Of a stretch of 54,678 nucleotides of DNA, positions 1 to 54,678 are shown in pieces. The notes below the pieces were generated by a model. That model had not been told where the DNA came from, ran no database searches, and was given only the letters and a program-made list of their open reading frames with translations. Numbering within the stretch: the stretch's first letter is position 1; each line of letters starts with the position of its first letter. This stretch comes from an uncultured Flammeovirgaceae bacterium (GTDB taxonomy: Bacteria; Bacteroidota; Bacteroidia; Cytophagales; Cyclobacteriaceae), in contig CAJXAT010000004.1 in NCBI GenBank assembly GCA_913050055.1, positions 1 to 54,678 on the forward strand, written 5' to 3'. Both the position numbers and the translations under genes were made by a program.

Positions 1-128
1 GTAGTCTTCCGGGGTGTAGGAAATTAAAAGTTTTAAGATACTAAAATCTTTCTGAGTTAGTATTCTTCGTTATTTCACCTTTGAAAAAAATTTTTTTCCA
101 CTAAAAATAATGAGAATATATAATTTTA

Positions 129-186
129 CCCTGATCCAAAAACGCAAAATACCTTTTGCGCTTACTCCTTATCAGGGATATTTTTT
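129..186. terminator. Nested stem-loop, probable terminator of a gene off the left edge
   Basis: Outer arms CCCTGAT (129-135) and ATCAGGG (171-177) enclose a second perfect stem, CGCAAAA (143-149) and TTTTGCG (154-160), with a 4-nt loop. The structure is followed by a T-rich run. No gene is visible in 1-128, so it most likely ends an upstream transcript outside the window. It could also sit in the leader of the glycosyltransferase starting at 245. Confidence 0.5.
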
Positions 187-244
187 CTAAATCAATTTTG
201 ATCAATGTATCTTACGTAGAATTATTCTGCCACAGCTATTAAAC

Positions 245-1336
245 ATGAGGAATATATGCTTTTTTAACACTTTGAAATCTTGGGGAGGTGGTGAGAAATT
301 TTATCTGGAAAATGCCGTGGGCTTTAAAGAAAAGGGATACAATACCCTTGTAGCATGTGATGATCATTCCATTTTATCTCAAAAAATATTTTCTCATGAT
401 TTAGCAAAGCTTAGTGTGAATAATGTTAAAAATCTTTCATTTTTAAATCCTTTTCGCATTTATAAAGTGTATTTACTTTTAGCGGAGAATAACATTGATA
501 CCCTGATTTTTTCTACCTCTCAAGACCTAAAGCTCGGAGGCATTGCAGCCAAGTTAGCTAGGGTAAATAAAATTATTTACCGTAGGGGACTTGCGCATCC
601 AATAAGAGGCAGTTTCTTAAATAAGTTTTTGCTTAAACATGTGATAACACATATTTTTGCTAACTCAGAAGAAACAAAAAGGACCATTCGAGAAAATCTT
701 CGCTCTCAAATTCCAGAAAATAAAATTACCGTTTTATACAACGGTATCAAAACAAATAAAGTAGATACAGAAACACAGTTAGAAGAGATCAAGAGAAGCA
801 ACCCAAAAGAGATTATCTTGGGTAATGCTGGTAGATTATCTAAGCAAAAAGGGCAAATACTCCTCTTAGATTTAGCTAATGTTTTATTACAAAAAAAAAT
901 ACCATTCAAGCTTTACATTGCCGGTACTGGAGAACTGCAAAACGAACTTGAAAGGGAAATTAAAAACAGAAATCTTCAGGAAACGGTTATACTAATGGGA
1001 TTCGTGAAAAACATTGATGCCTTCATGAATTCAATTGATATTTTTCTGCTCTCTAGTATATGGGAAGGCTTTGGTTATGTTTTGGTTGAAGCCATGATGC
1101 ACTCAAAACCAATCGTTGCCTTCAAGATTACTAGCAATCCGGAAATAGTAATCCATGAAAAAACTGGATTTCTTGTGGATTATCCAAATATGGATGACTT
1201 TGCCTACCAAACATTTCGATTGATTGAAAACCCCCAACTTCGAAAAGAAATGGGAGCGTATGGCCTTTCTCGAGTCAAAGAAAAATTTCAGTTAGAAGAT
1301 AGCATATCTCAGCTAGAGCAATATCTATCACAATAA
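245..1336 (+). CDS. Glycosyltransferase family 4 (GT-B fold)
   Basis: Predicted cytoplasmic retaining glycosyltransferase transferring a sugar from a nucleotide-sugar to a glycan or lipid-linked acceptor. At 363 residues it has the usual GT4 length. The N-terminal Rossmann-like half carries a GGGEKF acceptor-side loop near residue 17. The C-terminal half has GNAGRLSKQKG followed by the donor-site E-x7-E motif (E274 and E282 within EGFGYVLVEA), diagnostic of the family. There is no signal peptide or membrane segment. The start at 245 is the first ATG and no Shine-Dalgarno is seen, as is usual in Bacteroidota. A second glycosyltransferase follows 126 nt downstream on the same strand, suggesting a surface-glycan or LPS-core locus continuing to the left. 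The sugar specificity cannot be told. Confidence 0.85.
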   Translation: MRNICFFNTLKSWGGGEKFYLENAVGFKEKGYNTLVACDDHSILSQKIFSHDLAKLSVNNVKNLSFLNPFRIYKVYLLLAENNIDTLIFSTSQDLKLGGIAAKLARVNKIIYRRGLAHPIRGSFLNKFLLKHVITHIFANSEETKRTIRENLRSQIPENKITVLYNGIKTNKVDTETQLEEIKRSNPKEIILGNAGRLSKQKGQILLLDLANVLLQKKIPFKLYIAGTGELQNELEREIKNRNLQETVILMGFVKNIDAFMNSIDIFLLSSIWEGFGYVLVEAMMHSKPIVAFKITSNPEIVIHEKTGFLVDYPNMDDFAYQTFRLIENPQLRKEMGAYGLSRVKEKFQLEDSISQLEQYLSQ

Positions 1337-1462
1337 TCCAAGCCAAAACATTATTGAATTTATTTCACAACTCACCAAAATTGACTTGCTCCCTGTAAGG
1401 ACTATTTTCCCTTATTCCAATATGGTGTGAGAATTTTAATTTGACTAAATTGTCATTTTAAA

Positions 1463-2293
1463 ATGTATTATAATATGACAGGCGCCTCCGTAATTATTTC
1501 ATTTTATAATAAGATTGATTATCTGAAAGCTGTTTTAGAAGGGTTCGAAAGGCAAACCCACAAAAAATTCGAAATACTTATTGCCGATGATGGTAGTGAG
1601 GCCTCCGTTGTCGCTAAGGTAAAAAAAATCATAGCGACTTCACCTTTAATGATAAAACATGTTTGGCATGCGGACAACGGATGGCAAAAAAATAAAATTC
1701 TCAATCGAGCAATTAAAAAGAGCAAATACGACTATTTGATTTTTATCGATGGTGATTGCATACCCCACAAGGCATTTGTTCACGAACATTTAATTCATTC
1801 TGAGTCAAATGCTATTTTAACAGGTCGCAGGGTCTTCTTGAGTGAAAAATTTACCAATTGCCTAAAAACAAATCAAATTAAAAATGGATATTTAGAAAAC
1901 ATTTTCAGACTATTCGTGATGAAATCAATCTCGTGGCATTTGGGTATTTACTTGGGTGAATTTTCAATCAAAAAAATAATCCTCAGAAAAAAAGGTCGAC
2001 ATGTCAAAGGATGTAACATGTCACTTCATAAAGAAGCACTATTCTTAATAAATGGATTTGATGAACGCTATGTTCATCCTACAATTGGAGAGGATGATGA
2101 TATCGAATGTCGATTAAAGAATGCAGGCTTTAACGTGAAAAACCTGAAATATCTCGCTATTCAATACCATCTTCATCACAAATTATTATCAAGAGAAATG
2201 AATCATGAAAATAAGAAACTCATCTCTGTTGTCATGAAACAAAAAACAATTTCAACTCTCCATGGCTTAAACCAGGAAAAAAGAACAAATTAG
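1463..2293 (+). CDS. Glycosyltransferase family 2 with galactosyltransferase-like C-terminal part
   Basis: A 276-residue GT-A enzyme, predicted to add a sugar during surface polysaccharide or LPS synthesis. The N-terminus has the GT2 pattern: VIISFYN, then the nucleotide-binding ADDGS (D42, D43), then the metal-binding DGD at residues 96-98. The later GCNMSLHK and GFDE...GEDDDIECR segments match the C-terminal half seen in GT2/GT7-type galactosyltransferases, where the acidic EDDD run supplies the general base. An alternative ATG lies at 1475, only four codons in. The stop TAG (2291-2293) overlaps the convergent ahcY stop, leaving no intergenic space. It probably works with the GT4 gene upstream. 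Confidence 0.85.
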
Positions 2294-3588
2294 TACCTAT
2301 AATTTTCTGGCTTAAAAGGTCCTTCCACAGGTACGGATATATAACTGGCTTGCTCCGAAGTCAATAAATCCAATTCCACACCAATTTTGGGGAGATGCAA
2401 GGCTGCCACTTTCTCATCCAAAAGTTTAGGTAAGGTGTAAACTGCTTTTTCATAATTTTCTATTTTCGTCCACAACTCGATCTGCGCCAATACTTGATTG
2501 GTAAACGAATTGGACATCACAAATGAAGGATGGCCTGTAGCACAACCCAAATTCACCAATCTACCTTCTGCCAACAAAATGATATCATTTCCATTCACAT
2601 TATACAAATCAACTTGTGGCTTTATTTCAACCTTAGTATCTCCGTGGTTGTCATTCAACCAAGCCACATCAATTTCATTGTCAAAATGTCCGATGTTGCA
2701 GACAATTGTTTTATCATTCATTTTCTCAAAATACGCACCATGGATGATGTTTTTGTTGCCTGTAGCAGTTACTATGATATTGGCTCGTGGAATAGAATCT
2801 GCCATTTTTTTGACTTCATAGCCGTCCATAGCGGCTTGCAAAGCACATATTGGGTCGATTTCAGTTATAATTACCCTGACGCCAGCACCTCTGAGTGAAG
2901 CGGCTGAACCTTTGCCAACATCTCCATAACCTGCCACGATCGCCACTTTACCAGCAAGCATTACATCAGTAGCTCTTCTGATGGCATCTACTAAGGATTC
3001 TTGACACCCATACTTATTATCGAACTTTGATTTTGTCACCGAATCATTAACATTAATTGACGGTAACAAGAGAGATCCATTCTTCATTCTTTCATACAAT
3101 CGATGCACTCCTGTGGTCGTTTCTTCAGAAAGACCATTAATGTTTTCGGTCAGTTCAGGATATCTGTCAAAAACCATATTGGTTAAGTCTCCGCCATCAT
3201 CTAAAATCATATTCAAAGGTTTTCCCTCAGAAAAAGCAAAAAGCGTTTGCTCAATACACCAATCAAATTCCTCTTCATTCATCCCCTTCCAAGCATAAAC
3301 GGGAATCCCTGCTGCCGCGATGGCTGCCGCTGCGTGATCCTGAGTGGAGAAAATATTACAAGATGACCAAGTCACCTCTGCTCCCAAAGCCGTAAGAGTT
3401 TCAATTAATACCGCAGTTTGAATGGTCATATGTAAACAGCCTGCGATCCGTGCTCCCTTGAGTGGTTTGGAAACTCCAAATTCTTCTCTTAGTGCCATCA
3501 AACCCGGCATTTCTGCCTCCGCTAATCGAATTTCTTTTCTACCCCAATCGGCTAATGCGAAGTCTTTAACTTTATAATTTTCTTTCAC
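2290..3588 (-). CDS. ahcY: Adenosylhomocysteinase (S-adenosyl-L-homocysteine hydrolase)
   Basis: Hydrolyses S-adenosylhomocysteine to adenosine and homocysteine with bound NAD+, clearing the product inhibitor of methyltransferases in the cytoplasm. Visible signatures are [13 protein letters not shown] near the substrate site, [12 protein letters not shown] with the active-site Lys and Asp, the NAD-binding GDVGKG, and [11 protein letters not shown]. The frame is open with an ATG at 3642 (450 codons), but that gives an 18-residue basic/aromatic extension absent from the family. I prefer the in-frame GTG at 3588 (432 residues, ending at the usual [14 protein letters not shown] start), because a perfect TAATTTTG promoter element lies at 3606-3613 inside the extension. 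The ATG at 3642 overlaps the birA stop (ATGA), so read-through translation from birA is also possible. Confidence 0.93.
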
Positions 3589-3605
3589 AATTTTCTTTTT
3601 TTGCG

Positions 3606-3613
3606 CAAAATTA
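3606..3613 (-). promoter_or_regulatory. Candidate ahcY promoter (-7 element TAATTTTG)
   Basis: On the minus strand this octamer fits the Bacteroidota TAnnTTTG element. Transcription would begin near 3598, about 10 nt before the GTG codon at 3588. No convincing -33 TTG is present. The site lies inside the longer reading frame that starts at 3642, arguing that the longer start is not the main one. Confidence 0.5.
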
Positions 3614-3638
3614 AAGTAAAATTTTTTTAAACTAGGAA

Positions 3639-4397
3639 TCATTTGATAAAAATTAACTCTTTGTTATTGAAGGTTCTTTCTTTGTCCCTTATTTCTACGA
3701 TCAGCTGACCGTGATCATTGATGCCTTTAATTTTTCCTTCCATCGGTTCCCCTTGAACCCTGAATGTATGCTTTTCATTTCTCCAAAAAAGGAGGGCATG
3801 GTACTTGAAAATAATTTCCTCATATTGTTTATTTTTAAGCTTTTGGAACCACTTCTCCATATGTAGTAAAATGAGCTCTATTACCTGATCTCTATTTTGT
3901 AAAAGGCCTGTTTCCAGAAAAACAGATGTGGCTTTCATTGTTCCAAATTCCTGCTGATTGATATTGATGCCGACTCCTATGACCACGTGATCAATCCTTT
4001 TTTTAGATACGGAGGCCTCTATCAAAATTCCTGCAATTTTGTTCGCGCCCACATAAATATCATTAGGCCATTTAATTTTCACATCATTAGACATGAAATG
4101 ACCCAGCGCATCGGTAATTGCCAAACTCTGGATAATCGTCAAATAATATTGTTGATTCAAAGACAGAAAAGTGGGGTTTAACAAGACGCTCATTAAAATA
4201 TTTTTCCCCTTTTGACTTACCCATCGACCGTTTAATTGTCCACGTCCTTTGATTTGAAAATCTGCCATTACGACCGTTCCTTCATCTAAAATTGTTTTTT
4301 TCAAAAATGTCTGCATTTCAGTATTGGTCGAGTGACATTGTGGCAGATAAATCACATTTTTTCCTATAAATTGCGTTTTGGCAAAGAATTTATGCAT
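3639..4397 (-). CDS. birA: Biotin--[acetyl-CoA-carboxylase] ligase
   Basis: Activates biotin with ATP and attaches it to the biotin carboxyl carrier protein of acetyl-CoA carboxylase. The 252-residue product starts MHKFFAKTQ. Diagnostic segments are the STNTEM region, the biotin-binding GRGQLNGRW (GRGR-type loop), [15 protein letters not shown] and VGVGININ. There is no N-terminal helix-turn-helix, so this is the short, non-repressor form. The frame stays open upstream to an ATG at 4532, but that would overlap the divergent rsfS gene and add 45 non-homologous residues, so the start at 4397 is chosen. The stop overlaps the alternative ahcY ATG. Confidence 0.92.
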
Positions 4398-4408
4398 AGT
4401 ATATTTAT

Positions 4409-4426
4409 TACATTTGAGCAAATTTA
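4409..4426. promoter_or_regulatory. Back-to-back divergent promoter elements for birA and rsfS
   Basis: The plus strand has TACATTTG at 4409-4416 and the minus strand has TAAATTTG at 4419-4426; both fit TAnnTTTG. Predicted start points are near 4423 (rsfS, ATG 4443) and near 4411 (birA, ATG 4397), giving short leaders. The two -7 boxes are only 2 bp apart, so the polymerases should compete. The -33 elements are not clear on either side. Confidence 0.45.
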
Positions 4427-4442
4427 AGTAGACAAATATTGA

Positions 4443-4844
4443 ATGAAGAAAATCGGGGGGCAGGTGACGAGTAAAGCACTGAGTGAATGGGTTTCGCAAG
4501 GAATGATAGAAAAGAAAGCAACTGACATTCAAGTTTTTGATTTAAGAGCCGTTCAACACTCCATCGCTGATTTTTTTGTTTTGTGCTCTGGTAATTCCGA
4601 TATCCATATTGATTCAATTTCCCAAACAATCGAAAAATATGTCTTCGATAAGGCCAGACAAAAACCTTGGCACAAGGAAGGATATTTGATAAAAGAGTGG
4701 GTGTTGATTGATTTTGTAGATGTGGTAGCGCATGTTTTCAATAAGGAGAAAAGAGCATTTTATGACTTAGAGAAATTGTGGGCAGACGCAAAAATTTCTA
4801 TTTTAAAAGACTCGGTAGAACAAAATATAAAAACGAACGTCTGA
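4443..4844 (+). CDS. rsfS: Ribosome silencing factor RsfS (YbeB/Iojap family)
   Basis: Binds ribosomal protein L14 (uL14) and blocks subunit joining when nutrients are scarce. The 133-residue protein has the family core: a helical start ending KKATDIQVFDL, then IADFFVLCSGNSDIHIDSI, the KPWHKEG turn, and WVLIDFVDVVAHVF followed by RAFYDLEKLW. Length and motif order are normal. It lies 27 nt upstream of ftsH on the same strand, a pairing common in Bacteroidota, and is probably cotranscribed with it from the promoter at 4409. Confidence 0.93.
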   Translation: MKKIGGQVTSKALSEWVSQGMIEKKATDIQVFDLRAVQHSIADFFVLCSGNSDIHIDSISQTIEKYVFDKARQKPWHKEGYLIKEWVLIDFVDVVAHVFNKEKRAFYDLEKLWADAKISILKDSVEQNIKTNV

Positions 4845-4871
4845 TAGAAATAAGATAAAATTATTAAATAG

Positions 4872-6962
4872 ATGAAAAAGACACCAAGGTCTAAAAAAAA
4901 TATAATGGGAGATCCCAATCGTGGTAATTATCAAATTTGGATCATTAGCGCATTGCTGGCGGCCATTATGGGATTTACGTATTTCAGTAAAAGCAATGCT
5001 GCGCTTACCATTACTGAAAGAAGGTTTGAGGAAATGCTGCTCAGTAATGATGTCGAAAAGGTTATATTAATCAAAAATAAAGATCTTGTTGAAGTAACGC
5101 TCAAGTCAGATGCACGACAGAATAGCAAATATAAATTAGAACTGGAGGATAACCGGCTGATCAATGGCCCCCACTACAAATTTAAAATTGTGGACGCCAA
5201 GATCTTCAATGACAATTTTAATCGTATCCAAGAAAAAATTTCTGAAGAGCGACGATTAAACTATGAAATAGAAGAAAGGCAGGGCTTCGATGACCTCTTC
5301 TTTAATTATGGGTTCATATTCTTGCTTTTATTTGGTTTTTGGTTCCTCATGAAACGAATGTCCGGTGGTGCTGGGCCTGGGGGGCAGATATTTAATATTG
5401 GTAAGTCTAAAGCCGCTTTATTTGATGCTGAAAATCAAGTGAAAATAACCTTTAAAGATGCCGCAGGCCTAGAAGAAGCGAAAGAAGAAATAAAAGAAAT
5501 TGTTGATTTTCTTCAGAATCCAGGTAAGTTCACCAAATTAGGGGGTAAAATACCAAAAGGAGCTTTATTAGTAGGCCCTCCTGGCACAGGGAAAACTTTA
5601 TTGGCTAAAGCTGTCGCAGGTGAAGCCGCTGTTCCCTTTTTCACCTTATCTGGATCTGATTTTGTTGAAATGTTTGTTGGTGTGGGTGCCGCTCGGGTGA
5701 GAGACTTATTTAAACAAGCCAAAGAAAAGGCTCCTTGTATCATATTTATTGATGAAATCGATGCCATTGGACGTTCACGGGGCAAAGGACAAATGCCTGG
5801 TTCCAATGATGAGCGTGAAAATACCTTGAACTCCTTGCTGGTCGAAATGGATGGCTTTGCTACCGATGTAGGGGTGATAATTCTAGCAGCGACTAACAGG
5901 CCTGATGTATTAGATTCAGCCTTGCTCCGTCCGGGTCGCTTCGATCGACAAATAAGTATTGATAAACCAGATATTGTGGGTCGAGATGCCATCTTTAAGG
6001 TCCATCTAAAACCCATAAAATTTAATAAAGAAGTCGATTCGCGCAAGTTGGCTGCGCAAACGCCTGGTTTTGCAGGTGCTGAAATTGCCAATGTTTGCAA
6101 TGAGGCCGCATTAATTGCTGCACGAAAAAATAAAAAAAATGTCGAAATGGTTGATTTTCAAGATGCCATTGATCGAGTCATTGGCGGCTTAGAAAAGAAA
6201 AATAAAATTATTTCACCAGTAGAAAAGAAGATTGTTGCCTATCATGAGGCAGGTCATGCCATCGCGGGTTGGTTTCTTGAGCATGCAGATCCATTGGTCA
6301 AAGTAAGCATTGTGCCCAGAGGCATTGCTGCGCTAGGTTACGCACAGTATTTGCCAAAAGAGCAATTCTTGTATCAGACAGAACAATTGATGGATGAAAT
6401 GTGTATGGCCTTAGGTGGTCGAGCTGCAGAGGAAATAAAATTTGCAAAAATTTCTACGGGTGCGTTGAGTGACTTAGAAAGAATTACCAAAATGGCTTAT
6501 TCTATCGTCTCAGTTTATGGTATGAATAGTAAACTTGGGAATGTTTCCTTTTATGACTCTAAACAATCAGAATACAATTTCAATAAGCCGTATTCAGATG
6601 CCACTGCCGAACTCATTGATGAAGAAGTCAAAAAGTTAATCAGTGATGCTTACAAAAGAACTTTGAATTTACTCAAAAAACATCAGGTTGAACTCGAAAT
6701 AGTGGCTAAAGAGTTGTTGGATAAAGAAATTATTTTTCAAGCAGATCTAGAGAGACTCATTGGAAAACGACCCTTTGAACAGCCGACTGCATATCAAGCT
6801 TTTGCTGATCAAGAAGATCCTAAGAGAGTAGAAAATCCTGATCAAGAGGGGGATTTAGATAATGTGGTCGATGAATTAAAAAAGAATATTCTTTCCGAAA
6901 TTAAAGATGAGGAGTCCAGCCCTTCCAAAAAATCTACCGCAGAATCTGATGATATTAAATAA
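4872..6962 (+). CDS. ftsH: ATP-dependent zinc metalloprotease FtsH
   Basis: Membrane-anchored AAA+ protease that extracts and degrades damaged membrane proteins and selected regulators. The 696 residues show TM1 at about 22-38, an extracytoplasmic FtsH_ext domain, TM2 at about 146-160, Walker A GPPGTGKT (235-242), the pore loop around [10 protein letters not shown], Walker B IIFIDEID (290-297), the second region of homology ending RPGRFDR, and the zinc motif HEAGH (458-462). The C-terminal tail after about 650 is long, acidic and low-complexity, as in other Bacteroidota FtsH proteins. It follows rsfS and ends at a strong terminator at 6988-7010. Confidence 0.97.
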
Positions 6963-6987
6963 GTCTATCAAATAATCATACTAAATT

Positions 6988-7010
6988 GGCCTCTCAAAGA
7001 GGCCTTTTTT
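6988..7010 (+). terminator. Intrinsic terminator after ftsH
   Basis: GGCCTCT (6988-6994), loop CAA, AGAGGCC (6998-7004), then six T. It is a perfect 7-bp GC-rich stem with a U-tract, 25 nt after the ftsH stop. The final T directly touches the ATG of lpxH at 7011. Confidence 0.88.
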
Positions 7011-7790
7011 ATGCAAAAGCTAACCATAGATCTTGATCAAAATAAAAAAATATTCTTCGCAAGTGATTTCCATCTGGGTGCACCCAATAAAGAACAAAGT
7101 CGATCGCGAGAGAAGAAAATAATCCGCTGGCTAGACGCTGTCGAAAAAGATGCTGCTGCCATATTATTAGTAGGTGATCTTTTTGATTTTTGGTTTGAAT
7201 ATGATCATGTTGTCCCCAAAGGATTCGTTCGGTTTTTGAATAAATTAGCAGCATTCAGTGATAAGGGAATTCCTGTTTATATCTTTCATGGCAATCATGA
7301 CATGTGGATGTTTGATTATTTAGAAACTGAAATTGGTGCTACTGTTTTTTCAGGTCCTATTGAGCTAATAGTAAATGATAAGTTTCTTTTTGTAGGACAC
7401 GGAGATGGACTAGGTCCAGGCGACTATACTTTCAAGGTCCTACGTAAAGTTTTCAGCAATAAGATAGCCCAATGGCTCTTTAAGTGGATTCATCCTGATA
7501 TTGGTGTTGGGCTTGCGAACAAATGGTCTTCTAGAAGTCGGATCAACAATAAGATAGAAAGTCAAGAAATCGATAAAGAAAAAGAATGGCTATTTTTATA
7601 CTCACAAAAATTAGAGTCTGATTGGCATTTTGACTTCTATGTCTTTGGACATCGACACCTACCCTTAGCATTGGAAATTAATAAAACATCTACTTATATT
7701 AATCTGGGAGAATGGCTAAATTTTAACTCATTTGGGGTATTTGATGGTAAAAATTTTCTAATTGATTATTTTGAATCTGATGCCAATTGA
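7011..7790 (+). CDS. lpxH: UDP-2,3-diacylglucosamine diphosphatase (LpxH family)
   Basis: Cleaves UDP-2,3-diacylglucosamine to lipid X and UMP in lipid A synthesis, at the inner face of the membrane. The calcineurin-like metal motifs are all present in order: ASDFHLG (D, H), VGDLFDFWFEY (D), FHGNHDMW (N, H), VGHGDG (H) and FGHRHLPL (H, H). At 259 residues it matches the family. ATG 7011 is the only Met upstream of the DFH motif, so it is taken as the start although it sits directly on the U-tract of the ftsH terminator with no room for a leader. A TTG or ATT further in cannot be excluded. Confidence 0.88.
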   Translation: MQKLTIDLDQNKKIFFASDFHLGAPNKEQSRSREKKIIRWLDAVEKDAAAILLVGDLFDFWFEYDHVVPKGFVRFLNKLAAFSDKGIPVYIFHGNHDMWMFDYLETEIGATVFSGPIELIVNDKFLFVGHGDGLGPGDYTFKVLRKVFSNKIAQWLFKWIHPDIGVGLANKWSSRSRINNKIESQEIDKEKEWLFLYSQKLESDWHFDFYVFGHRHLPLALEINKTSTYINLGEWLNFNSFGVFDGKNFLIDYFESDAN

Positions 7791-7856
7791 ATAAGTCCTA
7801 GAAATATTTTTACCTTTAATCATCGGAATGCCGCAACGCTCATCTTACAAGAAAAA

Positions 7857-8930
7857 ATGAATTTTGTTTTCATCGTACAAGGGGAAGTTAGAGGACACAT
7901 GACTCAGGCCATTGCACGAAGTAAAATGCTTCGCAAAAATGATCATACGTTATCAAAAATTATCGTTGGCACAAGTCCGGCCCGAAGCATCCCTGAATAT
8001 TTTATTCGTAAAATAGGTGCCCCCGTTATTCAACTTGAAAGCCCTAATTTTATTAAGGATAAGAAACAGAAATCTATCAATCTTTCTCTGACGCTTTTTC
8101 AAACCTTATGGAAGAATAATACCTATCGAAAAAATATAAAAATTTTATCTCACATTATTGCTGATCTAAATCCTGATATTATTATCAATTTTTACGACTT
8201 TTTAGTGGGGATTTATAATTTTTGGTATCGTCTCAATTCAAAGTTTATTTGCATCGCCCATCAGTATTTAATAAGTCATCCTCAGTTTACCTCTCCCAAA
8301 GGAAAAATCATGGATCGAATGACTCTTCAATTGGCCAATTATATTACTCGACTCAATGCTGATAAAGTACTGGCACTATCCTTCCATTATTTTAAAGAAA
8401 GTATGACAAAAAATATTATTGTTAACCCTCCCTTGTTAAGAGACGAAGTACTTGAGCTAAATATCAAAACAGGAGATTATTTACTGATCTATATAGTTAA
8501 TGCAGGATATGGAGAGGAAATTGAATCCTCCCATCGAAAAAATCCTAATATTCCTCTTATTTGTTTTTGGGACAATGATAAAAAACCAAGTAAATATGTA
8601 ATCTGTGAAAATTTAATTTTTCATCAACTCAATTATCAATTATTTTTAGAAAAAATGGCGGCTTGCAAAGGTTTTGTTACAACGGCCGGTTTTGAATCTG
8701 TTTGTGAAGCCACATATTTAGGCAAGGCCACCTTAATGATTCCTGTCAATGGCCATTATGAGCAGGCATGTAATGCGATCGATGCTGCTAAAGCTGACTC
8801 GGGTATAACAAGATCAAGTTTTGATTTAACCCATTTGATCGATTACTTTCCACAACACAAAAACATAAAAAACCAATTTCAACCATGGATGGCCAAGGGT
8901 GGAAATATATTTATTCAACATTTGACGTAG
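7857..8930 (+). CDS. GT-B glycosyltransferase, MurG/GT28-like
   Basis: A 357-residue cytoplasmic protein with two Rossmann-like halves. The N-terminus has GEVRGHMTQA, equivalent to the GxGH acceptor-side loop of MurG and diacylglycerol glucosyltransferases. The C-terminus has the donor-site pattern TTAGFESVCEA, then PVNGHYEQACNA, which resembles the MurG GG-S-E/PxxxxxDQ region. No signal peptide or clear TM is seen. The stop codon TAG is immediately followed by the ATG of the next gene, so the two are translationally linked. It is 66 nt after lpxH, and a role in glycolipid or LPS assembly is inferred from that. The donor and acceptor are unknown. Confidence 0.72.
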   Translation: MNFVFIVQGEVRGHMTQAIARSKMLRKNDHTLSKIIVGTSPARSIPEYFIRKIGAPVIQLESPNFIKDKKQKSINLSLTLFQTLWKNNTYRKNIKILSHIIADLNPDIIINFYDFLVGIYNFWYRLNSKFICIAHQYLISHPQFTSPKGKIMDRMTLQLANYITRLNADKVLALSFHYFKESMTKNIIVNPPLLRDEVLELNIKTGDYLLIYIVNAGYGEEIESSHRKNPNIPLICFWDNDKKPSKYVICENLIFHQLNYQLFLEKMAACKGFVTTAGFESVCEATYLGKATLMIPVNGHYEQACNAIDAAKADSGITRSSFDLTHLIDYFPQHKNIKNQFQPWMAKGGNIFIQHLT

Positions 8931-9974
8931 ATGGCTTTAATATCCAAAAAGAAAATTGCTTATCCTATAAGCGCTCACTTAAGATCCTACCTAAAAAAAT
9001 ATCGAAAGGACATATACCTACCTATCACCTATCAAAACTTGTTAAGATACAATAACAGTATCCCACTCTATGATTCAAAAGAGGTTGATACGCTTTGGGA
9101 AACCGTATTTTTCCCACAGGATGAAATGCAAGAAATACATTTTGCACTCAAAACAATTTATGCAATCATGCAATCAGGAGGAGATGTTAGCGTCATGAAG
9201 CATCTGTTTGTGGATCGTATCGATTTATGCATCTACGGCAATACAAAACCCTTCAGAATTAGAATGGTGAATAAAATTAATGATAATTTTGACTATTTTT
9301 ATATTAAACATGCTGATGCATCAAGGGTATATGGTTTGGAATTAGAAGACTTACTGGCTCCTAACAGAATGAGATTCCTCATTAATGCAGAGACCTTAAT
9401 AGAGGAGCATGTCGTGGGTATTCCTGGGGAGCAGTTTATCAGAACACGCCTCGAAGACCTCGATCTCAATAAAATCAGATTAACCAAAGAGTTTGTAAAG
9501 TTTAATGAGCGCTGTTTTGTAAGACTCTTAGGTGATATGCATTCGAGTAATTTCGTGATCGACATAACTCCTGATTTCGAGGAAATAAGCTACCGACTAA
9601 GGGCCATCGATTTCGATCAACAATCCTATGAGGGAAGGAAATCCATTTATTTACCCAAATATTTTAAAGAAAATAATCCCATTATTAATCTAGGCTTTGG
9701 ACTGATGACTCCAGAAACTGTTCAACAATACCAAAGAGAAGAAAGATCTTTAATGGCCAATAGAGTCAAATCCTCTCAAGGCCAAATCAATGAGCTAATT
9801 GCAACAATGAAAATGGATCCCATTGCCCCTATAGAAAATGTCAAATCATTGGGCAAAGAGCTCGCTGCCTTTTATGAGGATAGGGATTTTTTAAAATGCT
9901 CAAGTATGGGAAGTCTTATAGAGAGAAGTTTGCTCATGCTATTTATAAAACCTGACCTTTACAAAGAGCGCTAA
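8931..9974 (+). CDS. Uncharacterised protein with kinase-like (APH/Kdo-kinase-like) motifs
   Basis: I do not recognise this 347-residue family. What can be seen fits a protein-kinase-like fold: a beta-strand with YIKHAD (Lys126, candidate ATP lysine), an acidic hinge-like LIEEHVVGIPG (156-166), a catalytic-loop-like LLGDMHSSNFVID (199-211, with Asp202 and Asn207), and IDFDQQ (226-231, Asp227/Asp229, candidate metal-binding DFG equivalent). The IDFD form is closer to Kdo kinases and small-molecule kinases than to Ser/Thr kinases. It has no signal peptide. Its ATG touches the stop of the preceding glycosyltransferase, so it probably phosphorylates a sugar, glycolipid or related small molecule in the same pathway. 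The convergent GH20 gene ends 3 nt beyond its stop. Confidence 0.6.
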   Translation: MALISKKKIAYPISAHLRSYLKKYRKDIYLPITYQNLLRYNNSIPLYDSKEVDTLWETVFFPQDEMQEIHFALKTIYAIMQSGGDVSVMKHLFVDRIDLCIYGNTKPFRIRMVNKINDNFDYFYIKHADASRVYGLELEDLLAPNRMRFLINAETLIEEHVVGIPGEQFIRTRLEDLDLNKIRLTKEFVKFNERCFVRLLGDMHSSNFVIDITPDFEEISYRLRAIDFDQQSYEGRKSIYLPKYFKENNPIINLGFGLMTPETVQQYQREERSLMANRVKSSQGQINELIATMKMDPIAPIENVKSLGKELAAFYEDRDFLKCSSMGSLIERSLLMLFIKPDLYKER

Positions 9975-9977
9975 TTT

Positions 9978-12509
9978 TTAATTTATTAAACCCATACTTA
10001 AACTTGAGCCACTGGCCTTATCAAAGGCTTTGATCAAAATAGCTCCATCAACCTTTATAGGTTGGGTATACAAAATAGAAGACACATTCGGTTCGCTACC
10101 ATCAAGGGTGTAACGAACATCCATTCCATAAAGATGATTTATTTTGAGTAAGCCCTCCTCTTTAATTCCACCTGGTGGAGGAATGCGGTATTGGTATCCT
10201 TCATTGAAATAGTTAAGCCTTGGTAATTCCTTCGAAGCCAATTTATAAACGAATCTCTGCCAGGCTCTCGTCTCTTGATTTTCCCTATTCATGGGATCTT
10301 CGACCGTAGCCCATTGAGGATGAGCTGCCCATGCGCGCTCGGATAATCCAATGAGTCGAGGCAAATAATAATACTCTAACATCTCATCAGAACCATTGAG
10401 CGTCTCGCTCCATAAATGTCCTTGAATACCAGAAATATTAGCCAGCCCTTCCTTAGTTAGCCTGACGGACTCTTTAAAATCAACAGCCGGATTAAAAAAT
10501 TTTCCCAATGATGAGCGCTTCGACGACCAGTACAAATTTTCTGGAATGAACTCCCATACTTTTCGGGTATCCACAAAACCTCCCCAATATGAGCCCTGCT
10601 CTCTAGGATCTTTAGTGTAGGCCATATCAAAATAAAGATTGGAAACATTGCACAAAACGATGGGAAAACCTGCATTAGCCAAACGATAACCCAAATCAAT
10701 ATTATTGGACAAATTATTCCAAACATACGAGGTGACATTTTCCCCTATCAGGTTAAGATTAGGAGACCACGAGCCATCGCTATTGATATTCATAGATACT
10801 TCTTCCCACCCTGCCATCACCAATCCTCGATCAGAAAGAATTTTATTAATGCGTCCGACAAAATAGCTTTGTAACGACTCAGCATCTTTATAATGATCAT
10901 TGATTGCTAAAAACTCCAGGCAATCAGGTGACTTCTCCCAAACGCCTCTGGGGACCTCATCACCACCTGTATGTAATGTTTTCAAAGGCACTTCTGCTCG
11001 TTGATATAGCTCTATAACTTCATCAACAACCGTTTCATAAAAATGATATACCGCTTCATTGCAAACACAAACAACATTATCATCATAAAACTGGGCCGAT
11101 GAATATTCTGAATCATCTGCATCATCTGACAAATAGTATTCAAGTGCACCTTGCTCATCTCCAAGCGCGATCAATTTATGATATCTCGCATCCATAGCTT
11201 TAATGGCTGCACGCGCGTGTCCTGGCATATTTAATTCTGGAATCACCTCAATATGGCGCTCATCAGCATAGCGTATGATCTGAATGTATTGTTCTTGCGT
11301 ATAATATCCTGTACCCCTTACACCTTCCGAAGCCCCCGAACCATAAGCAGGTTGGAGTACTTCTTTTTCATCCATTGTATGCGCCCTACGGGCCCCAATC
11401 CCTGTTAACTCTGGTAGTATTTTGGATTCTAAGCGCCAACCCTCATCATCAGTTAAATGTAAATGCAATTTATTTAATTTATAAAAAGCCATGAGATCTA
11501 TGAGTTTGATTAAGGACTCATATGATTGGAAGTTTCGGGCAAGATCCAAGTGCATGCCCCTATAGGCATACCTTGGTTGATCTTTGATCTGTCCCAAAGG
11601 AAGGATTATTTTTGTGAGATTATTTTGAAATACTTCCACAGGCATCAGCCCAATCAAACTTTGAATACCATAAAAGACTCCACTCGCATCAGCCCCTTGA
11701 ATCAAAATTTCATCTTTATCAAGGCTGAGCCGATAGGATGATGCTGCTTTTAATCCTTTATTTAGTTTCAAAATAATCCTTCGCTCTGCACCCTGCTTCA
11801 GACTTTTTCCAAAAATTACCTTCAATTGCTCATCTAAAAAAATACTCTCTGAGCCCAATAAGGGACTTGCCTCAATGCTCCAACTTTGATCTAACAATAC
11901 AAATCCATCAAAATATACTTCATCCAACGGTGTTGGGACTAGTTTAGACAGGTCCTCTCGATCGTCATATTTTATTTTTTTATTTTGGTGATAAATCGAC
12001 TCCGCAGTGGGAATTTCATAATAATCAGCAGCGCCTTTGGTAATCATATCAAGATTTATAAACGGTCTGAAAGTGTAAATTGGCTCATAAATCGCGCCAT
12101 CTTCCATCAAAAAATAGAGCCCTGCTGGTCGATCACTTTGCTTAAGAATAAAATCTTTGCCCTCAAAACTCATTGCTATTTTTTCACCAGGATCAAGTAA
12201 AAACCCACTGTCTGGCCTGATAACAAAAAGATCACCATTTACATGATTAAAAGTGACTTGCCCTTTATAAGAGTCTTGTACTAACCCTCTTGGCGTCATG
12301 CTGTAATACAAAGACCAATTTTTATCATCCAAGGCAACGGTTCCCAAATTGGAGAGATAAAATGTACTGGCAAACTTGTTTTGGCCGTTTATCTGATTGC
12401 CATTCAATTCCCATTCAATACTTATTTTTAATTTCTTGGGCTCCTGAACACAGGAGAAAAGGAGCGATACTCCCATAAAAAAATGACAAAAACGACTAGC
12501 ATAAAGCAT
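9978..12509 (-). CDS. Lipoprotein beta-N-acetylhexosaminidase (GH20)
   Basis: Removes terminal beta-linked GlcNAc or GalNAc from chitooligosaccharides or glycans at the cell surface or periplasm by substrate-assisted catalysis. The 843 residues contain a lipoprotein signal with lipobox LLFSC (Cys20), an N-terminal carbohydrate-binding CHB_HEX-like domain, a GH20b alpha/beta domain to about 310, and the TIM barrel with RGMHLDLARNF, LHLHLTDDEGW and the catalytic pair D517-E518 in HTGGDEVPRG. A chitobiase-type C-terminal Ig-like domain follows (YTLDGSEP...LIKAF). Each domain is complete and in the usual order. It stands alone, without SusC/D neighbours. Confidence 0.92.
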   Translation of the reverse strand: MLYASRFCHFFMGVSLLFSCVQEPKKLKISIEWELNGNQINGQNKFASTFYLSNLGTVALDDKNWSLYYSMTPRGLVQDSYKGQVTFNHVNGDLFVIRPDSGFLLDPGEKIAMSFEGKDFILKQSDRPAGLYFLMEDGAIYEPIYTFRPFINLDMITKGAADYYEIPTAESIYHQNKKIKYDDREDLSKLVPTPLDEVYFDGFVLLDQSWSIEASPLLGSESIFLDEQLKVIFGKSLKQGAERRIILKLNKGLKAASSYRLSLDKDEILIQGADASGVFYGIQSLIGLMPVEVFQNNLTKIILPLGQIKDQPRYAYRGMHLDLARNFQSYESLIKLIDLMAFYKLNKLHLHLTDDEGWRLESKILPELTGIGARRAHTMDEKEVLQPAYGSGASEGVRGTGYYTQEQYIQIIRYADERHIEVIPELNMPGHARAAIKAMDARYHKLIALGDEQGALEYYLSDDADDSEYSSAQFYDDNVVCVCNEAVYHFYETVVDEVIELYQRAEVPLKTLHTGGDEVPRGVWEKSPDCLEFLAINDHYKDAESLQSYFVGRINKILSDRGLVMAGWEEVSMNINSDGSWSPNLNLIGENVTSYVWNNLSNNIDLGYRLANAGFPIVLCNVSNLYFDMAYTKDPREQGSYWGGFVDTRKVWEFIPENLYWSSKRSSLGKFFNPAVDFKESVRLTKEGLANISGIQGHLWSETLNGSDEMLEYYYLPRLIGLSERAWAAHPQWATVEDPMNRENQETRAWQRFVYKLASKELPRLNYFNEGYQYRIPPPGGIKEEGLLKINHLYGMDVRYTLDGSEPNVSSILYTQPIKVDGAILIKAFDKASGSSLSMGLIN

Positions 12510-12557
12510 ATTATAAAATAATTTTGGGAACCGTCCGATTAAATAAAATTCAACTTT

Positions 12558-13073
12558 TCAATAAAGAAAGGCCCCTCTGCCGGTCTCTAACGAGACTTCG
12601 ACATGTTCTTCTAAAGTGGTACTCAAGACCAGACCACAATAGCTCGTGGCGACCGGAAACACTTTATTACTTCTATCCACTAAAATAGCTGTTTCTAATT
12701 TTTTAATGCCTGCTGTCAGCAGAAACTTTATCCCGTAAGCTTGCGTTCTCCCTGTGTTAATGACATCATCTACCAAGATAACTGTTTGATGATTTAATAG
12801 ATTAATATCAATAGACAAACTTATGTCTCCGGCTACAGGATTTTTTTTATCGATTATTAATTCAGCTAAATCACAATTGATAGCGGCACTATGTGTCGTT
12901 TGAAGTATTTTTTGAAGAAGGAGCGCCATCTGATAGCCTTGCCCCGTGATCCCGACCAACACGACCTTTGAAGCTCCGAGATTATTTTCTAAGATTTGAA
13001 AGCTCATCCTTTTAAGAATACGATGAATCTTATCCTCGGTTAGGATATTTAGTGTTTTTCTATCACTCATCAT
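12558..13073 (-). CDS. Phosphoribosyltransferase-domain protein (PyrR-like)
   Basis: A 171-residue type I phosphoribosyltransferase fold. The PRPP-binding motif VILVDDVINTGRT lies at about 106-118, and the upstream VVLVGITGQGYQMA supplies the pyrophosphate loop. It resembles PyrR, which combines weak uracil phosphoribosyltransferase activity with regulation, but the hood region is not clear enough to decide the base. Its start overlaps the end of the Lrp/AsnC gene by 11 nt, so the two are cotranscribed and translationally coupled. It could be a salvage enzyme controlled with, or sensed by, that regulator. Confidence 0.72.
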   Translation of the reverse strand: MMSDRKTLNILTEDKIHRILKRMSFQILENNLGASKVVLVGITGQGYQMALLLQKILQTTHSAAINCDLAELIIDKKNPVAGDISLSIDINLLNHQTVILVDDVINTGRTQAYGIKFLLTAGIKKLETAILVDRSNKVFPVATSYCGLVLSTTLEEHVEVSLETGRGAFLY

Positions 13074-13554
13074 CTCCTAAGGGCATTACTTTAATTTCTT
13101 TAAAAGTTGATAGAATTACCATCGACTGTAAGCCATCTACTACTTCTATTTCACTGATTTTTCCAAGCATTAATCTTTGGTAAGCAGCAATATCATAAGA
13201 AATGATCTTGAGCATAAAATCTCCAGAACCGGTGATATGATGACATTCTATTACTTCTTGGACTCCATCAATGGCATTGATAAAAAGTTCAATATTAACT
13301 TTATTGTGCCCTTTCAAAGTAACCAACACGAAAGTACTTACCCCTAAACCAATTTTAGCCTTGTCTAAGCTCGCGTGATAGCTTTTGATAATTCCTGCAT
13401 TTTCAAGCTTTTTGACCCGCTCAAGGGTGGGTGCAGGAGACAATGAAATATCCTTGGCCAATTGGGCATTGGTGATCTTAGCATTTGACTGAAGAATCTC
13501 TAAAATTTTTCTATCAGTATGGTCTAATTTAATATTTACAGGGGCTGATCTCAT
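13063..13554 (-). CDS. Lrp/AsnC family transcriptional regulator
   Basis: DNA-binding regulator responding to an amino acid or similar ligand. The 163 residues comprise an N-terminal winged helix-turn-helix (DRKILEILQSNAKITNAQLA, then LSPAPTLERVKKLE) followed by a RAM/AsnC ligand-binding and oligomerisation domain (VSTFVLVTLKG... CHHITGSGDFMLKI). Length is typical. It is first in a two-gene unit with the phosphoribosyltransferase. The upstream 115 nt to the next gene are AT-rich and carry no palindrome I would call an operator. The regulon is unknown. Confidence 0.9.
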   Translation of the reverse strand: MRSAPVNIKLDHTDRKILEILQSNAKITNAQLAKDISLSPAPTLERVKKLENAGIIKSYHASLDKAKIGLGVSTFVLVTLKGHNKVNIELFINAIDGVQEVIECHHITGSGDFMLKIISYDIAAYQRLMLGKISEIEVVDGLQSMVILSTFKEIKVMPLGDDE

Positions 13555-13669
13555 TCAAGAAGATTATATAAAGTAAAATTAATCTTTTTTTGTAATTATT
13601 TATGGAGTAATGATCCTTAAAAATATTTTCTCCTCTTCAAAATTTATTGGATTAAAATCTACCAAGTGA

Positions 13670-14896
13670 TTACTCATGTTCTATTTGCTTCATTTTTTCT
13701 TTAGCCGATTGATTTGCGGGATGCTTTCTTCCCGTAACCTTCCTGACCTTTTTAAAATATTGTAATGCCAAATCAACCTTTTTCTCCAAAACAGCAATTT
13801 CTCCTAAATGGAGCAAAGAATAAAAATAATAGCCTTTTTCAGTAGCATTGGCTAGGGTCGCATATGCTATACTTTCCTTGAAATATTTCTTACTCTTCAT
13901 TAAAATTCCACGCGATTTCCAAATATTTCCCAAAAAATAAGTGGCATATCTAGCGGTGTTATATTCATAGCCCTCTTGCTCTGCAAGGACCCTTTCAAGA
14001 ATAGATTCAAAAATTGCTATCGATTCATTCTCCTTACCCAAACGATATAAAATTCGCCCATAATAGGTCTGAAAATAAGAATTATTTGGATATAAATCAG
14101 TTAAATAAGCGGATAACAGAGAGGCTTCTGCTAAATTTTGCTCCTCCTCATACAAGATCCGTAATAAATAATATTGGGCTTCGGTCCGTGCATAAAAAGC
14201 ATTTCTAGAAGTTTCTTTTAATTGTGCAATTCCATTACTTTTATCCCCTTCCGGAAAAAATGACATGATGGGTTTGAGCATGGGATAATGCTCTGGAATC
14301 CATTGCGCATAATAATTAAAAAGGCCCTTTCCTAATAATAGTTCAGGGCTGAAGTCCTCTTCATCTTTTCCAATATTGAGATATTTTAAAGCATTTTTAC
14401 CTGCCAGTGAAGCTTTCAAGTATTGTCCTCGATCTCCATAAAGTCTTCCTTGAAATCCATAAGCCGCTGCCAAAAAAAAAGCCCCTTCAATTTGATTGAC
14501 CTCATCATATAATCGATGGGCCTTAATTTGAGCAGAATCCATTTGAGCCAAAAAAAGTTGATCCCATTTTGATTCCATTTCACCTTGTGGAACCAATCGC
14601 CACCAATAACATAAACCGAGTAAAAAGTCAGGTAATGGATGCCAGCCATATTGCTTTTTTAAATAGGTAAATTGTCGTTCTGCCTGATCAAAATTCATGT
14701 TGTACATGTCGTACATGGCTTGAGCGGCTTCAATCTCTATATAACGATTTTTGAGCAAAATGTCCGATGATTGATCTAACTCACCTGTCCATGGTTGACT
14801 CTGTACAAGAAAAACTGAAAAGAACAAAAACAGAAAATAATGATACTTTGGGTAAATACCTTTCACTCTTTTGAATGAATCCTTTTTGTTAATCAA
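13670..14896 (-). CDS. Exported TPR-repeat protein
   Basis: A 408-residue protein with a hydrophobic stretch (YHYFLFLFFSVFLVQSQ, about 19-35) acting as a signal peptide, followed by helical repeats with tetratricopeptide spacing throughout, for example near residues 55-90, 245-285 and 350-400. TPR proteins scaffold complexes, and in Bacteroidota many are periplasmic. No enzymatic motif is present. The nearest ATG at 14896 is used; a shorter start after the basic residues is possible. A candidate promoter lies at 14922-14929. Function unknown. Confidence 0.75.
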   Translation of the reverse strand: MINKKDSFKRVKGIYPKYHYFLFLFFSVFLVQSQPWTGELDQSSDILLKNRYIEIEAAQAMYDMYNMNFDQAERQFTYLKKQYGWHPLPDFLLGLCYWWRLVPQGEMESKWDQLFLAQMDSAQIKAHRLYDEVNQIEGAFFLAAAYGFQGRLYGDRGQYLKASLAGKNALKYLNIGKDEEDFSPELLLGKGLFNYYAQWIPEHYPMLKPIMSFFPEGDKSNGIAQLKETSRNAFYARTEAQYYLLRILYEEEQNLAEASLLSAYLTDLYPNNSYFQTYYGRILYRLGKENESIAIFESILERVLAEQEGYEYNTARYATYFLGNIWKSRGILMKSKKYFKESIAYATLANATEKGYYFYSLLHLGEIAVLEKKVDLALQYFKKVRKVTGRKHPANQSAKEKMKQIEHE

Positions 14897-14921
14897 AACC
14901 TACTGAATATAAAATACCCAA

Positions 14922-14929
14922 CAAATTTA
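14922..14929 (-). promoter_or_regulatory. Candidate promoter element TAAATTTG for the TPR gene
   Basis: Minus-strand match to TAnnTTTG, 26 nt upstream of the ATG at 14896, placing the transcript start near 14914. No -33 TTG at the expected distance, so support is moderate. Confidence 0.35.
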
Positions 14930-14983
14930 GATCATCTTCGTTGAGTTATATTGTATATCTTCACAAATGATAGGTATCGTTCC

Positions 14984-15630
14984 ATGGCTAAGTTCACTCA
15001 TAACTCCTCAAGGTCATTTGAAAATTGATTTAATTTTCAGATCTCTCACATTTTCGCCATCATCTCTTTACTCTATATCTGCATCCTTTTTTTAAATCGG
15101 GCCTTTATTCTTGCTGATATAGCTCTATTTGAACTACTTAAAGATCGAAATCAATTATCACTTTTTAATTTTCTCTTTGGTTGTCAATATTTCATTACGC
15201 CGATATGGCTTGTCTGGAAATTTTCATTAATTGCTTTAATCCTATGGATGGGTTGTTTCATGTTTGGTTATAAAGTAACCTACCATGCCTTGTGGAAATG
15301 GGTCATGTATTGTGAGATCACATTTATTATCCCTGAATTAATTAAATTTTTATAGTTTTTTTTGACTCCGGGAGATCCAAATTACAACGATATCTTAGCT
15401 TTTTACCCTTTATCGCTCCTGAGCTGGTTTAATTATGAACAATTCCTGAGCAGCTTCATTATCCACTGACATTAATAAATGCTTTCGAATTGGGCTATTG
15501 GGTATTACTTGTAATGGGAATTTTTTTTTGGAGTGGAAAAAAACTAAAAATTGCTATCTATATAGTTGTAAGCTCTTATTTATTGTTTTTCTTATTTTGG
15601 CTCATTTTTTACGGTTTGGTATTCAGATAA
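14984..15630 (+). pseudogene. Degraded polytopic membrane protein gene (two in-frame stops and a frameshift)
   Basis: This apparently empty stretch holds a decayed gene. From ATG 14984 the frame reads MAKFTHNSSRSFEN, then TGA (15026-15028), then a long open segment with hydrophobic helices (FAIISLLYICILFL; LVWKFSLIALILWMGCFMFG; WVMYCEITFIIPELIKFL), then TAG (15353-15355), then FLTPGDPNYNDILAFYPLS to TGA 15467. Around 15460 the sense shifts frame: YPLTLINAFELGYWVLLVM continues from 15460 to TAA at 15628, ending in another TM. Together this gives about 215 residues with four to five TM helices. The continuing amphipathic/TM pattern across the stops shows one former gene. The family is not recognised; a Yip1-like membrane protein is possible. 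Confidence 0.72.
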
Positions 15631-15722
15631 TCTTTTGAGAAGCCCAATGATCAATTTATCCTTAAAGCCAAATTATTAGTCATTAATTAGTAATTTCGCT
15701 GAATTGATAATTAATTAGAAAA

Positions 15723-18677
15723 ATGGGATACCAAAAGATCAACATTATAACAGGCTGGATTACTTTTTTAATCGCTCTTCTCGTATACACACTTACCGTT
15801 GAACCTACCGCGAGTTTTTGGGATTGTGGAGAGTTTATTGCCACCTCGTATAAGCTAGAGGTGCCGCATCCTCCAGGAGCACCGTTTTTCTTATTGATGG
15901 GCCGAATGTTTTCTCTTTTCGCGGGAGATAATGTTGAGCAAGTCGCCTTTTGGATCAATATGTTGAGCGTATTGTCGGCGGCCTTTACCGTGCTCTTCCT
16001 ATTTTGGTCAATTACACACTTAGCTAAGAAAATGTTAGTCAAGGCAGGAGAAGTCTTAAATACAGGGCAAACCATTGCTGTAATGGGCGCAGGGTTGGTG
16101 GGCGGACTCGTATGTACGTTCTCAGATTCTATTTGGTTTTCAGCTGTTGAAGCAGAGGTATATGCAATGTCTTCTTTTTTTACGGCCTTTGTATTTTGGG
16201 CCATTCTCAAATGGGAAACCATTAACAATGAATCAGATCATAACAAATGGTTGATATTGATCGCCTACATGATGGGACTGTCCATAGGGGTACACTTACT
16301 CAATTTGGTAACCATTCCTGCATTAGGACTCATTGTTTATTTCAAATATGTTGAAAAAATTACGCCTAAGGGCGTGATCTTGGCGCTCCTGACGTCTGGA
16401 GCCATCATCATTGCCATACTTATTGGTGTCATTCCTGGCATTCCTTCTACCGTTGGTGCTATGGAAGTATTTTTTGTCAATTCTATGGGCTTTCCCTTTG
16501 GATCAGGTGCTGTAGTATTTGTGATCTTGTTCTTCAGTGCTATTGTTTTTGGTATTTATTATTCGATCGTCAATCAAAAGGTGATTCTCAACACCTCCAT
16601 GCTTGCCTTTGCTTTCATAATGATTGGCTACATGTCCTATGCCATAGTTTTGATACGATCAGACTATGATACCCCTATTGATGAAAATAATCCAGAAGAC
16701 ATTATGACCTTCGTTTCATATCTGAAACGTGAACAATATGGCAGCAGACCCCTATTTCATGGACAATACTTTACCGCTGATATCATGGCCTCTGAACAAG
16801 GAGATCCTGTTTACAAAAAAGGGGCTGAAAAATATGAGATTATAGATTATAAGGTCAACTACAAATATGACAAAAAACATACCACCATTCTGCCCCGAAT
16901 GCATAGTAAGAGTCCCCAACATGAAAAAAAATACAGAGAAATCACAGGACTAAAACAGGGTGAAAAGCCAGCCTTTACAGACAACCTTTATTTTATGTTC
17001 AAACACCAATTGGGCACCATGTATTTACGCTATTTTATGTGGAATTTTTCAGGAAGGTCCTCGGACATTCAAGATGCCAATTGGGTGGGTTTAACCAACG
17101 CCTTTAAAGAGCTCCCAACAGAATTGGCAAATAACGAAGGAAGAAATATCTATTTTGGTCTTCCGTTGTTGCTGGGTATCATTGGTTTACTTTATCAATA
17201 CAAAAAAAATGAAAAATACTTTTGGGTTACCTTGCTTTTGTTTTTCCTCACTGGAGCTGCCTTAGTGCTCTATCTTAATTCACCTCCTATTGAACCAAGA
17301 GAACGAGACTATATTTATGCCGGATCGTATTACGTCTTTGCTATTTGGATAGGTTTTGGGGTATTAGCTATTTACGAATTATTGGGTAAAATACTTGAAA
17401 AAAAGACCGTAGTTGCAGCTGTAGCTACGCTCCTTTGCTTGAGTATTCCTGCCCTGATGGCAGCGGAAAATTGGGATGATCATGACCGGTCTGATCGTTA
17501 TTTTTCCGTTGATGCCGCAAAAAACTATTTAGATTCTTGTGCCCCCAATGCGATATTGTTTTCTGGAGGCGATAATGATACTTTCCCTTTGTGGTTCGCC
17601 CAAGAGGTCTTGGGACACCGTACAGATGTACGCGTAATTGTATTAAGCTATTTCAATACAGATTGGTACATCGAACAAATGATGCGAGACGCCTATGAAT
17701 CCAAAGCCCTTCCCTTTGGATTAAGTCTGGATGATTATCAGCAAGGAGGACCCAATGATTATCTGCCGTATGCAGAAATAGAAGGCGTCGATGGTGCCAT
17801 CAGTGCTTCCCAATTTTTGAAATTGATTAAAGAAAAACATCCCGCACTGACAGCACGCACTAGGGGCCAATACAACAGCTTACCTTCAAAAGAGCTGGTT
17901 ATGAGGTTGGACAGTGCCAAAGTAAATGAGCTCACTTGGATGAAAGAAACCTCAATGCCTTTAGAACGATTGAGAACCAATGCACTCTCTATGAAACTCA
18001 AGGGAAGTCATTTGGAGAAAAAAGATCTTGCTATTTTAGACTTAATCGTAAATAGCAACTGGAGCAGGCCTATATATTTCAATAATACATCATTGAATGC
18101 ATTCAACTTAGATATTAAACAACATGTCGTCCAAGAAGGCCTCACCTATCGTCTGGTACCCATTCGTAATCCAGGAGGCAATACATTGGTAAATGCTGAT
18201 TTGATGTATGAAAATATTGTAAATAAGTTTGAATACCGAGGCTTAGATGATGCTGATGTTTATTATACTGAAGACTACAGAAATTTTGTATTGAACCATC
18301 GGTCGGCTTTCAATACACTGGCTACTGCCTATTTAAACCAGGGTGAAATAGAACGTGCCAAAGACGTCTTATTGAAAGGGCTTGAATACATGCCTGACGA
18401 AGGAGTCTCCTACGATATCTTTAGTATTCAACAAGTATCGCTGCTCTTAGCCGTTGGCGAAAGAGATTGGGCGCTTGATATTGCCACTACTTATAGTAGC
18501 CGTGCAGTGGAGTGGTTAGATTATATCACAAAAAACAACCAATTAGCACTAAATGGCTATAGCTATCAACAAAAAGTGTTGGCTCTTAATGAAATGGCGC
18601 GTGCTTTCAGAGCCGCCAATGAAACGGAATTAGCGGCAGAATATGAAGGGATGTTTAATCAATATTATAATCAATAA
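15723..18677 (+). CDS. DUF2723 multi-pass membrane protein with C-terminal TPR-like region
   Basis: A 984-residue inner-membrane protein. The first 60 residues hold the DUF2723 signature: a TM helix, then SFWDCGEF (Asp34, Glu37) in the first outer loop, and VPHPPGAP (about 47-54). About ten further TM helices follow to about residue 590, then a soluble region with FSGGDNDTFPLW and TPR-like repeats in the last 130 residues. The acidic first loop and topology resemble GT-C glycosyltransferases that use polyprenyl-phosphate sugars, so a protein or glycan glycosylation role outside the membrane is inferred. The family is widespread and conserved in Bacteroidota. Nothing suggests truncation. The upstream pseudogene ends 92 nt before it. 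Confidence 0.85.
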   Translation: MGYQKINIITGWITFLIALLVYTLTVEPTASFWDCGEFIATSYKLEVPHPPGAPFFLLMGRMFSLFAGDNVEQVAFWINMLSVLSAAFTVLFLFWSITHLAKKMLVKAGEVLNTGQTIAVMGAGLVGGLVCTFSDSIWFSAVEAEVYAMSSFFTAFVFWAILKWETINNESDHNKWLILIAYMMGLSIGVHLLNLVTIPALGLIVYFKYVEKITPKGVILALLTSGAIIIAILIGVIPGIPSTVGAMEVFFVNSMGFPFGSGAVVFVILFFSAIVFGIYYSIVNQKVILNTSMLAFAFIMIGYMSYAIVLIRSDYDTPIDENNPEDIMTFVSYLKREQYGSRPLFHGQYFTADIMASEQGDPVYKKGAEKYEIIDYKVNYKYDKKHTTILPRMHSKSPQHEKKYREITGLKQGEKPAFTDNLYFMFKHQLGTMYLRYFMWNFSGRSSDIQDANWVGLTNAFKELPTELANNEGRNIYFGLPLLLGIIGLLYQYKKNEKYFWVTLLLFFLTGAALVLYLNSPPIEPRERDYIYAGSYYVFAIWIGFGVLAIYELLGKILEKKTVVAAVATLLCLSIPALMAAENWDDHDRSDRYFSVDAAKNYLDSCAPNAILFSGGDNDTFPLWFAQEVLGHRTDVRVIVLSYFNTDWYIEQMMRDAYESKALPFGLSLDDYQQGGPNDYLPYAEIEGVDGAISASQFLKLIKEKHPALTARTRGQYNSLPSKELVMRLDSAKVNELTWMKETSMPLERLRTNALSMKLKGSHLEKKDLAILDLIVNSNWSRPIYFNNTSLNAFNLDIKQHVVQEGLTYRLVPIRNPGGNTLVNADLMYENIVNKFEYRGLDDADVYYTEDYRNFVLNHRSAFNTLATAYLNQGEIERAKDVLLKGLEYMPDEGVSYDIFSIQQVSLLLAVGERDWALDIATTYSSRAVEWLDYITKNNQLALNGYSYQQKVLALNEMARAFRAANETELAAEYEGMFNQYYNQ

Positions 18678-18789
18678 AGGTTTTTCTTATTCATCGAACG
18701 ACTAAGCCGGCCCACTACAAAAAGGGTCTGAATAGCTTAAAAAGACTGAGTTCAATGATAAGATGTCGGGCGATTCAGTCGGACAATAA

Positions 18790-19155
18790 TTATTTAATCA
18801 AAAACCTAAAAGCTTTTTTGAATTGGGAAGGATCATCTTCGATGATTAAAAAATAGAATCCAGCAGGATATCCTACTAATCCTATACGAAATTTATCCTC
18901 CCCCATTGCCTCTGGAGTAATCTCTATTTCGTTTCCAATCATGCTTGTTAGGACAAAATGGGCATTTTGAAGTTCTGACTGTTTGATTTCAACCATGATG
19001 TATTCGGTTGCAGGATTAGGATAAATTCCGATGATGTTCACCGCCTCAAAATTATTTGGTAATATCTGACCTTCCATTTGGGCTCCATTTATAGTATTTT
19101 GAGCCATGATAAAGGATGTTTGAATCATCCCAAAAAAAAGAAAAAAATATTTCAT
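18790..19155 (-). CDS. Short protein: signal peptide plus T9SS type A sorting domain
   Basis: A 121-residue product starting MKYFFLFF with a signal peptide ending near AQ, about 30 intervening residues, and then a complete T9SS C-terminal sorting domain: GIYPNPATEYIMVEI, the middle GNEIEI, and YPAGFYFLII ending KKAFRFLIK. Such domains normally target a large passenger through the type IX secretion system to the cell surface. Here no passenger is present. The open frame extends to 19194, but those residues are not signal-like, so the Met at 19155 is preferred. It could be a remnant of a larger gene or a real mini-protein. It is divergent from the OmpA gene at 19363. Confidence 0.75.
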   Translation of the reverse strand: MKYFFLFFGMIQTSFIMAQNTINGAQMEGQILPNNFEAVNIIGIYPNPATEYIMVEIKQSELQNAHFVLTSMIGNEIEITPEAMGEDKFRIGLVGYPAGFYFLIIEDDPSQFKKAFRFLIK

Positions 19156-19253
19156 AAAAAACATAAACTTCAATATAAGCAAATAAAATGCCAAAATTTA
19201 TCTACATTATAAAATAATTGACTCACTCAATCGTTCAAGTTGGTTAATTTGGT

Positions 19254-19261
19254 TATTTTTG
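19254..19261 (+). promoter_or_regulatory. Candidate promoter element TATTTTTG for the PD40-OmpA gene
   Basis: Fits TAnnTTTG, giving a start point near 19268. That lies after the first ATG-like codon of the open frame (19240) and about 95 nt before the preferred start at 19363. No clear -33 element. Confidence 0.3.
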
Positions 19262-19362
19262 ATTTTGTTGCACTTATGATTGAAGCTAATTTCAATACAA
19301 AAGGACCACTCAAAATCAAAAAATTAGTATTGTCAAAAGATCGAAATTTAAAATCACTAAAC

Positions 19363-21390
19363 ATGATGTACCAAAAATCTTCTCAAAAAAAAACTAATGG
19401 TCCAATCAAAATAATGCTTCTTATTGGAAGTATGATGTGTGCGATCTGGGTCACTGCGCAATCAGATCCTGAGATCACTAATTTGGGTAGTGCGATTAAT
19501 TCTGATAAAATAGAATACGCTCCTTCCATTAGCGCCGATGGTAATACCATGATATATCAATCAAATAAAGAGGGTAATTACGAATTGTTCATGGCCCATC
19601 GTGACCCAAGTGGGGCTTGGTCGTCATCTGAGGTGATTGAAAGCATCAAAAACTTTGGTTCAGCCGATGTACTTATTGCAGGTTCGAGTCTTTCTTATGA
19701 CGGTAATTACATTTACTTTTTTGCCTCTTATCCAGGAGGATATGGAATCGAAGACATTTGGTATGTAGAAAAAGAAGGCGAATCATGGAGCAATCCTATC
19801 AATGCCGGACCCAATGTTAACTCAAGTGGCTATGAGGGATTTCCAAGTATTTCTGCCGATGGTTCTACCATTTATTTCATGCGAACCGTTGAGTCACCTT
19901 ACCCTGGTAAATTTTGCTATCAATTGTATTCATCTAAAAAAGACAAGATTGGTCAATGGACTATCGCTCAACCCTTACCTAGCCCGATTTCACAAGGTTG
20001 CGAAAACTGTCCACGCATCATGTCTGACAATGAAACCTTGATTTTTGCCGCAATCCGTCAGCCCTCTGACAATTATGAAATCTATCAATCTAGAAATTTA
20101 GGAGGTGGAAAATGGAGTGATCCGGTAGCCTATGACTTCATCAACACCCCTTTAGATGATAAATACGGCACCATTCCCTCTTCAGGAGACCTCATGTACT
20201 TTAATAGAGACTTAGGGAGTGGTCACGATATTTATAGCATTCCTATTCCACTTGCTTTACAGCCCAGAAAAGTAGTCAATATCCAGGGTGTGCTCAAAGA
20301 CTGCAGTACAGGTAAACCTATTGAGGCGCAAATTGCTATTTTTGAAAATGGTAAGTCAATGGGCACCAGTGGTTTAAAAAGTAACGCCTTTGACGGCAAT
20401 TTTACGGTCGTCCTGAAAACGGGTGCGAGTTACGAAATTAATATCGCACCTAGAGGCTATGTCCCTTACAGTGTAGTTTATGATTTGACAGAGACCAATG
20501 AATATGGTTTGATCAATAAAAATATATGTATAGAACCCTTCGAGATGCGTCAACATATCTATCCGTTAATTGATGGAGATACGACCACAGCCTTACTCTT
20601 TGTGGATGATGTGATGCTCGCAGATACCACTAGCATATTTGTGGTTGAAGCCAATAGTAGTTATGTGGTAAGAATTGAAAAAGAAGGTTACAAGACCATT
20701 AAACAAACCCTAAGAATTCCCGCCGGTACCCGCACTGCACATTTGCATAAAAGCTATAAACTTGCTGCGACCAAACCACAACTGAATTTAAGGATTGTCA
20801 ATGATATAGATTCCCTAATCAAAGGGAGCTTACTGCAATTGTATGATGGCAAAACTAGAAAAGTGGTCTATCAAGGTAAATTGGAAGAAGGTTTTTACAA
20901 TATGGAACTCGAATATGATAGAAAATATATGTATAAAGCCTTGGCGCCTCGGCACTTTTATCATCAAGGCGAACTTGATTTAACCGGTATCAACTATGGT
21001 AAAATCATCAATGAAGATGCCGTACTAACACCCATTGAAGTAGGTGCTAAAATCACCATTAATTCTATCTTATTTGAAACGGCGTCGGCTGAATTAACTG
21101 AAAATGACAAAAATGAACTTAAAAATGTGATCAATGTATTGGCTCAAAATAAAAATATCATTGTAGAAATCTCTGCCCACACCGACGATGTGGGAAGCGA
21201 TGGAAATAATTTGAAATTATCTGAAGCACGGGCCCAGTCGGTTATGGATTATCTCATCTCAAAAAAAGTACCTACAAGAATGCTTACCTCCAAAGGTTAC
21301 GGAGAAAGTCAGCCGGTGGTGCCCAATACATCAGACGCATCCAGAGCCCGGAATAGAAGGGTTGAATTCAGAGTAAGTGCCGTTAAGTGA
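19363..21390 (+). CDS. Exported PD40 beta-propeller / OmpA-domain protein (PorE-like domain plan)
   Basis: Predicted periplasmic protein anchored to peptidoglycan. From the Met at 19363 it has a signal peptide (MLLIGSMMCAIWVTAQ), then PD40/TolB-type propeller blades (SISADGNTMIYQS, SLSYDGNYIYFFA, SISADGSTIYFM, IMSDNETLIFA), a carboxypeptidase-regulatory-like domain (ILKDCSTGKPIEAQI), a PEGA-like module (VVRIEKEGYKTIKQT), a second beta module, and a C-terminal OmpA domain (ILFETASAEL...ISAHTDDVG...LSEARAQSV...GYGESQPV...NRRVEF). The open frame begins at 19240, but its first 41 residues are not signal-like. Domain order resembles PorE of the type IX secretion system, without the TPR part. The C-terminal module from about 20545 is shared with the gene at 23379. 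Confidence 0.85.
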   Translation: MMYQKSSQKKTNGPIKIMLLIGSMMCAIWVTAQSDPEITNLGSAINSDKIEYAPSISADGNTMIYQSNKEGNYELFMAHRDPSGAWSSSEVIESIKNFGSADVLIAGSSLSYDGNYIYFFASYPGGYGIEDIWYVEKEGESWSNPINAGPNVNSSGYEGFPSISADGSTIYFMRTVESPYPGKFCYQLYSSKKDKIGQWTIAQPLPSPISQGCENCPRIMSDNETLIFAAIRQPSDNYEIYQSRNLGGGKWSDPVAYDFINTPLDDKYGTIPSSGDLMYFNRDLGSGHDIYSIPIPLALQPRKVVNIQGVLKDCSTGKPIEAQIAIFENGKSMGTSGLKSNAFDGNFTVVLKTGASYEINIAPRGYVPYSVVYDLTETNEYGLINKNICIEPFEMRQHIYPLIDGDTTTALLFVDDVMLADTTSIFVVEANSSYVVRIEKEGYKTIKQTLRIPAGTRTAHLHKSYKLAATKPQLNLRIVNDIDSLIKGSLLQLYDGKTRKVVYQGKLEEGFYNMELEYDRKYMYKALAPRHFYHQGELDLTGINYGKIINEDAVLTPIEVGAKITINSILFETASAELTENDKNELKNVINVLAQNKNIIVEISAHTDDVGSDGNNLKLSEARAQSVMDYLISKKVPTRMLTSKGYGESQPVVPNTSDASRARNRRVEFRVSAVK

Positions 21391-21550
21391 ACCACAAGAG
21401 ATAAAAAGTTAATAATTACTAAAAATTGCCTTTATTTGTAATTGAGTATGGCTTATTTTTTTAATTACCCAAAAAAAATGCAAATTACAGGTAATTGAAC
21501 ATTCAAATCAGTAGATGATACCAATTAAAAATGTTTAGTAACAACCAAAT

Positions 21551-23362
21551 ATGAAAAAAACTTACATCCTCCTCCTATTGCTATCACTGCTTCTGACAGC
21601 CATCAGTTGTGATACAGATGAACTAGAAGAAGAATTAGATGGCGCTAACAACATCGTCGTGCCGGATTACAACGGCATATTTGCGTTTCCCATTGGAAAT
21701 ATTGAATATACAGTCGATTCTTTGCTTGCTGATGCGGGCGATGATTTAGAGTACTACACTAACTCAGAGGGTATAATTGTCTTTAGATTCAGCGAAGGTG
21801 ATACTGTTGATATCGATGAAGAACTGGGAGAACAGCCGGAATTAGATTTTGATGTTGAATTAATACAAACTTTGGAAGTACCTCCGATCTCGTTTGCTAT
21901 AGATTTTTTTGAAGAGTTTGATGGGGGCTCTTTCGAAGTGCAAAGTCCCAAATTGTCTTTTAATTTTAAAAATACTCTACAAATCCCCTCTTCGTTGAGA
22001 TTTCTGAAATTTCAGGCAGTAAAATACGATGAGAACGGCGAATTGAAAGCGGGATCGGAAGGCACTGTTGATTTGGTTTGGAACGATCCGGCCGACTCAC
22101 TGCAAGCAATAAACACACCCACGCGCATTGATACTGCAAAAAGAGAAACACTTGATATCTATTTGGACGAAACTAACTCTAACTTAAGAGCGTTGCTGGC
22201 CATCCAGCCAGATAGTTTGACTATGGAGATTGGTTTTGTAGCTTTCCCTGACGTACCGGATACTGTAATCTATTTCGATATTGACACGTTGGGCCCCTAT
22301 ATAGTAAATATTGATACTTTTGACATTGAATTCTTTTATGATACTATCGGGGGGGTTGCTGTACCCAGAGACGTAAACTTAGATGGTTCCCTTGACGAAT
22401 TAGATGCCAAGGATATAGACACTACCTTTTTTGCTTTCGGACAGAAAACTTGGACAAGGAATCCGCAAGGATCCGCACCCTATGGGGTTGATGAAAATTC
22501 AAATATAACAGGGTATAATCAACGAGGCGCAAAAATGACATTGATTCCTGACTCTACTGAAATTATCCCAATATATGTCGCCTCCGGAGAACAAATTTTA
22601 GAGGCGACTACAGGTACTGAACAAGATGGTGTGCCGGGTATCATTACATTTAATGATTTAGAGATTGTTTTCAATACGAGTACTGGTCGTATAGAGGAAG
22701 GTAAAGAAGAATATATAACAACCAATTTATCTTACTCACACCTTGACTCAGATTATAAGCTGCTTGATACTGTGTTTGTGGGACCTGATATTACAGGTAT
22801 CGACCCTAAAGCCATTCAAGACCCAACGACGGGGGAAATTGCCTGGGCCATTGTAGTCACCAGGTATACTGCCCTTTACGGACTCAACTCAGGTGCAATT
22901 ATTGAATCTGATGTGGTTATGGAGCTCCCAGTTGAAATTAAACTCACCAATCTCACTGTTATTCAAGAAATTGATTTTGATGCAGGAGATGACATTACTG
23001 ATATACTAGATGAATTAGATGACAATGACCAAGATATCCCAACAATAGAGCTCACATTGACCTCAGTAAACGAACTACCCTTAGGTATCAGCATAGATAT
23101 GCACTTTCTAAATGCGGACAGTGTATCACAGTATAGTCAAGAGAATGTTCAGCTCATCGATGCGCCAGCCTTGGCGGATGGAACTATAGCTGCGAGTACT
23201 TCCTCGAATTCCATTACCCTAGATGCAGCGGGCATGGAAGCATTAAAAACAACCAAAACCATTCAATTAAGACTTTCCTTGAATACACCTGATGATGAGT
23301 TTTTACCATTATTAGAGACAGCTAAAGTAAACGTTTCCATTTCGATAAAAGTTACAAATTAA
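21551..23362 (+). CDS. Large acidic lipoprotein, unknown family
   Basis: A 603-residue predicted outer-membrane lipoprotein: signal peptide with lipobox TAISC (Cys20), followed by an Asp/Glu-rich stretch. The mature part is rich in beta-strand-like alternation, Asp, Thr and Val, has few charged basic residues and no cysteines after the lipidated one that I could see, and looks like an all-beta adhesin- or binding-type fold. No catalytic motif was found. It sits 16 nt upstream of the DUF5723-OmpA gene and 160 nt after the PD40-OmpA gene, so the three probably act together in the envelope. I do not recognise the family. Confidence 0.75.
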   Translation: MKKTYILLLLLSLLLTAISCDTDELEEELDGANNIVVPDYNGIFAFPIGNIEYTVDSLLADAGDDLEYYTNSEGIIVFRFSEGDTVDIDEELGEQPELDFDVELIQTLEVPPISFAIDFFEEFDGGSFEVQSPKLSFNFKNTLQIPSSLRFLKFQAVKYDENGELKAGSEGTVDLVWNDPADSLQAINTPTRIDTAKRETLDIYLDETNSNLRALLAIQPDSLTMEIGFVAFPDVPDTVIYFDIDTLGPYIVNIDTFDIEFFYDTIGGVAVPRDVNLDGSLDELDAKDIDTTFFAFGQKTWTRNPQGSAPYGVDENSNITGYNQRGAKMTLIPDSTEIIPIYVASGEQILEATTGTEQDGVPGIITFNDLEIVFNTSTGRIEEGKEEYITTNLSYSHLDSDYKLLDTVFVGPDITGIDPKAIQDPTTGEIAWAIVVTRYTALYGLNSGAIIESDVVMELPVEIKLTNLTVIQEIDFDAGDDITDILDELDDNDQDIPTIELTLTSVNELPLGISIDMHFLNADSVSQYSQENVQLIDAPALADGTIAASTSSNSITLDAAGMEALKTTKTIQLRLSLNTPDDEFLPLLETAKVNVSISIKVTN

Positions 23363-23378
23363 TACTAAAAAATTGACC

Positions 23379-25697
23379 ATGAGAAGCCATTTTTTAACCA
23401 CCGCCCTATTATTGCTTACTTTTTCAAGTTTTGCGCAATATGGCACTTCTTTCTATCATTTGGGAAATGCTACGATGCAAAGTACAGAATATAACCCTGC
23501 CTATTTTCCAGAGGGCAAGTTTTTTTTAAAACTTCCTGGACCCGGTATGAACTTATATCTAAATAATGCTTTTAGCTACAGTGATTTGTTTACCAAACAA
23601 GACAATGGGGATCTTGCCATTAATGCTAATGATCTTATCGATGGCTTTGGCAAAAACTTCGGTATATCTGGAGATGTTTCTTTGGGTCTCTTTCATATTG
23701 GTTATCAATTTGGTCCAAGAAACCAACCTGATTCTACAGGTCTAGGAATCAGCTTATTTGCTAACGCCAGGTCAAATTTTAATATTGCACTTCCAAGTAG
23801 TTTTCTTGATCTACTGTGGCAAGGAAATGGGGCTTTTATTGGAGATAAACAAACATTACCGTTCGGGGTTAATTCTACCGTGTACCTTGAGCGTGGCTTG
23901 GGATTGGCCTATACACTACCTGAATCAAAAATAAAATTAGGATTAAGGTTAAAGTTGCTTAACGGTTATTCAAACTTTAGTACGCCCACAGACACCGAGG
24001 CTACCTTTTTAACCAAAGGGTCTGAAGATAATTATGCATTGGAAGCAAGCTACCAAAGTATGATAATCAGAAGTGCCGGCTTGTTAAATATCGCTGATAT
24101 TGAGGAAGGATCAACAGGCTATCTCGATGGTTTTACCGATACGGATGATTACACCGGTTTAGCCATCTCAGATAATAAAGGATTTGCTGTCGATTTAGGA
24201 GCAGAATATAAAATAGACTCAAATTTTACGGTGGCTTTGGCCATCAATGACTTGGGCCGGATAAATTGGACAGAAAATCTTTCTACCTACGGTGTAAGAG
24301 ACAGTTCTGGTGTGGGTCTACCCGTATTTGATTTACTAGACGACGACTTAGAGAATGTTTTAGAAGATACCTTTAGTAATGCTTTCGATTACTATGAGTT
24401 AAATGAAGCCTACAAAACCAACCTGCCTACACGTGTTATAGCTAGTCTTATTTACAATCCATGGGATGAGAAAACCGATATTACCGCTACCCTCAATTCT
24501 AGAATTATTCAAGGAGAACTTAGATCTGGTTTTGGTATTGGTATCAACAGAAAATTTAGCCCAAAATTTATTTTATCTACCTCTGTCACCAAAATGCCGC
24601 AGCAAGGGTTGAACATGGGTGCAGCCATTTCAGCGACTGCTGGATTTCTACAATTCTATGCTGGCGTTGATAGAATGATCGGTTACAGCGTTTATGATCT
24701 TGATTGGATTCAAGGTCAAGCAGGCATCAACCTCGTTTTTGGCAGTGGTCCGAAACGTATCAAGAAAGTCAAGCCGCCTAAAGAAAAGAAAGATAAAACC
24801 TTACCGTATAAAGGGACCATGTATTTCTATCCGATGGTGGACCAAGATACTACAACGGCTGATATCTACATTAACGATGAATTAGTGGCTGATGTGTTTG
24901 GAGTTTATTCAATGGGTATCGTAAGTGATACTACTTATGAACTAAGGGTTGAAAAAGAAGGTTTTATTACTGCGAGTAAGTCTATTGTTATCCCTGATTC
25001 AGTCCAAGGTAAATGGGAGACCCGTATCTATAAAAATATAACCTTGACTGCTGAGGAACCAGAAGAAATAATTCCTGCCACCATTGATCTTAATCTCGCT
25101 ATTGTATCTACCAGTGGTGAAAAGGTTACGGGCAGTAAATTAGAACTCGTCAATACAACCAACAACAAAGTGGTGTATAAAGGCTATGTTGCCTCAAATA
25201 CGTATACAACAACTGCTGCTGAAAATACTCAATTCACCTATAAGATCAAAGCTAGAGAATACTTCTTCACTCAAGGGATTATCAAGTTAACCAACTCAAA
25301 AGACCAAACTGTTGTTAATGAAGAGATTATCTTAACCAAAATTGAAATCGACAGAAAGGTAAATGAAAGTGATATTTTATTCGAGACCAATTCTACAACA
25401 TTTACATTGAGTAGCAAGGCTGGATTGGAAGCTATTGTTGATTTAACTGCTAATAATGAAAACGTGGTCGTTGAGATTGCTGCCCACACCGATGATGTCG
25501 GACAAGAAAAAGATAACCTCATCCTGTCTGAAAAAAGAGCAAATGCAGTACGAGATTACTTGATTGGTCGTGGGATCCTAGAGCAGCAATTGATTGCCAA
25601 GGGGTATGGTGAAGTTCAGCCTGTTGTTCCGAATACTTCTGAAGAAAATAGATCTTTAAACAGAAGAGTAGAAATCATCATAAGAATAATTAATTAA
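23379..25697 (+). CDS. DUF5723 outer-membrane beta-barrel fused to PEGA-like and OmpA domains
   Basis: About 772 residues from ATG 23379; the frame can also start at the TTG 6 nt earlier. After a signal peptide (ending SSFAQ) the N-terminal 430 residues show the DUF5723 pattern: NATMQSTEYNPAYFPEGKFF, many glycine/aromatic-rich amphipathic strands and IDSNFTVALAINDLG, consistent with an outer-membrane barrel. A basic linker (KRIKKVKPPKEKK) leads into a PEGA-like module (LRVEKEGF), a second beta module and an OmpA peptidoglycan-binding domain (IAAHTDDVG, NRRVEI). From 24819 onward it aligns along its whole length with the last 280 residues of the gene at 19363. It shares an operon with the lipoprotein upstream and may form a barrel-lipoprotein-peptidoglycan complex. 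Confidence 0.85.
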   Translation: MRSHFLTTALLLLTFSSFAQYGTSFYHLGNATMQSTEYNPAYFPEGKFFLKLPGPGMNLYLNNAFSYSDLFTKQDNGDLAINANDLIDGFGKNFGISGDVSLGLFHIGYQFGPRNQPDSTGLGISLFANARSNFNIALPSSFLDLLWQGNGAFIGDKQTLPFGVNSTVYLERGLGLAYTLPESKIKLGLRLKLLNGYSNFSTPTDTEATFLTKGSEDNYALEASYQSMIIRSAGLLNIADIEEGSTGYLDGFTDTDDYTGLAISDNKGFAVDLGAEYKIDSNFTVALAINDLGRINWTENLSTYGVRDSSGVGLPVFDLLDDDLENVLEDTFSNAFDYYELNEAYKTNLPTRVIASLIYNPWDEKTDITATLNSRIIQGELRSGFGIGINRKFSPKFILSTSVTKMPQQGLNMGAAISATAGFLQFYAGVDRMIGYSVYDLDWIQGQAGINLVFGSGPKRIKKVKPPKEKKDKTLPYKGTMYFYPMVDQDTTTADIYINDELVADVFGVYSMGIVSDTTYELRVEKEGFITASKSIVIPDSVQGKWETRIYKNITLTAEEPEEIIPATIDLNLAIVSTSGEKVTGSKLELVNTTNNKVVYKGYVASNTYTTTAAENTQFTYKIKAREYFFTQGIIKLTNSKDQTVVNEEIILTKIEIDRKVNESDILFETNSTTFTLSSKAGLEAIVDLTANNENVVVEIAAHTDDVGQEKDNLILSEKRANAVRDYLIGRGILEQQLIAKGYGEVQPVVPNTSEENRSLNRRVEIIIRIIN

Positions 25698-25703
25698 AGA
25701 AGA

Positions 25704-25754
25704 GATAGATAATTTATCATCAGCCATCAAAGAGTAGATTGTAAATTATCTATC
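25704..25754. repeat. 13-bp perfect inverted repeat between convergent genes, possible bidirectional terminator
   Basis: GATAGATAATTTA (25704-25716) and TAAATTATCTATC (25742-25754) are exact reverse complements with a 25-nt spacer. The right arm contains the nuoD stop codon (TTA at 25746-25748 on the plus strand) and the left arm begins 7 nt after the OmpA-gene stop. AT-rich arms and a long loop make it a weak intrinsic terminator, but its placement between two converging units fits that use. Confidence 0.55.
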
Positions 25755-26957
25755 CACTTCACCTAACACCAAATCAAGCGATCCAACAATGGCTATGAGG
25801 TCTGAAATCATGACACCTTTGCTGATTTCAGGAAGGACCGATAAGTTCACAAAAGAACAACCTCTCGCTTTGCAACGTACCGGGATATCAGAGCGACCAT
25901 CGGTTCGAAAAAAGAAGCCTAGCTCGCCCTTTGGGTTTTCAGCACGGACATAATAATCGCCCGCCTTAGGTCTTATTTTTTTAGGAACTAATACTCTGGG
26001 ATTGAAGTCTTTGTCTCGCTTCAATTCACTGCTAAGCATGGTAAGACATTGATCTATGATCTTTAAAGACTCGCGACACTCTTGCATTCGCACATACGTA
26101 CGATCCCAACAATCTCCCACAGTTCCCATAGCACCCGTTCCTATTGGTATGTCAAAATCTAATTCAGGATAGACACTGTAACCATCTACCCTTCTTAAAT
26201 CATACTTGAGACCACTGCCTCGAAGCATTGGTCCAGTCACACCATAATTAACCGCTAAATCCAGAGGTAATAATCCCACTTTTGCGGTTCTTTCGATAAA
26301 TATTTTATTGGTAATTAAAAGAGTTTCTAAATGTTCTAGTTTGGGTTTTAAATAGGCACTGAATTCTGCACATCGCTCTTCAAACTGCAAAGGCAAATCA
26401 TAATACAAACCTCCTATCCAAATATAGTTATACAACATACGCGCACCACACGTCCATTCTAGTAATCTTAAAATATGTTCTCTATCCCTCATCAACCATA
26501 AGAAAGGTGTAAAGGCACCTATATCTAGACCGTAAGTACCTATAGCAACAAAATGAGACGCAATTCGATTGAGTTCGGCTACGAGCACTCTGATGTACTC
26601 GACACGTTTGGGAATTTGATCCGTAATGCCCAGCATGCGTTCGACTCCCATAGCGTAAGCATGCTCTGAATTCATTGCTGACATATAATCCATTCGGTCT
26701 ACGTAAGGAATCGTTTGATTAAAAGGCATTGATTCTGCATGCTTCTCAAAACAACGATGTAAATAGCCTATATGAGGAATTACTTCCTTAACAATTTCGC
26801 CATCTGTCACGACCTCTAACCTCAGTACGCCATGAGTGGAAGGATGCTGTGGCCCTATATTGAAAACCATTTCTCCACGTTTAAGCGAAGATACTGAGGT
26901 GTATATAGGTTCAGAATTTTTTAAATGATCTGGATGATATGTATACTGAATAGCCAA
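25746..26957 (-). CDS. nuoD: NADH-quinone oxidoreductase subunit D
   Basis: 49-kDa-type subunit of complex I; with NuoB it forms the quinone-binding site at the junction of the peripheral and membrane arms. The 403 residues contain the conserved [14 protein letters not shown] near the start, [15 protein letters not shown], the TGPMLRGSG region, and [21 protein letters not shown] with the C-terminal LGEVDR. It has hydrogenase-large-subunit ancestry without Ni ligands. It is a separate NuoD, not a NuoCD fusion. It is the last gene of nuoABCD here; no nuoE follows. Confidence 0.97.
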
Positions 26958-26966
26958 AATTACTAT

Positions 26967-27449
26967 TTAATAATCCACTTTAATCCCATGGTATCGTTCT
27001 TGCAATATATCATCTTTCTTTAAAGGATGACCCTCCCAATCACTGGGCAATAGAATCCGTCTCAAATCTGGATGGCCCTCAAAACGGACGCCTAACAAAT
27101 CAAAAATTTCTCGTTCATGCCAATTGGCTGTTTTCCAAATATCGGATACGGTAGGTACTAAGGGTGTTTCTCTATCAAATTTAATCTTGACCATCAGATG
27201 CAAATCAAACGGAATGGAATAGAGATTATAAATCACCTCCATTGTGTTGACCTCTGGCCCGTTATCAATCCCCGTAATCGACGATAACATGTCAAAATAC
27301 AACCGATCATCATCTCTCAAAAAGGTAAATAATTCACGGTTTTCTTGCGCCGTTATTTCAATAGATTGAGGCTGATCATTAAGGTCAATTTGTAAGACTT
27401 TTTGTCCAAAAGACGCCTTTAATAAGTCAAAAATTAGGTCTGCATTCAT
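26967..27449 (-). CDS. nuoC: NADH-quinone oxidoreductase subunit C
   Basis: 30-kDa-type subunit of the complex I peripheral arm. The 160 residues include the family motif [22 protein letters not shown] and [13 protein letters not shown] near the C-terminus. Its start overlaps the nuoB stop by 4 nt, and nuoD begins 9 nt downstream, as expected for stoichiometric translation. Length is typical for a standalone NuoC. Confidence 0.95.
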
Positions 27450-27979
27450 ACCTTTTGATTTTCTTCTTTTTCCATTAATCGTTCGAGTGCTAAGGGCTTC
27501 ACACTAGATGCTCCCCTAATTTTTTCTTGTAGTTTCATGAAACCCCCAATCAGCGCCTCGGGCCGTGGTGGGCAGCCAGGTACATATACATCTACTGGAA
27601 TAATCCGATCTACTCCTTTCACTACGTGATAGCCATGCTCCCAATAAGGTCCTCCACAGTTGGAACAAGAGCCCATAGAGATCACATACCTTGGTTCAGC
27701 CATCTGCTCATAGAGCCTTCGAACTCGATCAGCCATTTTGAACGTGACCGTACCTGCTACAATCATCACATCTGACTGCCTTGGAGAGGCCCTTGGAAAC
27801 ACCCCCAATCTATCCATATCATAGCCCGTCGCCATTGCTCCCATCATCTCGATGGCACAACACGCCAACCCAAAGCCCATAGGCCATAGACTAGACAATC
27901 TCGCCCAATTGATCAGGTCATCAATATTAGAAACAATGACCCCTCCTTGAGACAACTCTTGGTCATGTAATCCTTTCAT
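27446..27979 (-). CDS. nuoB: NADH-quinone oxidoreductase subunit B
   Basis: Carries iron-sulfur cluster N2, the last electron donor to quinone in complex I. The 177-residue protein has the adjacent cysteine pair in [10 protein letters not shown], then GSCSNCGG and [11 protein letters not shown], giving the full tetra-cysteine set. [11 protein letters not shown] is also conserved. The stop of nuoA overlaps its start by 4 nt and it overlaps nuoC by 4 nt. Confidence 0.97.
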
Positions 27980-28443
27980 GAATATTTTTGATTAATTTGA
28001 TCATATAACTTTTTGGGTACTTTTGAACTAAAGGTAGCAATAGGGCTATCCGGGCGGATCCAAGTCAACATACCATTCGCCCAAACATAAGCCAAGCCTA
28101 CCGCTAGAATAAGTATAAAAATGCCTGTTTCAATTAAAGAGAACCACCCCCATAAGCCATCCGTAGCCAAGATAAGATCTGCATCTGCAAATACCACAGC
28201 CCAAGGAAATAAGAACACCAGTTCAACCTCAAAGAGTATAAAGACCAGCGCAATGATATAAAAACGCAAATTGAACTGACCCCAAGCGTTGTTGATCGGA
28301 TCTTCTCCAGATTCGTAGGTAGTAAGTTTTTCTTCGTTGGGACGATTGGGTCTTAACAGCTTTCCTAGCATTAAGGCCATGAGGATAAACCCCAAACCTA
28401 CCAAAACAAATAACCCTACCGTTCCAAATCCATTGATCTCCAC
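27976..28443 (-). CDS. nuoA: NADH-quinone oxidoreductase subunit A
   Basis: Small three-TM subunit of the complex I membrane arm. TM helices lie at about 8-28, 70-92 and 103-123 of 155 residues. The conserved [12 protein letters not shown] loop and [22 protein letters not shown] helix identify it. It is the first gene of a nuoABCD unit with 4-nt overlaps. The region upstream contains a divergent small gene; no clean minus-strand TAnnTTTG was found (the closest is a 7-nt variant at 28450-28456). Confidence 0.95.
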
Positions 28444-28463
28444 AACAGCAAATTAATAAGTAA

Positions 28464-28471
28464 TACTTTTG
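28464..28471 (+). promoter_or_regulatory. Candidate promoter element TACTTTTG
   Basis: Matches TAnnTTTG between divergent nuoA and the small membrane-protein gene; it would start transcription near 28478, ahead of the hairpin at 28503-28532. No -33 match, so this is tentative. Confidence 0.3.
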
Positions 28472-28502
28472 AATACTCGAAATGCGAGATAATACTTACC
28501 TC

Positions 28503-28532
28503 ACCTCTATACTTTTTTAAAGTATTTGAGGT
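28503..28532. repeat. Inverted repeat / hairpin just before a start codon
   Basis: ACCTC (28503-28507) plus ATACTTT (28509-28515), then TTT, then AAAGTAT (28519-28525) and GAGGT (28528-28532). The two arms give 12 paired bases interrupted by a small internal bulge. It ends 14 nt before the ATG at 28547 and could be an operator or an RNA hairpin occluding translation initiation. Confidence 0.5.
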
Positions 28533-28546
28533 ATTTTGAATATTCA

Positions 28547-29050
28547 ATGAGCGTGGGAAAAGAAAATATCATTCGAATAAGTCGGGGAAATAGTCTTTCC
28601 ATAACCTTCAGGATGGTATTTTCTTTGATTTTGTTTTTGATTTATATAGCACTGACCGGCTATCTACCCAAAGCGCTTGTCATTGCACTTATGATTTTAT
28701 TAGCTCCCATATTGCCTTTGATTTGGACCTTGCAAGATATGATTGAAATCAACATGAACAAAAAATTCATTCATGAATATATTTGGGTTTTAGGTAGCAA
28801 ATGGGGTACACCAAAATTATTCGAGCACATCAAATACATCTTCATCAATGAAACAAAAATGAGACAAACCATGAATTCTTGGAGCGGGCGGGTACGTTAT
28901 AGCCAATACTCTGAATATGTGGCCTACTTAAAATTAAATTCAGGAGAAACGTTTCTGCTGACAAAATCAAAAAATCATAACTCGATGGCTAAAGCTCTTC
29001 GGAAAATATCAGTAAAACTAAATACTACTCTCAAAGACACTACTCAATAA
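28547..29050 (+). CDS. Small membrane protein, PH-domain-like, unknown
   Basis: A 167-residue product with two TM helices (about 23-40 and 45-65) followed by a soluble region of alternating strands (IHEYIWVLGSKWG, FEHIKYIFINE, YVAYLKLNSGETFLL) and a C-terminal helix, a pattern seen in membrane-anchored PH-like domains. The frame also runs from a TTG at 28526, but that codon lies in a hairpin arm, so the ATG at 28547 is preferred. The dienelactone hydrolase gene follows 7 nt after its stop, so the two form an operon. Function unknown. Confidence 0.6.
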   Translation: MSVGKENIIRISRGNSLSITFRMVFSLILFLIYIALTGYLPKALVIALMILLAPILPLIWTLQDMIEINMNKKFIHEYIWVLGSKWGTPKLFEHIKYIFINETKMRQTMNSWSGRVRYSQYSEYVAYLKLNSGETFLLTKSKNHNSMAKALRKISVKLNTTLKDTTQ

Positions 29051-29057
29051 ATGAACT

Positions 29058-29852
29058 ATGAAATATATATTTATCCTCTCTTATTTATTCCTTATATCCA
29101 CAAGTACTTTGGCTCAACCCTATGCCGTCGCACAATTGGAACATTCACCAAGGCACCATGAATGGATTAAATTAAAATCTAATGGTCGTGATTTAAGTTG
29201 TTTTGTGACCTATCCTGAATCAAGTAAGTCTGCTCTAGTAATTCTACTTATTCATGAAAATCGAGGCCTCAATGATTGGGCCAGGTCCATGGCGGATCAG
29301 CTTTCTGAAGCAGGTTATGTTGTAGTGGCTCCAGATCTGATCTCAGGAATGAGTTCCGAATATGAGAAAACGATGGACTATCCCAATACCGATCAAGCCC
29401 GCACCGCTATTTATGGACTCAAACAATCTGAAGTACTGAATGATCTTGATGCCGTATTTGCCTATGCGGAAAATATCCCTGCCAGTACGGGTCAGGTAGC
29501 TGTCATGGGATTTTGCTGGGGGGGATCTCAAACTTTTACCTATGCCACACACAACGAACGTTTGCTTGCCGGCTTGGTTTTCTATGGAACAGGGCCTAAA
29601 AATGAAAGTAGCTATGAAAGTATTACGGCGCCTATCTACGGTTTTTATGGTGGGGCTGATCAACGAGTCAATGCGACACTCCCCTCTTCAGAGGCCACTA
29701 TGAAGCACTATCAAAAACAATATGAATACGAGGTTTATGAAGGTGCTGGGCACGCCTACATGAGATCAGGTGATGACCCCAATGGCAGCCCTGAGAATAT
29801 TTCAGCTAGAGATCAATCTTGGCAACGAATCAAAGCAATCTTAAAACCTTGA
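29058..29852 (+). CDS. Exported dienelactone hydrolase-family protein
   Basis: A 264-residue alpha/beta hydrolase with an N-terminal signal peptide (ending about STLAQ, residue 20). The catalytic triad is visible: nucleophile Cys153 in GFCWGG, Asp in YGGADQRV (about 205) and His in GAGHAYM (about 233). VILLIHENRGLNDW supplies the oxyanion region. A cysteine nucleophile is typical of the DLH family, which opens lactones such as dienelactone, though many homologues act on other esters. Export to the periplasm makes a role in aromatic catabolism uncertain. It is cotranscribed with the small membrane protein upstream. Confidence 0.85.
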   Translation: MKYIFILSYLFLISTSTLAQPYAVAQLEHSPRHHEWIKLKSNGRDLSCFVTYPESSKSALVILLIHENRGLNDWARSMADQLSEAGYVVVAPDLISGMSSEYEKTMDYPNTDQARTAIYGLKQSEVLNDLDAVFAYAENIPASTGQVAVMGFCWGGSQTFTYATHNERLLAGLVFYGTGPKNESSYESITAPIYGFYGGADQRVNATLPSSEATMKHYQKQYEYEVYEGAGHAYMRSGDDPNGSPENISARDQSWQRIKAILKP

Positions 29853-29912
29853 AATTAATCTTGTTCTAAGCAAGTGTACCTATTGAGATATTTAGCCTAA
29901 GTCCCTTATAGA

Positions 29913-31586
29913 CTATTCAGGTGTTTTTTCGTCCGGCCAGTCTTTCTTGAAGGCAATCCAATATTCTGACACAGAACTCTTCACATCTTTTCTCAAATAC
30001 AGTAAGCCAAAAAGATTAGGTAAGGTCATCAGTGCAATCGTAATTCCTGAAAGGGTCCATATAATGGTCGTATCGATAAATGCTGCCAAGAAAAAAGCAA
30101 TGACATATACAATCCTAAAATAAATGACACTGTTCGCTCCAAACAAATAGGTCATCGCTCGATCTCCATAATAAGACCATGAAATGGCCGTACTGAAAGC
30201 AAACAAGAGTATACCAATCGAAACAATATACTGCCCCCATTTGCCAAAATAACTACGCTGAAAGGCAATGGCCGTAAGAGGTGCACTGTGAACCAATGAT
30301 TTCCCACTGAACACGATTTCGGGATTTTGAGATTTCCCATTGAGCACCGCTGCAGCACCTGTCCAAGGCACGTCATCTAGTGATAACTTGATATCTTCTG
30401 CTTTTGATCGGGCATGAATGATGGTTACCTCATTTTGAATGATTCCGTCTATCACATCTAAATTTCCAGCAAATAAAGGTAAGGGTTTTTCACCCGAAAT
30501 ATGACCATATAAGTCGTTAATACCCTCCTCTGTGCCATCATTGTAAATGCCTTGCAATACTTCCATATCCGTATACTGAAACTCATTTTGGTGCTTCTCA
30601 TTCCAAACACCTGATGAAAGCAAAACCAAACCGGTAAGAGTACATATAACAATCGTATCAATAAAAGGCTCTAGAATGGCTACCAAACCTTCTGATACGG
30701 GTTCTTTGCCTTTGGCAGAGGCATGTGCAATAGGTGCACTTCCTTGTCCGGCCTCATTGGAAAAAAGACCCCTTCCAACACCCTTATTTAATGCAAAAGC
30801 AATAGAGGCCCCTAGAAAACCACCCGTAGCTGCTGTTTGACTGAATAAATGTTGGAATATGGATAGAAAAGAAGGCCAAATATTTTGAATATTGTAGAAA
30901 ATAACGGCAAGGGCACCTATAAAATAAACCATTGCCATACTAGGTACTAGTTTTTCTGTAACCAATGCAATTCTTTTGATCCCACCTACAATCACGATAG
31001 CCAAGAGAATAGATAGTACCAGACCTGTCATCCAAAGATCTATTCCAAAAGTGGATTGAATGGCATTAGAAATACTATTGATCTGAGGTAGACTGCCCGT
31101 TCCGAATGATGAAAGTACGGTCGCCACGGCAAAAATGCCTGCTAACCAGGGCATTTTCATTTTATTTTTCATAAAGTACATCGGACCTCCAGCCATGCTG
31201 CCATCAGCTGCCCTCTCACGGTACTTGTGAGACAAGGTCACCTCCACAAATTTGGTACACATGCCTACTGCGGCAGTGACCAACATCCAAAAAAGGGCAG
31301 CCGGGCCACCCATGTGCACTGCCAGAGCGACACCTGAAATATTTCCAGTTCCTACCGTCCCAGATAATGCAGTGGTCAATGCTTGAAAATGAGAAGTATC
31401 TCCTTCATCTTCAGAGCGCTGAAATTTGCCTTTTAAGACCTTAATTGCAAAACTAAAATATCTTATTTGAGGGAATTTCAGATAAATGGTGAAGAACAAT
31501 CCCGTTCCAATCAATACGTAAGGAAACCAAAAAGAACTTCCAATAAAACTATCAATTAGTGCGAGAAAATCATTAAGTGCTTGCAT
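29913..31586 (-). CDS. Alanine/glycine:cation symporter (AGCS) family transporter with inserted domain
   Basis: Sodium- or proton-coupled amino-acid importer of the inner membrane. The family signature is strong: [46 protein letters not shown], and [15 protein letters not shown]. The last TM block [14 protein letters not shown] is also conserved. The frame runs from 31625, but the Met at 31586 ([12 protein letters not shown]) matches usual starts. Unlike standard 450-480-residue members it carries about 100 extra hydrophilic residues (30288-30596) between SSGVWN and APLTAIAF, in an extramembrane loop. It lies 59 nt downstream of hutI on the same strand and may import a substrate for that pathway. 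Confidence 0.9.
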
Positions 31587-31684
31587 GCTGTACCTTTTGA
31601 ACCAAGACAAAAATAGGCCTTTCACTGAGAAATAAAAGTCAAAATTTGATAAAGGGGTTTGACTGAAATCTTACTAAAAATCTT

Positions 31685-32914
31685 TTAAGTAGTTCTTTTT
31701 ATCAATAAATCTCCTTTTTTCCAAAGCATATCAGGCTTCAAAGTCCCCTGTTGGTAGAGAATCTCTCTGTAATCATGGGTAGGAAAAGCAATGGCATCAA
31801 ATAAATGCTGAGGAGCTAATCTGCCTCTATCGGTAAATCCAAGTGCTTGTGCCGCTCTAAAGGTGATTCCAGAAAATGTCTCCGCAGCAGTCAATTTTTG
31901 ATGTGCGGCTAAAATACCACATTGTGCCAACAAATCCCCACTAGGTGCAGAACCAGGATTCCAGTCCGAGGCAATCGCAAGGCAAGCACCCGCATCTAAT
32001 AAGGCTCGGGTGGGTGCAAAAGCCATACCTAAACACAAAGAGGCACCGGGTAAGACAACGGCCACTGTATTTGAAGTCCCGAACAAGGCAATATCCTCGG
32101 AAGTAGTTACCTCCAAATGATCCGCACTTTTTGCCCCCATTTGGATGGCCAATGCCGCGCCTCCACTCGAGAATTGATCAGCATGCAACGTTAAATTAAA
32201 ACCTAAATTTTTCAAGGCCATTAAATAAGGTTGTACTATTTGTACTGGAAATGCCTCAGCTTCGATAAAAGCATCTGCACGGTCAGCCAATAATTTAGCT
32301 TTTGGAGCTACCTCAGCCAATAAATAGTCCAAAAAATCGGACCGTTCATAGTCCTTTGGACACACATGCGCACCCAAAAAAGTTGGTATTAGATCTACTT
32401 TTACTTCCCTATCTACCTCGTGAATCACTTCGAGCATTTTCAGTTCATTTTCAGCATCTAAGCCATAGCCACTTTTGATTTCTTGGGTGGTCACTCCATC
32501 ATACTGATGTCTCAATATCCTTTCGTGAAGATCCTCTTTAAGGTTTCCTTTGGTCGCTTGTCCCACCCATTTTACGGTATCCAATATGCCACCGCCCGAG
32601 GCTAAAATTTCTTGGTAACTCAACCCACTATTGCGCCGTTCAAAATCTGCCGCTCGTGAGCCTACCCAGACCATATGGGTATGGCAATCTACCAAACCCG
32701 GCATCAAAACATGGGATCCGCTGATCTCCATTACCTTTGGGCTCGCATTATTTTTTACCAAGCCCTCAAATGGGCCAACTTCGACAATAACTCCCGAATT
32801 AACACGTACTCCGGCATTTTCAAGAATACCCATATCTAGTACCTGCAGTGGACCTTTTAAAGCGGTTTGCTCGAAGGTTAGGATTTGAGAAAAAGGTCCT
32901 ATGATTTGCTCCAT
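31685..32914 (-). CDS. hutI: Imidazolonepropionase
   Basis: Hydrolyses 4-imidazolone-5-propanoate to N-formimino-glutamate in histidine degradation. The 409-residue amidohydrolase has the metal-binding PGLVDCHTHMVWVGSR, the RNSGLSYQEI and TQEIKSGYGLD substrate-side motifs typical of HutI, the LHADQFSSGGA metal His, SADHLE, and IASDWNPGSAPSGDL. Length is normal. No hutH, hutU or hutG lies next to it, so the rest of the pathway is elsewhere. It is likely transcribed with the AGCS symporter gene downstream. Confidence 0.94.
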   Translation of the reverse strand: MEQIIGPFSQILTFEQTALKGPLQVLDMGILENAGVRVNSGVIVEVGPFEGLVKNNASPKVMEISGSHVLMPGLVDCHTHMVWVGSRAADFERRNSGLSYQEILASGGGILDTVKWVGQATKGNLKEDLHERILRHQYDGVTTQEIKSGYGLDAENELKMLEVIHEVDREVKVDLIPTFLGAHVCPKDYERSDFLDYLLAEVAPKAKLLADRADAFIEAEAFPVQIVQPYLMALKNLGFNLTLHADQFSSGGAALAIQMGAKSADHLEVTTSEDIALFGTSNTVAVVLPGASLCLGMAFAPTRALLDAGACLAIASDWNPGSAPSGDLLAQCGILAAHQKLTAAETFSGITFRAAQALGFTDRGRLAPQHLFDAIAFPTHDYREILYQQGTLKPDMLWKKGDLLIKRTT

Positions 32915-33034
32915 AGAGGCATTATTTTAAAGTAAACTTTATAAATGAAGGAAAGGTAAATATATACGAACTTGGAATTTCAAAAATCGATAAAATAAAA
33001 AAGCGTCTTAAGCGAAAGATATCATCAAAAACCA

Positions 33035-34042
33035 TCAATTCTTTTTTTGGAACCTCAAGATGTAGGCAGGATTTAAGGTAACAAAAATCTCTTTACCCTC
33101 GATCAGCACTTGGGCATCGATCATCAAATCTAATTCAATTTGACTAGAAAGCTTAATCCTGTACTTACGCCACAAACCATGGAAAGTCTCCCCTATAATC
33201 ACTGCGGCTTGCCTGTTTTTCTCAGGGGTCAGACTGTAGGTTATATGCTCAGGTCTAATCCCATAAAAGTCAGCCTTTTCCAATTCTATATCAAAATGCT
33301 GGAAATCCTCTTGATTAAAAATATTGATTTCTCCAAAAAATCTTGCGATAGCGGGTGTAAAAGGTTGATCAAAAAGTACTTTGGGAGTTCCCATTTGAAT
33401 CACTTTTCCTTGATCTAATACGGCAATTTTATGGGCTAATGAAATCGCATCTCGTGCATCATGGGTTACGAATATGCAGCTGATGCTTGTGGCTTTTATG
33501 ATCTCAAAAAGCTCATTTCTAATCTGAGATTTCAGTGCCGTATCTAAATTACTAAAAGGTTCATCAAGAAGTAGCAACTTTGGATTGGGTGCTAAAGCTC
33601 GGGCTAGGGCAATCCGTTGTTGTTCGCCTCCTGAAAGTTCATGAGGATATCGATCTCCATGGGATACTAATCCTACCATCCGCAATACCTCTGATACGCG
33701 TGCCATCTTATCTTGGGATTTCGCTAACCCATAACCTACGTTCTTTTTTATGCTCATATGGGGAAACAAGGCAAAGTCCTGGAATACAAACCCGATGCCT
33801 CTATCCTCTGCTGCTACGAATTTGCTAGCGCTTTCAACCGTCTTACCTTCGAGAATAATTGTCCCTGAATCACTTGTCTCTAGTCCGGCAATGAGCCTTA
33901 ATAAGGTACTTTTGCCCGTCCCGCTTTCGCCTATGAAAGCACAAATATCTCCTTTTTCTAAGGTGAAATCTAAATTGGATAGCACACACTTTCGATCCGA
34001 TGTATAGCTTTTAGTAACTCCCCGAATATTGAGTACGATCAT
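33035..34042 (-). CDS. ABC importer ATP-binding protein, Fe3+/spermidine type
   Basis: Energises the iron-type importer encoded with it. The 335 residues have Walker A GESGTGKST (about 39-47), the Q-loop FVFQDFALFPHMS, signature LSGGEQQRIALARAL, Walker B LLLLDEPFSNLD and the switch His in IFVTHDARDA, followed by a C-terminal TOBE-like domain (YGIRPEHI). This is the FbpC/PotA subclass. Its ATG overlaps the stop of the permease gene by 4 nt, so the two proteins are translationally coupled. Confidence 0.92.
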   Translation of the reverse strand: MIVLNIRGVTKSYTSDRKCVLSNLDFTLEKGDICAFIGESGTGKSTLLRLIAGLETSDSGTIILEGKTVESASKFVAAEDRGIGFVFQDFALFPHMSIKKNVGYGLAKSQDKMARVSEVLRMVGLVSHGDRYPHELSGGEQQRIALARALAPNPKLLLLDEPFSNLDTALKSQIRNELFEIIKATSISCIFVTHDARDAISLAHKIAVLDQGKVIQMGTPKVLFDQPFTPAIARFFGEINIFNQEDFQHFDIELEKADFYGIRPEHITYSLTPEKNRQAAVIIGETFHGLWRKYRIKLSSQIELDLMIDAQVLIEGKEIFVTLNPAYILRFQKKN

Positions 34043-35673
34043 ACGTTCATCATTCTATTTAAGAGAAATATCGGGATTAATCCGGTCATGATAATGAATA
34101 ATGCGGGCAATGCCGTCTCCGCGATGCGTTCATCACTTGCATATTCAAATGCTTTCGCAGAAAGCGTCATGATACCATAGGGTTTAAGCAAAAGGGTCAG
34201 CGGTAATTCCTTCATGGTATCCACAAACACCAACAAGGCACCACTCAAGAGTCCCACCTTATTGAGAGGTATATTGATTTGTAACATCCTTTTCCATCGC
34301 TGGACCCCCAACATTTGTGCCGCTTGCTCAAATCGCATACCTGTTTTTTGTATACTAGTTTCTATGGGATGATACGACACCGCTAGGAACCTCACTGAAT
34401 AGGCAAAAACTAGGCCTATAATAGTTCCATTAATTATGAATCCCATCGACCAATTTAAATAATACTGAGTCATATTTACCAAAAATTTATCAAAAATTAA
34501 TGTGGGGATCATTATCCCTACGGCAATCACTACACCAGGAACCGCATAACCTAAAACAGGTAAGGTACTTAATCGTTGAATAATAAGAGATCTACTCCAT
34601 TTAGCAGCATAAATCAGAAAGAAAGAGATACAAATACAGATGAATGCAGTAATCATAGAAAGATAGAAACTTGACCAAACAATAGATAAGAATGAGGTTG
34701 ACCAAACCTCATGAAACGTAATGGAAGCCCAATATATTATCTGAATTAAAGGTAATATGAAACCCAATGAAATGGGAATGATGGTTACCAGCATAAATAT
34801 AGCCTGAATATGGGATTTAGGTGTTTTTTTTATAAGCTCTTGGCTACCCTCACTGTTAAACTGATATTTTTTTCCCCCCCGAAGACTGCGCTCCATCACA
34901 ATCAAAAAAAGAATGAACATGCACAGCTGCGCAGACAAATAAACGGCCGTTTCGGGTTCTTCAAGGGCAAACCAAGACCTGAAAATAGCCGTAGTATAGG
35001 TACTGACCCCATAATAATAAGCCGATCCATAATCACCCAAAACTTCCATCACTACGAGTAGTAAACCACCGACAACCGCTGGCCTTGCCAAGGGTAGCAC
35101 AATAGAATAAAAAGCCTTAAACCGACCTGCTCCCAATACCTTAGCCGCACTCATTTGCCCATGCGATTGGTGAGAAAAAAAACTTCTAGCAGAAAGGTAA
35201 ACATAGGGATAAAGTGAAAAACTCATGACCCAAGCCAAACCCCAAATCCCCATAATATCTATATGTGAAACATGATCTAAATTGAATATTTGAACCATGA
35301 TTCGCTCATAAATCCCTGAATAATCAAACAACCCAGCGTAAGCGTAGGCAGTGAGATAATTGGGGAAAGCCAAAGGCAAGATAAGCAACCACTGCAATAA
35401 CTTTCTGAAAGGGAAACTGTAAGCAGATACGAGCCACGCAGGTATCACGCCTAAAATTAGAGTGAAAATACTGCAAGCAAACATTAAGAATAGAGAATTC
35501 AAAAGATAATCTAAGAGCAAATATTCCTTGATGTGTTCCCAGCTTTCACCCGGTCCACTGAATAATTTTAGTAAAATGGTCAGTAAAGGAGCCCCTAATA
35601 ATAACACGATGGCAATGGTCAGTAAAGACCACTTCTTGTCAATTTTAGCGTTATCGTAGAAAGATGAGAACAA
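34039..35673 (-). CDS. Fe3+-type ABC transporter permease (FbpB-like, duplicated)
   Basis: A 544-residue inner-membrane permease with about twelve TM helices in two homologous halves. Each carries the binding-protein-dependent EAA-type loop: AAKVLGAGRFKAFYSIVLPLARPAV in the first half and AAQMLGVQRWKRMLQINIPL in the second. Such fused permeases serve ferric-iron binding-protein importers. It lies between the substrate-binding gene (239 nt upstream) and the ATPase (4-nt overlap). The metal is inferred from family resemblance. Confidence 0.92.
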   Translation of the reverse strand: MFSSFYDNAKIDKKWSLLTIAIVLLLGAPLLTILLKLFSGPGESWEHIKEYLLLDYLLNSLFLMFACSIFTLILGVIPAWLVSAYSFPFRKLLQWLLILPLAFPNYLTAYAYAGLFDYSGIYERIMVQIFNLDHVSHIDIMGIWGLAWVMSFSLYPYVYLSARSFFSHQSHGQMSAAKVLGAGRFKAFYSIVLPLARPAVVGGLLLVVMEVLGDYGSAYYYGVSTYTTAIFRSWFALEEPETAVYLSAQLCMFILFLIVMERSLRGGKKYQFNSEGSQELIKKTPKSHIQAIFMLVTIIPISLGFILPLIQIIYWASITFHEVWSTSFLSIVWSSFYLSMITAFICICISFFLIYAAKWSRSLIIQRLSTLPVLGYAVPGVVIAVGIMIPTLIFDKFLVNMTQYYLNWSMGFIINGTIIGLVFAYSVRFLAVSYHPIETSIQKTGMRFEQAAQMLGVQRWKRMLQINIPLNKVGLLSGALLVFVDTMKELPLTLLLKPYGIMTLSAKAFEYASDERIAETALPALFIIMTGLIPIFLLNRMMNV

Positions 35674-35912
35674 GAAGAATCTGGCTTAATGGGCCTGCAG
35701 GAAAAAGAATATGAAAAAAATTAAATAACTATTTGTAAATATAATTGAAGTTTGCCTAATAATTTTTTTGTCATAGCTATTTGATCGCTCTTGAATAAAA
35801 TAGAGAAGAGGAGATTTTGATGCCCTTATCATACTTTCCCCAGACATGATTCCTAAACTTTAATGCGATCATATTGCGCATTCTGAACGCATCTTACTCA
35901 ACTATTTATTTT

Positions 35913-36959
35913 TTATTTCCAGCCTACTTGATCAAATAACAATACGGCTGATTTATTCAGTGCTCCCAAGGTAGACAATGACAACTTATCTTCTTTAAAA
36001 ATACCCCATGACTGAAGCAAAGGAGATGGATTTACCTTGGGGTTTACCGGATATTCAAAATTAGAAGAGGAAAATATTTCCTGGGCAGCCTCACTTGACA
36101 AAAACTCAATGAATTTGATCGCATTGGCCTTATTGGGTGCATACTTTGCTACACCAGCACCGCTCACATTGATATGTGTTCCTCGTCCTTTTTGATTTGG
36201 AAAAAAGATCCCCATCTGCTGACCTACCGCACGCTCCAGAGAATCTGGAGAGGTGAGTAGTTTACCCACATAATAGGTATTTACAATCGCAAGGTCCCCC
36301 ACACCAGCTGCTACAGCCTTCATTTGATCACGGTCACTTCCCTTGGGTGATCTTGCCATATTTCTGAGTATACCTGCGGCCCATTGTGCAGCCACTTCTT
36401 CACCAAGATTGGCAATCATGGAAGCCATTAAAGACTGATTATAAATATTACCTGAAGAACGGATGAGTATCTTCCCCATCCATTGATCCTCAGTAAGCGC
36501 TTCATAAGTGGATAATTGATCTTGAGTGACGCGATCTTTTGCATAAACGATGACTCGACTGCGTTTGGTCAAGCCAAACCAATACCCATCTACATCACGT
36601 AGATGACCAGGTACATTATTAGTCAATATCTCAGAATTGATTATTTGCAAAAGGGCTTTTTCCTTAGCTCTCTGCAAACGCCCTGCGTCAACGGTAATCA
36701 ACACATCTGCTGGAGATTGTGCTCCTTCATTTTCCATTTTCAGCATCAATTCATCAGCACTCGCATTGACTACATTGACCTTGATTCCAAATTCCTTTTC
36801 AAATTGAGTAAATAATTCTTGATCAGGTGCATAGTGCCTGTGCGTGTATACGTTGACTTCTTGTTGCTGCCCTTGGGCCTTCTCTTTATTGGACTGAGGC
36901 ATGCATGAAGTTAAAAGAAAGCATCCAATATGGACTAGGGCGATTAAATATTTATTCAT
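35913..36959 (-). CDS. Iron(III) ABC transporter substrate-binding lipoprotein (FbpA/FutA-like)
   Basis: Captures ferric iron and delivers it to the permease. The 348 residues begin with a lipoprotein signal, lipobox LLTSC (Cys19). The mature part follows the periplasmic binding protein class of FbpA/FutA: VNVYTHRHYAPDQELF near the start, GIKVNVVNASADELMLKM, and AIVNTYYVGKLL, whose adjacent tyrosines are the usual Fe3+ ligands. HINVSGAGVAKYAPNKANAIKFIEFL is the typical C-terminal lobe. A lipid anchor on a Gram-negative binding protein is common in Bacteroidota. A promoter with palindromic elements lies upstream (37040-37075). Confidence 0.92.
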   Translation of the reverse strand: MNKYLIALVHIGCFLLTSCMPQSNKEKAQGQQQEVNVYTHRHYAPDQELFTQFEKEFGIKVNVVNASADELMLKMENEGAQSPADVLITVDAGRLQRAKEKALLQIINSEILTNNVPGHLRDVDGYWFGLTKRSRVIVYAKDRVTQDQLSTYEALTEDQWMGKILIRSSGNIYNQSLMASMIANLGEEVAAQWAAGILRNMARSPKGSDRDQMKAVAAGVGDLAIVNTYYVGKLLTSPDSLERAVGQQMGIFFPNQKGRGTHINVSGAGVAKYAPNKANAIKFIEFLSSEAAQEIFSSSNFEYPVNPKVNPSPLLQSWGIFKEDKLSLSTLGALNKSAVLLFDQVGWK

Positions 36960-37039
36960 GATATATCTTAAAAAATCACTTTGTTAGATGAGTAGAAGTA
37001 TCTGCTTTTTTCTTATAACAGACCTTATTCAACAAGATA

Positions 37040-37075
37040 CAAAAATAGCAAACATTATCAGGGTAGACAATACCC
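37040..37075 (-). promoter_or_regulatory. Candidate promoter and operator region of the iron ABC operon
   Basis: On the minus strand, TTG (37068-37070) is followed after 20 nt by TATTTTTG (37040-37047), a good Bacteroidota promoter; the start point would be near 37033, 74 nt before the ATG. A GGGTA-5nt-TACCC palindrome (37061-37075) covers the -33 element. Between the two boxes the minus strand reads GATAATG then further A/T-rich sequence, matching roughly 12 of 19 positions of the proteobacterial Fur consensus. Iron control is plausible but unproven. Confidence 0.45.
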
Positions 37076-37170
37076 ATTACTAGCGATCGCTCTCACTAGA
37101 AATAATGAGATCTATGGACTTTTAAATCCTTACGATAACCTGTTAAACCTTTCATTGCGATCACTCCCTT

Positions 37171-38439
37171 TCAATACCCATACTTCTCCTTCCACTTACC
37201 TCTTAATTGCTTCCGTAATTCCTCCTCTCGAGGATTATTTCCTGGATCATAAAATTTCGTTCCAACGATTACGGCCGGTAAAAATTCTGATGAAATGAAA
37301 TTTCCAGGATGATCATGCGCATATTTGTATCCTTTACCAAAGCCTTCTGTTTTCATCCATTGAGTAGGTGCATTTCGTAATGCCATGGGTACCGGTAAAT
37401 CACCCGTCCTCCCCACTTCTGCTTGCGCCTCATTGATGGCATTATAACTGGCATTACTCTTGGGTGAACTCGCCAAATAAGTGACGCATTGGGCCAAAAT
37501 AATACGGGATTCTGGATAACCTATGAAACTCACTGCTTGAAAGGCGCTGGTAGCCATCACCAAAGCAGTTGGATTGGCATTGCCTATATCTTCAGCGGCC
37601 AAAATCACCAGTCGCCTTGCGATGAATTTAACATCCTCACCTCCTTCGATCATTCGGGCCAAATAATATACTGCTGCGTTGGGATCGCTCCCCCTAATGG
37701 ATTTGATAAAAGCTGAAACGATGTCATAATGCATCTCCCCTTTTTTATAATATAAAACTGTTTTTTGTTGTGCAACCTCTATAACTAGAGCATCTGTGAC
37801 AACCGCCTTATTAGATTTTTGACTGGTAATCACTTGCTCTAAGAGGTTCAATAATTTACGTGCATCACCTCCTGATAGATTGAAAATTGCCTCAGTTTGC
37901 TTAATGATAATCTTATAACTTTTTAGGGTATTGTCCTTCTCGATGGCCTGCATCATGATGGCATTGAGTTCTTCGGATGTCAAGGAATTGAGCCGGTAAA
38001 CTTGAGCTCTAGACAAAAGCGCAGCATTGACTTCAAAACTGGGGTTTTCGGTAGTGGCACCGATCAAAGTAATCTTTCCTTTCTCCACTGCGCCCAATAA
38101 AGCATCTTGTTGAGATTTATTGAACCGATGGATCTCATCAATGAATAAAATGTTTTTTTGACCCGGTCTCACCTTCGCGATCACCTCTCTTACGTCCTTG
38201 ACGCCTGCGCTGATCGCACTAAGTATATAAAAAGGCACATTTACTTCATTAGCGATGATATTGGCTAATGTGGTCTTCCCTGTCCCTGGAGGACCCCAAA
38301 AAATAATAGAAGGTATTCTACCCGAAATAATTGCCTTACGAAGTATGCCTTGATCGCCTATCAAATGCCCTTGGCCAATGATATCAGACAAGCTTTTGGG
38401 TCGCATGCGTTCGGCGAGGGGTGCGGTATCTTGAAACAT
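37171..38439 (-). CDS. rarA: Replication-associated recombination protein A (RarA/MgsA, AAA+ ATPase)
   Basis: Clamp-loader-like AAA+ ATPase acting at stalled replication forks. The 422 residues show [20 protein letters not shown] at the start, Walker A GPPGTGKT, Walker [11 protein letters not shown], sensor [14 protein letters not shown] and the arginine finger region ALLSRAQVY, then the MgsA C-terminal oligomerisation domain with [18 protein letters not shown] and [10 protein letters not shown]. All parts are typical, and the length is normal. It stands as a single gene 159 nt upstream of, and divergent from, the tRNA-Ser. Confidence 0.95.
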
Positions 38440-38539
38440 GGGCTAAAATTACAGATTCCTTTTTGAGAATATCCTGTATTTCATTTTTTTGTAATCTGAT
38501 TTATTTTAAATGCAAGTCAGATAAAATTACCTCGTTCGC

Positions 38540-38569
38540 TTGATTAGTTTAAAAGATAGATTAGTTTTG
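38540..38569 (+). promoter_or_regulatory. Promoter of tRNA-Ser
   Basis: TTG (38540-38542), 19-nt spacer, then TAGTTTTG (38562-38569): a full match to the Bacteroidota -33/-7 consensus. Start point expected near 38576, about 22 nt before the mature tRNA 5' end. This is the clearest promoter in the window. Confidence 0.72.
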
Positions 38570-38597
38570 CGAACCAATTTTTAAGGTCAAAATGCAC

Positions 38598-38682
38598 AGA
38601 GGAGTGGCAGAGTGGTCGAATGCACCGGTCTTGAAAACCGGCGTACCGAGAGGTACCGGGGGTTCGAATCCCTCCTCCTCTG
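38598..38682 (+). tRNA. tRNA-Ser, anticodon UGA
   Basis: An 85-nt class II tRNA. Acceptor stem AGAGGAG (38598-38604) pairs perfectly with CTCCTCT (38675-38681), with discriminator G at 38682. The anticodon stem CCGGT/ACCGG encloses CTTGAAA, giving anticodon TGA at 38632-38634. A long variable arm (TACC-GAGA-GGTA) is typical of tRNA-Ser. The T-loop TTCGAAT is canonical. The 3' bases after the discriminator read CA, then T, so CCA is not encoded and must be added. It reads UCN codons, mainly UCA. Confidence 0.97.
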
Positions 38683-38685
38683 CAT

Positions 38686-38720
38686 AAAAGTCCTTTTACT
38701 ATTAGTATTAGGGCTTTTTT
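38686..38720 (+). terminator. Terminator of tRNA-Ser
   Basis: AAAAGTCC (38686-38693) pairs with GGGCTTTT (38711-38718, one G-U) followed by further T residues. It lies 3 nt after the tRNA, closing a self-contained transcription unit. Confidence 0.7.
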
Positions 38721-38727
38721 ATTTTTG

Positions 38728-39030
38728 GGTACAACCATTTTTGGTTTCGGATTGATATCTCAAAGATTTCTTCGGCTTTTATATCTATCAATTCGATTAA
38801 ACTCTTTTTGTCAAAAAATGTTTGGTTTGTGGTAGGATAATAGCTTTAAATCCAAATATCTCAAAAATCATTCAGCAATTAAATACCTATCAGAGTTCAT
38901 GAAATTTTCTTCCGGCTTAAAACCTGGAACTAAGGCTATAGGATTGAGGAGTGGCTTTGGAGTTCTTTTTTGATTATTCAGAGAACTGTAATTGGTGAAA
39001 TAACTTTAGGATTGTTTCAAATAAGGTTTA
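38728..39030. other. Intergenic stretch without recognisable genes
   Basis: About 300 nt between the tRNA terminator and the convergent GH16 stop. All frames are broken, and I found no repeat of the tRNA 3' end, no integrase remnant and no convincing hairpin. Confidence 0.5.
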
Positions 39031-40017
39031 CTACATCTCATATACCCTGACATAATCAATTTGCATTGAATCACTAGAAAAGTCTGCCTCAATGTCTCCA
39101 CCTAAATTTCCACCCATAGCTATATTAAGTAAAATATAATGTGGGTTGTCATAAGGTATTGAAGTCGTATTATTCATTATTAAAAATACGTTATTATCAA
39201 GTAATACCTTAAGTTGACCTTCTGTCCATTCCAATGAATAGATATGAAATTCATCTATTGCATCTTCTATAATGGCTGTTTTACCATAACTTGCATATTC
39301 GCCTGTACTTGTATGCCCCCAATGGAAATGCCCAATGAGTTCAGTCTTGTCCCAACCATTTTGTTCCATAATATCGATTTCACCGCAACTGGGCCAACCC
39401 ACATTCCCATAAGTACTCCCAAAATAGTTACCAATTTCATTTATGTTGGTCCCCAAAGTCCAAATGGCCGGCCATGTCCCAGCAGATCCTGGTAATTTTG
39501 CTCTCACATCTATACGCCCGTATCTAAAAGAGAATTTAGAATTTAGTCTTGCAGAAGTGTAATTCTGTGTCGAGCCGTCAACCTCATAGCTTTCCTTAAC
39601 CGCCTTTATTATCAAGACATCATCACTCACATAAGAGTTGGTGATCCTATCTGTATAATGCTGTTTTTCTCCATTGAACCAGCTCCCATTATTGGGGGGT
39701 ATTATTTGATGATGCCATTTTGTAATGTCTAAGGCACCCTCATCTGAGAATTCATCTTGCCAAACTAAAAAATAATTTGGATCGTATTCGTTTATAATAC
39801 GGCATCCATAAGCGTCTGTCAAAGCTCCGGAAGGCGTCGAATCACAACTATCTACTTCATTAATTATCCCATCTCCATCTAAATCTAGAATCATAGGATC
39901 TATAGTCTGCTCATCTATATCCATTCCTGTGGGATCGGTCTCATTACTACCACAATTACCAGATAATATAAATGTGACAGTTAGACTGAAGATTTGTAAA
40001 TATTTTAAAAGATTCAT
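39031..40017 (-). CDS. Lipoprotein glycoside hydrolase family 16 (laminarinase-type beta-glucanase)
   Basis: Predicted surface lipoprotein cleaving beta-1,3 or mixed beta-glucans such as laminarin. The 328 residues have a lipoprotein signal with Cys22 (LSGNC), a short Ca-binding thrombospondin-type-3-like repeat (DLDGDGIINEVDSCDSTP, about 45-62), then a GH16 jelly-roll: FLVWQDEF, TSARLNSKFSFRYGRIDVR and the catalytic GEIDIMEQ with nucleophile E213, D215 and acid/base E218. The EIDIME form is that of laminarinases and related endoglucanases. It stands alone, with no SusC/D pair. The linker may come from longer multi-domain surface proteins. Confidence 0.93.
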   Translation of the reverse strand: MNLLKYLQIFSLTVTFILSGNCGSNETDPTGMDIDEQTIDPMILDLDGDGIINEVDSCDSTPSGALTDAYGCRIINEYDPNYFLVWQDEFSDEGALDITKWHHQIIPPNNGSWFNGEKQHYTDRITNSYVSDDVLIIKAVKESYEVDGSTQNYTSARLNSKFSFRYGRIDVRAKLPGSAGTWPAIWTLGTNINEIGNYFGSTYGNVGWPSCGEIDIMEQNGWDKTELIGHFHWGHTSTGEYASYGKTAIIEDAIDEFHIYSLEWTEGQLKVLLDNNVFLIMNNTTSIPYDNPHYILLNIAMGGNLGGDIEADFSSDSMQIDYVRVYEM

Positions 40018-40536
40018 ATTTAAAATTTATAATGTCTTTCGTTCAGGTAAATGTCAATAGAACACTAGCAGTAAATTGATTTTATTAAAAAAAGTTGAAA
40101 GGTAAGACGCCAATCATAAACTCGGCCATTAAATACCAATTTCATGAAATATTTTTCTTTCTTTACCTGTAATGCTAACAAAAAAACATGACATATCATT
40201 GAACTTCGTAGCTTTTTCATTACGAATAATCTCTTGTTTTAATGAATTTCTGATGTCTCCAGCGCCCCTTCAAGACCATAAGGTCTGTGGGCCTCGACAT
40301 AGAATAGATATTGCCTCTCCCGTCAGGAAAATCTACCCATTTATCTGAAATCATTTCCTGTTTAATTAATTCTGTGGGAAACAGCGATGCCAAAACTTCC
40401 GATCTGATGGATTCTTGAGTAAATGGAGATTGAACTTATTGGGGTATATTCGTCATGATATTATCCCCTTCTTAAGGCATTCCATATTGCCAAAATAAAC
40501 ATCTGAAGCCTAGTCGATGGTGCTTCCCAATGCTAT
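40018..40536. other. Long intergenic region with one unassigned coding remnant
   Basis: This 519-nt gap between the GH16 start and the DUF2834 stop has frequent stops in every frame except the minus-strand segment at 40220-40435, listed separately. No tRNA-like or strong hairpin structure was found. The first 200 nt probably hold the GH16 promoter, but no TAnnTTTG element was found there. Confidence 0.4.
40220..40435 (-). pseudogene. Possible gene remnant, about 71 codons without a proper start
   Basis: The frame is open from just after a stop at 40436-40438 to TAA at 40220-40222. It begins SPFTQESIRSEVLASLFP, continues through KWVDFPDGRGNIY and ends with a basic segment RWRHQKFIKTRDYS. The composition looks coding (mixed charged and aromatic residues), but there is no ATG until residue 29 and no family recognised. 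It could be the 3' end of a lost gene or a 44-residue small protein. Confidence 0.3.
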
Positions 40537-40842
40537 CTAATGGTCATAATGATCATACATATACCAAGGTAGGGCTAGGGAAAAACCAACTAAAAAGAGA
40601 CAAACAACGTACTTAATAAATTGAGAAAAATCTATTCGCCTTTGTAACCTTAAATAAATCAAAAAAATCAAAAAAGACAAAGCCGCTACGCTTAAATCCA
40701 TAGCCAACATGGAAGCTGGATACGAACCGACGGCTTGTGTCCAAAATTGGCCCATTGATCCCTCTTCTTGAATAAACAATAGTAATTGATAATACGGCAG
40801 TACTATACCCAGTAGGCACAGCATTAAAAACACTTTTTTCAT
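40537..40842 (-). CDS. DUF2834 small membrane protein
   Basis: A 101-residue protein with three TM helices (about 3-24, 48-64 and 77-95). The first helix region GIVLPYYQLLLF, the ASMLAMDLSVAALSF helix and a charged loop before the third helix match the DUF2834 family as I know it. Function unknown. It lies in a run of small leftward membrane-protein genes (DoxX pair and DUF3784). Confidence 0.7.
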   Translation of the reverse strand: MKKVFLMLCLLGIVLPYYQLLLFIQEEGSMGQFWTQAVGSYPASMLAMDLSVAALSFLIFLIYLRLQRRIDFSQFIKYVVCLFLVGFSLALPWYMYDHYDH

Positions 40843-41017
40843 AGCTCTCTTGTTATCTATTATTGATGTAAAATAGAAAAATATTCAGGACTATGAAAAT
40901 CACTTTTGCTTCTCGGTCTGTATCTCGATATGAAGCGTGATGTTCACTCCTTAATTTAAAAAAATGAAGCGACTCTGAAACAAAAAAAATCACCGGTAAT
41001 CCTTTAGTTTAGAAAAT

Positions 41018-41368
41018 TTAAAAATCATTTAATCCCACAAACCAAAATATGTAGAGATTAAGCAACATATAAAAAAATGAGGGGAGGGTGAGCGCCAAGC
41101 TGTCTCTCATTTTAAGCCTTACTCCAAAGCCCAAAACCATTAACAGGAACAATCCCAAAGAAGCCAAAGTCAACAATACAGGCACCCATAAACCAATGAT
41201 AAGACCTACGCCTCCAACTATTTCCAAACATCCCGTAAGACCACCAAATTTTTCTAAACCAAATCTCTTAAATTCGGCTTTCATCTCTTTTGAAAAAAAA
41301 TAGGCACTCCCATAGATGAGGAAGGATATCGCAGAAAATCCTATAAGTAAATTGTGGAAAATAATCAA
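41018..41368 (-). CDS. DoxX-like membrane protein (second of a tandem pair)
   Basis: A 116-residue protein with four TM helices. The motif KFGGLTGCLEIVGGVGLIIGLW, with an acidic residue in helix 2, and the following hydrophobic helices match the DoxX family, whose members are often linked to redox or thiol stress. It begins 2 nt after the stop of the next DoxX-like gene, so the two are cotranscribed and may form a hetero-oligomer. Confidence 0.72.
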   Translation of the reverse strand: MIIFHNLLIGFSAISFLIYGSAYFFSKEMKAEFKRFGLEKFGGLTGCLEIVGGVGLIIGLWVPVLLTLASLGLFLLMVLGFGVRLKMRDSLALTLPSFFYMLLNLYIFWFVGLNDF

Positions 41369-41370
41369 AG

Positions 41371-41715
41371 TTAAATGACCTCAGCAGCAATCCCTGCGAT
41401 AAGTAGAGAGCAGATCAAGAGTATAAATGAGGGTACATGTTTAATCCATGGGTTCTTTACCTTAAAATGTGCTAACTGGGCAAAGACCATGAGGACAGCC
41501 ATAGCCATGGATGACATGAGAACTAAAGGTGGAAACCAAATACCTGCCACCAATAAGGTTGATAGCGCAATCTTAGCAGCACCTACAAAATTTCGTGTTA
41601 AATCTGATAACTCATACTGCTTGAATTCCAAAACAATATTATCGAATCGGAATACCCAAACGTAAACGATGGATAAAGCAACAATTACTTGTAGTAAATA
41701 AGATAATTCATTCAT
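41371..41715 (-). CDS. DoxX-like membrane protein (first of a tandem pair)
   Basis: A 114-residue protein with four TM helices (LQVIVALSIVYVWVF, AAKIALSTLLVAGIWF, MAVLMVFAQLAHF, FILLICSLLIAGI). It shares length and helix spacing with its neighbour and has DoxX-like KxxxS...AGxW features, but sequence identity with the neighbour is low. It is first of a two-gene unit. Function unknown. Confidence 0.65.
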   Translation of the reverse strand: MNELSYLLQVIVALSIVYVWVFRFDNIVLEFKQYELSDLTRNFVGAAKIALSTLLVAGIWFPPLVLMSSMAMAVLMVFAQLAHFKVKNPWIKHVPSFILLICSLLIAGIAAEVI

Positions 41716-41931
41716 ACATTAGCAACTTTAATATTATTAAAATAGTTCAATTCAAATTTCCAGGTTGAGTAATGTTTGGTTTTTAGAAAGTGAAAATTTC
41801 AACCGTATTGATTTATATTAGCCCCTCTACAGCTTAATTCAATATCTATTTGAGGATACTTATCAACCCTAGTGCACCCACTAGCTTATGTATTTATTTT
41901 ATTATAAAAAGTTCTTTTAATCACATTTATA

Positions 41932-42213
41932 TCATGTCTTTCGATGTCTAAATTTATTGCATTGAACCATAAAATAAGGTAAGGGTATGAGTAGTGTAAT
42001 CACATAAATGATGAGAGCAGTTGAGGTAAGAAAAGTAAAATAAGAATTGATGAAAATGAACGCTGTTACCAAACTGTATCGAGTTAGAATTTTTTTTTGG
42101 AAGACGAGATAGCCTTTGAGGTCATAATTGTCCCTGTCCTTCTCTGAAAGTGTATTGTACCCTGCTAGGTAATATTTTGCATTGGACTCACTAATGAGAT
42201 AGGGAATTCCCAA
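41932..42213 (-). CDS. DUF3784-like membrane protein with a damaged or non-standard start
   Basis: The C-terminal 93 codons contain YLAGYNTLSEKDRDNYD, the hallmark of DUF3784 proteins, followed by two TM helices and a basic tail. The called start is a TTG (42213). The same frame stays open upstream to 42282 and encodes a hydrophobic helix (EIILFSSIALTHLTFLG) that should be the family's first TM. No ATG is available: the nearest, about 12 nt farther upstream in the same frame, is cut off by TAA at 42283-42285 next to a run of T. The gene may start at a rare codon or be start-less. Confidence 0.5.
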   Translation of the reverse strand: MGIPYLISESNAKYYLAGYNTLSEKDRDNYDLKGYLVFQKKILTRYSLVTAFIFINSYFTFLTSTALIIYVITLLIPLPYFMVQCNKFRHRKT

Positions 42214-42445
42214 AAAGGTCAGGTGCGTCAGTGCTATTGAACTGAATAATATGATTTCTGCTGTCTCCAGGATACAATAATATTAAAAAATATTCATCTT
42301 TATCAGTTTCAGGATTGTTTAGTCACCCTTTGTTCATTTCTTTACTACTCTCTATAGCCTTATAAAATAGCATCTTTGAGAAGAAGCGATTCATTATCAA
42401 CGATAGTTATATAGTGCACACCTTTTTCGATCTCCCAAAAAAAAT

Positions 42446-42453
42446 TAACTTTG
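42446..42453 (+). promoter_or_regulatory. Candidate promoter element TAACTTTG
   Basis: Matches TAnnTTTG; the start point would be near 42460, 17 nt before the ATG at 42477. It lies inside the longer open frame that begins at 42414, which supports the downstream start. A T-rich run sits where the -33 box is expected. Confidence 0.45.
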
Positions 42454-42476
42454 ACTTTAAACAAAAAACTAAAATT

Positions 42477-43427
42477 ATGAAAAAATATTACCAACTGACG
42501 ATAATACTATTATTCCTTTTTGGTCTCAAACTCAGTGCACAAAAAAAAGATAAAAATGGTACCATTTACAAAACACATCCAGGCATCGATTTGGTGCATC
42601 AATATCAGCAAGCCTTTGTCGGCGGTGATGAAGCAACTTTGACAAAGATATTAGCGGATGACGTAAAGAGTATCAATGCGCTAAGTTCTAACAAAGACGA
42701 TAAGGGATCAGATAAATCTAAAATCATTGGGAATGCCAAAAGGTGGTCAGAAAATATAGACTATTTGCGCATTACCGATGACAAACCGGCTTATCCCGAT
42801 GCCATAGAATACAAAGAAGGAGGTCAATTATGGGTACAGACTTGGGAAAAAATATATGGTGTTCAAAAAAAGACGGGAGTCAAATTAGACATGCCGGTAC
42901 ACCGATTATATAAGCTAAATAATGAAGGAACTCAGATTGAAAGTATCTTCGATTACGCCGACTGGCGCGTTTATGAAGAGATCTGGAATAGTTTTTCGGA
43001 TAGAGAAAACGGCACCATTTATATCAACCACGAAAATATAAATTCGGTTAGAAAATCTGTACATGCATTTGAAAATGGTGAATTAGAAAAATCTTATGCT
43101 TATTTCAGTGATGACGCAACCGTCAGCGACATTAATTTGCCTTATGGCACCAGATTATCGTGGGATGAGGCCAAGGCAAATGATCAAGCTTTTTTAAAGA
43201 CTTGGGAAATTGAATCAATAGATAGGGTAGGCTATCCTGATTATTTAGAATATGACCTTAGAGATCTTTCTTATGTGCTGTCTTGGTGGAAGTTCAGATT
43301 AATTAGGAAAAGTGATGGTAAAAAACTTACCCTCCCTGTTCACTTCATAGATGATTTCAATAAGAAAGGAAAAATCATGGGTCGATCTTTGTACTACAGT
43401 GCCAAGCTCATGGAAGATTTGAAATAA
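42477..43427 (+). CDS. Exported protein with two NTF2-like (SnoaL-type) domains
   Basis: A 316-residue protein with a signal peptide (MKKYYQLTIILLFLFGLKLSAQ). The mature part contains two similar halves: HPGIDLVHQYQQAFVGGDEATLTKILADDVKS in the first and SVRKSVHAFENGELEKSYAYFSDDATV in the second. Each is followed by strands with a W-rich core and DMPVHRLYKLN or TLPVHFIDDFN at matching positions, so it is an internal duplication of an NTF2-like fold. Such folds bind or convert small molecules; no catalytic dyad can be assigned. The frame runs from 42414, but signal peptide and promoter favour 42477. A terminator follows. Confidence 0.8.
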   Translation: MKKYYQLTIILLFLFGLKLSAQKKDKNGTIYKTHPGIDLVHQYQQAFVGGDEATLTKILADDVKSINALSSNKDDKGSDKSKIIGNAKRWSENIDYLRITDDKPAYPDAIEYKEGGQLWVQTWEKIYGVQKKTGVKLDMPVHRLYKLNNEGTQIESIFDYADWRVYEEIWNSFSDRENGTIYINHENINSVRKSVHAFENGELEKSYAYFSDDATVSDINLPYGTRLSWDEAKANDQAFLKTWEIESIDRVGYPDYLEYDLRDLSYVLSWWKFRLIRKSDGKKLTLPVHFIDDFNKKGKIMGRSLYYSAKLMEDLK

Positions 43428-43439
43428 GAGAAAATTAAA

Positions 43440-43478
43440 AAAAAGGGCCTCCAATCAGTAAAGAATAGGCCCTTTTTT
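43440..43478 (+). terminator. Intrinsic terminator after the NTF2-like gene
   Basis: AAAAGGGCCT (43441-43450) pairs with AGGCCC plus T's (43467-43476), with a 16-nt loop and a U-tract to 43478. It begins 13 nt after the stop codon. Confidence 0.8.
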
Positions 43479-43674
43479 ATCTACCAAGCCATTACGGTGC
43501 ATTTTCAAGGACAATATCCTAAATAAACTTATATCTTTTGTTATCCGATGAATTTCATCATCAAATTATGATTTTTTCATAGAAAAACATAATAATAAGA
43601 ATAGTTTTTTTTATAAAATTTTCATTAACCTACAATTTCATTATCTTCTATTTTTAACCTACTCAAATGAATTA

Positions 43675-45237
43675 ATGAAACTAATGACAAGACTTACTTT
43701 TGCAGTTTTTATATCAACTTTTTTAAGCTGCACAAAATCTGAAAACAAAAGTCCTGCGCTTAAAATTGCCATTGCGGGACTGGCCATTGAATCCAGTACC
43801 TTTTCACCTGCTTTAACAAATGAGGAAGCTTTTCATGCCAAGACAGGCGAAGCTGTTTTTGATTATTACCCTTTTTTGGCACAAAATACCACTATGCGAC
43901 AGCGGGCTACTTGGGTACCCATCCTCAAAGGTCATGCGCTGCCTGGAGGTCAAGTTACCCGTGAAGCTTATGAGCATCTGGTCACTAAAACATTAGATTC
44001 TCTCGATAAATATAAACCTTATGATGGGTTATTTTTTGATATTCACGGGGCGATGAGTGTCGTAGGCCTAGACGATCCTGAAGGGGACTTCATCGAAAGA
44101 ATTAGAAAGGTGATTGGTACTCAAACACTCATTTCAACTTCGATGGATTTACATGGAAATGTTTCTCAAAAATTGGCCCAGCACACAGATCTGATCACTT
44201 GTTACCGCATGGCTCCGCATGAAGATGCGCTCGAATCCAAAGAACGCGCCTTAGAAAACCTTTTGGTGCGACTGGAAAATGGCAAAGGAAAACCCGCATT
44301 TAAAGCATGGATCCCCATTCCTATATTATTGCCTGGTGAAAAAACAAGTACCCGCATTGAACCTGGGAAGAGTCTCTATGCAAAAGTAGCTCCTGCCGCT
44401 GCTCAAGAGGGCATCATCGACGCTGCCGTTTGGATTGGTTATGCTTGGGCTGATGAGCCTAGAAATCATGCCGTAGTCATGGTAATCGGTGATGACCAAG
44501 TCACCGTCAAGAAAACAGCTGAACTTTTGGCGTCCAGCTTTTGGGAAAAGAGAAACGAATTCGAATTTGTGGCCCCCACAACTACTTTCGAAAAGAGTTT
44601 ATCTTATGCTTTAGCCAGTAAAAAAAATCCTTATATCATTAGCGACATGGGTGACAATCCTACAGCAGGAGGCGCTGGAGACGTCACTTGGACCTTGAGA
44701 GAAATACTGGCGCACCCCGACCTAAAGTCAGCCGCCGGACCCGAACTTATATACGCGTCAATACCTGGTCCTGAACTCATAGAACAAGCCATTGCTGTAG
44801 GTATTGGTGGGAAGGTAACTGCCAATGTAGGTGCACAAATAGATCATCGCTATGCGCCTCCTATCAAACTCGAGGGAACTGTAGAAGCCCTCATCCACGG
44901 TGATGTGTATGCTGAGACCGAGGCAGTAGTAAAGGTGGGCAGTGTTCAAGTCATTGTTACCAAAAAAAGGAAACCATATCATCATGAGAAAGATTTTACC
45001 CGATTGGGACTGGATCCCAGAAATTCATCAATTCTTGTTGTTAAAATTGGCTATTTAGTTCCTGAACTTTATAATATGCGGGGAGATTGGATCATGGCCC
45101 TTACCCCCGGCGGAGTGGACCAAGATCTGGAAAGATTAGATTATAAAAGGATTCAAAGACCCATGTTTCCTCTAGATCAAGATATGGCAGATCCAGACCT
45201 AAGTGTCCGTTGGATACAAAATATTGAAAGTCTATGA
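43675..45237 (+). CDS. M81-family (MlrC-like) metallopeptidase, lipoprotein
   Basis: Related to microcystinase C (MlrC), a zinc peptidase for short linear or unusual peptides. The 520 residues start with a lipoprotein signal, FLSC (Cys19). The N-terminal DUF1485-type domain contains GLAIESSTFSP, FDIHGAMSV, SMDLHGNVS and YRMAPHEDALE, which hold the candidate metal ligands. The MlrC C-terminal domain follows with SDMGDNPTAGGAGD. Homologues are usually cytoplasmic, so a lipid-anchored form is notable. Peptide or amino-acid genes follow on the same strand. Confidence 0.88.
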   Translation: MKLMTRLTFAVFISTFLSCTKSENKSPALKIAIAGLAIESSTFSPALTNEEAFHAKTGEAVFDYYPFLAQNTTMRQRATWVPILKGHALPGGQVTREAYEHLVTKTLDSLDKYKPYDGLFFDIHGAMSVVGLDDPEGDFIERIRKVIGTQTLISTSMDLHGNVSQKLAQHTDLITCYRMAPHEDALESKERALENLLVRLENGKGKPAFKAWIPIPILLPGEKTSTRIEPGKSLYAKVAPAAAQEGIIDAAVWIGYAWADEPRNHAVVMVIGDDQVTVKKTAELLASSFWEKRNEFEFVAPTTTFEKSLSYALASKKNPYIISDMGDNPTAGGAGDVTWTLREILAHPDLKSAAGPELIYASIPGPELIEQAIAVGIGGKVTANVGAQIDHRYAPPIKLEGTVEALIHGDVYAETEAVVKVGSVQVIVTKKRKPYHHEKDFTRLGLDPRNSSILVVKIGYLVPELYNMRGDWIMALTPGGVDQDLERLDYKRIQRPMFPLDQDMADPDLSVRWIQNIESL

Positions 45238-45418
45238 AATTAATTCAGACCAAATAGATCCGTCTTACTAATATAAAAATTAAATTCTTACCACGAAGTG
45301 AAATCATAATATTTATTCAATATTCTGTACATGAGAACCTCCATTAAAGTTTGCCCATTATTTAAATGAGTTTTACAAGTTTTTTGAAATCTAAAACAAA
45401 AATGAATAGAAAATCCAC

Positions 45419-46405
45419 ATGAATCATAGGCTAAGTATTGATGAAATTAGACGAGGACTTCCTTTGATTGACCCGTCCTTCTTAAACACACCTCAATTTA
45501 TTTCCAAAGGCTTAAGTGACCTCTTTGATTGCCAACTTACGGTCAAAATTGAAACCCTTAATCCCATCAAATCCTTCAAAGGACGGGGTGCTGAAATGCT
45601 CATATCCCAAACAGCACCTGATGAGCCCATCGTCTGTGCCAGCGCAGGAAATTTTGGCCAAGCCATGGCTTATGCCTGCCAAAAGAAAAAGATTCTTCTT
45701 ACAGTTTTTGCAAGCAAAAATGCCAATACCTATAAAATTGAAATGATGCGCTCTTTTGGAGCCACAGTCCTCTTGATGGGTAAAGACTTTGATGAAGCCA
45801 AAATAATAGCGAAAGCGCATGCCAAAAAACTACAACTGCGATTCGTTGAAGACAGTCAAGATATCGAAACCCTTGCGGGAGCAGGTACTATAGGATTGGA
45901 ATTATTGAACCTCCCTTATACATTAGATACACTGCTGATTTCTTTGGGAAATGGAGCATTATTGGGCGGCATTGGTCGGGTTTTTAAAGAATTAAGTCCT
46001 CAAACAGCATTAATAGCGGTACAATCGGAGGGCGCTCCTGCCATGATTGAATCCATTCGCAGCCAAAAGCTGATCAGTCATCCTTCTGTGAACACCATTT
46101 CTGATGGTATCGCAATTAGACTCCCTGTGAAACAATCGTTACTCGATTTAGCGCATTTGATAGATGATACACTTTTGGTTTCAGACCGTACTACTTTAAA
46201 TGCTATGAAACTCCTACATCAGCATTTGGGTATCGTAAGCGAACCTTCTGCCGCGGTGGGTATCGCAGCAATACTAGATAACAAAGATCGGTGGCGGCGT
46301 AAAAAAGTCGGAGCTGTTATTTGTGGAGGTAATTTAACTCCTAACCAATTAAAAAATTGGATAATGAATCCCCGATTAAAAAATTTATCAACTTCAACAA
46401 GCTGA
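45419..46405 (+). CDS. PLP-dependent threonine/serine dehydratase-like enzyme (fold type II)
   Basis: A 328-residue pyridoxal-phosphate enzyme. The Schiff-base lysine is K54 in NPIKSFKGRGA, SAGNFGQAMAYA (75-86) binds the substrate carboxylate, SLGNGALLGGIG (175-186) is the glycine-rich phosphate loop, and GGNLT near the C-terminus completes the cofactor site. There is no ACT regulatory domain, so this is the short catabolic type. It probably deaminates Thr or Ser, though racemase or cyclodeaminase relatives share the motifs. It lies between peptidase and acylase genes, fitting an amino-acid catabolic group. Confidence 0.87.
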   Translation: MNHRLSIDEIRRGLPLIDPSFLNTPQFISKGLSDLFDCQLTVKIETLNPIKSFKGRGAEMLISQTAPDEPIVCASAGNFGQAMAYACQKKKILLTVFASKNANTYKIEMMRSFGATVLLMGKDFDEAKIIAKAHAKKLQLRFVEDSQDIETLAGAGTIGLELLNLPYTLDTLLISLGNGALLGGIGRVFKELSPQTALIAVQSEGAPAMIESIRSQKLISHPSVNTISDGIAIRLPVKQSLLDLAHLIDDTLLVSDRTTLNAMKLLHQHLGIVSEPSAAVGIAAILDNKDRWRRKKVGAVICGGNLTPNQLKNWIMNPRLKNLSTSTS

Positions 46406-46627
46406 AATAAAATTTTTTTACTGAGGTAAAATCAATCGCTTTTTTGAAGTTTTAATTACGCTTAGATACTCCGTATTTAGGGAACTTATTTTTTATTTTC
46501 TGAGTTTTTTCTTTTAATAATTAATAGGTATTATTTTAAGTGTGTTGAAAATTTAAATTCTCTTAATGATATCTAAAGTTTAAAACTGACTACACGGCCT
46601 AGCCAACATAAAAATCAATACTAGCCA

Positions 46628-47416
46628 ATGAATAGGATCGCACACATTACTCACGAACTTTCTGATCTTAGAAAAAACCTTCGTGACCACAGAATATATG
46701 GCACCCTACAAAATACTAGGGATATAAAAACTTTCATGGAACATCACATCTTTGCGGTTTGGGACTTCATGTCGTTACTCAAATCTTTACAGCAAAGTCT
46801 TACGCACTTACACACGCCTTGGACGCCCGCCAAAAACCCAACTTTAGCTAGATTTATCAATGAAATTGTATTGGGTGAAGAAAGCGATTTGAATGAGTTA
46901 AATCAACCCAAAAGCCATTTTGAAATGTATTTAGAGGCCATGGCACAAATGGGAGCTAATACTTCAAAAATTGACGCTTTTATAAAAGGAATTAATAAAG
47001 GTACAGAGGTAGAAAAAGCTTTAGATGATCTCCAGCTTGAAAAAAGAGTAGCTGACTTTACAAAATATAATTTTAAGATCATCTCAACCCAAAAAGCACA
47101 CTTAATTGCAAGTGCATTCACCTTTGGCCGAGAAGACATCATTCCAGATATGTTTAATGAAATCTTGAGCGAAGGGGACATCAATAATGAAAAGTATAAC
47201 AAAATTACGTACTATTTTAATCGACATATTGAGCTCGACGGCGACGAACACGGCCCTTTATCCTTACAAATGGTTTCTGAACTTTGTGGGGATGATGCTC
47301 AAAAATGGGAAGAAGTCCTGTCTGTAGCGAAAGAAGCCTTAAGGCATCGAATCCATCTTTGGGACGCCATATCAGATCAAATAACAGAACAAAAAATTTC
47401 CGTCAACAGCTACTGA
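46628..47416 (+). CDS. DUF3050 protein, heme-oxygenase-like helical fold
   Basis: A 262-residue, nearly all-helical protein. The [17 protein letters not shown] helix (39-55), [23 protein letters not shown] (65-87) and THxx-free [13 protein letters not shown] segment match DUF3050. Candidate metal ligands are H39/H40, E84/E85 and the H-x3-D-x3-H set H200, D204, H208 in [12 protein letters not shown] histidine/acidic arrangement in this fold is the pattern of heme-oxygenase-like diiron oxidases, so an oxidative role is possible, but this is inference. No signal peptide. It is convergent with the acylase gene 51 nt away. Confidence 0.75.
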
Positions 47417-47467
47417 ATAATTTTGAAGAGTGTTGGAAAATTCGTTGGAACGCTTCTTTCTTCCTTT

Positions 47468-49654
47468 TCACCTTGAGCCTGGTTGATACCTGATCTTCGC
47501 TTGAGCCTCTACATCGTCCCGATAAAAAGATACCTCTTTGAATGAATGATCTGCATACAATGTAATTTGATCATCAAAGTGGGGTGAATTAGGATCACCA
47601 CTTTGACCCCCTGCTAAAATCGATTTGGCTTGTAACCGATCCCCAAAGGAAACTACAGCCACAAAACTGTTTCCCCGAGTCCCGTACATCTTTTTAGTGT
47701 TGTTGTCATAGCGTGCGCCATAAGCAGCTAAAGCTCCCCAATTGCCCGAAGCCAATCCTATGGGTAAACTAGACTTTTCGTCACTAAAATTTTGCCTGAT
47801 GGCGCCGTCTAAACGTTGGTATCTATTGATCTGACCCCAAGCTTGATTCCAAGAACCGAAATCTTCATTCAGGTGGGCTATCGCCTTCTTGAAAATTGCC
47901 AGCCGCTCACCTACTGGAGATGCTTCACTCCAATACTGTACCAATTTTATGAATTTTAATCCACTCGGTCGGACCCCTTCCTTTACATAATGAGTCCCAT
48001 AATAATGGGCCAGTGTCATAGCAATGGATTCCTTTGAAACAGCAAAATCCCAATGACGTAATACCTCTATCGGAGCCGAAAGTAGTACTTCTTTTTCAGA
48101 CTGATCATAGGCTTTGATCAATCCTGGAATCAATATTTCGAAAGCCGGCAAATAGGGATCGTAAGCCAATGTAATGAGCTTGTCTAAATCCATATCCACA
48201 CTTTCTTTAAGTAATCTAATGGCATGAAGGCCTCTAAAATTTTCTTCATCTTTTGACATGTAATAAGGATAATCCTCCTTTTTTGGACTAAATTGATCCG
48301 CAGAAGTAAAAGGAGTTGAATTGCAATTTTGAATCCACCCATTGAGAGGATTGATGACCTTAATGGCCTCAGCAACAGCATGCAATCCTTTCCAGTCCGT
48401 GGCAGGATTACTTCCATCTACGGGTTTACTGTAATCAAATTTTATATCCCTTTTGGGAATGAAATTGCCATGATAATAGGCAATATTTCCTTGTGCATCC
48501 GCGTAAACAGTATTATTGGAAGAGTTCGTACGCATATCCATCATTTCATTGAATTCCTCCAAACCATGCACTTTGGTTCGAATATAAGACTGTGTTAATG
48601 CCTCAATGGGTTTCCACATTAATGCAGTTGCCGTCCATTTATCAGCCGTCATATGGGTGATCGGGCCGTGATGTGTACGATAAGTCGTGACGCTTTTCTC
48701 CATGATTTTATCCCCTTGCTTGTATTTCAGCTTGACCTCATAGGAAGAAATCGGTCTCAATTCTTCACCATATTTATAATAATAACCTCCTTCTTTTTCA
48801 TGTACCTCTTCCACAAATTCATCAATAACATCTGTATAGGTACTGGTGTGCATCCAGCCCGCTTTTTCATTAAAGCCTTGATAAACAAAAAACTGGCCCC
48901 AAGTCACAGCTCCATAGGCGTTTAAGCCCTCTTCACTCACGACATGAACTTCTCCCCGAAAGAAAAAAGAGGTATGAGGATTGATCAGCAGCAAGGTATT
49001 TCCCGATGTCGTTCGTTCCCCACCAATGGCCATACCATTAGACCCTTGCGGTTCCATCAAATATTCATGGTTCAGTGTTTGGCGATCATTGGTGATGAGC
49101 GAAAGTGGCTTTACTCCCTCATAAAAAGCTTTTATTTGAGGTATTGGCACCCGCTCGATATCTCCTCCAATGGATCCTTCGCTAAAATAAAATGGCATCC
49201 AAGGTTCAAAATGGTTCAATAACTCTGGTTTTACTTCTGGATGGGTATATAAATAATAATTAATGCCTGCTGCAAAAGCATCGCAAAGTTCCTGTAGCCA
49301 CTTGGGACTGGCTTCATAAGCGTCGATTGCCTCGTTTTTGGTCATAAACAGATGGGCTCTCAAATCACTATAAAGGGCCTCCTCTCCGATTACCTCCGCC
49401 AATCGCCCAATCGCCCAAATATAATTTCGCTCCACCCTGTGAAAATCATCTTCACATTGAGCATATAAGAGCCCAAAAACCGCATCAGCATCTGTTTTTC
49501 CATAAATATGTGGGACTCCAAAATCATCTCTGATGATCTCAACTTGCACAGCCTGTGTCTCCCACTGATCAATTTCTGTCGTCTTTGAGATTTCCCCAGC
49601 ACACCCCAGTAATCCTACTGAAATGAGTAAATAAAAATAGCTGTCTGTTTTCAT
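47468..49654 (-). CDS. Penicillin-amidase-family (Ntn hydrolase) acylase, lipoprotein
   Basis: Hydrolyses amide bonds of acyl-amino compounds (the family includes penicillin G acylase and acyl-homoserine-lactone acylases). The preproprotein has a lipoprotein signal with lipobox GLLGC, an alpha chain beginning EIIRDDFGVPHIYG, the autocleavage site MEPQGSNGMAIGG whose Ser becomes the N-terminal nucleophile of the beta chain, and NNTVYADAQGNIAYYH (NxxxAD), typical of the oxyanion site. About 728 residues from the Met at 49654; the frame also starts at 49672. A lipid-anchored form is unusual next to secreted relatives. The substrate is unknown. Confidence 0.9.
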   Translation of the reverse strand: MKTDSYFYLLISVGLLGCAGEISKTTEIDQWETQAVQVEIIRDDFGVPHIYGKTDADAVFGLLYAQCEDDFHRVERNYIWAIGRLAEVIGEEALYSDLRAHLFMTKNEAIDAYEASPKWLQELCDAFAAGINYYLYTHPEVKPELLNHFEPWMPFYFSEGSIGGDIERVPIPQIKAFYEGVKPLSLITNDRQTLNHEYLMEPQGSNGMAIGGERTTSGNTLLLINPHTSFFFRGEVHVVSEEGLNAYGAVTWGQFFVYQGFNEKAGWMHTSTYTDVIDEFVEEVHEKEGGYYYKYGEELRPISSYEVKLKYKQGDKIMEKSVTTYRTHHGPITHMTADKWTATALMWKPIEALTQSYIRTKVHGLEEFNEMMDMRTNSSNNTVYADAQGNIAYYHGNFIPKRDIKFDYSKPVDGSNPATDWKGLHAVAEAIKVINPLNGWIQNCNSTPFTSADQFSPKKEDYPYYMSKDEENFRGLHAIRLLKESVDMDLDKLITLAYDPYLPAFEILIPGLIKAYDQSEKEVLLSAPIEVLRHWDFAVSKESIAMTLAHYYGTHYVKEGVRPSGLKFIKLVQYWSEASPVGERLAIFKKAIAHLNEDFGSWNQAWGQINRYQRLDGAIRQNFSDEKSSLPIGLASGNWGALAAYGARYDNNTKKMYGTRGNSFVAVVSFGDRLQAKSILAGGQSGDPNSPHFDDQITLYADHSFKEVSFYRDDVEAQAKIRYQPGSR

Positions 49655-49899
49655 GATTTTTTTCAACCTCATAAATGAAGTTATTCATAAAAAAATTGAT
49701 AAAAAAGCAGGTTGTGACGATCGGTCTGTAAACAGACACTAATATTGGCTTCAACTAATCATCTCATTAAATTTGACCCTAATCACTAAAAAGCAATCTA
49801 AATACCTCGCCATTAATCTCACGTCCAAAATACTATCTATATTTTCATTATTCTTGTAACCTTATGAAAAACATATTCACCACACATTTCCCAAATTCT

Positions 49900-50886
49900 A
49901 TGAAAGGTTTGGTCCTAAAAAAATTTGATGAAGGCCTCGCCATTGAAGAATTAGAAGTCCCCAAGCCTGCCAAAGGAGAGGTATTGGTGAAAATTGATAG
50001 TGCCCCTATCAACCCTTCAGATTGGGCCTTTTTGAGAGGCTTGTATGCTTCTCCAAAAAAATTGCCCGTAGTGGCTGGTTTTGAAGGTAGCGGCATCGTA
50101 ATGGCTACTGGAAATGATTTCTTTTCAAGGAGATTATTAGGTAAAAAAGTGGCCTGTTTTGCCCCTCCTGCTGGAAATGGTACGTGGGCAGAATACACGC
50201 TAATCCAAGCCGCAACCGCCATCCCCTTGAAAAAGAATTTAAGTTTAGAACAAGGATCGATGTTATTGGTCAATCCTTTATCCGTGATCGCATTGATCAG
50301 CATTGCCAAAAAAAAACGGAGCCATGCCATCGCCAATACGGCAGCGGCCAGCGCTCTAGGCCAACTATTGGATAAAATGTGTAGGCAAAATGGCCTTCAA
50401 TGTATCAATATTGTGCGGCGACCCGAACAAGTTGAGTTGCTTAAGAAAAATGGTGCTCAATTTATAATTGATAGTTCGTCTCCTAATTTTAATACCGAAA
50501 TGCGTGACTTATGTAAACAACTAAATGTGAAAATCGCTTTTGATGCCCTTTCAGGAGCCATAGTCTCCCAACTATTGGCCGCCTTGCCCAAGGGTGGAGA
50601 AGTGATAGTCTATGGCGCTTTGTCTGAGCAAGAAATGATGGTTCCCCATGGAAGATTTATTTTTGAAGGTAAAAAAATAAGTGGTTTTTGGCTTTCTCAA
50701 TGGATCAATCAGCAATCAATGTTCACCCTACTGCAAGCTTTTAATAAGGTGCAAAAATTTTTAGGTACTCAGCATGAAATTCAAATAAGAGACCGGATGT
50801 CATTGACACAAGTCATTGAAGGCCTAAATACCTTTCCCGAAAATATGTCTGCAGGAAAAATTCTAGTCAAACCATGGCAGCTATAA
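49900..50886 (+). CDS. MDR-superfamily zinc-independent alcohol dehydrogenase / quinone reductase-like
   Basis: A 328-residue NAD(P)H-dependent oxidoreductase. The N-terminal GroES-like domain shows EVLVKIDSAPINPSDWAFLRG and VAGFEGSGIV; the Rossmann domain has AAASALGQLLDKMCRQNG followed by CINIVRR, which matches enoyl/quinone reductase-type MDR proteins, and FDALSGA. The zinc ligands of classical alcohol dehydrogenases are missing, so it likely reduces an activated double bond. The frame opens at ATG 49864, but the Met at 49900 (MKGLVLKKFDEG) matches the family start. It stands divergent from the acylase gene. Confidence 0.85.
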   Translation: MKGLVLKKFDEGLAIEELEVPKPAKGEVLVKIDSAPINPSDWAFLRGLYASPKKLPVVAGFEGSGIVMATGNDFFSRRLLGKKVACFAPPAGNGTWAEYTLIQAATAIPLKKNLSLEQGSMLLVNPLSVIALISIAKKKRSHAIANTAAASALGQLLDKMCRQNGLQCINIVRRPEQVELLKKNGAQFIIDSSSPNFNTEMRDLCKQLNVKIAFDALSGAIVSQLLAALPKGGEVIVYGALSEQEMMVPHGRFIFEGKKISGFWLSQWINQQSMFTLLQAFNKVQKFLGTQHEIQIRDRMSLTQVIEGLNTFPENMSAGKILVKPWQL

Positions 50887-50985
50887 TATTAATGATCCAC
50901 TAAAATCACTTTGGAAATAATACCAATAAATCAATAAAAGTACCTTTATATCTTCCACAAATGAACTCTCATTGACCTTCTAAAT

Positions 50986-51978
50986 ATGAAAGAAATAAGC
51001 TTGAATAGCTCTCAAAATGAACTCAAACGCATACTTATCAAAAATGGTTGGATGCTTGAGGAAGACCAAATTATACATGTAGAAACACCGGGAGCAGGTA
51101 ATATGAATGTTGTACTTCGCATCACCGCTCAAAAGGGTAGTATCATACTCAAACAGTCAAGGGCTTACGTCAACAAATATCCCCAAATACCGGCTCCCAT
51201 TGATCGCATTGAGGTTGAAAACCAATTTTATGAATTAGTTCATACCTCTTCATGCAGTCCTTACCTTCCCAAACTCCTCGGGTTTGACCGCGTTAATAAG
51301 CTCTTATTCATAGAGGATTTAGGCAGGTTTTCTGATTATCAAGTCCTCTATCAAAATAAGGTTGATTTATCTCAAAAAGATTATGTCGAGATCCTTTCTT
51401 TTTTGCATCAACTACATCATACGTCATTCAATACGTCACAGCGCGCAAAATTTCCAAAAAATTTAGCCCTCCGACAGCTTAATCATGAGCATTTATTCGT
51501 TTATCCCTACTCTGAAGAAAATGACTTTGACCTCAATGAAATAAAACCAGGCCTTCAACAACTGGCCCATAAAATGAGACAGGACATCGCATTAAAAAAG
51601 GCAGCTATCCAATTGGGAAAACGATATCTCTCTGAGGGTACTTCACTACTCCATGGCGATTACTATCCAGGAAGTTGGTTAAAAACGGATTTCGGTTTTC
51701 GTGTCATTGATCCTGAATTTTGTTTTTTTGGGCCCAAAGAGTATGATCTCGGAGTACTTAGGGCACATCTCAGGATGGCAGAACAACCGATCTCCTATTT
51801 AAATGACTTTTGGAAGCATTATCCAGCATCAGGAATAGACTTTTCTTTAGTGCGTCAGTTTGAAGGTATGGAACTCATCCGCAGAATCATTGGATTGGCT
51901 CAATTGCCCCTCCACCTAAATCTTGAACAAAGAGAAAAATTACTGGAAGAAGGAATACATTTATTGATGGATGGATGA
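50986..51978 (+). CDS. Phosphotransferase of the APH/choline-kinase family, MTR-kinase-like
   Basis: A 330-residue cytoplasmic small-molecule kinase. It has SIILKQS (ATP lysine) near 52-58, LFIEDLG at the hinge, the catalytic loop SLLHGDYYPGSWL (about 220-232) and the metal-binding VIDPEFCFFGPKEYDLG (about 239-255). The DPEF-F-GP form is characteristic of 5-methylthioribose kinases (MtnK), yet the protein is shorter and lacks some MtnK regions, and no methionine-salvage genes adjoin it. The substrate is therefore uncertain. Its end overlaps the convergent MFS gene by 18 nt. Confidence 0.8.
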   Translation: MKEISLNSSQNELKRILIKNGWMLEEDQIIHVETPGAGNMNVVLRITAQKGSIILKQSRAYVNKYPQIPAPIDRIEVENQFYELVHTSSCSPYLPKLLGFDRVNKLLFIEDLGRFSDYQVLYQNKVDLSQKDYVEILSFLHQLHHTSFNTSQRAKFPKNLALRQLNHEHLFVYPYSEENDFDLNEIKPGLQQLAHKMRQDIALKKAAIQLGKRYLSEGTSLLHGDYYPGSWLKTDFGFRVIDPEFCFFGPKEYDLGVLRAHLRMAEQPISYLNDFWKHYPASGIDFSLVRQFEGMELIRRIIGLAQLPLHLNLEQREKLLEEGIHLLMDG

Positions 51979-53232
51979 TACTGATTTTCTAAACGCCCAC
52001 GTAGCCACTATACCTAAAAGAGAAAAAACTGCCAAAAGAGAAAAAACTGACCTATAGCCAGCCCCTCCAGGAGCACTGTCTAATAAATACCCAATGATCG
52101 GTCCAGAGAAAATATCAGGCGTATAGGCAATAAAACTGATGACTCCGACTGCAGTCCCCGTTAAAGTGAGGGGTATAAGTCCCTCTTTCAAAATAGAAAA
52201 ATAAAGGGCGCGCAAAGCATATATCCCGACAGCTGATAAAGCGATTCCTATAAAAAATAACCCATTCAATCCGGGATTGATGATGCCTGACGCAAAGAAT
52301 ATACTCCCCAAAAACATCATTACAAAGGCCAATAAAATGAGGGAAGAACCCTGAGTGCGATCCGCCAATAAACCAATAATCACGCCCACTACAGGTCTTA
52401 AATACAGCAGTATGGACCCTATTCCTGCGGCGGTAATTTCATCATAAAGCATGACTTCCTTGGCATATAAAGAAAATATATCAGTCACTTTATAGCCCAT
52501 GTATGCACAAAATACTATCATGGTCAAATACCAAACTGAGGGCATATTAATGACCTTCATAAAATCACGCCAAACAAAAACCTGCGACGCATCCGTTGAA
52601 ACATTAGGCTCCCCGTTTTTATCTAAAAAGAAAAAAACCAGAACACCAATGGCTGCAACAAACAGGCAAGTGAAGACCAGTACTCCGTTAAAAGCCTCTC
52701 GTCGCTCAGACAAAGTTAAATTTGTAGCATCTCCCATGTAATGAGCAAAAATTAATATACCGACAGAACTCAATATCGCAGCTACCAGTCCCCTACCCCC
52801 ATCTAAAAAGCCAAAGGCTATCCCTTGGTTTTTGGTTCCACCCCAAATCCTGGTCTGTTTGATCATAGCCCCCCAAAATAAAAAGATAGAAGTAAATCCC
52901 CAATAACCATACAGCCATTTGAGATCTTTATAAGTGGGATAGTTGGTCATCCAAACGCCTCCTAATGCCGTAAACACTAAAGCCAAGGCCATCAATATCC
53001 GAGGTGAAAACTTATCAGCTAACGTCCCACCAAAAAAGTAAGAGAACAACCCTACCAAACCATAAACAGAAAAGCAAATACCCAGTTCATAATTAGTCAA
53101 CTCAAATAGATCTAGAAAAGTGGGCCTAAATACACGTTGGATTACAAAAGGTAAAAAAAATACGGATTCGCCAGCCAAGATGATTAATATAATGGGAAAC
53201 AGTGTTTTCTTTTGAATCTGTGTATTTATCAT
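51961..53232 (-). CDS. MFS transporter
   Basis: A 423-residue inner-membrane transporter with twelve TM helices. The helix 2-3 loop has the family-like GLFSYFFGGTLADKFSPR, and GAMIKQTRIWGGTKNQGIAFGFLDGGRGLVAA in the middle resembles the organic-phosphate/nitrate or sugar-phosphate type. The frame opens at 53316, but the 28 extra residues are not conserved-looking; the Met at 53232 (MINTQIQKKT) is followed within ten residues by TM1. The substrate cannot be told. It is convergent with the APH-type kinase gene, overlapping it slightly. Confidence 0.85.
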   Translation of the reverse strand: MINTQIQKKTLFPIILIILAGESVFFLPFVIQRVFRPTFLDLFELTNYELGICFSVYGLVGLFSYFFGGTLADKFSPRILMALALVFTALGGVWMTNYPTYKDLKWLYGYWGFTSIFLFWGAMIKQTRIWGGTKNQGIAFGFLDGGRGLVAAILSSVGILIFAHYMGDATNLTLSERREAFNGVLVFTCLFVAAIGVLVFFFLDKNGEPNVSTDASQVFVWRDFMKVINMPSVWYLTMIVFCAYMGYKVTDIFSLYAKEVMLYDEITAAGIGSILLYLRPVVGVIIGLLADRTQGSSLILLAFVMMFLGSIFFASGIINPGLNGLFFIGIALSAVGIYALRALYFSILKEGLIPLTLTGTAVGVISFIAYTPDIFSGPIIGYLLDSAPGGAGYRSVFSLLAVFSLLGIVATWAFRKSVSSIHQ

Positions 53233-53510
53233 CTCCACAATGCTAGTACATTCTGATCCCTTAGAAAAATAGGTAGTCAAATTCCCATTTTTTCTTACTA
53301 TTGGGTAACCAAGCATCCTGTATTAAAAAATCTATATAAACACTTTCCGAATATTGATTTATTAAAATAAGTCATTCATGGTTTTATCGCATACCATCAC
53401 ATTAAAAAAATAAAATATAGGTCTTAAATATTATTAGCCTTAATTCGTTACCGGTTAAATCGGCTTAAGTCCTTAACTTTAACATGTCAGCGCTATCAAA
53501 AATTTCAAGA

Positions 53511-53615
53511 ATGAAACACATTGTAATTATCGGAAATGGGATCTCTGGAGTGACTGCTGCCCGGCACATCAGAAAAAACTCAGAAAACCAGATTACCCTT
53601 GTTTCTGGAGAAGCA
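53511..53615 (+). CDS. N-terminal fragment of an NAD(P)/FAD-dependent oxidoreductase (broken at a junction)
   Basis: Begins MKHIVIIGNGISGVTAARHI, the dinucleotide-binding GxGxxG of an FAD-linked pyridine nucleotide-disulfide-type oxidoreductase, then NQITLVSGE, the usual second-strand region. After about 33 codons the reading continues out of homology into antisense of a maf gene and reaches a stop at 53679-53681. In Bacteroidota such proteins run to about 450 residues, so nine-tenths of the gene is missing. The break coincides with the chimeric boundary near 53605-53620. Confidence 0.75.
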
Positions 53616-53746
53616 CCTTCTTTCACTAAAGAATTTTTTATAGCATCCTCATCAATATTAGCTGGTTCAACTAAACATTGAATATTATTATTATTTAAAA
53701 TATCTTTTCTTACTTTGCTTTTTGATGCTAAAATAACTTTAAGCAT
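53612..53746 (-). CDS. maf: Partial Maf-like septum formation inhibitor / nucleotide pyrophosphatase
   Basis: Only the first 45 residues are present, starting MLKVILASKSKVRKDIL with the Maf signature, then VEPANIDEDAIKNSLVKEGASPE. The gene is cut at the boundary near 53612. Its sequence style is Pelagibacterales-like. Its start overlaps the end of ppsR by 8 nt, as in alphaproteobacterial ppsR-maf clusters. Confidence 0.75.
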
Positions 53747-54290
53747 TTTTTTTTTTAATTTCATACATTTTAATAATAGAGGCTGCTGTTTCTTCTACAG
53801 ATTTTCTAGTTACATCTATTACTGGCCATTTATATTTTTGAAAAGTTTTTTTTGACATTTCTACTTCTTCATTAATTTTTTTTAAATCAGTATAATTTTT
53901 TCCCCTAACTTCATTTAATGTATTCATTCTAGTTTTTCTAATTTCAATTAACCTTTCTGGATCTACAGTTAGTCCCACTATACATTTTATATTTTTGTTT
54001 TTTTTAAGAAAATCAGGTATTGAATTTTCATTTACCAATGGAATATTTGAAGTTTTATAACCTTTATTTGCTAAATATATTGATGTAGGAGTTTTACTCG
54101 TTCTGCTGACCCCAAGTAAAATTATATCTGACTTTTCAATATCTTCTGTTTGATTTCCATCATCATGGTTCATTGTGAATTGAATGGCTTCAATTCTTTC
54201 ATAGTACTCCTCATTTAAAGTGTGTTGTCCGCTAGGTTGATGTGAAGCTTTTTGATTAAATATTTTGGAAAAACTAAGTATGAGATCTCC
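53739..54290 (-). CDS. ppsR: Partial pyruvate, phosphate dikinase regulatory protein (DUF299)
   Basis: Bifunctional kinase/phosphorylase family that controls PPDK or PEP synthase. About 183 C-terminal residues remain of the usual 270-280: GDLILSFSKIF near the break, RIEAIQFTMNHDDG, the P-loop ILLGVSRTSKTPTSIYLA, VGLTVDPERL and the terminal WPVIDVTRKSVEETAA. The frame runs beyond 54290 only as antisense of the amidohydrolase fragment. Alphaproteobacterial type, out of place in this contig. Confidence 0.82.
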   Translation of the reverse strand, partial: GDLILSFSKIFNQKASHQPSGQHTLNEEYYERIEAIQFTMNHDDGNQTEDIEKSDIILLGVSRTSKTPTSIYLANKGYKTSNIPLVNENSIPDFLKKNKNIKCIVGLTVDPERLIEIRKTRMNTLNEVRGKNYTDLKKINEEVEMSKKTFQKYKWPVIDVTRKSVEETAASIIKMYEIKKKNA

Positions 54291-54678
54291 TAGAGCACCA
54301 AAACAAGGAATTTTCAGAGGGCAAACAGGAATAATAAATTTGAAAGATAAGCCAAAGCCAATAAAATCGTCTGTAGCACAGGTAATTGATTTTAGGTATA
54401 GAGCAAAAGGTAAACGGACATACCCAAGATCACTCCTGGGTGTCATAGCGCATATCCGTCAGACTTTCTATGACTCTGAATGGTATCTAAAAGCCCAGGA
54501 GATTTTCGAGAAATATCCTGCTGAGAATGAGCCACTTTCCTCAAATATCTCTCTTGAAGGTCTTGGAATGTCACGAACATTAAATAAGCCATTTATTTTT
54601 GTTACCTCAAATGAAAATTATTCGGACAAAGCGATGAATATTTCCAATGAGTTTAACCTGAACACATGGATATTAGGG
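54283..54678 (+). CDS. Internal fragment of a Bacteroidota amidohydrolase-family protein, running off the window
   Basis: From 54283 the frame is open to the window end (132 codons): SPRAPKQGIFRGQTGIINL, then SVAQVIDFRY, LGVIAHIRQTFYDSEWY, and PFIFVTSNENYSDKAMNI. This resembles the middle of exported Bacteroidota amidohydrolases related to imidazolonepropionase. Neither the start nor the metal-binding HxH motif is present, because the 5' part was replaced by the foreign fragment. Confidence 0.6.

Follow-up and report, generated by a model that had tools for sequence, protein, structure and literature searches.

A kinase-fold protein family of Bacteroidota with invariant putative active-site residues and a predicted fold resembling PI3K and PIK-related kinases

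The described proteins closest in predicted fold to the one analysed here are the PI3/PI4-kinase and PIK-related domains, among them VPS34, p110gamma, PI4KB, mTOR, ATR, SMG1 and Tel1. HipA, HipT and CtkA are bacterial Ser/Thr kinases of the broader kinase-like fold, which the LPS kinases WaaP and KdkA also have in common. Within the window, by which we mean the whole 54,678-nucleotide stretch of DNA that was analysed, the open reading frame at 8931..9974 on the + strand starts with ATG and encodes 347 residues whose predicted fold is like that of the PI3K-type domains over approximately residues 14-347. It departs from them in being a stand-alone bacterial protein of about 347 residues with its own conserved N-terminus, in having Met for the Arg of DRH and DFD for DFG, and in showing no significant profile homology to them. 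From HipA, HipT and CtkA the family differs in lacking any significant profile match, HipA_C finding nothing in the window genome; from WaaP and KdkA it differs in the lack of a profile match and in having neighbours that are not LPS-specific across lineages. The features of the locus are as follows.

7011..7790, + strand: LpxH-like calcineurin-type phosphoesterase, ending 66 bp before the glycosyltransferase gene
7857..8930, + strand: GT-B glycosyltransferase (Glyco_trans_1_3), abutting the kinase-fold gene with a 0-bp gap
8931..9974, + strand: kinase-fold protein, 347 aa, final gene of the LpxH-like / glycosyltransferase / kinase run
8931..8960, + strand: N-terminal residues 1-10 (MALISKKKIA), of low model confidence (block mean 60), yet conserved
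9306..9308, + strand: K126 (in YIKHAD), which closes strand 120-127 and is the putative lysine for the ATP phosphates
9396..9428, + strand: putative hinge, residues 156-166 (LIEEHVVGIPG), with E158, H160, G163 and P165 invariant
9525..9554, + strand: putative catalytic loop, residues 199-208 (LLGDMHSSNF), with D202, M203 and N207 invariant
9606..9617, + strand: putative metal site, residues 226-229 (IDFD), invariant, D227 taking the position of the Asp in DFG
9618..9677, + strand: activation-loop-like stretch, residues 230-249, with Q230, P242 and N248 invariant and Y240 in 163/164 sequences
9978..12509, - strand: GH20 beta-hexosaminidase, convergent, 3 bp past the kinase-fold gene, closing the run

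A sequence-only reading of this locus had described an ATG touching the glycosyltransferase stop and a 347-residue protein with kinase-like motifs. Indeed, the TAG at 8928-8930 that ends the reading frame 7857..8930 directly precedes the ATG at 8931, and YIKHAD, LIEEHVVGIPG, LLGDMHSSNF and IDFD all lie where they had been placed. It had also put lpxH directly upstream, which needs correcting: the LpxH-like gene precedes the glycosyltransferase gene, and the latter stands between it and the kinase-fold gene. The LpxH-like protein reaches neither of the curated LpxH cut-offs (86.3 versus 134 and 76 versus 190.35 bits), and the GT-B protein is MJ1255/VC2487-like, yet under the cut-off of that NCBIfam family.

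No named family was thought to fit this set of motifs, and our searches agree, since the window protein matched nothing beyond chance in Pfam, NCBIfam, PHROG or PADLOC. Similarly, no Pfam family was matched beyond chance by 60 members of alignment A1. PF00454 (PI3_PI4_kinase) matched neither the window protein nor any of these 60 members in the Pfam search, and its profile had no hit at E <= 10 in the window genome. The HipA_C and HipA N-terminal domain profiles were equally without a Pfam match to the window protein or the 60 members, and HipA_C found genes in 11/39 relatives; profiles for the WaaP/KdkA LPS kinases gave no match in Pfam or NCBIfam. Direct hhalign comparisons were non-significant both with PI3K (E 0.13 and 0.097) and with HipA (E 0.043 over 30 columns), and no credible hit came from sequence searches of the PDB, the best E values being 0.52 and 0.046. 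Judged by the profile tests that were run, the kinase-fold protein belongs to none of PF00454, HipA and WaaP. Among open-access papers, no title or abstract was found that names this kinase-fold family.

The motifs nevertheless show the conservation expected by the earlier reading, which had made conservation among homologues a check on its kinase assignment. In an alignment of 186 rows, which include repeats of the same genomes and represent 164 distinct sequences (132 at 90% identity), K126, E158, D202, N207, D227 and D229 are invariant in all 164 distinct sequences and all 186 rows. Also without variation in the distinct sequences are D129, R132, H160, M203 and F228, and position 204 is occupied by His (117 sequences), Arg (46) or Asn (1). 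The helix that comes after the K126 strand (residues 130-142) follows the invariant D129 and contains the invariant R132 along with the nearly invariant E137 and E139, and the N-terminus has K7 in 159/164 and K8 in 164/164 distinct sequences. Further invariant polar residues of the N-lobe are R96, D98, C100, N104, R109 and N114. Purifying selection on the gene is strong: in seven usable within-genus pairs, an eighth (with G007) being saturated, its dN/dS was 0.025-0.081 as compared to 0.136-0.417 for the glycosyltransferase gene, and the kinase-fold gene was under stronger constraint than the adjoining glycosyltransferase gene in 7/7 comparable pairs. Residue invariance and these low dN/dS values together argue that the quoted motifs are not there by chance. 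One same-genus orthologue (L009, G007:C115:11496-12521) contains an internal TGA and is either a pseudogene or an assembly error.

Structure prediction, another check that had been proposed, yielded a bilobal kinase fold for two homologues. AF2 modelled the window protein with a pLDDT of 86.0 and its Rubricoccaceae homologue L083 with one of 90.5, from overlapping alignments, and the two models agree nearly element by element. Residues 230-247 fall below pLDDT 50 in the window model, and the corresponding blocks reach 78-92 in the Rubricoccaceae model. The elements run from the lysine strand through K-x-x-D-x-x-R into a helix, the hinge with E158, helix 181-197, GDMHSSN, a hairpin and IDFD. 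Compared by eye, the likeness to PI3K consists of a lysine strand with K-x-x-D-x-x-R and a helix after it, a G-D-x-H-x-x-N loop and an IDF-x metal site, and this motif order, matched by eye rather than from a printed structural alignment, fits PI3K (VPS34, p110gamma). The counterpart of DRHxxN/DFG in the family is D202-M203-[H/R/N]-x-x-N207 and D227-F228-D229, in which the catalytic Asp, the Asn and the metal Asp are retained. The non-significant hhalign alignment sets GDMHSSN and IDFD on the GDRHxxN and IDFG of PI3K. By its predicted fold and motifs, the protein is a kinase.

Structural comparisons place that fold nearer to one branch, with some reserve. For both models, all 50 of the 50 VIA-align matches listed are PI3K, PI4K or PIK-related kinases, and, both lists being filled by PI3K-type matches, the absence of WaaP, APH, HipA and FAM20 from them excludes nothing. 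VPS34 is the best match to both the window model (Z 14.5, 4.4 A, 277 aligned residues) and the L083 model (Z 12.2, 4.5 A, 269 aligned residues). In Foldseek, VPS34 heads the list for the window model (E 5.4e-6) and is second, behind an ordinary Ser/Thr kinase, for the L083 model. Both Foldseek lists intersperse VPS34 with ordinary protein kinases, and the TM-scores of the VPS34 rows are 0.34-0.41 over the model; therefore, assignment to the kinase fold is firmer than assignment to the PI3K branch. CtkA appears in the Foldseek list for the window model at rank 21, and WaaP, absent from the VIA-align rows, in that for the L083 model at rank 48 with E 1.7e-3 and TM 0.26.

These matches bear on what the enzyme might phosphorylate. 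The presence of VPS34, PI4KB and p110 among the listed folds, and a non-significant hhalign alignment to PI3K that extends through the loop after IDFD, could point to a lipid kinase with phosphatidylinositol or an inositol sphingolipid as its substrate. Inositol lipids are produced by some gut Bacteroidetes (PMC9246714). However, the inositol-phosphate synthase PF07994 occurs in 12/68 genomes that carry the kinase-fold gene and in 27/179 that lack it. This lack of association, which concerns the inositol-phosphate synthase route only, speaks against an inositol lipid substrate without excluding it, and we consider a lipid kinase a slim prospect.

The main rival to our preferred reading is that the substrate is a small soluble metabolite or cofactor, as for members of the kinase-like fold of the APH or ABC1/UbiB type. 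G-D-x-H-x-x-N with IDFD is reminiscent of APH-like kinases, and the invariant R96, D98, C100, N104, R109 and N114 could line a pocket. On the other hand, no small-molecule kinase profile matched the 60 A1 members, and APH, ABC1-UbiB and FAM20 are not among the 24 families listed for them, in a Pfam search at E <= 5 whose HMMER filters drop most matches above 0.1. The listed structural matches are also of PI3K type, though APH is not excluded by them. We regard a small-molecule substrate as rather unlikely.

Homologues were found in 40/59 relatives and in 68/247 genomes of the phylum, counting the window genome in each case, and were absent from the other 179/247. The window's class, including its own family and order, accounts for most of these, with the gene in 49/61 genomes and in 26/26 of family f25, as compared to 19/186 genomes of other classes. 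There is one match per genome with the sole exception of G148, whose second copy (L187, G148:C3:105230-106207) is 40% identical to the window protein and whose other copy is 46% identical. In G017 the match is a 50-residue piece only. Judged by eye, a midpoint-rooted tree of 80 named loci broadly follows taxonomy and sets the Rubricoccaceae pair apart. Several rows in it group with other families or have long branches, and some of these may be mislabelled bins. From the scan of genome contigs, the best 80 of 582 relatives were kept. Collections of plasmids and phages contained no match to the protein, and the two patterns used on viral contigs found no relative there, so a mobile or viral origin was rejected. 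A 632-aa reading frame in L198 was dismissed as a clue from gene fusion, as it looks by eye like a start-site artefact in GC-rich DNA. The family is slowly evolving, apparently vertically inherited and mostly single-copy in many Bacteroidota.

To place the gene in its genomic context we used 140 loci, the nearest 80 named and 60 chosen by hand and hence non-random, in which the gene was called in 135 (134 distinct). Most neighbours were clustered rather than annotated, clusters took their names from representatives, and only reading frames of at least 70 aa were called. On the same strand, the gene directly upstream in the 134 distinct loci is DUF3817 in 20, a glycosyltransferase of the window type in 10, an MFS transporter in 8, RodA in 7 and a BshA-type GT4 in 5; in 2 more the window-type glycosyltransferase lies one gene further upstream. 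No general neighbour family emerged among the 134, which gives no pointer to a HipB-type antitoxin, although one might sit among the unannotated clusters or the shorter reading frames.

The sequence-only reading had suggested that the protein adds phosphate to a sugar or glycolipid during LPS or envelope assembly, presumably one built with the help of the neighbouring glycosyltransferase, and had proposed co-occurrence of the pair across Bacteroidota as a check. The LpxH-like, glycosyltransferase and kinase-fold genes do form a run with gaps of 66 and 0 bp whose layout is retained in genus relatives, and other clades place the gene after RodA/PBP2, MurF or BshA, which lends the proposal a loose sugar or cell-wall flavour. 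The pair does not co-occur generally, however. A glycosyltransferase orthologue (E <= 1e-80) is present in 24/59 relatives, of which 19 have the kinase-fold gene (14 adjacent, 5 not), as compared to 21 of the 35 relatives without the orthologue; thus 14 of the 40 kinase-bearing relatives have the two genes side by side. Together with its position directly upstream in only 10/134 distinct loci, these counts led us to reject a glycosyltransferase partnership as a general rule. Because the glycosyltransferase may be present or absent, and is adjacent in some lineages, the link is a trait of lineages and says little about function. The glycosyltransferase also evolves faster than the kinase-fold gene, and no LPS-kinase profile matches. 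The general tie to LPS or the envelope is therefore unsupported, the LPS/glycolipid reading of the gene is weak, and a sugar or glycolipid substrate seems quite improbable.

Several other arrangements recur. For example, the kinase-fold gene follows PBP2- or RodA-type genes in L054, L062, L064, L065, L071, L073, L074, L076, L080, L084, L086, L087 and L093, with an MFS transporter in between in L074, L076, L080, L084, L086, L087 and L093, and it follows a MurF-type gene in L011 and L015. In genomes of the Algoriphagus type (e.g. L036, L037, L039, L040, L044-L047, L052 and L148) it comes after genes for a thioesterase-type protein, an unannotated ~190-aa protein and a DUF3817 membrane protein; the one ~190-aa protein tested had no Pfam match. 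A GT4 gene of a single cluster lies directly before or overlaps the kinase-fold gene in L083, L095, L106, L108-L110, L117-L119 and L124, of which L083 is from Rubricoccaceae and most of the others are from other classes. The cluster's representative, from L108, is the bacillithiol-synthesis enzyme BshA (576.6 bits versus a cut-off of 273.7). A bacillithiol link was uninformative, BshC being present in 242/247 genomes, as was co-occurrence with COX1, present in 235/247.

Taken together, we give about an even chance to the reading that this protein is an active, ATP/Mg-dependent phosphotransferase with a fold like that of PI3K and PIK-related kinases, widespread in Bacteroidota, probably cytosolic and most likely acting on a protein. 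The invariance of the putative phosphotransfer residues is the ground on which we take the protein to be active. In the proposed mechanism, K126 would position the ATP phosphates, the E158-H160 stretch would serve as the hinge, D202 would be the catalytic-loop aspartate, and N207 and D227, perhaps with D229, would hold the metal. The conserved loop 230-249 and the basic N-terminus may help in substrate recognition. The neighbouring genes do not reveal the substrate. We favour a protein over an inositol lipid or LPS sugar, a guess made by analogy with PIKK and HipA kinases.

In the libraries searched, no such PI3K/PIKK-type kinase family is named for the phylum. It is a tentative and rather doubtful extension of the above that the family is an ancient, separate bacterial branch of the PI3K/PIKK fold, a housekeeping protein kinase of Bacteroidota that would predate the split between the window's class and Rhodothermota and regulate a core process. 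A gene found in every genome of family f25 and in 49/61 of the window's class has an intact predicted active site, yet has no counterpart in Pfam or NCBIfam. If it is a protein kinase of the PI3K fold, it would be a new signalling or modifying enzyme in a major phylum, and would give studies of how the PI3K/PIKK fold arose a bacterial point of comparison.
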